This document shows, piece after piece, positions 1 through 30,779 of a stretch of DNA of 30,779 bases. The notes beneath the pieces were generated by a model. It made no database searches. It was given only the letters and a program-made list of their open reading frames with translations, and was not told the DNA's origin. This DNA comes from a virus, in IMG/VR virus record IMGVR_UViG_3300025168_000398, positions 1 to 30,779 of that record; one strand, 5' to 3'. The translations under genes and the position numbers were made by a program. Each line of letters starts with the position of its first letter. The first letter of the stretch is position 1.

Positions 1-1358
1 TATCTAATACAAACGCAGTCAAAATAGATAGCGCAAGTGTAGCTGATGACGAGTATGCAAGATTTACCGCTAACGGGTTAGAAAGCCGAAGTACAGCCGA
101 AGTCCTGTCTGACATAGGAGCATCTGCTGTAGCAGGTTCTAGCTCAATAGTAACCACTGGAGCTTTAGACGCGGGCAGCATCAGTAGTAATTTTGGAACA
201 ATCAATAATGGCAGTTCAGCGATTACCACCACTGGAGTTATTACAGGCGGTTCGCTTGAAATTGATGGGGCAGGTTCTACAGCCACACTTTTGTTCACCA
301 ATGATGCGACAGCAGCGGCTGGTGGTGGTGGTCTTAACGTATCAATAGATAACAGTTTAAATGGTTACCTTAACAATGCTAAAGCTGGAGCTTTAAAATT
401 TGGTACATCTAACGTGGAGCGTATGCGACTCCTTTCAGGCGGTAACTTAGGTATAGGAACAACTACTCCCGACAGCCAAGTAGAAGTATCTAGTGGCGCG
501 GCAACAACCGCAAAAATTGCATCTACCGTATCAAATCAATATGCCGAATTAATTTTTGAAGATGGCAATGCTGGTTATGGCTTTCAGGTTAGGTCTGACG
601 GAGCGGCAGGATTAGCAACAGGCTCTATGGTGATAAATGACAGGGATACAGGCACATTTCCTGTTGTAATAAATGAAGGAGCAGGAACTAACACATTTAA
701 AATAGACTCTGCTGGTCGCATACAAGTTAACGGAACAGCCGTTGTTGACGTTGCGCGGATTAGTGTTAGTTTTAATAGCGCAAATAGTACAGGAGTGTCT
801 TTAAAAGCTACTAATGCAAATGGCGGCACTATAATGAGGTATCAGAACTCTAGTGGTACTTCTGTTGGAGGAATCACTACAAATGGATCAACCACAGCTT
901 TTGCGACTTCCTCTGATTATAGGCTGAAAGAAAATGTAGACTACACTTGGGATGCTACAGCAAGACTAAAACAACTCAAACCAGCAAGATTTAATTTTAT
1001 TTCAGACGCATCAAATACTTTAGTTGATGGCTTTTTGGCTCACGAAGTATCAACCATTGTTCCCGAAGCAATCTCAGGTGAAAAAGATGCAACGACAACT
1101 CACAATAAAGTTGTATTAGATTCTAATGGAATTATTTTAGACGGTGGTGTAGAGCAATCTGATTGGACAGCAGGTAAATCATCAACAACCGATGCTGACG
1201 GAAACACCGTACCTGCAAAATATCCATCTGACTCAACGTGGGAAGCAAGTAAAGCAATGCCTGATTATCAAGGCATAGACCAAAGCAAGCTAGTCCCATT
1301 GTTAGTCAAAACAATACAAGAGTTAGAAGCTAGAATCACTGCACTGGAGGCAAGCTAA
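1..1358 (+). CDS. Tail fibre / receptor-binding protein, C-terminal part (5' end outside window)
   Basis: The frame is open from base 3 to the stop at 1356-1358, so the gene starts before the window; the internal TTG at 291 is not a convincing start. The visible part is rich in Gly, Ser, Thr and Asn with repeated beta-type segments, as in trimeric fibre shafts. It includes a GNLGIGTTTPD motif that is common in phage fibres. From about base 909 there is an S74-like intramolecular chaperone domain (motif SSDYRLKENV, then LKPARFNFI and GFLAHEV). Such domains help fibres trimerise and often cleave themselves off at the Ser of the SDxRLK motif. The tail ends in a short helix (LVPLLVKTIQELEARITALEA) typical of these tips. 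Its role would be host adsorption. It overlaps the next gene by one base (TAATG), so it belongs to the late operon. Confidence 0.88.
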   Translation, partial: SNTNAVKIDSASVADDEYARFTANGLESRSTAEVLSDIGASAVAGSSSIVTTGALDAGSISSNFGTINNGSSAITTTGVITGGSLEIDGAGSTATLLFTNDATAAAGGGGLNVSIDNSLNGYLNNAKAGALKFGTSNVERMRLLSGGNLGIGTTTPDSQVEVSSGAATTAKIASTVSNQYAELIFEDGNAGYGFQVRSDGAAGLATGSMVINDRDTGTFPVVINEGAGTNTFKIDSAGRIQVNGTAVVDVARISVSFNSANSTGVSLKATNANGGTIMRYQNSSGTSVGGITTNGSTTAFATSSDYRLKENVDYTWDATARLKQLKPARFNFISDASNTLVDGFLAHEVSTIVPEAISGEKDATTTHNKVVLDSNGIILDGGVEQSDWTAGKSSTTDADGNTVPAKYPSDSTWEASKAMPDYQGIDQSKLVPLLVKTIQELEARITALEAS

Positions 1359-2608
1359 TGGCATTATTAGATTTTGGACGATTGATGCGAGCTGCTGGAC
1401 AAACCATCCAGGGCTTACCAGAAAACCGTGGTGTAATGGGTAGTCTTTCTCTGTTATCGGCCAATCAGCCAGGACAAAGAAATCCAGTCGATCAGCCAGG
1501 TTCATTTCTCAAAGGCATGTTGCAGGCCAACAGTCTGAAACAAAATCGCCTGGCGCTCGAAGAAGCTGAGAAAGAGAAAGCGCGGCAGGAGGCTATCCGT
1601 ATACGGCGTGAACAAGCAAGGGCGTCTCTAATGGCTACGCTTAATCCACGAGATCAAATGATGCTTGGTGCTTTTGGCGATAATTCAGACGTTATAAAAA
1701 GCATTATAGCCAGTCAAAACCCACAGCCGCCAAAATATGAAAATGTAAAAATGGATAAACTTGGCAATGCTTATGGCGTCAATATTAATACTGGTCAATT
1801 TGAGCTTATCCCTACAGGCCGAACAATGGGGCAAGCGATGCCGATTAATGCCGGAGAAGTAGTGAATACAATGCCTGCTGGAAATAACGTAAGCGGTTCT
1901 GCAGCAGGTTTTGTAGCACAAGCACCTTTAACCGATGCTGAAATACGGCTGCAAAAGTTACAGATTCAAAATGAAGAAAATGAATTAAAAGATCGTCAAA
2001 TTAGAATCGAGGCACAAAAAGAAAAAGAAACAATTGCAACTAAAACAAATGCTGCTAGTGCGCTTCGGACAATAGATGCGGTTAATGAAATACAAAACAT
2101 TTTAGATAACAACCCTGAAAAAAATACGATGGATTTTGCTGGGCCAACTGGAAAATCGTCATTTTTTAGTTTTGTACGTGGAACGGACGCAAAAAATGTT
2201 GACGTTTTAATGAATACTATAGCCGCAGCTTTTGGTTTTAGCACACTAGCAGAAATGAGGGAAGCTTCACCAACAGGCGGCGCTTTGGGCGCTATTAACG
2301 AAAAAGAAATGGAGCTTTTGATTAACAGCGTTATTGCTTTAGATCAGGGAATGTCTCGCGATCTGTTCCAAAAACAACTCGGCAAAATTACAACGCATTT
2401 CACAAGTGTTCTTGATAAAACGCCAGACGAGATGTTACAAAATTTAGCTACTGGCCCAGCACAATCCACGCGAGCTGTACCAAATAAAACAGCGAGATAC
2501 GGCTACACAATAATTCCGCTTAAGGATGAAAACGGTAACGACATCAGAATAATAAAAACAACTGATGATGGAGAAATTATTGCTAGTAATGGAGTAGCTT
2601 ACCGATGA
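1358..2608 (+). CDS. Putative internal virion / DNA-ejection protein (coiled coil)
   Basis: The protein has 416 residues and starts on the ATG that overlaps the fibre stop codon. An N-terminal region is followed by a charged helical stretch (about residues 58-90, rich in Glu, Lys, Arg and Ala) and a second long helix (about 190-235), both probably coiled coil. Around residues 305-325 is the motif REASPTGGALGAINEKE, followed by hydrophobic helices. I recall this SPTGGALG...E pattern from phage virion proteins next to tail or ejection genes. No catalytic motif is visible. Its place between fibre and a second large hydrophobic protein fits a minor virion component ejected with the DNA. The function is inferred from context and composition. 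Confidence 0.55.
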   Translation: MALLDFGRLMRAAGQTIQGLPENRGVMGSLSLLSANQPGQRNPVDQPGSFLKGMLQANSLKQNRLALEEAEKEKARQEAIRIRREQARASLMATLNPRDQMMLGAFGDNSDVIKSIIASQNPQPPKYENVKMDKLGNAYGVNINTGQFELIPTGRTMGQAMPINAGEVVNTMPAGNNVSGSAAGFVAQAPLTDAEIRLQKLQIQNEENELKDRQIRIEAQKEKETIATKTNAASALRTIDAVNEIQNILDNNPEKNTMDFAGPTGKSSFFSFVRGTDAKNVDVLMNTIAAAFGFSTLAEMREASPTGGALGAINEKEMELLINSVIALDQGMSRDLFQKQLGKITTHFTSVLDKTPDEMLQNLATGPAQSTRAVPNKTARYGYTIIPLKDENGNDIRIIKTTDDGEIIASNGVAYR

Positions 2609-4629
2609 TAACGCAAGAAAGAAAATTGTCTGCAGAAGAATTAGCGGCTTTAGGTATTGAAAACGCAACTTCTACTGCAACTCCTCCAGAAATGGCAACT
2701 GCACAAAGCGTTGCCAGCCCAGTAGGCGCGTTTGCTCGCAATTTACAAGACAAGTTGTTTTTCAATCGAGGCAATGAATTTTCTGCTGGCGTTCAGGCGT
2801 TGCCAGCGTTAATCCCTGGGGGCCAAAGTTTCTCGGACGCATATTCATCAAACATGGCTGGCTTAAACCAAGAGCAAGCTAATTTATACGCCAATAATCC
2901 TACTGCGGCGCAAGCGTCTGAAATAGCTGGCCTGTCAATACCCGCGTTTGGTCTTGGCGGCCTACTTAGCAAAGCGCCAATGGCGATTAGCATGGCTTCA
3001 GATATAGCGGCTAAAAAATTCATGCCGCGATTATTAAGCAATGCTATTGGTGGCGGTTCTATTGCAGCTGCTGAGTCAGTGCCTTTTGCTGTTGGTCGCT
3101 CTGAGTCTTTACAAGACATCCCTGGCAACGTCGCGCAGGACGCTACTACCGCCGCTCTATTTGGCGGTGCTGGTGGCGGAACAATCCCAGAAGTGTTTAG
3201 AGCAGGTGGGAATGTTCTTAAAAGTTTGCCGAAGGCAAAAGACATTGTGCCAGGGATAACAGGTAGCCCTTTATTTCCAGATCGACCATCTAGCAAAGTT
3301 GCTACACAATTAGGGCGTGCTTTTGAAGATGCAGGTGTGACGCCAGAGGAGGCGTTCCAAAGAAAAATTGCAATGGGGCCAACTTCAATGCTGGCTGACA
3401 CATCAGAAGCGGCTCGCGGACAGTTACAGGCTTTGGTAAACAAGAAAGGAACAGCGAGGGATGCGGCAAAATCTATATTAAGAGATAGAAGCCGTAAGCA
3501 AGGAAAAAATTTATTAGCGCCTTTTGGTGAAGCCAACAGAGGCGAGACTTTAATAGAACTTGAGAAAATCCGCAAAGAACAATCAGGGCCGCTGTACGAA
3601 CAGGCTTATAAGCAAGATATAGAGCATACGTCAGATTTAGAACAGCTTTATCAGGAATTAGAGCAAGTAAGTCCTGGTATATGGCAAAAAGCCAAAGTAT
3701 CAGGCATTAACAATCTTCGAGCAAAAGGCGAAGATGTTACAAACATTGAGCAAAGCGCAAAAGGCACGTTAAGACCAGGTTTAAAAGGCTGGGACTTTGT
3801 AAAAAAAGAATTGTATGACATGGAAGATGCGGCACTAAAAGGGACAAATCCAAACACAACAGACGCCGACACTTACCGAACGCTTAGACATCGATTGACG
3901 GATTCTTTAGATAAGCAAAATGATTCGTACGCTAAAGCAAGAAAACTATATAGCGAAACTTCTAAATTTGGCGAAGGCGTTGATGAGTTTCATAAAAATT
4001 ATTTAACAATGAAAAACTCTGATTTTCAAATAAAATGGAATAAGTTGTCGCCAGAAGATAAAAATATTGCATGGATTGGTATTAGAGAGAATATGTACGA
4101 CAAAATTAAAGCAGGGCCAAGGACGGGAGATAAAACACGTCCATTTGATACAGACAATTTTATCGAAAAATTAGAATTGATGGTGGGGAAAGATAAAACC
4201 GCAAAGTTTATGGATCGGATAGATGATTCTTTTGAAGAACAAGCAACATTTGGAATTTTAAGTGGCTCTCCTAGTGCTAGAAACCTACAGCTCCAAGCAG
4301 ATCAAGCCGCAATGAGCGTGGCTGATATGGCGGTAGATGCGGCAACAGGAAATAAACTTTCTTTAATATCTAAAGGGTTAAAAGCTCCAATCAATTATGT
4401 AAAAAATAATAGAGGTTTAACGAGAGAAGATGAGACAGAGTTAGCTAATATATTGATGGAACAAAACCCTGATAGATTAAGAAAATACATAGAAGAATTG
4501 CAAAGAAGGTCGCAAAAAACCAGCACTGGCGCACCAGGTTTGTTTTTAAATCCTGTTGTTGGGACTAGTTTGCTAGGGGCAAGCACTGGCACTGGCGCTA
4601 ATTCATCATTATTGAGCAATCAACGATGA
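2605..4629 (+). CDS. Putative large internal virion / ejection protein
   Basis: The protein has 674 residues and starts on an ATG overlapping the upstream stop (ATGA). Residues 1-75 are acidic and polar. About residues 80-210 are rich in Ala, Gly, Leu and Ile, with stretches such as GLSIPAFGLGGLLSKAP and ALFGGAGGGTIPEVF that could insert in membranes. Residues 230-640 are mainly charged helix. This layout resembles podovirus ejection proteins that form a channel across the envelope, but I see no transglycosylase or peptidase signature. It is translationally coupled to the gene before and to the small gene after. A bacteriocin-like or simple structural role cannot be excluded. Confidence 0.5.
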   Translation: MITQERKLSAEELAALGIENATSTATPPEMATAQSVASPVGAFARNLQDKLFFNRGNEFSAGVQALPALIPGGQSFSDAYSSNMAGLNQEQANLYANNPTAAQASEIAGLSIPAFGLGGLLSKAPMAISMASDIAAKKFMPRLLSNAIGGGSIAAAESVPFAVGRSESLQDIPGNVAQDATTAALFGGAGGGTIPEVFRAGGNVLKSLPKAKDIVPGITGSPLFPDRPSSKVATQLGRAFEDAGVTPEEAFQRKIAMGPTSMLADTSEAARGQLQALVNKKGTARDAAKSILRDRSRKQGKNLLAPFGEANRGETLIELEKIRKEQSGPLYEQAYKQDIEHTSDLEQLYQELEQVSPGIWQKAKVSGINNLRAKGEDVTNIEQSAKGTLRPGLKGWDFVKKELYDMEDAALKGTNPNTTDADTYRTLRHRLTDSLDKQNDSYAKARKLYSETSKFGEGVDEFHKNYLTMKNSDFQIKWNKLSPEDKNIAWIGIRENMYDKIKAGPRTGDKTRPFDTDNFIEKLELMVGKDKTAKFMDRIDDSFEEQATFGILSGSPSARNLQLQADQAAMSVADMAVDAATGNKLSLISKGLKAPINYVKNNRGLTREDETELANILMEQNPDRLRKYIEELQRRSQKTSTGAPGLFLNPVVGTSLLGASTGTGANSSLLSNQR

Positions 4630-4979
4630 GTCTAGCCCCAGGATCGCTACTGGCCCAGATACGTCCAGCCAATACGACAGCGGCTGCCGGATTCACAGCC
4701 ATTATCCAAACTGAAATCCTGAGAGTGGTTATCGCCAACACTACAGGCTCGGCTGCAACCTTTCGCCTATTTCATGACGTAGGCGGCTCGACCTATGACG
4801 AGTCCAACGCATTAGCCTGGGACGTCTCTATCGCCGCAGGTGCTATCAACGACGCTTTGCAAGCCTATGGCTCCGGCTCTGGGTTTACGTTGCTGCCAGG
4901 CGATACTATTGGTGTTCGTTCAAGCGTAAATAGTGCGCTGACATTTAACCTGTATGGGGTGGTAGCAAGTAGCCGATAA
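4626..4979 (+). CDS. Small virion-like protein, last gene before attP
   Basis: The protein has 117 residues and overlaps the previous stop (ATGA). It has no signal peptide or membrane segment. It is Ala/Gly/Ser/Thr-rich with alternating hydrophobic residues (EILRVVIANTTG, ATFRLFHDVGG, LTFNLYGVVASS), which suggests a compact beta-sandwich. Proteins of this size at the end of late operons are often head-decoration or tail-tip subunits; that is inference. By eye its codons look more GC-rich than the AT-rich ejection gene just before it. It is the final late gene, and the non-coding attachment region starts one base after its stop. Confidence 0.5.
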   Translation: MSLAPGSLLAQIRPANTTAAAGFTAIIQTEILRVVIANTTGSAATFRLFHDVGGSTYDESNALAWDVSIAAGAINDALQAYGSGSGFTLLPGDTIGVRSSVNSALTFNLYGVVASSR

Positions 4980-4980
4980 T

Positions 4981-5044
4981 CTGCATGATAAAACTTGTAA
5001 AAATACGGTGAAATAGCGAGAAATAAGCAAATAATATCATGCAA
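4981..5044. repeat. Left arm-type integrase-binding repeats (TTGCATGATA family)
   Basis: CTGCATGATA lies at 4981-4990. Its inverted counterpart TATCATGCAA, the exact reverse complement of TTGCATGATA, lies at 5035-5044. Two more direct copies lie on the other side of the tRNA-like core (5217-5237). Tyrosine-recombinase phages carry short repeated arm sites on both sides of the attP core that bind the integrase N-terminal domain. Position, repetition and orientation fit that role. Confidence 0.5.
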
Positions 5045-5080
5045 TTGAACGTAAGTGTTTGATTTATATGGCTTTGACTA

Positions 5081-5129
<49 letters not shown>

Positions 5130-5180
5130 GTAAGTCATTGATAAGTCTATGTTTTTAAAAGGCTTTTATCTACTCATACT

Positions 5181-5191
5181 TACTATTAGTA
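5181..5191. promoter_or_regulatory. Operator-like palindrome TACTATTAGTA inside attP
   Basis: This 11-mer has the form TACT-N3-AGTA, the same as two sites in the divergent control region (10138-10148 and 10188-10198). It sits between the attP core and the right arm repeats. It could be a binding site for the repressor or for an accessory factor, or a chance match in AT-rich DNA. Confidence 0.3.
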
Positions 5192-5216
5192 ATCATTTAT
5201 ATACTGTAAGTATCTA

Positions 5217-5237
5217 TTGCATGATACTTGCATGATA
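5217..5237 (+). repeat. Right arm-type integrase-binding repeats, two direct copies
   Basis: TTGCATGATA occurs at 5217-5226 and again at 5228-5237, start-to-start spacing 11 bases, about one helical turn. The inverted copy at 5035-5044 and the 9/10 copy at 4981-4990 lie on the far side of the core. Tandem copies phased to one turn are typical of integrase arm sites. They lie 6-26 bases from the end of the int coding sequence. Confidence 0.55.
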
Positions 5238-5243
5238 TAATCG

Positions 5244-6377
5244 TTATTTCAGCCTCATGTTGTGAACTAAAGAGGCTCTTTTAACAGCATCATTTTTGCG
5301 GTCGTAAACCTTCATTATCTTTATGGAACTATGACCTGAAAAGTCTAACTTCACGCTGTCCGTGCCTTCAAAGTCTGATATTGATTTGGCTTTAATATCA
5401 TGAAAAACCAAATGCAGCTCTTGCCCTTGTTTCAAGAACAATGGGTTCACGGCTTCCCTGGTCTTTTTCCAATCACGCTTGAAGCTACTAGGGGAGGGAT
5501 GACGGCCATTCTTAAGAATTAAATGTCTGTCGAGCCTGGTCACCTTCTCAGCGGGGTTATAAACCTTTGCTATAGCTTCTTTTAAATTTGTCGTCCATTC
5601 CCTTAAAGAAAAAACTTCTTTCTTTTTTGTCTCTGATGCTTTGCTGTCTTTACACAAAAGACCGTCAGCAGTAATGTTCTTTATCTGAAGATTAAAAACA
5701 TCCTCCAGGCGCAACGCGCAACAATACGAAAGCTCCATCATGGTTTGTATATAACCTGGAGCGGCAGAGTGCAAAGCTAAAAATTCATCGTCGCTAATAT
5801 ATCTGTCTCTAGGCCCGACTTTGTGCTTTTGGACAGCTTTAATGGGATTGTGATTACAAAAACCTTTCCGTAATCCAAAATCAAATATCTGGCTCATGAT
5901 TCCACGTTCTTTATTGGCCTGATCTGCCGCGATGACCTTATCGCCATCTTCATCAATCACCACCTTTTTATATTGATCTAACTGATAACGAGTTCCCATA
6001 TACAGCTGGACATCGAGCGTCCTTATCTCATTGGGATCTTTGTCGCCAAATGCAATCATAATCGGGGAGGTTTTGGTCTCAACACGCCGACGACGATAGA
6101 CTGCCGTTGCGTCAGCTATTTTTTTTCTGGTTCGCTTGGCTTCTGATTTTGTATCAGCCATCCACATTTGCGCTAAATTCCAAAATGTCGACAATCCAGG
6201 CTCGTTCGCATCTAAAACTAAAGACTGGTAGCTGCGCCACACGTTTTCGATAGGCGCATCCAATGAACACAGCATTGTAATTTTTCGCGTGCCTTTTCCT
6301 TCATGGTAATATCTAGACCTGCCTACATAAACTCTCGGCGGCAAATTATCCGGTGTGTTCTTCCTTTTTTTACCCAT
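5244..6377 (-). CDS. int: Tyrosine-recombinase integrase
   Basis: The protein has 377 residues and carries out site-specific recombination between attP and a host tRNA-Gly gene. I chose the start at 6377 because a strong Shine-Dalgarno (GAGGAGGT) lies just upstream; an in-frame start at 6521 would run through the DUF4224 gene. The N-terminus (residues 1-50) is basic and fits arm-site binding. The core-binding region is about 60-185 and the catalytic domain about 190-377. Visible catalytic residues are Arg223 (CCALRLEDV), probable Lys near 247-252, His326 (FHDIKAK), His349 (SGHSS) and nucleophile Tyr358 (KVYDRK). The usual HxxR box reads HDIK, so the second catalytic Arg appears to be Lys329. 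It is the last gene of the leftward operon and faces attP. Confidence 0.95.
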   Translation of the reverse strand: MGKKRKNTPDNLPPRVYVGRSRYYHEGKGTRKITMLCSLDAPIENVWRSYQSLVLDANEPGLSTFWNLAQMWMADTKSEAKRTRKKIADATAVYRRRRVETKTSPIMIAFGDKDPNEIRTLDVQLYMGTRYQLDQYKKVVIDEDGDKVIAADQANKERGIMSQIFDFGLRKGFCNHNPIKAVQKHKVGPRDRYISDDEFLALHSAAPGYIQTMMELSYCCALRLEDVFNLQIKNITADGLLCKDSKASETKKKEVFSLREWTTNLKEAIAKVYNPAEKVTRLDRHLILKNGRHPSPSSFKRDWKKTREAVNPLFLKQGQELHLVFHDIKAKSISDFEGTDSVKLDFSGHSSIKIMKVYDRKNDAVKRASLVHNMRLK

Positions 6378-6546
6378 CGCTAAACCTCCTCGGATTATTA
6401 GCAGACTCGACGTGGCCCCAGGTAACCTTCGGTTTGCCATACCTGTCTGCCACGAAATGAATGCCATCTTTCGATAGCTTAATACGTTGCTTAGTAGGCT
6501 GCTTATAGCCAGTGAGTTCAACTACTTCTTTATCAGATAAAAACAT
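6370..6546 (-). CDS. DUF4224-type small protein upstream of int
   Basis: The product has 58 residues; a 60-residue form from 6552 is possible. I prefer the ATG at 6546 because AAGGA ends six bases before it, whereas it abuts the 6552 ATG directly. The sequence FLSDKEVVELTGYKQPTKQ, then GIHFVADRYGKPKVTW, matches the DUF4224 pattern. These are small winged-helix-like proteins often found directly before phage integrases. The stop codon overlaps the int start by eight bases, so the two are translationally coupled. It may act as a recombination-directionality or excision factor; that role is inferred from position only. Confidence 0.8.
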   Translation of the reverse strand: MFLSDKEVVELTGYKQPTKQRIKLSKDGIHFVADRYGKPKVTWGHVESANNPRRFSDG

Positions 6547-6555
6547 AATCATTCC

Positions 6556-6702
6556 TTATTCAAAAAAATCGCCATAACGAGAATAGTGTGCTGCTTGCAT
6601 GATCAACACGCCTAGCAGCAAACCAATCAAAAATGGCAATCCATAATAATTCGCCAGGGACAATATCCCGAGCATGAAAACTGCAAATATTAGATTAGCC
6701 AT
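6556..6702 (-). CDS. Small membrane protein (48 aa)
   Basis: The start ATG overlaps the upstream stop (TAATG on the minus strand) and the stop is at 6556-6558. The product has two hydrophobic segments, about residues 3-18 (NLIFAVFMLGILSLA) and 22-36 (LPFLIGLLLGVLIM), and a short polar tail ending GDFFE. It is probably an inner-membrane hairpin. I do not recognise a family. Its place in the recombination and integration operon suggests an accessory early function such as superinfection exclusion, but nothing in the sequence proves that. Confidence 0.6.
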   Translation of the reverse strand: MANLIFAVFMLGILSLANYYGLPFLIGLLLGVLIMQAAHYSRYGDFFE

Positions 6703-6959
6703 TAGAACGGTATGTCGTCATTAAAAGGCTCATCCACAACGGCTACGCTGTCTTGTGTCGGCGCTGGTGCGTCTTTCTTCTGAAAGCTGAAGCGCAAGCT
6801 AGGGCCTTTAGGATTGTCGCCTTGGCGACGTTTCCAAGCGCTAATCCAATACTCAGCGTTGTCTATTTGGCCTTGTCCTGTGAAATCTGGATGCTTATCT
6901 GTTTCTTTCTTTTGGTTGGGCCAGATAGCTCCTCGATTGTTGTTGTCAAAATCACTCAT
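6702..6959 (-). CDS. Small SSB-like / DUF736-like protein with acidic SSB tail
   Basis: The protein has 85 residues and overlaps the exonuclease stop (ATGA). Residues 6-60 (NNNRGAIWPNQKK, HPDFTGQGQI, EYWISAWKR, SLRFSFQKK) look like a short all-beta domain of the type seen in small phage DUF736-like proteins. After a linker the protein ends EPFNDDIPF, which closely resembles the acidic tip (DDDIPF) with which bacterial SSB recruits repair proteins. It lies beside an annealing protein and an exonuclease. I infer a minimal single-strand-binding or SSB-mimic role. The domain assignment is from memory. Confidence 0.6.
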   Translation of the reverse strand: MSDFDNNNRGAIWPNQKKETDKHPDFTGQGQIDNAEYWISAWKRRQGDNPKGPSLRFSFQKKDAPAPTQDSVAVVDEPFNDDIPF

Positions 6960-7825
6960 TTTCTTAAATCCTCAATAACTGTAAAAGTAGTACCTTTCTT
7001 TTCAAAATCAGCCAGATTGATGTTTGGGTATTTTTTCAACAAAGCTGCTTTATCAAGTGAGCCTTTTCTGCTTTGCTCGCGAACGCGCAAGCTAAAGCCA
7101 TCCCAGCCGCCAGAGCCGCCGAGTTCCGACATGAGTTTTTTCTTCGCTACGTCGAGCTTCTGACCAGCGCTTTGATGATCATCTTTTGCTTGAAAATACG
7201 AGTCTATCCACGGCTTTAAATCATCGGGAATCGGCTCAAAATCACGCAGCTCAGTTTCATTGCAGGACATGAGAGGCTCAAAGTCTTTCCAGGCTTGTTG
7301 TAGTTTCTGCTGCATCAAGCGATCTGGGAACACATCGATTAAGATCAGCTCCTCAGTTTCTGGATGTCGCAAAGCGTAGATACACTTATCTGCTCCGCTC
7401 ACCATGAGTTGATGCTGCATTTGGTACTGATGTGGCAGACTCGGTCGACCAGCTAATGCGGCTTTTACTGTGGCATTCATTGATTGAGTCGTTTTGATCT
7501 CAAGAATGACATCGCCATCAAAGTTAATGCCGTCGAGTGACGCCAGGCACTTGCCCTGCACCATTACTGTCGGCATAAAACCAATCTCCAGTTCATCCTC
7601 AACTTGCTGTCGAATCAGAGGCTCGAGACGGTTGCCTTCCTTCATTGCATGGCTAACAAACGTCTTAACCATGCCACGTTTGCTCTGAGCGAGCTGGCGT
7701 GGATTTTTGGGGAAGTATGGGTTTACAGACATTACAGCCGGAGCCTCCGATGCACAAAAGTGATTCTTGCGCACATCGAGCCATTCCTGGCTGCCTTGCA
7801 CTAAATCAAGCTGTTGCGCTTTCAT
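6956..7825 (-). CDS. YqaJ / lambda-exonuclease-type recombination nuclease
   Basis: The protein has 289 residues. I chose the start at 7825 because GAGGAG lies upstream at normal spacing; the in-frame ATG at 7840 overlaps that ribosome site. The YqaJ fold is marked by QGSQEWLDVRK (residues 10-20), G64/E68, the catalytic triad Asp98 (SLDG), Glu109 and Lys111 (ILEIKTT), and HQYQMQHQLMVSGA (132-145). The protein digests one strand of a DNA end 5' to 3', making 3' single strands for the annealing protein encoded just upstream. It overlaps that gene by 20 bases. Together with the SSB-tailed protein downstream it forms a complete Red-type module. Confidence 0.92.
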   Translation of the reverse strand: MKAQQLDLVQGSQEWLDVRKNHFCASEAPAVMSVNPYFPKNPRQLAQSKRGMVKTFVSHAMKEGNRLEPLIRQQVEDELEIGFMPTVMVQGKCLASLDGINFDGDVILEIKTTQSMNATVKAALAGRPSLPHQYQMQHQLMVSGADKCIYALRHPETEELILIDVFPDRLMQQKLQQAWKDFEPLMSCNETELRDFEPIPDDLKPWIDSYFQAKDDHQSAGQKLDVAKKKLMSELGGSGGWDGFSLRVREQSRKGSLDKAALLKKYPNINLADFEKKGTTFTVIEDLRK

Positions 7826-8372
7826 TGGCTTTCTCCTCAAATCGTTTTATGACTTTTGCGTATTGGCATTTAGGCAACTTATCAAGAGTCTTAATTTTGT
7901 AGAAGCTTAAAACTTTTGATGTGTCGGTATCGGTAGCTTCAATTAGCTTTGATAAAGTGTTGGCTTCACTTTTAGTAATTGTTTCTGTGTTGCCCATTGC
8001 TACCTCGCCATCATCATCAGTTTCGCCAACAATATTAAGTATGGCTGCATAACTATAGCGCCTGGCATAGCTCATGGCCGAGCCGATACCCTGACAATCG
8101 TTTTTGGTAGGTGGCATCGGTAGCGTTGTTTCGATACTAGCGCCTGAGACATGGGCTAATACGGTTTTAAGCGCAAAGCGTCCATCAAGGTCGGTTGGCA
8201 GTTGCAGTATCGTTAGGCCATTGGCAGACAATGCGTCGACTGTTGCATCGTGCATGCTAGCTAGGCTGGCAAATTTGTTTTTGAAATGAGGGTTCATAGA
8301 GTCAAACTTAACTTTAGTGAACTCCGTTCGGGCTTTCGCCAGTGCTTTATAAAGCTCTGTGTTATCAATCAT
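7806..8372 (-). CDS. erf: ERF-family single-strand annealing protein
   Basis: The protein has 188 residues. The start at 8372 overlaps the upstream stop (ATGA) and has GGAGGA before it. Characteristic ERF segments are NPHFKNKFASLASM (27-40), the helix with ALSANGLTILQ, and GSAMSYARRYSYAAILNIVG (97-116) followed by the acidic ETDDDGE. These proteins form rings on single-stranded DNA and anneal complementary strands, as P22 Erf does. The C-terminal third is helical and probably binds partners. It works with the exonuclease encoded immediately downstream. Confidence 0.93.
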   Translation of the reverse strand: MIDNTELYKALAKARTEFTKVKFDSMNPHFKNKFASLASMHDATVDALSANGLTILQLPTDLDGRFALKTVLAHVSGASIETTLPMPPTKNDCQGIGSAMSYARRYSYAAILNIVGETDDDGEVAMGNTETITKSEANTLSKLIEATDTDTSKVLSFYKIKTLDKLPKCQYAKVIKRFEEKANESATA

Positions 8373-8761
8373 GCTACTAAGTCCTCCCAAACAGGATTCA
8401 CATAAGGTTCATTAAAATCTCTATCTGCACACCAATCGTCGAATCGTTCTTCGATTTGGTCAGACAAGTAAACCGTCACGTTTTCCCGTGTGATGTTTTT
8501 CACAGCTTCGTAGTTTTCTTCACCTGGCGCAGATTGTGCTAAAAGCGACAAAGCCTCTAATAAACTGCCGCTTTTCTTCAGTACCATAGTCGAACACCAG
8601 TCTTGGTAGGTGATCGCCTCCCATTTCTCAGAATCATCTAGCTCATGCCACAAGAGCATTGCGAGATCCTGCTGAGTTTGTTCATCAACAAATTCCCAAT
8701 AATGGAAATCATGGACAGCTTCTTTGATCGCCTGGTCTGCTTTTCCGTTTTGAATGATCAT
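8369..8761 (-). CDS. Acidic early protein of unknown function (130 aa)
   Basis: GGAG lies before the ATG, and both ends overlap neighbours by ATGA-type junctions, so this is a firmly coupled operon member. The product is acidic and rich in Trp, Asp, Glu and Leu, with mostly helical character (QQDLAMLLWHELDDSEKWEA, SLLEALSLLAQ). It has no signal peptide and no membrane segment. I do not recognise the family. The position ahead of the annealing protein suggests an early host-takeover or anti-nuclease role, and strongly acidic early proteins are sometimes DNA mimics; that is speculation. Confidence 0.65.
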   Translation of the reverse strand: MIIQNGKADQAIKEAVHDFHYWEFVDEQTQQDLAMLLWHELDDSEKWEAITYQDWCSTMVLKKSGSLLEALSLLAQSAPGEENYEAVKNITRENVTVYLSDQIEERFDDWCADRDFNEPYVNPVWEDLVA

Positions 8762-8889
8762 AAAATTACTCCCGCATAAAATGCTAAACTGTTGGTGGTG
8801 ATAAGAATTGCCAATAAAAGGTAGCCAGGTCGCCGAGCTGCCTTATAACGTTTCAGGTTTGGCATAAATATAGTCGGTTGGTTTCGCAT
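8758..8889 (-). CDS. First gene of the leftward operon: single-pass membrane protein (43 aa)
   Basis: I chose the ATG at 8889 because GGGAGA lies six to seven bases upstream. A longer in-frame version from 8967 would run through the promoter/operator region. The N-terminal half is basic (PNLKRYKAARRPG) and the C-terminal half is one transmembrane segment (YLLLAILITTNSLAFYAGVIL), giving an N-in topology. The family is unknown. As the first gene expressed from the left promoter it may be an early membrane-acting or exclusion factor; function not shown. Confidence 0.55.
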   Translation of the reverse strand: MRNQPTIFMPNLKRYKAARRPGYLLLAILITTNSLAFYAGVIL

Positions 8890-8905
8890 ATTTTTTCTCC
8901 CAAAA

Positions 8906-8960
8906 TGTATATTAAAAGTACCAACTGCGATCAAGTATTGATCAGTTAATATTAAAAGTA
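8906..8960 (-). promoter_or_regulatory. Candidate left early promoter with two operator repeats
   Basis: On the minus strand TTGATC (8934-8929), a 17-base spacer and TATACA (8911-8906) form a reasonable sigma-70 promoter reading into the recombination operon. The 11-mer TATTAAAAGTA occurs at 8910-8920, between the promoter boxes, and at 8950-8960, exactly 40 bases apart. GATCAAGTA at 8929-8937 recurs at 10131-10139. The predicted start is close to the ribosome site, so the true start may differ. The rest of 8961-9029 is non-coding and shows nothing clear. Confidence 0.5.
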
Positions 8961-9029
8961 TACACAAACATGCAAAAAAAAGACTGAAATCGTGAGAAAT
9001 CAGCCGAAAGCTAGAAAAAAATGGCTAAA

Positions 9030-9617
9030 TCAAGAGTTTCGCCACCGCCGCCAAGCTTTAATTAAATGCGTTTTTGCAGCGTCCAGATGATATGTAGCAT
9101 TCTCATTAATAGGCAGAGCGCGATCTTTGTGAAAATCAATCAAGTTATCATACTCTCCTGGGCTTTCTTCAAAAGCTACTATCGCAATCACGCAAGTCAG
9201 CCCGTTTTTTCTAAAATAGAAACGTGATGCTTTGCATACACCAGCCACAGTTTGCCCGTTGGCATGCCTCCAAGATTTTTTAAAACAATTGTACATTCCA
9301 ACGCCTTTTCGCACTCGGCCAAAATGATGCGCGGCATTCAGATTTTGCAACAAATCTTCGGGTGGAAGATCTACCGTTATGTCCATCACGGTTTTTTTAA
9401 GAACTAGGTCTTCATAGCTGTACCCCAATTTTTTACAGTACAAGTCGTTAACGTAGAGATAGGTTCCGTCTTTTGCTACGATTGAAATACCACACGGCAA
9501 ATATTCAAGAATTGAATTAGCCAGATCGTCAACTTCAATTTCCTCATTCTCAAGTGCATCGGTTAGTTTCAGCTGAAACTGTTCGTAAGTTTCATTTCGA
9601 AAAAAATCTTTATCCAT
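9030..9617 (-). CDS. PAS-domain sensor-like protein in the immunity region
   Basis: The protein has 195 residues and GGGGAG lies about ten bases before the ATG. Residues 1-35 are helical and acidic. A PAS domain spans about 36-152, with hallmark segments PCGISIVAKDGTYLYVND, CKKLGYSYEDL and SWRHANGQTVAG, then two core strands (ASRFYFRK, CVIAIVAF). The remaining 40 residues end in a basic helix (LIKAWRRWRNS). There is no kinase, cyclase or DNA-binding domain. PAS folds bind haem, flavin or small ligands, or mediate dimerisation. The gene starts 24 bases after the repressor stop on the same strand, so the two are probably cotranscribed. I infer a signal input that modulates the repressor. Confidence 0.82.
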   Translation of the reverse strand: MDKDFFRNETYEQFQLKLTDALENEEIEVDDLANSILEYLPCGISIVAKDGTYLYVNDLYCKKLGYSYEDLVLKKTVMDITVDLPPEDLLQNLNAAHHFGRVRKGVGMYNCFKKSWRHANGQTVAGVCKASRFYFRKNGLTCVIAIVAFEESPGEYDNLIDFHKDRALPINENATYHLDAAKTHLIKAWRRWRNS

Positions 9618-9641
9618 AGCATGTATTCTCCCCAGATTGCG

Positions 9642-10031
9642 TTACTTTGCGGGAATCATTGAAACCGCTTGCTCGAAAGCAGACGTGTCCACCGCAGAAT
9701 CGCTCGTTTGATTTGTGTAAATGAAAACAGCCCAAGAGCTTAATTCTTGCACGGTCATATTGGCTCCAGATCGCTCGGCAACTTTTTCTAATTCAGAGAT
9801 GATCTCTAAATAACGATCTTTGTCTATATCTTGAGCATTTAAGTTTAAGATTCGAGTCTCAACCTTAAAAAACTCAGCTAATTTATCAAGGTTAACATCA
9901 CGTATTTCGTCAGTTTTCAACCAGCGTTGAAGCCCAGGCAAACTAATTCCAAAAGCGTTACAAAATTCTTTTTGTGAATGGTAACGATCCAAGATTAATT
10001 GACGTAGCATTTTTTTGTTTAGGCGAGCCAT
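9642..10031 (-). CDS. CI-like repressor with HTH but no peptidase domain
   Basis: The protein has 129 residues and GGAG lies just before the ATG. A helix-turn-helix of the lambda-repressor type covers about residues 8-60 (QKEFCNAFGIS, recognition helix LPGLQRWLKT, then LDKLAEFFKVE). The C-terminal 65 residues are helical (DRYLEIISELEKVAERSG) and probably oligomerise. There is no S24/LexA-like autoprotease domain, so SOS-driven self-cleavage is not expected. It is divergent from the Cro-like gene across a 187-base control region and is followed by the PAS gene. It is the likely lysogeny repressor acting on sites at about 8910-8960 and 10138-10219. Confidence 0.8.
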   Translation of the reverse strand: MARLNKKMLRQLILDRYHSQKEFCNAFGISLPGLQRWLKTDEIRDVNLDKLAEFFKVETRILNLNAQDIDKDRYLEIISELEKVAERSGANMTVQELSSWAVFIYTNQTSDSAVDTSAFEQAVSMIPAK

Positions 10032-10137
10032 TTTTACTCCTAGCAGCTCTCACTGCAAATTGGCTGTTTGACATGGATAAGCATTAATACTTATACCTCG
10101 TAGAAAAACCATAAAGTATCAATGACATCTGATCAAG

Positions 10138-10219
10138 TACTTTTAGTAACTTTCACTTGCATTAGCGTTATTTTGTATATAAATTATTACTAATAGTATT
10201 AATAAGTGTTTTAAAAGTA
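10138..10219 (+). promoter_or_regulatory. Right early promoter with operator palindromes
   Basis: Two 11-mers of form TACT-N3-AGTA lie at 10138-10148 and 10188-10198, exactly 50 bases apart. A related TTTTAAAAGTA at 10209-10219 touches the first base of the Cro-like start codon. Between them TTCACT (10152-10157), an 18-base spacer and TATATA (10176-10181) form a candidate rightward promoter. Operators would then lie just upstream of the -35 box, near the transcription start, and at the start codon. The repressor promoter on the other strand is not clear; bases 10032-10137 hold no gene. Confidence 0.5.
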
Positions 10220-10428
10220 TGAATCATAGTCGCCTAGTCCAACAATCAATGACATCCAGCGGTTGCAAAACTTATACGGCCTTTGCCCAAGAAGTAGGAG
10301 TGACGCGCCAGGCTGTGATGATTTGGCTTAAAAACAATTATGTACCAGAAAAATCTCGAGGACTCGTTGCTAATGCAAGCAATGGGGTGGTCGAGGCTCG
10401 TTTTTTTACACCACTTTGGGAGAAGTGA
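10219..10428 (+). CDS. Cro-like HTH protein
   Basis: The protein has 69 residues, the first gene rightward of the control region and divergent from the repressor. The helix-turn-helix is about residues 18-45 (TYTAFAQEVGVTRQAVMIWL), as in Cro/YdaS-type proteins. There is no good Shine-Dalgarno before the ATG and the leader would be about 30 bases, so initiation may be weak or regulated; an operator-like site overlaps the start codon. The expected role is repression of the repressor gene and commitment to lytic growth, inferred from position and fold. Confidence 0.78.
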   Translation: MNHSRLVQQSMTSSGCKTYTAFAQEVGVTRQAVMIWLKNNYVPEKSRGLVANASNGVVEARFFTPLWEK

Positions 10429-10429
10429 A

Positions 10430-10723
10430 ATGGAAGCACAACAAATAGGTCTTTTTGATGTCCCAGCGCCCTATCAACGCACCAGCACCACCAGTAAAGC
10501 AGCGGCAAAGAAAATTGAGCCTAAGGCCAAAAATCTGCGCATGCGGGTTTTTACCTTCATAAAAGAGTGTGGGCTGAGAGGCGCAACCAACAATGAAATA
10601 GCGGTTGGCACAGGCATATTGCTCGCAACCGTTTGCGCCAGGCGGAACGAATTATCAAAAGTTTACAGCATTCTTGATACAGGTCGTCGCCGTGAAGGTT
10701 CGTCTGTTTGGGTTGCTGTCTAA
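10430..10723 (+). CDS. Winged-helix DNA-binding protein
   Basis: The protein has 97 residues. The ATG at 10430 follows GGGAGAAG and comes one base after the Cro-like stop; a longer in-frame version would overlap that gene heavily. Residues 1-36 are a flexible, Ala/Lys-rich tail. Residues 37-97 form a winged helix: RVFTFIKECG, then GATNNEIAVGTGILLATVCARRNELSKV, and a wing DTGRRREGSSVWVAV. Such domains are common in phage early regions, either as regulators or as origin-binding proteins. Its place just before the structured stretch and the P-like gene allows an O-like initiator role, but it is shorter than usual for that. Confidence 0.65.
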   Translation: MEAQQIGLFDVPAPYQRTSTTSKAAAKKIEPKAKNLRMRVFTFIKECGLRGATNNEIAVGTGILLATVCARRNELSKVYSILDTGRRREGSSVWVAV

Positions 10724-10765
10724 AACATCATCGTCAGGACTGGGCCGTCTATCTCAGAGCCGCGA

Positions 10766-10913
10766 ATAACCGAGCGGTATAGCAAGAAAGGTTACTCGGA
10801 TTGGCCAGCGTAAGAAGCTGGATAGTGTGGAAACTAGGCCCGATCCCTCCTAAGTCAGTCGCAAGCTGATGGAGATAAACATCGAGATAAAGAGTTTGCG
10901 ATGTGGGACGGGC
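10766..10913 (+). ncRNA. Candidate structured RNA / leader before replication gene
   Basis: There is no gene in 10724-10932, but the sequence folds well by eye. CCGAG 10770-10774 pairs with CTCGG 10795-10799. CCAGC 10805-10809 pairs with GCTGG 10817-10821. A long hairpin has 10838-10847 pairing with 10905-10913 (nine pairs, one bulge), then 10858-10867 with 10893-10902 (ten pairs, two G-U), then GATG 10868-10871 with CATC 10880-10883. GAGATAAA occurs twice (10872-10879, 10884-10891). A rival hairpin (10847-10850/10871-10874 and 10855-10858/10866-10869) excludes the inner stem. The ribosome site of the next gene starts about ten bases after the outer stem. It may be a regulatory leader, a small RNA or origin DNA. 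Confidence 0.45.
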
Positions 10914-10932
10914 GTTGTCTATGGGGATAAAG

Positions 10933-11271
10933 ATGCAAGATCGAGAGAAGAGATTAAGAGCCAATTGGGTGTGGATGAAGCTGCATGAGATGTACGGTAA
11001 CAGTTTTACCAAATCGTTTGGCCACCAAGCTTCAGACACCTGGGTGAATGGGCTGGCACTGCTGGACAAAAGCGAAGTCGTGGAAGGACTAAACAAACTA
11101 CTGATCGACGGACATGTCTTTCCTCCCTCCCTCCCTGAATTTATTAAGTTGGGGAAGCGGGTAAAAAAACCTGCTTACCACAATGTTCTTACCCTGCCAA
11201 AACTCAGAACGGAAGAAGAAAGAACGCATGGCCTCACGCAAATCAAAAACGTCCTGGCGAAAATTAAATAA
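10933..11271 (+). CDS. Lambda P-like replication protein (helicase loader), putative
   Basis: The protein has 112 residues. The ATG at 10933 has GGGGA five bases upstream; in-frame starts at 10903 and 10921 lie inside the hairpin or the ribosome site. The region WVWMKLHEMYGNSFTKSFG, then DTWVNGLALLDKSEVVEGL and PPSLPEFIKLGK, matches the pattern of phage replication P-type proteins (W...YG...FG...W...L...GL...PPSLPEF). Those proteins bring the host DnaB helicase to the phage origin. The protein is shorter than lambda P and seems to hold mainly the conserved part. It overlaps the next small gene. Confidence 0.62.
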   Translation: MQDREKRLRANWVWMKLHEMYGNSFTKSFGHQASDTWVNGLALLDKSEVVEGLNKLLIDGHVFPPSLPEFIKLGKRVKKPAYHNVLTLPKLRTEEERTHGLTQIKNVLAKIK

Positions 11272-11416
11272 GTATGTTTTGGAGAATGGCAAACATCGAA
11301 TTGTTGCAGGGCGAACTCAAGATAGATGGAGTTATTTGGTTTATGAAAATGGCAAGATACTTAAAAACTTCTTTGATCTTACTGAAGCAAAGGAGTTCGT
11401 GAATGAGCTTACCTAA
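11228..11416 (+). CDS. Small basic hypothetical protein (62 aa)
   Basis: It starts at the ATG at 11228 after a purine-rich stretch (GGAAGAAGAAAG), overlapping the end of the P-like gene by 44 bases. The N-terminus is Lys/Arg/Ser-rich (MASRKSKTSWRKLNKYV), followed by a beta-like segment (HRIVAGRTQDRWSYLVYENG) and a helix (LTEAKEFVNEL). No family is recognised. The small mixed alpha/beta fold and basic charge allow nucleic-acid contact. The start is uncertain because the ribosome site is weak. Confidence 0.5.
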   Translation: MASRKSKTSWRKLNKYVLENGKHRIVAGRTQDRWSYLVYENGKILKNFFDLTEAKEFVNELT

Positions 11417-11720
11417 CGAACATATGGTCGAGAAATGGCTAAATGACTTAGGTGAATCAGATCATGCCTATGCGGCCGCATGCGCAGAATTTACCGCTGC
11501 CAAAGAAGGCTTAAAGGTGGCAAAAGCTATTGCGATGCCGACCTCTGGCACTGTAGCCGAGCGTGAAAGACAAGCTCTTTTATCGCCTGAATACGATACA
11601 GCTGTTAAAAAATTAACCGCAGCGGAATACGAAAAAATATTGATCCACACACAAAGGGAGCAATGGATCATGGGTATCGATGTCTGGCGGTCAATCAATG
11701 CAAATCAGAGAAGATCATGA
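11403..11720 (+). CDS. Helical early protein of unknown function (105 aa)
   Basis: AAAGGAG lies at good spacing before the ATG, and the gene overlaps the previous one by 14 bases. The product is almost entirely helical and Ala/Glu/Lys-rich (AYAAACAEFTAAKEGLKVAK, TAAEYEKILIHTQREQWIMG), with no membrane segment. The C-terminus carries a Trp-rich helix and ends QRRS. I cannot name a family. Between the P-like and NinG-like genes it probably belongs to replication or recombination accessory functions. Confidence 0.6.
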   Translation: MSLPNEHMVEKWLNDLGESDHAYAAACAEFTAAKEGLKVAKAIAMPTSGTVAERERQALLSPEYDTAVKKLTAAEYEKILIHTQREQWIMGIDVWRSINANQRRS

Positions 11721-12151
11721 TCAAACGAGACGCCTTAGACAATTGGTTTTCATTATGTGTAAGAGAGCGTGCGTATTGGACATGCGAGCGAACCAAGTTT
11801 ATTAGCTTAGACGGCCAAGCGGCTGGCAAATCTCAGTCCCTGGAATGTTGCCATATCTATGGTCGTAGAAACAAAAATGTGCGTTGGAATGGCATGAATG
11901 CAGTTTCACTGACGCATTATGAACACCGATATTTTACTGAAAACCCAGCACAATTTATCCGATGGCTGAATGATTACCTGGGCGAAGAACACATGGAAAT
12001 TTTAAGGGAGCGAGTCAATGACGTGCGCATCAAGTATTCAAAGGCCGAAAGAAAAGAAATCTCAAAACACTATCGACTTGAATTTAGGCGAATGCGAAAA
12101 CTCAGAGACGAAGGGCAAACAGGCCGCATTGAGTTTCAGAATTACGACTAA
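11717..12151 (+). CDS. NinG/Rap-like HNH recombination protein, putative
   Basis: The protein has 144 residues. The start at 11717 overlaps the upstream stop (ATGA). The pattern WFSLCVRERAYWTCERT, then LECCHIYGRRNKNVRWNGMN, AVSLTHYEHRYF, and RWLNDYLGEEHMEILRERVN resembles NinG/Rap proteins: a Cys-containing first half, a conserved His in a GHY-like motif (here CCHIYGR), and a C-terminal helix Y..L....G.E....L. NinG-type proteins process branched recombination intermediates. The paired Cys residues of typical zinc motifs are only partly present, so metal binding may differ. It lies in the nin-like region between replication and late-regulator genes. Confidence 0.6.
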   Translation: MIKRDALDNWFSLCVRERAYWTCERTKFISLDGQAAGKSQSLECCHIYGRRNKNVRWNGMNAVSLTHYEHRYFTENPAQFIRWLNDYLGEEHMEILRERVNDVRIKYSKAERKEISKHYRLEFRRMRKLRDEGQTGRIEFQNYD

Positions 12152-12174
12152 CTTTGACATTCCGAGGCAGAACA

Positions 12175-12342
12175 TTGTTCGAACTTAGATTAAAAGTCAT
12201 TGAAGACGGAGATATGGATGTCCTGGTACTTAAGGATGGTCGTTCTTGTGTACTCGAATGCCGAGCGATTGAGGCCGAAGAACTAGACGATGGTTTACAT
12301 ATTTATCCTGGCGAATGGGAGGAGATAGAAATTGCACAATGA
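12175..12342 (+). CDS. Small acidic hypothetical protein (start uncertain)
   Basis: I place the start at the TTG at 12175 because GAGG lies seven bases before it, giving 55 residues. An in-frame TTG at 12154 (62 residues) and an ATG at 12214 are alternatives. The product is acidic with beta-like alternation (LRLKVIEDGDMDVLVLKDGR, HIYPGEWEEIEI). It has no recognised family. Its final bases contain the ribosome site of the next gene (GGGAGGAG), so translation of the two is probably linked. Confidence 0.45.
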   Translation: MFELRLKVIEDGDMDVLVLKDGRSCVLECRAIEAEELDDGLHIYPGEWEEIEIAQ

Positions 12343-12691
12343 TTGGCTGTCTCAGTTATTAGATGAATGGGCTATCTGGTGGTCAAACGCAGAGCATGGC
12401 TCATACCCTAGCAGCACGGCCATCTGGCGGATATTACATTCCCCAGGGGACTCTGGTTTTGAAAGTTCGTTACCAAAAGGCGTTATCCCTCCGGCCGGAT
12501 TGAACAAGATTAACCTGGCGATGAATGCTTTGTTGCATTCTGATTGCGGAGAAGCCGTAGCTGTCGTCCGATATTTGTACTTATATGGACGTGAACGGAC
12601 TACCTACGATCTAAAACTTTCACAAACACGTTTCTACACACTCAAAGCCCAGGGTGAGGCGTGTCTTAAAGGATTTTTAAAGGCTGCATAA
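12332..12691 (+). CDS. Q-like antiterminator / late regulator, putative
   Basis: The protein has 119 residues and starts on TTG at 12332; GGAGGAG seven bases upstream supports this start. The N-terminal part (LLDEWAIWWSNAEHGSYPSS) and the C-terminal helices (EAVAVVRYLYLYGRERTTYD, LSQTRFYTLKAQGEACLKGF) follow the layout of phage antitermination Q and related small late regulators, with an HTH-like end. It is the last gene before the methyltransferase and the late region, the usual position for Q. Such proteins let RNA polymerase pass terminators. The assignment rests on pattern and position. Confidence 0.5.
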   Translation: MHNDWLSQLLDEWAIWWSNAEHGSYPSSTAIWRILHSPGDSGFESSLPKGVIPPAGLNKINLAMNALLHSDCGEAVAVVRYLYLYGRERTTYDLKLSQTRFYTLKAQGEACLKGFLKAA

Positions 12692-12692
12692 T

Positions 12693-13364
12693 GTGGATAT
12701 TGCCGAAGAATTACCCACTGTCATCTCACTATGTAGCGGATATGGTGGAATCGAGCGAGGACTTGAGCTTGCTGGATACAATCATCAGCTCATCGCTTTT
12801 TGTGAGATCGAAGCCTATGTCGGGAAGCTCACTCTTGAGAAAATGGAAAAGGGACAAATGGTTTCAGCGCCTTTGTGGACAGATCTTAAAACCTTCCCAG
12901 CACAGATCTTTCGAGACAAGGTTGATCTCTTACTTGCAGGCTATCCCTGCCAACCGTTTAGCCAAGCCGGTCGAAGGGGGGGGGAAGATGATCCACGGCA
13001 CCTATGGCCCTACATCAAGGAACACATCAGAACAATTAGACCTGTTCGATGTTTCTTTGAGAACGTGCAAGGACACATCACGCTGGGACTCTCCACAGTC
13101 ATCTCAGATCTGGAAGAATTGGGTTATCGCACAACGTGGGGAATATTCTCAGCGGAAGAAGTCGGCGCTCCGCATCAAAGAAAAAGAGTGTTTATCTTGG
13201 CCGACGCCGGAAGCGTGGACAATACAAAAATATTCTCTGCAAAAAGATGGGCAGAAAAAGACACAGAGATCGAAGAATTTAACATCGATGGCATTGAATG
13301 GGGAGCTTTCCCAGCCAGACCAGGACAAGACCAGCATGAATGGGAAGAACCAAGAGTCCTCTAA
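12693..13364 (+). CDS. Cytosine-5 DNA methyltransferase, catalytic part (motifs I-VIII)
   Basis: The protein has 223 residues and starts on GTG at 12693. It transfers a methyl group from S-adenosylmethionine to cytosine C5. Motif I is at 11-21 (ISLCSGYGGIE), motif IV at 84-90 (YPCQPFS, nucleophile Cys86), motif VI at 123-127 (ENVQG) and motif VIII at 162-168 (QRKRVFI). A segment FPARPGQDQHEWEEP near the end is also seen in intact family members. The protein stops there, without target-recognition region or motifs IX and X; these lie in the overlapping +1 frame (12988-13773). A nine-G run at 12976-12984 encodes part of RRGGE after motif IV. Probable roles are protection from host restriction or marking of phage DNA. 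Confidence 0.88.
   Translation: MDIAEELPTVISLCSGYGGIERGLELAGYNHQLIAFCEIEAYVGKLTLEKMEKGQMVSAPLWTDLKTFPAQIFRDKVDLLLAGYPCQPFSQAGRRGGEDDPRHLWPYIKEHIRTIRPVRCFFENVQGHITLGLSTVISDLEELGYRTTWGIFSAEEVGAPHQRKRVFILADAGSVDNTKIFSAKRWAEKDTEIEEFNIDGIEWGAFPARPGQDQHEWEEPRVL
12976..12984 (+). repeat. Nine-G tract: possible ribosome site and slippage site
   Basis: Nine consecutive G residues lie inside the catalytic methyltransferase frame. They end three bases before the ATG at 12988 that would start the second frame. A G-run can pair with the anti-Shine-Dalgarno CCUCC using G-U wobble, at suitable spacing. Homopolymers of this length are also prone to slippage during replication and to sequencing error, so copy number needs checking. 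Confidence 0.5.
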
Positions 13365-13773
13365 CTGGCTGACACCTAGAGTCCTTGAGGTTGATGAAAG
13401 CTATGAAAATTATCAACAACGCATGGTTAATTCAAAAAATCCCAAAAACATAGGGAAAAAAAGACCGAGTAATTTAACTATGCAGGTAAAATTACAAGAT
13501 AACTGGCCGACGCCCAGAGCCAGCAACCCTGGAAGTCGTCCAAACGGAAAAGGCGGCAAAATACTTGCCGAAGAGGTTCGAAAAATGGCAGAAAAGCGGT
13601 CTGGCAAATTAAATCCTGATTGGTGCGAGCAATTGATGGGGCTGCCTGTTGGCTGGACAAAAATAGACGATGCTGATGATCGCATTTCGCGATTGATGGC
13701 TATTGGCAATGGTGTGGTGCCACAAACTGCGGCATTAGCCTGGGAAACTCTGAGTGAAAAGATTAAACAATAA
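12988..13773 (+). CDS. Second methyltransferase polypeptide: target-recognition region and motifs IX/X in the +1 frame
   Basis: From the ATG at 12988 the +1 frame encodes 261 residues and overlaps the catalytic gene by 377 bases. The early part (HGTYGPTS, KDTSRWDSP, WKNWVIAQRGEYSQRKKSAL) and repeated WPTP-type boxes (WPTP at 71-74, NWLTP at 126-130, NWPTP at 172-176) are patterns I recall from phage methyltransferase variable regions. The C-terminus has LNPDWCEQLMGLPVGW (about 208-223) and AIGNGVVPQTAALAW (238-252), which fit motifs IX and X. The frame is also open upstream to 12691, but that part does not look like protein. It would dimerise with the catalytic half to make an active enzyme. 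A frameshifted single gene is the alternative. Confidence 0.68.
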   Translation: MIHGTYGPTSRNTSEQLDLFDVSLRTCKDTSRWDSPQSSQIWKNWVIAQRGEYSQRKKSALRIKEKECLSWPTPEAWTIQKYSLQKDGQKKTQRSKNLTSMALNGELSQPDQDKTSMNGKNQESSNWLTPRVLEVDESYENYQQRMVNSKNPKNIGKKRPSNLTMQVKLQDNWPTPRASNPGSRPNGKGGKILAEEVRKMAEKRSGKLNPDWCEQLMGLPVGWTKIDDADDRISRLMAIGNGVVPQTAALAWETLSEKIKQ

Positions 13774-13785
13774 GAAGGAAATCAC

Positions 13786-13941
13786 ATGAATATTATTGAA
13801 ATTTGTTTTGGAGCAGCCGTCGTTTACGGTTTGTATCGACTCTGGAAACAGCTGTCTAAGAAAGACGACATATTGCCTGAGATACCATTAAAAAAAGTGA
13901 CACCGATCAAAAAGAAGACGGTACGCAAGAAAAAACAGTGA
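13786..13941 (+). CDS. Small membrane-anchored Lys-rich protein (51 aa)
   Basis: AAGGA lies six to seven bases before the ATG. A hydrophobic N-terminal segment (about residues 2-18, NIIEICFGAAVVYGLYRLW) probably anchors the protein in the inner membrane. The rest is strongly basic (KKVTPIKKKTVRKKKQ) and likely cytoplasmic or lipid-bound. The stop overlaps the next start (GTGA). The family is unknown. As the first gene of the exported-protein cassette it may be a small lysis or envelope factor. Confidence 0.6.
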   Translation: MNIIEICFGAAVVYGLYRLWKQLSKKDDILPEIPLKKVTPIKKKTVRKKKQ

Positions 13942-14441
13942 AACGAATAGCCTTTATTCTTTTTTGTTTTTGCTCTGTAGCGGCAGCTCAGACGAATACC
14001 ATATCCTCGACTTTGGCATCGTCGACCACCATTGATCGCACTGTGTCCACCGCATCGGCTCCTAATATTATCAGTTCGATACAGGATACTTGCGCTGTGG
14101 GTGCCTCGGTGGGCGTGCAAGGAACTTTTCTGGGGTTTGCTGCAGCTAAGACCTTCGAAGATGAAAACTGCAAATTGATAAAGCTGTCACGTCAGCTGTA
14201 CATGATGAACATGAAAGTTGCAGCGATTTCTGTCTTGTGTACTGATCCGACTGTCTTTAAAAGCATGCTGCATGCGGGGACGCCTTGTCCTTACCAGGGG
14301 CTTATCGGCGACGCTGCTAAAACTAAATGGGAAGAAAACCCACACGAGAGGCCAGATTGGAAAGAGTTGAGAAAGACAAAGCATTATGAAAATGGCCGAT
14401 GGCAGCGTATCAACGGCGAAGTGAAATATGTTTACGACTAG
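13938..14441 (+). CDS. Exported protein of a marine-phage-type family (167 aa)
   Basis: The start is GTG at 13938, overlapping the previous stop. A Sec signal peptide is clear (MKRIAFILFCFCSVAAAQ), with likely cleavage after Ala-Ala-Ala. The mature protein begins with a Thr/Ser-rich stretch and has a conserved-looking core: CAVGASVGVQGTFLGF, NCKLIKLSRQLYMMNMKVAA, CTDPTVFKSMLHAGTPCPYQ. Four or more Cys residues suggest disulphides in the periplasm. I recall similar proteins with the AGTPCPY...G motif from marine phages, always of unknown function. It is followed by another exported protein, so they may act together at the envelope. Confidence 0.7.
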   Translation: MKRIAFILFCFCSVAAAQTNTISSTLASSTTIDRTVSTASAPNIISSIQDTCAVGASVGVQGTFLGFAAAKTFEDENCKLIKLSRQLYMMNMKVAAISVLCTDPTVFKSMLHAGTPCPYQGLIGDAAKTKWEENPHERPDWKELRKTKHYENGRWQRINGEVKYVYD

Positions 14442-16032
14442 CGTTTTACTTTTGCTTTCAAGCATTGTCTTGGCTGATGACAACGCGACTTGCACTAGCC
14501 TAGCGAATTGCAATGTTGAAACAATCACAACGCAAAGCACCAGCCCAGGTAAAACAGAAAATTTAGTGCCAGGCATATCGACTTGGAATACATCGGGTGA
14601 TGCGACCTCGACGACAAATTTTCGTAGTTATTGCGTTACTGGCTCAAATTGCACAGGGTATCAGGGTGGCACGTTTTATAGTGACAAAATTAAACTTAAC
14701 GACACCATGTCAATTGAAGAAATACAGGCTGGATTTACTCTCGATTATGGCGCGACCGTTCGCAGTCACAGCTCAAATGCGTCCATTCCGTTATGCGCTG
14801 ATACAAATGGCGACTGCAAAGACAGTTTAACGATTGCTTTAGAATTATTTAATAACAACGAATCGGTCGAAAAATATACGCATGAATTTGTGTTGGACTA
14901 CGCCGGATTGAAAAACTATGCGTTCAGCCAGGACATTGCGCCAAACACTTATGAAACGATTGATGCGTTGATGTCTCTGACCGGAAAGGACGATGGCTAT
15001 GGCTCTGGCTTGTGGGGTCCGCAATTCAGCGATGCGTTTGTGATCAGCACATATACTCAAATTGAATACATCAGCTCAGAAATCTATCGGCTCATCGAAA
15101 ATACGCTAATGGATTCTTACGTTTTAGATGTTACCAACAGTTTAGATGATCGATTGGCCCAGTTATCCACATTAGAAGAAGCTGAAGCCCTGCGCCTGGC
15201 AGAGATTGAAGCTGCAAGACTGGAAGCTGAAAGGCTAGAGCAAATGCGCCTGGCAGAAATTGAAAGATTAAGGCTGGTCGCCCTCGAAGAAGCACGGATA
15301 GAAGAAGAACGATTGGCAGCGGTGCAAGCGGTTGCTGATACTCAGGCAGTTGAACCCGAGGTAATTGAATTGCCAACGGTTGTGGAGATAGAGTCGCCAT
15401 CGATTGTAAATTTTGACGACCAAACGGATGTGACTACTCAAGCGGTAATGGCCCAGGTCAGCACGCCAGTGGAGGTGCCAAGTGAAATGCCAACACTAGA
15501 GCTAGAGCCTGAGATTGAAATTGCGCCAATTGCGACGTTTGATGTAGAGGTTGAGGTGGAATTAACGGTAGAAAGTTTTGATGTTGAGCCGGAGCCAGTA
15601 GTCGAAAGCCAGCCAGAAGCGGAAAACACGCCAGTTGCAGCTGAAAATGAAGCGCCTGCAGCTCCTCAAACAGCATCCACGCCCAGCGAAAGCGAAAAGA
15701 AAGCACCAGAGACGTCCAAAAAAGTAGCTAATGAGCCTAAAACCAAGCCGAAACCCTCAAGACAAGAGATTGCAAAACAAGTGGCAACAGCAATTGTAGC
15801 TAAGCTGGCCGAGAGCTACACAACCTCCCAGGTGCAAAACGTCGCATTAGCCGCAATGACCTACGGTACAGATATATCAAGTTACAACAATCAGCTCGTC
15901 GACAATCCAACCTGGTACCAAGTAACTGAGTTGCCAGGCGGCACAAATTACGACCATCCTTATTCGAGGTTTTGGTTTGGTGAGGAAAACGAGCTTTATC
16001 TGAAGATGGAGGAGCAGCAATGGCAGAAATAG
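14428..16032 (+). CDS. Large exported coiled-coil protein (534 aa), periplasm-spanning architecture
   Basis: A signal peptide (MFTTSVLLLLSSIVLADD) predicts export. Residues about 20-245 form a globular Cys-containing region with family-like features (NTSGDATSTTNF, YSDKIKLNDTMSIEEIQAGF). Residues 248-305 are a charged Glu/Ala/Arg/Leu helix resembling TolA-type coiled coil (EAEALRLAEIEAARLEAERL). Residues 306-445 are acidic and Pro/Val/Glu-rich, then Lys/Pro-rich and probably extended. A short folded domain closes the protein (IAKQVATAIVAKLAESYTTS ... NPTWYQ). Such an elongated layout could bridge inner and outer membranes. It overlaps both neighbours and lies before the lysis genes. A spanin-like or exclusion role is inference. 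Confidence 0.62.
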   Translation: MFTTSVLLLLSSIVLADDNATCTSLANCNVETITTQSTSPGKTENLVPGISTWNTSGDATSTTNFRSYCVTGSNCTGYQGGTFYSDKIKLNDTMSIEEIQAGFTLDYGATVRSHSSNASIPLCADTNGDCKDSLTIALELFNNNESVEKYTHEFVLDYAGLKNYAFSQDIAPNTYETIDALMSLTGKDDGYGSGLWGPQFSDAFVISTYTQIEYISSEIYRLIENTLMDSYVLDVTNSLDDRLAQLSTLEEAEALRLAEIEAARLEAERLEQMRLAEIERLRLVALEEARIEEERLAAVQAVADTQAVEPEVIELPTVVEIESPSIVNFDDQTDVTTQAVMAQVSTPVEVPSEMPTLELEPEIEIAPIATFDVEVEVELTVESFDVEPEPVVESQPEAENTPVAAENEAPAAPQTASTPSESEKKAPETSKKVANEPKTKPKPSRQEIAKQVATAIVAKLAESYTTSQVQNVALAAMTYGTDISSYNNQLVDNPTWYQVTELPGGTNYDHPYSRFWFGEENELYLKMEEQQWQK

Positions 16033-16475
16033 AATACAGCGGAATTAAGATAGGAGGCTCGAAGCTGCTATTGATTGTGCCGCTGGTTGGAACGATCGTT
16101 GGCGGTCTATGGGGAGGCTTTGAGCTTTATTCACGTTACCTTTCGATGGAAGAACAGATCTCAGCATATGTGGCACCAGATTTATCCGGCATTGAGGCGA
16201 CAGTTGCGCTATTCAAGCAGGATAACGAAGCAACAAAAGAACTGGTGATTGATATGCGCAATTCGACCAGGGAAGACATAGCGACATTGTATAAAAATCT
16301 TGATAAACAGGATTTAAGGAATAGAGCAAACGTCGAATCAGTGCGCTCAATGATCACTGCCTTCGAGGGACGGTTGGCCGATAAGATGGCGCGATTAGAT
16401 GATCAGATTGATGGGCTTGAGGAAAAATTAGATTTAAGAATCAAGCGAGCGCTTGAAAATCCGCTTAACAAATAA
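16020..16475 (+). CDS. Membrane-anchored coiled-coil protein (151 aa)
   Basis: GGAGGAG lies seven bases before the ATG; the gene overlaps the previous one by 13 bases. One transmembrane segment (about residues 15-35, KLLLIVPLVGTIVGGLWGGF) is followed by an amphipathic stretch and a long helix with heptad-like spacing (FEGRLADKMARLDDQIDGLEEKLDLRIKRAL, read as separate segments). The C-terminal domain is probably in the periplasm or cytoplasm as a coiled coil. It may be an i-spanin-like partner of the large exported protein before it, but no lipobox gene follows. I have seen similar TM plus coiled-coil proteins in marine phages without assigned function. Confidence 0.6.
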   Translation: MAEIEYSGIKIGGSKLLLIVPLVGTIVGGLWGGFELYSRYLSMEEQISAYVAPDLSGIEATVALFKQDNEATKELVIDMRNSTREDIATLYKNLDKQDLRNRANVESVRSMITAFEGRLADKMARLDDQIDGLEEKLDLRIKRALENPLNK

Positions 16476-16484
16476 AGCATAGCT

Positions 16485-16523
16485 TGTCATCCCACTAAAA
16501 GATCATGTTTTAGTAGGACGACA
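16485..16523 (+). other. Long imperfect hairpin after the exported-protein cassette
   Basis: TGTC 16485-16488 pairs with GACA 16520-16523, CC 16491-16492 with GG 16516-16517, and ACTAAAA 16494-16500 with TTTTAGT 16508-16514 around a seven-base loop. No U-run follows directly, so this is not a standard terminator. It may protect the 3' end of the upstream mRNA or act as a processing site. Confidence 0.4.
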
Positions 16524-16592
16524 TTGGGCAAAAAAAATGCTTGCTTTCCGTAATAAAAAGGGGAGAATAGCTCATAATTACGATTTATGACT

Positions 16593-16621
16593 AAAAAGCT
16601 GGCTTCGCGCTGGCTTTTTTT
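16593..16621 (+). terminator. Rho-independent terminator before the lysis genes
   Basis: AAAAAGCTGGC (16593-16603) pairs with GCTGGCTTTTT (16609-16619), eleven pairs including two G-U wobbles, around a five-base loop TTCGC, followed by a T-run to 16621. The A-run on the left makes it potentially bidirectional. It lies between the exported-protein cassette and the holin candidate; the Q-like protein encoded upstream could allow read-through. Bases 16476-16634 hold no gene. Confidence 0.65.
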
Positions 16622-16634
16622 ATGGGTGCGATTC

Positions 16635-16868
16635 ATGGCTATCACCGAGAAAGATGCCAAATTAATTGCCCAGGCTATCTCGCAATCGCAAAACACATCA
16701 GAACATGCGCAACATCATCAATGGTTACGCGATGAGATTGAGCGCCAGGTTAAAAGAAACAAGCGCTGGGAAAGAGTCTGGCAATCGCTAATAGGCACTG
16801 CTGTGTTAGCCCTATTCTCAGGGTTAGCTGCTATTGGAGCATGGGTTTTAGAACGCAATGGACAATAG
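16635..16868 (+). CDS. Putative holin / tail-anchored membrane protein (77 aa)
   Basis: I place the start at ATG 16635. In-frame ATG 16587 would run through the terminator hairpin and has no ribosome site; 16635 also has only a weak one (GGGTG). Residues 1-50 are polar and helical (AITEKDAKLIAQAISQSQ, HHQWLRDEIERQVKRNKR). Residues about 50-72 form one transmembrane segment (SLIGTAVLALFSGLAAIGAWV). Small proteins of this kind beside an endolysin gene are often holins or their regulators. The gene overlaps the endolysin start by 11 bases, which supports a lysis role. Confidence 0.55.
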   Translation: MAITEKDAKLIAQAISQSQNTSEHAQHHQWLRDEIERQVKRNKRWERVWQSLIGTAVLALFSGLAAIGAWVLERNGQ

Positions 16869-17229
16869 TAAATACTTTTCTAAGGCCGAGCTGCAGTGTA
16901 AATGCGGTTGTGAAGCGGCACCAATGGATGCTACGTTTTTATTTATGCTCGATGAATTGCGAGCGATTTTTGGCAAACCATTATTAGTGTCATCTGGCTA
17001 TCGTTGCCCAGCACACAATAGTCGAGTCAGTTCGACAGGTGCTACGGGTCCGCATACGTCAGGTAAAGCAGTTGATTTAAGAGTTGACCGAGGCGCAGCC
17101 CACCAACTCCTTAAAATTGCGATGGACATGAATTTCAGCGGCATAGGTATTAACCAAAAAGGCAGTGGACGTTTCATACACCTGGATATATTGACTGAAG
17201 GCTTAAGACCTACGGTCTGGAGTTACTGA
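16858..17229 (+). CDS. Endolysin: M15-family peptidase
   Basis: The protein has 123 residues and is a zinc-dependent peptidase that cuts peptide cross-links in the host cell wall. The M15 (VanY/L-Ala-D-Glu or D-Ala-D-Ala type) signature is clear: SGYRCPAHN (46-54), HTSGKAVDLRV (66-76, zinc ligands His66 and Asp73) and FIHLD (106-110, His108). No signal peptide is present, so release through a holin is expected. It sits between two membrane-protein genes with overlaps, forming a compact lysis cassette. The four Cys residues near the N-terminus (CKCGC and C50) are typical of the M15_3 subgroup as I recall it. Confidence 0.92.
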   Translation: MDNSKYFSKAELQCKCGCEAAPMDATFLFMLDELRAIFGKPLLVSSGYRCPAHNSRVSSTGATGPHTSGKAVDLRVDRGAAHQLLKIAMDMNFSGIGINQKGSGRFIHLDILTEGLRPTVWSY

Positions 17230-17615
17230 TGTTTCAAGCATTGTTAGGCCCAGTTTTAGGAATTGCTAAAGGTTTCATGGAAACCAGAGCGGTAAAACAA
17301 AAACATAAGTTAGACCTAGAATCCGCACAAACCAACGCGCAAATAAAGAGATTAGAAAATGCAGCGCAGACTGTAGGCGATTACGATTTAGAGGCGTTAA
17401 AGCAAACCCAATACAGCTATAAAGATGAAGTTGCGATGGCGGTAGTTGTGGCCCCGTTTATTGGTTCTTTTTTACCCTGGACACAAGAATACGTAAAGCT
17501 AGGATGGATCCATTTAGCGGAACACAGCCCTAATTGGTATGGCCCATTATTTTGCGCAGTTATAGCAGCAAGCATGGGAATACGCTGGGCGGTGTCTACA
17601 TTTGGTAAAAAATGA
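17229..17615 (+). CDS. Putative holin (GTA-holin-like, 128 aa)
   Basis: The ATG overlaps the endolysin stop (TGATG). The N-terminus has a hydrophobic helix and a basic coiled-coil-like part (VKQKHKLDLESAQTNAQIKR). The second half has two membrane segments (VAMAVVVAPFIGSFLPW and WYGPLFCAVIAASMGIRWAV) separated by a Trp-rich amphipathic loop. I recall the pattern AxxVVVAPFxGSF...GIRW from holins of gene-transfer-agent type. It is a better holin candidate than the protein before the endolysin, although both may act. Confidence 0.65.
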   Translation: MFQALLGPVLGIAKGFMETRAVKQKHKLDLESAQTNAQIKRLENAAQTVGDYDLEALKQTQYSYKDEVAMAVVVAPFIGSFLPWTQEYVKLGWIHLAEHSPNWYGPLFCAVIAASMGIRWAVSTFGKK

Positions 17616-17878
17616 GATACCCACGACGAGTCCAGGTACAAGGCCAACGCGCCCTGGTAAACAATCCAAAAGAAGAACGAGAGCTGCTAGAAAAGATTAA
17701 AGCGGCAACCACCGATGATTCAAAGTTAGCAGAAACGCTAGGTGATGAGTCTCTAGGCCTGTTGATACAAAGAAAAGCCAATCGCATTGATAACCGCTTA
17801 TCAGGCCCATCAAAAGTAAGAGAGGAAGCCTGGACTAAAAGACTTCAGGATGACGATGAATTGTTTTTGTACTTGTAG
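17612..17878 (+). CDS. Hypothetical protein (88 aa)
   Basis: The start overlaps the previous stop (ATGA). The product is hydrophilic and mostly helical: a basic N-terminus (MRYPRRVQVQGQR), then Glu/Lys-rich helices (ERELLEKIKAATTDDSKLAE) and an acidic end DDDELFLYL. It has no membrane segment or recognised motif. It is located between lysis and packaging genes; the family is unknown. Confidence 0.6.
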   Translation: MRYPRRVQVQGQRALVNNPKEERELLEKIKAATTDDSKLAETLGDESLGLLIQRKANRIDNRLSGPSKVREEAWTKRLQDDDELFLYL

Positions 17879-17887
17879 GAGAACGTG

Positions 17888-18001
17888 ATGCCGAAGGGAA
17901 AAGGAACATATGGCACGGTCAAAGGCCGCCCAACAGTTAAACCTAAGAAAAGAGTGGTCGTTCGCCAGGCACCAAAAAAACCTAAAGGAAGATACGCCTG
18001 A
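17888..18001 (+). CDS. Tiny basic protein (37 aa)
   Basis: AGGAG lies six bases before the ATG. The product is strongly basic, rich in Lys, Arg, Gly and Pro (MPKGKGTYGTVKGRPTVKP, then KKRVVVRQAPKKPKGRYA). The stop overlaps the next start (TGATG). Similar tiny basic proteins occur before packaging genes in marine phages as I recall. DNA or RNA binding, or packaging with the genome, is plausible but unproven. Confidence 0.6.
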   Translation: MPKGKGTYGTVKGRPTVKPKKRVVVRQAPKKPKGRYA

Positions 18002-18150
18002 TGGCTCTTACTGTTCGCCAGAAAAAAGCGTTAGCACGACACAAAGAACATCATACAGCCAAACACATGACTGAAATGCGCAAGTTGATGAGAGATGGTA
18101 AGACGTTCACGCAATCTCATAAGAGCGCAATGAAGAAAGTCGGCAAGTAA
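18001..18150 (+). CDS. Tiny basic His/Lys-rich protein (49 aa)
   Basis: It is coupled by overlap on both sides (TGATG before, TAATG after). The sequence is helical and basic with the pattern RQKKALARHKEHHTAKHM, then RKLMRDGKTFTQSHKSAMKKVGK. I recall the form 'TxRQxxxLxxHxxHHTxKHMxxMxxxMxxGxxFxxxHxxAMxxVGK' from small phage proteins, so it is probably a real conserved gene. The clustered His residues could bind metal. Function unknown. Confidence 0.65.
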   Translation: MALTVRQKKALARHKEHHTAKHMTEMRKLMRDGKTFTQSHKSAMKKVGK

Positions 18151-18407
18151 TGGCTGAATATCAAGGTCGTAAGGTTGCGTTGAATAAGCCTCGAAGGATC
18201 CGCAAGGGTGAAGTCAGTTACGGTCGAAAGAAAAGTGAGGTTTATGTTAAGGATGCAGGGAAGGTTCGTCGTGTTACGTTTGGCGATCCGAATATGACAA
18301 TCAAGAAAGACCAACCTGCACGCAGAAGTAACTTCAGGTCTAGGCATAACTGCGCAGACCCAGGGCCAAAGACTAAGGCAAGATACTGGAGCTGCAAAGC
18401 CTGGTGA
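18150..18407 (+). CDS. Small conserved phage protein (85 aa)
   Basis: The start overlaps the previous stop (TAATG). The product is basic with the pattern GRKVALNKPRR, VYVKDAGKVRRVTFGDPNMTI, then ARRSNFRSRHNCADPGPKTK and RYWSCKAW. This pattern (KVKKVxFGdPnM...R..F..RHnC......aryWSC..W) is one I recall from many phages, near portal or head genes. The two conserved Cys and the His in RHNC could bind zinc. No function is assigned. The 60 bases after it before the terminase gene hold nothing clear. Confidence 0.7.
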   Translation: MAEYQGRKVALNKPRRIRKGEVSYGRKKSEVYVKDAGKVRRVTFGDPNMTIKKDQPARRSNFRSRHNCADPGPKTKARYWSCKAW

Positions 18408-18467
18408 TGTTCCACGTTGATCAAAACAAATAATCCAGTTTATTCAAAAAGTTAAGACATTAAACAA

Positions 18468-18767
18468 ATGGAAATTCAGCCAGCTAAGTCGAGAGGCGCA
18501 CAGCCAGGGAATAAGAATTCAGTGAAAGAAAATCGAGAGTATCGAGCCGCGCTATTGCGCACAGTAAAGCAGTACGAGAAACGTGGTATCACTCGAGGTG
18601 ATGCGTTACGAGCAGTGACTGAGAAATTACTAGAGCTTGCGTTAGATGGTGAACTGCCAGCAATTAAAGAAGTAGCAGATCGGGTGGATGGAAGGCCAGC
18701 ACAAGCGATTCATGGCGAGGAAGGACAACCGCCAGTGATCACGTTTGAATGGAAAGACAATGGTTAG
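18468..18767 (+). CDS. terS: Terminase small subunit-like protein
   Basis: The protein has 99 residues. There is no strong ribosome site before the ATG at 18468. The N-terminal motif RGAQPGNKNSVKENREYRAAL is followed by helices (GDALRAVTEKLLELALDGEL) and AIKEVADRVDGRPAQAIHGEE. This set of motifs is typical of small phage proteins annotated as terminase small subunits or DUF5681-like. TerS recognises the packaging site on the phage DNA and feeds it to TerL. TerL lies one gene downstream, with a large extra gene inserted between, which is unusual. Confidence 0.7.
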   Translation: MEIQPAKSRGAQPGNKNSVKENREYRAALLRTVKQYEKRGITRGDALRAVTEKLLELALDGELPAIKEVADRVDGRPAQAIHGEEGQPPVITFEWKDNG

Positions 18768-20433
18768 CTTCAGTCAGCCGCAACGGATCAATCCATACAA
18801 CAACAATAGTCTGTCATCGCAAGGTGGGGACTATTTGCGCAGGGTGGCTCGTTCTGCGCCAAAAGCAGATTTTAGAAAAGGCATTGGTCTTGGTGTTCCT
18901 TCAGCGATATTAGGTGCGCCAGGTGATTTGTCGCAGTTAGCAGCAAGTTTACCAGGGCAATCAATATTTGATTACGCTCAGATGCTGAATCTATTGCCGC
19001 CAGATAAAGAAAAGGTCAAAGGCTATTTAGAAGGACTTTTGAATCCTCAAATAAATGATCAAGAGGCTTACGATACAGGCAGCGGTTTAATAGCCGATCT
19101 GCTATCGCCAGCAGCGGTACTTAAGGGGCCGCAAACTGTTAAGCGTGCCATTGATTACGCGGTCGATCAGCCTGGTGTTTTTGATGGTGTTGGCGAAGTG
19201 TTGATGGGCGGTGCTTTAGGTCAGAAACGCTTTCAAAACAATATATTTGTCGGAGAGTCCGGCGCACCAATTAAACGCTCTCGTGATTTAGAGCGTGCGC
19301 AAGAATTAGAGCGAACAGGCAGCACAAAAGATTATATCTGGCGTGAAACAGGCTGGGGCCGTGGCGTTGATGGCCAGTGGCGTACCGAGCTAGACGACAG
19401 CGCGGCAACTGTTACGATGCCAGAGCGACCGTTTAGTGGCGACATCACAGAGGTGTTGAAGCATCCAGAGTTTGACGTGACAAAAAATTATTTGCCTCCT
19501 GGAGCAGAGCAACAAGTCAGACTAGATTTACCAGCCCCAACACCAGACGCCGCATTGCTTGGAGACACTGGCCCAATGGGTATGTTTGCTCGAGCAGAAA
19601 ATCGTATTACATTGCCAGCAAGAAGAAAATTTGATCACGACGAAGATCAATATAAAACAATTGCAGACCCAACTGAAACAAAAAGCATTTTACTGCATGA
19701 GTTACAACATAAAGCGCAAGAGCTTGATATGTTTGGGCGAGGCGGCAATCCAGCAACAGCAGTTAAACAAGCAGAAAATTACTACGGCGATGAAATAACA
19801 AAAATAGAAAAGAAATTAGGTCGAAGCACTGACGATTTATTGCAAGAACAGGGCAAATTACAATGGCAGTATCAGCGATTAGCAGATATTGATGATGTTT
19901 TGCATTACGAGAACATCACTAAACCAAGATTTCTTTTTAATACTGGCGAGTATTACAAACACAGCAATGATATTGCGCGAGAGTTTGGCAAAATGCCAGC
20001 CCGACATCCAGCGCGAGGCGAATGGTTAGAAAAAGCCGGACGTTATATAGCAGACAAAAAAATAGCTCAGTTTAGAGCAGATGGTGATTTGAATTTTGAG
20101 CGTTATTTGCCAGGTGCCAGGAAGGATAGGAAAGCAGTAAAAAATGCCATGCGCCGCGCACAATATGCACTTGATAAATTGCCACGTAAAGAAATGTTTC
20201 AGTTACGAAAATTGCGTTTTAGACAAAAAGAATTGCGCAACAATATTGCTAATTCTTTTACTGATGAGTCGCGAGATCAAATAGACTTTGATACTTACCA
20301 GAGACTAGCAGGTGAAGTTGAAGCGCGAAACGTGCAAAAGCGAATGGATTTCTCCGCAGATGAGCGCAGACAAACGCCTCCCTGGCAAACGCAAGACATC
20401 GAAGATGAATACCAGATTATTGTGCGCGAATGA
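18760..20433 (+). CDS. Polyvalent-type protein with zincin (HExxH) motif between TerS and TerL
   Basis: The protein has 557 residues from the ATG at 18760, overlapping the TerS stop; an in-frame TTG at 18745 is less likely. Residues 1-150 contain hydrophobic stretches (GIGLGVPSAILGAPG, DLLSPAAVL). Around 195-215 the sequence WRETGWGRGVDGQWRTELDD matches a block seen in large polyvalent phage proteins. The motif LLHELQHKAQ (His313, Glu314, His317) is a zinc-protease HExxH. Near the end GEVEAR (518-523) could supply the third ligand, followed by PPWQTQDIEDE. Polyvalent proteins are thought to enter the host with phage DNA. A protease acting on host or virion proteins is inferred. The gene overlaps TerL by four bases. 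Confidence 0.68.
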   Translation: MVSFSQPQRINPYNNNSLSSQGGDYLRRVARSAPKADFRKGIGLGVPSAILGAPGDLSQLAASLPGQSIFDYAQMLNLLPPDKEKVKGYLEGLLNPQINDQEAYDTGSGLIADLLSPAAVLKGPQTVKRAIDYAVDQPGVFDGVGEVLMGGALGQKRFQNNIFVGESGAPIKRSRDLERAQELERTGSTKDYIWRETGWGRGVDGQWRTELDDSAATVTMPERPFSGDITEVLKHPEFDVTKNYLPPGAEQQVRLDLPAPTPDAALLGDTGPMGMFARAENRITLPARRKFDHDEDQYKTIADPTETKSILLHELQHKAQELDMFGRGGNPATAVKQAENYYGDEITKIEKKLGRSTDDLLQEQGKLQWQYQRLADIDDVLHYENITKPRFLFNTGEYYKHSNDIAREFGKMPARHPARGEWLEKAGRYIADKKIAQFRADGDLNFERYLPGARKDRKAVKNAMRRAQYALDKLPRKEMFQLRKLRFRQKELRNNIANSFTDESRDQIDFDTYQRLAGEVEARNVQKRMDFSADERRQTPPWQTQDIEDEYQIIVRE

Positions 20434-21692
20434 CTGTCATCCAGATACCGTACAGCCCTCGACCATTACAACGCGAAGCACACAACAACGCAGCACGATT
20501 CAAGTTATTGGTATGTCATCGCCGCTTTGGTAAGACGGTATTTGCGGTCAATGAACTGATTAAAGCGGCTTGTACAAGCACGAAAGAGAATCCACGTTAC
20601 GCTTACATTGCGCCTTTGTATCGCCAGGCTAAAGCAGTGGCTTGGGATATGTTAAAGACATTCTCTCGCCCTATCCCTGGCATTAAGTACAACGAGGCCG
20701 AGTTAAGGGCTGACTTTCCTAACGGCGCACGCATTAGCTTATATGGCGGAGATAATCCTGACACACTTCGAGGCATCTACCTTGATGATTGCGTAATGGA
20801 TGAATATGCGCAGATGAGTGAGCGTTTATGGCCTGAAGTGATACGGCCAGCGTTATCGGATAGGAAAGGTGGTGCCATCTTTATCGGCACGCCAATGGGA
20901 CACAATGCGTTCTACGACATGTACCAGGACGTTAAAGATGATGACGATTGGTACGTTAAGCTGCACAAAGCCAGCGAGACTGGATACGTCGATCAAGAAG
21001 AATTAGACGCAGCCAATAAAGCGATGTCCGACGAGCAATATCGCCAAGAGTTTGAATGCTCCTGGCAAGCAGCGGTGATGGGTTCCTATTACGGTCGATT
21101 GCTTGAAGAAGCGGAGAAAGAAAACCGCATCGGTAAAGTGGCCCACGATACCGCGTTAGAAGTTGAGACCTGGTGGGATCTAGGTATTGGCGACAGTACA
21201 GCTGTTTGGTTTGCGCAACGTGTTGGCACCGAAGTTCGCTTGATTGATTATTACGAGAACTCAGGCGAGCCGTTAAGTCATTACACGCAAGTGATTGATG
21301 ACAAGCGACAAAGCGGCTATCAGTATTCGCACCATGTGTTTCCGCATGACGTTAAAGCTAGATCGTTAGATACAGGTAAAACGCGAGTGCAAACGCTGCA
21401 GGCGCTAGGCATAGAGCCGCACGTTATGGCAGCCGACAGAGTTGAAGATGGTGTTGAAGCGGTACGCCGCATGCTTAAGAACTGCTGGTTTGATGAACTA
21501 CGGTGTAAGCGTGGATTAGATGCGTTGCGACAATATCGCGCTGAGTACGATGAGAAGAACAGAACCTTTAGATTAAAACCAAAACATGATTGGGCGTCTC
21601 ATGCAGCAGATGCGTTCAGGTATGGCGCTATGTTTAAAGCACCGAAAATCAGCTGGGAGCCGTTGGATTACGGCCAACAAGGAATAGTGTAA
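20430..21692 (+). CDS. terL: Terminase large subunit
   Basis: The protein has 420 residues and starts on an overlapping ATGA. It is the ATP-driven motor and nuclease that packs DNA into the prohead. Walker A is at 30-36 (HRRFGKT), Walker B at about 119-125 (DDCVMDE) and the coupling motif is probably IGTPMG (152-157). The RNase H-like nuclease domain follows, with WWDLGIGDST (248-257, Asp250) and the C-terminal HDWASHAADAFRYG. The length is usual for the family. The portal gene starts at the base after its stop. Confidence 0.96.
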   Translation: MTVIQIPYSPRPLQREAHNNAARFKLLVCHRRFGKTVFAVNELIKAACTSTKENPRYAYIAPLYRQAKAVAWDMLKTFSRPIPGIKYNEAELRADFPNGARISLYGGDNPDTLRGIYLDDCVMDEYAQMSERLWPEVIRPALSDRKGGAIFIGTPMGHNAFYDMYQDVKDDDDWYVKLHKASETGYVDQEELDAANKAMSDEQYRQEFECSWQAAVMGSYYGRLLEEAEKENRIGKVAHDTALEVETWWDLGIGDSTAVWFAQRVGTEVRLIDYYENSGEPLSHYTQVIDDKRQSGYQYSHHVFPHDVKARSLDTGKTRVQTLQALGIEPHVMAADRVEDGVEAVRRMLKNCWFDELRCKRGLDALRQYRAEYDEKNRTFRLKPKHDWASHAADAFRYGAMFKAPKISWEPLDYGQQGIV

Positions 21693-24068
21693 ATGGCTAA
21701 AACGACAGCAACGACAGACGACCAAATTGCAGCATTGTGCAGATCTGAGATCGACAACGCAGCCGGACGATCTGGAGGCGACATCAGCCAGGAAAGAGCA
21801 GAAGCGCTCGACTATTACTTTGGTGAGCCGTATGGCAACGAAGTCGAAGGACGCTCATCGGTAGTGACTCGAGAGGTCATGGAAACAGTGGAGTGGATGT
21901 TGCCCTCGCTGGTTCGCATATTTACCGATGTGGATAATCTGTGTAAATTCGATCCGGTCAACGCCGACGATATAGAGCAAGCAAAGATTGAGACCGAGGT
22001 GGTCAATCACGTTTACTGGAAGCAGAACAAAGGCTTTTATAACACCTACACCATGCTCAAAGATGCGTTGCTGTCTAAGACAGGCATCTTAAAAATCTAT
22101 TGGGACGACACACCAACTGAGACCAAACAAAGCTATGAAGGTTTAGATGAAATGCAGCTGGGCGAGCTGATGATGGATACCGCCATTGAGCGTGAAATAC
22201 TGGAGTTTGAGCAGACCGAGCAAGGCTTTGATGTCACGTTCAAAGAAACAACAGCCAAAGGTTCAATTAAAATAGAGCCAGTCCCGCCAGAGGAATTTGG
22301 TATTGCCCGTAATGCTCGCTCACCGTTCAGCGAAGATTCTAATTTCTGTTACCACCGGACTGAGAAATCGTTCAGTGAATTAGTAGAGATGGGCTATGAC
22401 GTGGAGACGATTCGCGGCTTGCCGTACGATGATGACGTATTGACGCCAGAGCAATTGGCACGGTATGCAGATTCAGACTCGCAGATGCCGTTTGATTACT
22501 CCTCCACTGAATCGATGAGGATGTATTGGATCTCTGAGTGCTATGTGAGAGTCGATAGAGACGGCGATGGGATCGCAGAGCTTTTTAAAGTCTGCATGGC
22601 AGGAGGTAATTACAGCGCAACGAGCAGCCAGTTGTTGTCTATTGAGCCTGTGGATTTTATGCCGTTCGCTTGTGTGTCGCCTATCTTGATGCCGCACAAA
22701 TTCTATGGGCTATCGATTGCTGATTTAACTATGGACATTCAGCTGATCAAATCGACACTGACACGCTCGATGTTAGACAACACGTATTTGTCTAATAACT
22801 CACGCACAGCGGTGAACGATCAGCATGTGAACCTCGATGATTTATTAACCTCCCGCCCTGGGGGTGTGGTCAGGTTTAAAGGTGATGGTGGTGCAGGTTC
22901 CTACATTACGCCGTTAGCACATAACCCGTTACCGCCAGAAGCGTTCAGCATGATGAGTTACCTGGACGATGTGCGCAAACAAAGAACAGGCGTCGGCAAT
23001 GAGGTCGGTGGATTAGATTCTAATGCACTGGCTAACGTCAATACTGGCGTTGCGGCCCTAGCGTATGACGCAGCCCGCATGAAGATAGAGCTGATTGCTC
23101 GTATCATCGCTGAAGTGGGTTTTAGGACAGTATTTAAATTGATCCACAAGTTGTTAATGACGCACCAGGACAGAGAAATGGTGGTCAATGTCGCGGGTGA
23201 GTTTGGCGCGTTTAACCCTAGTGAATGGCGTGAAAGAGTCAACACGACTATTACTGTTGGCGTCGGTACAGTGTCACGCGAACGACGTATGGTGGCGCTT
23301 GATACCATCATGGCGAAACAAATGGAGCAAGTACAAGCTGACGGTTTAGGCACGATAGTCCAACCGCATCAAATGTATCAAAGCCTGGCAGATATGACCG
23401 ATGCGCTTGGTTTAGAGGCGTCATCGTATTTTACCGATCCGAGAACTGTACCTCCTGCACCACCACAACCAGACGTTCAGGCTGAGTTAGCGAAAACGCA
23501 TGCTCAAGCGCTGATGATGGAGGCGCAATCTAAATTAGATGCCAACCAGGTGAAAGTACAACAGATGCAAATGGATCAGCAGATCAAAATGCGTCAACAA
23601 GAATTGAGCATGCAAGAGACGCAATTAAAAGCCGACATCGAGCGCATGAAAGCGCAGCTACAGCAGTTTAAGAACTCCAACGATTCAGACGCTAAGATTG
23701 CAAGTCTTGAGCTACAGATGGAAAAACAAGACACCGAGCAAGCCCTGGCGCGTTTGAACTTAGAGCTAGACGCGGTGCAATCTGAGCGCAGCAGCGAAGT
23801 GGCCCAATACAAAGCGCAGCTGGACAACATCACCAAGCTGGTGACCTCGGAGACCAAAGCCGAATCGCCCGTCGATTTGTCTGAAATGCGTGATTTGATT
23901 GGCAGCCTTATGGCGCAGAATCAAGAGATGGTTGAGCGCATTGACGCCATGTCACAAAGCGCATCATCGCCTAAAACGATCATACGAGATGAACAAGGGT
24001 TGGTTGTGCAAATAGGTGACCAGCAGATCATACGCGACGAATCAGGGCAGGTGATGCAAATTGGATGA
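21693..24068 (+). CDS. Portal protein
   Basis: The protein has 791 residues, the large podovirus portal type, forming the ring through which DNA enters and leaves the head. AAGGA lies before the ATG. The N-terminal region (ERAEALDYYFGEPYGNEVEG, VTREVMETVEWMLPSLVRIF) is characteristic. A wing/clip region follows, then a crown with a Gln-rich helix (about 590-720, QMQMDQQIKMRQQELSMQ). The end carries a duplicated motif (IIRDEQGLVVQIG and IIRDESGQVMQIG), a feature I recall from related portals. Position after TerL and before scaffold and capsid fits. Confidence 0.93.
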   Translation: MAKTTATTDDQIAALCRSEIDNAAGRSGGDISQERAEALDYYFGEPYGNEVEGRSSVVTREVMETVEWMLPSLVRIFTDVDNLCKFDPVNADDIEQAKIETEVVNHVYWKQNKGFYNTYTMLKDALLSKTGILKIYWDDTPTETKQSYEGLDEMQLGELMMDTAIEREILEFEQTEQGFDVTFKETTAKGSIKIEPVPPEEFGIARNARSPFSEDSNFCYHRTEKSFSELVEMGYDVETIRGLPYDDDVLTPEQLARYADSDSQMPFDYSSTESMRMYWISECYVRVDRDGDGIAELFKVCMAGGNYSATSSQLLSIEPVDFMPFACVSPILMPHKFYGLSIADLTMDIQLIKSTLTRSMLDNTYLSNNSRTAVNDQHVNLDDLLTSRPGGVVRFKGDGGAGSYITPLAHNPLPPEAFSMMSYLDDVRKQRTGVGNEVGGLDSNALANVNTGVAALAYDAARMKIELIARIIAEVGFRTVFKLIHKLLMTHQDREMVVNVAGEFGAFNPSEWRERVNTTITVGVGTVSRERRMVALDTIMAKQMEQVQADGLGTIVQPHQMYQSLADMTDALGLEASSYFTDPRTVPPAPPQPDVQAELAKTHAQALMMEAQSKLDANQVKVQQMQMDQQIKMRQQELSMQETQLKADIERMKAQLQQFKNSNDSDAKIASLELQMEKQDTEQALARLNLELDAVQSERSSEVAQYKAQLDNITKLVTSETKAESPVDLSEMRDLIGSLMAQNQEMVERIDAMSQSASSPKTIIRDEQGLVVQIGDQQIIRDESGQVMQIG

Positions 24069-24321
24069 ACACACACTCATAGCCGAGCGCGAGCGTGCGC
24101 ACCAGGCGAAACACTTACTTGAAAACACGCTGTATTTAGAAGCGAAAGCTATCGTTTTAAATAATCTCACTGAAGCCTGGCAAGGCACATCAGTCGCCCA
24201 GGCGGATGATAGAGAGCGCATTTATCACATGTTGGTCGCGGCGCGTTCCGTGTTCGATCACATCGATGGCGTAATGCAAACAGGCAAACTGGCACAAATT
24301 CAATTAGACAATAACCGCTGA
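24061..24321 (+). CDS. Small conserved protein after portal (86 aa)
   Basis: The start appears to be TTG at 24061, overlapping the last bases of the portal gene; an AGGTGAT lies before it. The product is helical (AERERAHQAKHLLENTLYLE, DRERIYHMLVAARSVFDHID) and ends QIQLDNNR. Small helical proteins of this pattern commonly follow portal genes in podoviruses, with no assigned role. It may assist head assembly. The start codon is less certain than the gene. Confidence 0.65.
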   Translation: MDEHTLIAERERAHQAKHLLENTLYLEAKAIVLNNLTEAWQGTSVAQADDRERIYHMLVAARSVFDHIDGVMQTGKLAQIQLDNNR

Positions 24322-24337
24322 GAGGCAGGAGAACATC

Positions 24338-25423
24338 ATGGCTGAGACTCAACCATCCATAGAAGAAAGAATAAGCGCATCAATGGCACCAGAAGCTGCG
24401 GAGCCGCCACCGTTGGCCGCAGTTGAGCCACCGCCAGAGGAGATAGTCAGCGAAGCGCCAGAGGCATTAGAGCAAGTCGAGCCAGAGCAAGTCGAGCCAG
24501 AAGCTATAGCAACGGATGACACGTCGGATGACACGCCAGATGTCACGCCAGAGAGCGAAGAAGAAGCAGTGCAGCTGACGTCGCTGCATGAATTGGCCGA
24601 GCATTTAGGGGTCGAGCAAGCTGATTTGTATCAGTTGCAGATCCCCATCACCGATCCTAGCGGTGAACGTCGGGAAGTTAGCCTGGGCGAATGGAAAGAC
24701 ACGTTTCAGAATAACCAACGTGCCGAGCGTTTAGCGCAAGAAGCGTCTGAGCTGAAAACCCAATTACAAGAACAGCAAGTGCAAGTGTCTGAAGCAATGG
24801 AACGCCAAGCACAAGAAGGGGCCGCTTTTCTTAGCCAGGTCGAATCGACGTTGCAACAAGAGTTTCAATCAATCAACTGGGATTCACTGAGGGTCAGTAA
24901 CCCGACGGAATGGACAGCGAAACGACAAGAATTTCAAGAGCGCAATGGTCATTTACAGAACATGCGCCAACAAGCTGCGAGCGCTTACGACCAACAAAAA
25001 GCGGCGCACAGTAAACAGAATCAGGAGCAAATGGCAGAAGTGACCGAGCGAGAGCATCGCTTAATGGTTGCTGCCGTTCCAGACTGGGCAGACGATAGCA
25101 AAAGAGACGCTGAGACGGCGAAACTGCGCGATTATCTCCTCAACACAGGCTATTCCCAAACAGAAGTCGATAACGTATACGACCATCGGAACATTGTGTT
25201 AGCACGCAAGGCCATGATGTTCGACGCGATGTCTAAAAGTGGGAATGCTGCAAAAAAGAAAGTGCTTAAACTTGGCAGTAAGGTTTTAACGCCTGGAGCC
25301 AAGCGTTCAAAAGTACAAGCACAAGCAGGTGCTGAAAGCGCGTTAAGAAAGAGCTTGAAAAAGTCAGGCTCCGTTGATGACGCTACGGCGCTGATACAAC
25401 ACAGACTCACTAACAGGAGATAA
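24338..25423 (+). CDS. Scaffolding protein
   Basis: The protein has 361 residues, with AGGAG before the ATG. It directs capsid assembly and then leaves the head. Residues 1-85 are very acidic and Pro/Glu-rich and include a tandem EQVEPEQVEPEA. Next comes LHELAEHLGVEQADLYQLQI and LGEWKDTFQNNQRAERLAQE, a block typical of scaffold proteins, then a long Gln/Glu-rich coiled coil. The C-terminus is basic (GAKRSKVQAQAGAESALRKS), the usual capsid-binding end. It lies directly before the capsid gene, which agrees. Confidence 0.88.
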   Translation: MAETQPSIEERISASMAPEAAEPPPLAAVEPPPEEIVSEAPEALEQVEPEQVEPEAIATDDTSDDTPDVTPESEEEAVQLTSLHELAEHLGVEQADLYQLQIPITDPSGERREVSLGEWKDTFQNNQRAERLAQEASELKTQLQEQQVQVSEAMERQAQEGAAFLSQVESTLQQEFQSINWDSLRVSNPTEWTAKRQEFQERNGHLQNMRQQAASAYDQQKAAHSKQNQEQMAEVTEREHRLMVAAVPDWADDSKRDAETAKLRDYLLNTGYSQTEVDNVYDHRNIVLARKAMMFDAMSKSGNAAKKKVLKLGSKVLTPGAKRSKVQAQAGAESALRKSLKKSGSVDDATALIQHRLTNRR

Positions 25424-25426
25424 ATT

Positions 25427-26392
25427 ATGGCTATTCCAGGAGGAACGCTTAGTGCGTTCGCTGCGATCGGTCAACGAGAAGACCTTTCAGATATTATATA
25501 CGATATTAGCCCTCTTGATACGCCGTTTCTCAGCAATGCGAAACGCGGCTCTGCCAAAGCTGTCTATCATGAATGGCAGACTGATTCGCTTACTGCGGCT
25601 GCTGTCAATGCGCAGATAGAAGGCGATGATGCGACTACAAACACTGCGGTCGTGACTAACCGTTTGGGTAACTTCACTCAGATCAGCACTAAAGTGCCTC
25701 GCGTGACAGGGACATTACAGTCTGTTGCCACTGCTGGCCGAGCTGATGAGATGAGTTATCAGATCTCAAAATCAGGTAAAGAGCTGAAACGCGATATGGA
25801 AACGGCTTTAACTGGCATCCAGATCGGAACAGCTGGCGGCGCAGGTACAGCGAGAACTCTCGCAGGTATTGGCTCCTGGCTATCCACCAACCAGGCTCAG
25901 TCAGGTGCAGATACTACTACACCTCCAACAACGGCTGGCGCTCCTGCTACTGCTCCGACTCCAGGTACTGCAGCAGCCTTCTCTGAAGTTCAGTTGAAAG
26001 CTTGTCTAGCGGCCGTTTGGAACTCTGGCGGTAATCCTGGTGTTGTGATGTGCGGAAGCGCAAACAAGCAGCTGGCTTCAGCGTTTGCAGGTATCGGAAC
26101 GCAATTCCGAGATGTGCAACCAAATGGCCCAGTAGCGCCAGGCTCAATTGTCGGTGCGGCTGATATTTATATCAGTGACTTCGGGCAGTTACAAATTGTA
26201 GCTAATCGATTTATGGCAGCGGCAAATGTTTATGCGCTTGATATGGATTATTGGGAAGTCAATTCTCTGCGTCCGATCCAAACTGAATCACTGAGTAAAA
26301 CTGGTGACTCGGATCGCTCCATGATATTGGCGGAATATACTTTGTCATCGCTGAACGAATCAGCGTCTGGGAAAATATATACCACTACATAG
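25427..26392 (+). CDS. Major capsid protein, SU10/DUF5309-like HK97 fold
   Basis: The protein has 321 residues, with AGGAG before the ATG. The N-terminus (LSDIIYDISPLDTPFLSNAK, VYHEWQTDSL) is the hallmark of SU10-type capsid proteins, with conserved blocks ISTKVPRVTGTLQSV and ELKRDMETAL and a C-terminal WEVNSLRPIQTESLSKTGDS region. A Thr/Pro/Ala-rich loop near residues 160-185 probably lies on the surface. It follows the scaffold gene by three bases and is followed by a strong terminator, as expected for the most abundant protein. Confidence 0.93.
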   Translation: MAIPGGTLSAFAAIGQREDLSDIIYDISPLDTPFLSNAKRGSAKAVYHEWQTDSLTAAAVNAQIEGDDATTNTAVVTNRLGNFTQISTKVPRVTGTLQSVATAGRADEMSYQISKSGKELKRDMETALTGIQIGTAGGAGTARTLAGIGSWLSTNQAQSGADTTTPPTTAGAPATAPTPGTAAAFSEVQLKACLAAVWNSGGNPGVVMCGSANKQLASAFAGIGTQFRDVQPNGPVAPGSIVGAADIYISDFGQLQIVANRFMAAANVYALDMDYWEVNSLRPIQTESLSKTGDSDRSMILAEYTLSSLNESASGKIYTTT

Positions 26393-26432
26393 GTAATCCC
26401 CTACTACAGCGAGGCAACTCGCTTCTCCCAAA

Positions 26433-26460
26433 AAGGGCGACTTCGGTCGCCCTTACTTTT
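26433..26460 (+). terminator. Strong rho-independent terminator after the capsid gene
   Basis: AAGGGCGAC (26433-26441) pairs with GTCGCCCTT (26446-26454), nine pairs around a TTCG tetraloop, followed by ACTTTT. It would reduce transcription past the capsid gene. Confidence 0.9.
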
Positions 26461-26475
26461 AACAAGAGGTGATAT

Positions 26476-26625
26476 ATGAAATCAGCATCCAAAAAAGATT
26501 CTTTGAAAAACTTTACAAAAACAAACAATCAGGCCATGAAAAAGACAGGCAATTTTGTCAAAGGTGCTATGAATCAAATGGGCAAGAATGCGACATTTAA
26601 TAGCGGCTCCAAACGGCACGCTTAA
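26476..26625 (+). CDS. Small basic protein after capsid terminator (49 aa)
   Basis: AAGAGGTGAT lies before the ATG. The product is polar and basic (MKSASKKDSLKNFTKTNNQ, KKTGNFVKGAMNQMGKNATF) with an Asn/Ser/Lys bias and no hydrophobic segment. The next gene begins right after its stop (TAAATG), so translation is coupled. No family is recognised. It may be a minor head component. Confidence 0.55.
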   Translation: MKSASKKDSLKNFTKTNNQAMKKTGNFVKGAMNQMGKNATFNSGSKRHA

Positions 26626-26979
26626 ATGAAGCGTTTATTAGATTACGATCCTGTAACTGGCACGCAGTCCTGGCATGAATACGATCACAATACCAAGATC
26701 ACAACAATTGCTGAAGTGCAGGACGTTGAGCCTATTTTAAACGCCAACAAAGCGGCTAGAAATCAAGGCCAGGGCGGTGCGATGGGGTTGAATGAGGTCT
26801 CACAACGTGGGATTAAAAACAACTGGTGGCATGCTGCCTCGGTCCCAAACTCGGTGATTCTTAAGTGGAAAAAAGAGCTAGGCGTCGACATCTACAACAG
26901 AGACCATTTGCCCGCCATTAAGAAGCTGTTGAATAACCGCGACTGGTCCTATTTACGCACAGGGACGGGGCGTGTCTGA
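26626..26979 (+). CDS. Conserved phage head-region protein (117 aa)
   Basis: The ATG is directly after the stop of the preceding small gene and has no ribosome site of its own, so coupling is likely. The sequence begins LLDYDPVTGTQSWHEYD and ends NNWWHAASVPNSVILKW, VDIYNRDHLPAIKKLLNN, WSYLRTGTGRV. I recall proteins with the pattern WHVA.IPNSVI.KW....GVD.....DH...I...LN from podoviruses of marine origin, next to the SU10-type capsid gene. Function unknown. Confidence 0.65.
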   Translation: MKRLLDYDPVTGTQSWHEYDHNTKITTIAEVQDVEPILNANKAARNQGQGGAMGLNEVSQRGIKNNWWHAASVPNSVILKWKKELGVDIYNRDHLPAIKKLLNNRDWSYLRTGTGRV

Positions 26980-28342
26980 GCTATTACAAGATTGCGATAC
27001 CGCAATTGAATATGGCGATCTGGAGTTTGCCGGACAAGGCTTATTAAAAGTGTTGTCGCAAGATCCAGCGAACCATGAAGCCTGGACAACGCTGGCACGC
27101 TTTTTCATCGATGCTGGTAAAGCGCCTTATGCTTATCCAATAGCGGTTGCCGCCGTGTCTGAGAGTAAGACCTGGCGTAATCTGTTATTACTTGGCTCGG
27201 TACAAGCTGTATTACAGGACGCTAAAGAAGCCTGTAAGACTTTGCAGCAAGCGTTAAAACTCATGCCAGACGATGAGCCTGATAGCAACAAAGCGATTGT
27301 TTATCGACAGTTAGCCAGTGCTTATGTGCAGGGCTATGATTTTGAGAAAACTAAATATTACGCTAATTTGTCGCTTGCGCTCGAAGATCATCACCAGCCT
27401 AAAACTTCATTGGCGTTTGCAGCATTGCACGAACGTGACTGGGACACAGGCTGGAAACTGTATCGCTCGCAGCTAGGTAATTCAAACCAGCGAGAACTAC
27501 AAGACTACGGATTGCCAGAATGGAAAGGCGAGAAAAAAGCCACGGTTTTAGTGTACGGCGAGCAAGGGCTGGGCGATCAGATTGCCTATATGTCTGCTTG
27601 TCCGTTCACGCCCAAACAAATTATCTGCAACCCTAAATTAACCGAATTGTTTAGCTTAACGTTTCCGTTTAGCGAAGTGCATGGCTCGCAATTTGATCCG
27701 TTCAATAAGCCTGTCAAAGCAACGCATCAAGTCTCGATGGCGAGCTTCATGCCTTACGCGCAAATGAAACGACGAGGCGCTTATCTGAAACCGCGCAGAG
27801 AAAAAGAGCTGCAATGGTCAGGGCTATTGTCATCGTTGAACTATGGTAAGCCGCGCATTGGTATCGCCTGGACAGGTGGCGCGATGAAGTCAGACGGTTG
27901 GCGCAATAGAAATCTCAGCTTGCATGATTTAAAACCTATTTTAGAGTTAGATGCGACATTTGTGTCTCTCGAATATAAAGACAGATCTGACGAAATAGCG
28001 CAGTTTACGAAAGAGACAGGCATTGCGATACAAGATTGGCCCTGGGGCAATATGTCTCAAGCGTATGAAGATCAGGCCGCTTTAGTCTCTCAGCTTGATT
28101 TGGTGGTCAGCGTCCCAACAACGGTCTATCACCTGGCGGGTGGGTTAGGCGTGCCAGCGTTGGTATTGGTTCACGATCAGCCACATTTTCACGAAGGCAT
28201 CAGCGGTGATTGTCCCTGGTGGGAATCAGTTAAATTTTATCGACGCTCAGAGATGGGAACGCAACAAGCTATTGAGGCGGTGAGAGATGCCATTGTTGGA
28301 TCATTTAAAGAGATGAAAACAGGAAAAATAAAAATAGCATGA
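26972..28342 (+). CDS. TPR-domain glycosyltransferase-like protein
   Basis: The protein has 456 residues and starts on GTG at 26972, overlapping the previous gene. Residues about 1-160 contain TPR-like helical pairs (EAWTTLARFFIDAGKAPYAY, ASAYVQGYDFEKTKYYANLS). From about 185 there is a GT-B-like glycosyltransferase region: VLVYGEQGLGDQIAYMSA, PRIGIAWTGG, NRNLSLHDLKPIL, VSLEYKD, QLDLVVSVPTTVYHLAGGLG and VPALVLVHDQPHFHEG. The GEQGLGD and VSVPTTVYHLAGGLG blocks are seen in TPR glycosyltransferases. It may decorate virion proteins or the host surface. It is coupled to a second glycosyltransferase. Confidence 0.82.
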   Translation: MSELLQDCDTAIEYGDLEFAGQGLLKVLSQDPANHEAWTTLARFFIDAGKAPYAYPIAVAAVSESKTWRNLLLLGSVQAVLQDAKEACKTLQQALKLMPDDEPDSNKAIVYRQLASAYVQGYDFEKTKYYANLSLALEDHHQPKTSLAFAALHERDWDTGWKLYRSQLGNSNQRELQDYGLPEWKGEKKATVLVYGEQGLGDQIAYMSACPFTPKQIICNPKLTELFSLTFPFSEVHGSQFDPFNKPVKATHQVSMASFMPYAQMKRRGAYLKPRREKELQWSGLLSSLNYGKPRIGIAWTGGAMKSDGWRNRNLSLHDLKPILELDATFVSLEYKDRSDEIAQFTKETGIAIQDWPWGNMSQAYEDQAALVSQLDLVVSVPTTVYHLAGGLGVPALVLVHDQPHFHEGISGDCPWWESVKFYRRSEMGTQQAIEAVRDAIVGSFKEMKTGKIKIA

Positions 28343-29022
28343 GAGTCTATATCGGTATCGATCCCAGACAACCAATAGCTTTTAACGTGTTGCAATGGTC
28401 TATCACGCGCAGAACAAGTAAACCGTTAGCCATCGTGCCTTTAGTCTTGCCGACGCTGCCTATTACCAGGAGCGGTTTGACCGACTTTACTTATTCTCGA
28501 TACCTGGTACCCGCATTGTCCGGCTTTCAAGGGATAAGCGTATTTTTAGACGCTGACATGCTGTTACAGACCGATATTAACGAGCTAGAGACATTGATTG
28601 ACACAGAGCATGCGGTCTCAGTCGTTAAAAGCCAGAATCGTTTTGAATGGCCCTCGATGATGGTGTTTAACAATGAGAAGTGCAAAACACTGACCGCTGA
28701 TTATATTAACGATGAAAGCAACCATCCGAGTGATTTTAAATGGGCTGACTCAGTAGGCGAACTGCCGACAGAATGGAATTTCACAGTAGGTTACGACAAG
28801 CCTATAGACGCGCCTAAGTTAATTCACTACACCGCTGGTATACCGCATTTTCCTGAGACAAAAGATTGTGACTTTGCGGATGCCTGGCGAAAAGAATTTG
28901 ATTCGATGACAGGCAATTGTAGCTGGTTAGAGCTGATGGGTGATTCAGTACACGCCGAGCTAGTCTTAAACAACATTACGGAGAAGCGTAAAGCATGGCA
29001 ATCTCGACATACAGTGAATTAA
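28339..29022 (+). CDS. Glycosyltransferase (GT8-like, DxD)
   Basis: The protein has 227 residues and starts on an overlapping ATGA. The N-terminal VYIGIDPRQPIAFNVLQWSI, TDFTYSRYLVP (about 49-59) and the sugar-nucleotide-binding DxD at Asp71-Asp73 (FLDADMLL) are typical of a family I recall from phages and bacteria. Further blocks are WPSMMVFNNEKC, GELPTEWNFTVGY, and the C-terminal LIHYTAGIPHF and CDFADAW. It should transfer a sugar from a nucleotide donor; the acceptor is unknown. It overlaps the adaptor gene by 28 bases and so is made with head-tail proteins. Confidence 0.85.
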   Translation: MRVYIGIDPRQPIAFNVLQWSITRRTSKPLAIVPLVLPTLPITRSGLTDFTYSRYLVPALSGFQGISVFLDADMLLQTDINELETLIDTEHAVSVVKSQNRFEWPSMMVFNNEKCKTLTADYINDESNHPSDFKWADSVGELPTEWNFTVGYDKPIDAPKLIHYTAGIPHFPETKDCDFADAWRKEFDSMTGNCSWLELMGDSVHAELVLNNITEKRKAWQSRHTVN

Positions 29023-29645
29023 AAACAGCCATCGCCGATTGGACTGCGCGAGATGATTTAACCAGTTATATCGACAACTTTATCGATCTCGCAGAAACGT
29101 ATTTAAAACGTGCGCCATCATTGCCACGTTTGGCGGAGATTGGCGGAGTTCGAGGCAACATCACGCGCTTGTCAGGCACGCTGTCAACGTCAGCAAACAC
29201 GCTCGATCTGCCAGCAGATTATTTAGACTCCTATCGTTTGACGTTAACCTCTGGTGGCGTGACAAGCATTGTGCGTTATGTCGATCCGACACAGTTAAGC
29301 GTCTACCAACGCTCGGGGGCTGGTTTGCCGCGTTTCTACACTATTTCAGACAAAATTGAATTTGATGTAACCCCAGATTCGGCCTATGCCTATGAGTTGT
29401 CCTACTATCCAAAAGTAACGGCTTTATCTGCGTCGAATACGACCAACTGGGTGTTGACTGATTATCCTGACGTGTATTTGGCGGCGTGTTTGTTTCATGC
29501 GTTCCGCTTTACCCAGGACGATGCGACCTCAAAAGATTGGCTCGACCAATATAAAGTGGCCGCCTGGTCAGCGTCAGAGACTTATCGCCAGGGCCGTGTG
29601 AATCAAGGGCCGATCAGCGTTAAAACGGATTCAATCACGCCATGA
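28995..29645 (+). CDS. Head-tail adaptor protein
   Basis: The protein has 216 residues, with GGAG before the ATG at 28995. The N-terminal helix (SELKTAIADWTARDDLTSY, IDLAETYLKRA) followed by beta-rich segments (LDLPADYLDSYRLTL, VRYVDPTQLSVYQ, FDVTPDSAYAYELSYYPKV) and a C-terminal helix (YLAACLFHAFRFTQDD) is the layout of podovirus adaptor proteins that sit under the portal. It comes directly before the nozzle-like gene, the same order as in T7-like and P22-like assemblies. The product probably forms a dodecameric ring. Confidence 0.78.
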   Translation: MAISTYSELKTAIADWTARDDLTSYIDNFIDLAETYLKRAPSLPRLAEIGGVRGNITRLSGTLSTSANTLDLPADYLDSYRLTLTSGGVTSIVRYVDPTQLSVYQRSGAGLPRFYTISDKIEFDVTPDSAYAYELSYYPKVTALSASNTTNWVLTDYPDVYLAACLFHAFRFTQDDATSKDWLDQYKVAAWSASETYRQGRVNQGPISVKTDSITP

Positions 29646-30779
29646 TCAAACCAACCACGTTAAAATTTGGCGAATGGTTGCCCGATCAAGCTGCTTTATC
29701 TTCGCCAGGGGTGACTGAAGCGCAGAACATACAGCCGCATGGGACAGGTTTTCGCTCCTGGGGTTCACTTGCGACTGATTCCACTGCGCTGACTGCTAAA
29801 GCCAGAGGCGCGGTCGCAATGATCGATGGTGATGCCAATGTGCGCATGTTTGCAGGTGATGCGACTAAATTATATCGCTATGCTGCGGGTACTTGGACAG
29901 ATAAATCTAAATCAGGTGGTTATTCAAACGATACGCTAGATAATTGGAATTTCTTAAAGTTTGGGACGCAAGTGATTGCGACTAATTTTGCTGACAACAT
30001 ACAGATTGGGCCAATAGACGGGACAAGTGTATTTGCCGATCTTGGCGGAAGCCCTCCCAAAGCGCGTTTCATTACAGGCGTGCGCTCTTTTGTTGTTCTT
30101 GGCGATATTGCCTCGCATCCCACAAGAGTCCAATGGTCAGGGCAAAATAACGAAACATCTTGGGGAACGATCCCAGCTACGCAAGCTGATTTTCAAGATT
30201 TGGTCGGCAATGGCGGCAAAATCATGGCCGTGACTGGCGGCGATGTTGGCGTGATATTTCAAGAGCGCTCTATTTGGGAAATGCGTTATGAGGGGCCGCC
30301 GTTAGTTTGGTCTTTCAATGAAACCTCGGTTGGCATTGGGACGCCTTCCGAGGGATCTGTTGTGCGCTACGGAAACAGTGTGTTCTTCTTATCCGATTCT
30401 GGCTTTCAGCGCTATGACATTGGGAAAGGCACGACTCCTATAGGCGATCAAAAGGTCGACCGCTGGTTTTTGGATCGCGTAAATAAAGAAAGTTATTACA
30501 CCATCTCAGCGGCGATTGATCCGGCCAACTCGAAGGTTGTCTGGTCGTACCCTAACGGCTCATCCGGTAACGATGAGCTGTTAATTTACGACTGGAAATC
30601 AGATCGTTGGGGTTACGCGGTTATTGATACTGAGATTATATTCGATGGTTTATCACCAGGTTACACGCTGGACGGATTAGATTCGGTCGGTGGTACGACT
30701 TACACGCTCGACAGCCTTCCTGCATCGTTAGATTCTGACTTATGGAAAGGCGGTGCAGCTGGTTTATATGGGTTCAGTA
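29642..30779 (+). CDS. Tail nozzle / stabilisation protein (gp12- or gp10-like), 3' end outside window
   Basis: The frame starts on an ATGA overlapping the adaptor stop and stays open to the last base, about 379 codons. The sequence (KPTTLKFGEWLPDQAALSSP, NIQPHGTGFRSWG, DATKLYRYAAGTW, then repeats of beta strands with VQWSGQNNETSW, SIWEMRYEGPP, VFFLSDSGFQRYD, LIYDWKSDRWG) looks like a beta-propeller. Podovirus nozzle or DNA-stabilisation proteins have this fold and follow the adaptor. It would close the tail channel and hold fibres. The missing 3' part and the start of the fibre gene lie outside the window. Confidence 0.78.
   Translation, partial: MIKPTTLKFGEWLPDQAALSSPGVTEAQNIQPHGTGFRSWGSLATDSTALTAKARGAVAMIDGDANVRMFAGDATKLYRYAAGTWTDKSKSGGYSNDTLDNWNFLKFGTQVIATNFADNIQIGPIDGTSVFADLGGSPPKARFITGVRSFVVLGDIASHPTRVQWSGQNNETSWGTIPATQADFQDLVGNGGKIMAVTGGDVGVIFQERSIWEMRYEGPPLVWSFNETSVGIGTPSEGSVVRYGNSVFFLSDSGFQRYDIGKGTTPIGDQKVDRWFLDRVNKESYYTISAAIDPANSKVVWSYPNGSSGNDELLIYDWKSDRWGYAVIDTEIIFDGLSPGYTLDGLDSVGGTTYTLDSLPASLDSDLWKGGAAGLYGFS

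Follow-up and report, generated by a model that had tools for sequence, protein, structure and literature searches.

Several short target-recognition segments lie in tandem within one chain in the multispecific C5 methyltransferases of Bacillus phages SPR and phi3T. In M.EcoHK31I the second polypeptide is encoded in an overlapping frame, and the genes of M.AquI overlap at most slightly. M.EcoHK31I (YGGCCR) consists of two polypeptides, with motif IX only in the smaller one and with motif X and the predicted target-recognition domain assigned to alpha; M.AquI (CYCGRG) carries motifs I-VIII in one subunit and IX-X in the other (PMC3404938). Start codons that themselves overlap have been described in E. 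coli, where ribosomes can initiate in both frames at certain AUGUG and GUGUG sites, although examples are few and the peptide quoted as the alternative pqiA product has 15 residues (Kohl et al. 2022, PMC9841429). Proteins nested in a C5 methyltransferase gene have also been annotated in Paenibacillus phage Lily (LILY_63, 'g62 internal gene') and E. coli phage K1ind2 (ORF28, 'Mte8-like'), and both match the beta family described below (5.8e-44 and 1.1e-64, respectively). With M.EcoHK31I, M.AquI, PHROG 1008 and these internal ORFs, the kind of enzyme considered here is already known.

The locus lies in a stretch of viral DNA of 30,779 nucleotides (IMG/VR record IMGVR_UViG_3300025168_000398), referred to here as the window. 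The source is a tailed phage, whose genes include one that is integrase-like and others for a RecE-like exonuclease, a terminase and an SU10-type portal. A gene upstream of the locus, at 11663-12151, matches NinG/Rap junction endonucleases (phrog_5034, 2.7e-14), and a large ORF ahead of the terminase (18745-20433) contains an LPD23 domain. An initial sequence-only reading had proposed that a C5 methyltransferase is encoded here in two overlapping reading frames, recalling M.AquI and M.EcoHK31I as precedents; the proposal was borne out by a PF00145 match in one frame (alpha), a phrog_1008 match in the +1 frame (beta) and a partition of the motifs between them (Table 1), and the precedents proved right in substance (PMC3404938). 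Dual coding of a split enzyme is the best-supported reading, and overall the locus is best read as a heterodimeric C5 methyltransferase with an overlap of the M.EcoHK31I type and a motif split of the M.AquI type. We place at roughly 80% the probability that it encodes a two-subunit C5-cytosine methyltransferase, with one stretch of DNA read in two frames to give the two subunits, in which case both proteins would be expressed and would assemble.

Table 1. Coordinates of the features of the methyltransferase locus in the window
Feature	Positions	Strand	Basis or comment
AAAGG, Shine-Dalgarno-like	12679-12683	+	sequence; 7 nt 5' of the ATG
ATGTG dual start	12691-12695	+	ATG 12691-12693 opens beta; GTG 12693-12695 opens alpha
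Alpha, putative C5-cytosine methyltransferase catalytic subunit, 223 aa	12693-13364	+	PF00145, phrog_363, AlphaFold2
Alpha motif I	12720-12749	+	
Alpha motif IV (PCQ)	12939-12962	+	
Alpha motif VI (ENV)	13056-13067	+	
Alpha motif VIII	13176-13196	+	
Run of nine G, inside both frames	12976-12984	+	sequence; eight G in locus L001
Beta, putative +1-frame subunit, 360 aa	12691-13773	+	phrog_1008 (6.5e-26, residues 76-355); frame open over alpha in homologues
Beta N-terminal extension, residues 1-75	12691-12915	+	upstream of the phrog_1008 match; long-beta group only
Three beta modules (WPTP 13198, WLTP 13366, WPTP 13504)	13198-13608	+	proposed target-recognition modules; families and shuffling
Motif IX-like LNPDWCEQLMGLPVGWT, in beta	13609-13659	+	assigned by pattern and position
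Motif X RLMAIGNGVVPQ, in beta here (type 2)	13690-13725	+	in alpha in most relatives (type 1)

Alpha matches PF00145 over residues 9-190 (7e-32) and also matches phrog_363 (2.8e-49). Its four motifs follow one another in order on a Rossmann-like catalytic domain, all within the frame in which they had been placed from the sequence alone. An AlphaFold2 model (pTM 0.70) gave M.HaeIII and M.HhaI as its top PDB matches, and the profile alignment of alpha with these solved C5 methyltransferases ends after motif VIII; motifs IX and X are absent from alpha in the window. The best-supported assignment, from profile matches and the predicted fold, is that alpha is the catalytic domain of a C5-cytosine methyltransferase and would methylate DNA. 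The alpha tail (13296-13364) contains a conserved WPxRPGxEQxEWExPRV that overlaps a recurrent beta stretch, DQDKTSMNGKNQESSNW. In one homologous locus, L030 (2426-4138), alpha reaches the unusual length of 546 aa and runs far past the end of beta.

The two starts have one base in common within ATGTG, and the stop codon of the preceding gene (TAA) overlaps the beta ATG as TAATG. A dual start is present in 45 homologous loci, as ATGTG in 38 and as GTGTG in seven, and in each the first start opens the beta frame and the second the alpha frame. In a second start group the sequence is ATGGG(A/T)(T/G/A)CATGGAT, in which the beta ATG precedes the alpha ATG by ten bases. The residues W-I-(L/I)-P-K that follow the dual start are conserved. 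The single Shine-Dalgarno-like site upstream of the pair could serve both starts, and AAAGG-like sites are also found upstream of many homologues.

Alpha is dual-coding over its full 672 bases and lies nested within the beta frame. The overlap had earlier been put at about 377 bases, which is too small, since from the ATG at 12691 onward the +1 frame is both open and conserved; its portion upstream of 13200, a lack of conservation in which would have spoken against the sequence-only reading, is conserved in the homologues. A scan with alpha as the query yielded 80 viral loci; in nearly all of these the +1 frame is open over the whole gene, and the +2 frame is not. Among distinct homologous loci, 69 of 71 contain no +1 stop over alpha, where within-gene synonymous-codon shuffles lead one to expect 5.0 per gene on average. 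A genome scan supplied natural controls, namely single-chain methyltransferases and a short-beta group (Firmicutes, Bacteroidetes, phages Lily and R23.9, and others) in which beta starts near motif IV. Upstream of motif IV, +1 stops are found in none of 78 viral long-beta loci (1.37 expected in each), in all 28 short-beta loci and in all five single-chain controls. Downstream of motif IV, no +1 stop is found in any of 29 short-beta loci, and the five single-chain methyltransferases have 6-13 within 110 codons. The 78 viral long-beta loci, the window included, have no +1 stop in any part. Going by this pattern across the three groups, the +1 frame is kept open exactly where beta translation is expected.

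Two sets of loci stand somewhat apart. In four actinobacterial loci (L137, L142, L145 and L147) motif IX seems to lie in alpha, and even so the +1 frame shows a long open stretch downstream of motif IV, for which high G+C is a possible reason. L003 and L004 are two non-identical versions of the same methyltransferase gene at opposite ends of one contig (IMGVR_UViG_3300035162_002567), a pattern that points to variation between strains at a circular junction.

The stop pattern also bears on where beta begins. The +1 frame had been credited with an ATG of its own at 12988, behind a G-rich site, and this codon exists, with GGGGGGGGGAAG just before it. If translation began there, behind the G run, beta would be a shorter protein resembling that of M.EcoHK31I, much as in the short-beta group with its starts near motif IV, and the upstream +1 frame would be open but untranslated. 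Such a start is unlikely, as the viral long-beta loci lack the upstream stops that chance predicts and that all short-beta loci have, and in the homologues beta starts where alpha does, with the dual start and the pentapeptide after it conserved. A tblastn search in phages with the window beta from 12988 as the query gave no match.

Whether the beta protein itself is under selection within the overlap was assessed from pairs of homologues. A naive test of column conservation returned a z-score of 105 for the +1 frame but also one of 50 for the +2 control, and thus also measures shared descent; in its place, pairs binned by distance were compared with controls. Where the two alpha proteins are less than 45% identical, beta-frame similarity exceeds that of shuffles by 0.17-0.21 BLOSUM units per site, as compared with 0.02-0.04 for the +2 frame and 0.03-0.07 for pairs with single-chain controls. 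When alpha-silent changes in close pairs were counted, the ratio of beta-nonsynonymous to beta-synonymous changes (SN/SS) was 0.43 (0.33-0.58) in the methyltransferase gene and 0.71 (0.56-0.90) in ordinary neighboring genes, a difference that separates the two only just. Alpha-synonymous changes that create a beta stop are 0.28 (0.17-0.38) times as frequent as other beta-nonsynonymous ones; the corresponding ratio in ordinary neighboring genes is 0.77 (0.57-1.01). The dual-frame ratio NN/NS (0.78 here versus 0.73 in ordinary genes) did not discriminate and was left unused. The beta HMM score is 269 bits, whereas none of 500 own-codon synonymous shuffles scored above 190; because these shuffles already average 138 bits, uncorrected E-values of family matches exaggerate the evidence within the overlap. 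A large part of the uncorrected beta similarity there is induced by alpha or reflects common descent. The sequence comparisons nonetheless point to a beta protein that is constrained there, but moderately.

The WPTP boxes and motifs IX and X that had been assigned to the +1 frame are indeed found there, motif IX by pattern and position rather than by structure. A motif IX-like LNPxWVExLMGxPxGWT is present in beta of the complete loci, as judged by a strict pattern and inspection of the remaining tails, and motif IX never occurs in alpha except in L026, a frame-shift variant with eight G. Motif X divides the loci into two types: it lies in alpha in type 1 (most loci, e.g., L010 and L012) and in beta in type 2 (seven loci, including the window). 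Between motifs VIII and IX, beta contains one to seven segments that start with [W/Y/F]xTP, with a median of 43 residues. Module families were defined at 60% identity (looser clustering lumped nearly everything), and at this threshold families recur in differing neighborhoods and orders. The window array is M5-M11-M0; elsewhere M5 precedes M0 or M1, and M11 comes first in L010. From about 13311 on, the window and L002 are 98.5% identical in DNA, and their 5' halves are only distantly alike. Across the array of type 2 loci the alpha frame contains 6-21 stops and the beta frame none, which argues that the array functions as beta protein; in type 1 loci the alpha frame is kept open across the array as far as motif X. 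From their position between motifs VIII and IX and their exchange, the modules are candidate target-recognition domains. No PDB relative of beta was found by sequence, and an AlphaFold2 model of beta alone (mean pLDDT 54.5, pTM 0.24) was too poor for a fold search.

The same motif layout weighs on two further explanations. A single polypeptide could be made by frameshifting from alpha into a beta that has no start of its own, for example at the run of nine G, which lies in both frames and which, when shortened to eight as in L001 and L026, joins the alpha start to the beta end. This is very unlikely: the product of a shift at the G run would leave out motifs VI and VIII, L002 and L005 have no G run, and type 1 genes hold motif X in alpha beyond the motif IX of beta. 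The eight-G run itself (2990-2997 in L001), which breaks both frames, could reflect slippage-driven phase variation or else a mistake in assembly. Less probable still is that an indel has broken a single-chain methyltransferase, through decay or mis-assembly. Alpha does stop early, at 13364, when compared with type 1 relatives, but the layout recurs in L002, in L003 and in another five type 2 loci, the dual start is conserved, beta stops are absent, and no relative in the group has all motifs in one frame, the long frame of the eight-G variants lacking VI and VIII. An indel merging the frames, which would have undermined the initial proposal, was not seen in independent contigs: L002, L003 and L004, on IMG/VR contigs other than that of the window, keep both frames.

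On the two-frame reading, ribosomes initiating at AUGUG would pick either the AUG, giving beta, or the GUG, giving alpha. Alpha would fold into the AdoMet-binding catalytic domain, and beta would supply a helical N-terminal region, the exchangeable module array, motif IX and, here, motif X. The beta modules would recognize the DNA target, and the two proteins would assemble into one enzyme whose fold beta completes with IX and X. This enzyme would methylate the phage DNA, most likely against host restriction; for a tailed phage with integrase-like, RecE-like, terminase and portal genes, such protection would be a natural role. We also lean, with less assurance, toward a broader view in which the locus belongs to a widespread phage and prophage class where one stretch of DNA codes for both the catalytic and the specificity subunit, in the lineage of the window from one dual start. 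In that class beta would evolve by shuffling target-recognition modules, type 1 inserts would have to stay open in alpha to reach motif X, and type 2 would have escaped by moving X into beta.

It is rare for two proteins of recognizable families that probably cooperate to overlap at length on the same strand, and the locus is a natural example in which a single initiation site would serve two frames. Because several annotations list only one protein, half of many phage methyltransferases may be absent from databases. If specificity is set by the beta modules, these amount to a large natural stock of exchangeable recognition segments.

The open literature was searched (subscription literature and REBASE lay outside its scope), and the complete overlap, the shared AUGUG, the beta-borne array, the breadth of the group and the switch between types 1 and 2 were not found there; M.EcoHK31I itself is named in only four papers of that literature. 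The window resembles M.EcoHK31I in having a second coding sequence in another frame and motif IX only in the second polypeptide, but differs in that motif X, which M.EcoHK31I has in alpha, lies in beta together with the module array. Its beta also starts at the alpha start, has about 75 extra residues and contains the whole alpha frame. With M.AquI it shares the split of motifs I-VIII and IX-X between subunits, whereas the nesting of the whole alpha frame in beta sets it apart; among the relatives, type 1 has the M.EcoHK31I partition and type 2 that of M.AquI. The betas of Lily and K1ind2 start well within the alpha gene, without the long-beta extension and the shared AUGUG. The tandem segments are like those of the SPR and phi3T enzymes, but the array, with its putative recognition role, sits in a separate +1-frame subunit. 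As at the AUGUG and GUGUG sites of E. coli, two overlapping starts can open two frames (PMC9841429), but here both frames encode conserved proteins of more than 200 residues. A layout earlier known mainly from one or two single enzymes is common to dozens of phages and prophages.
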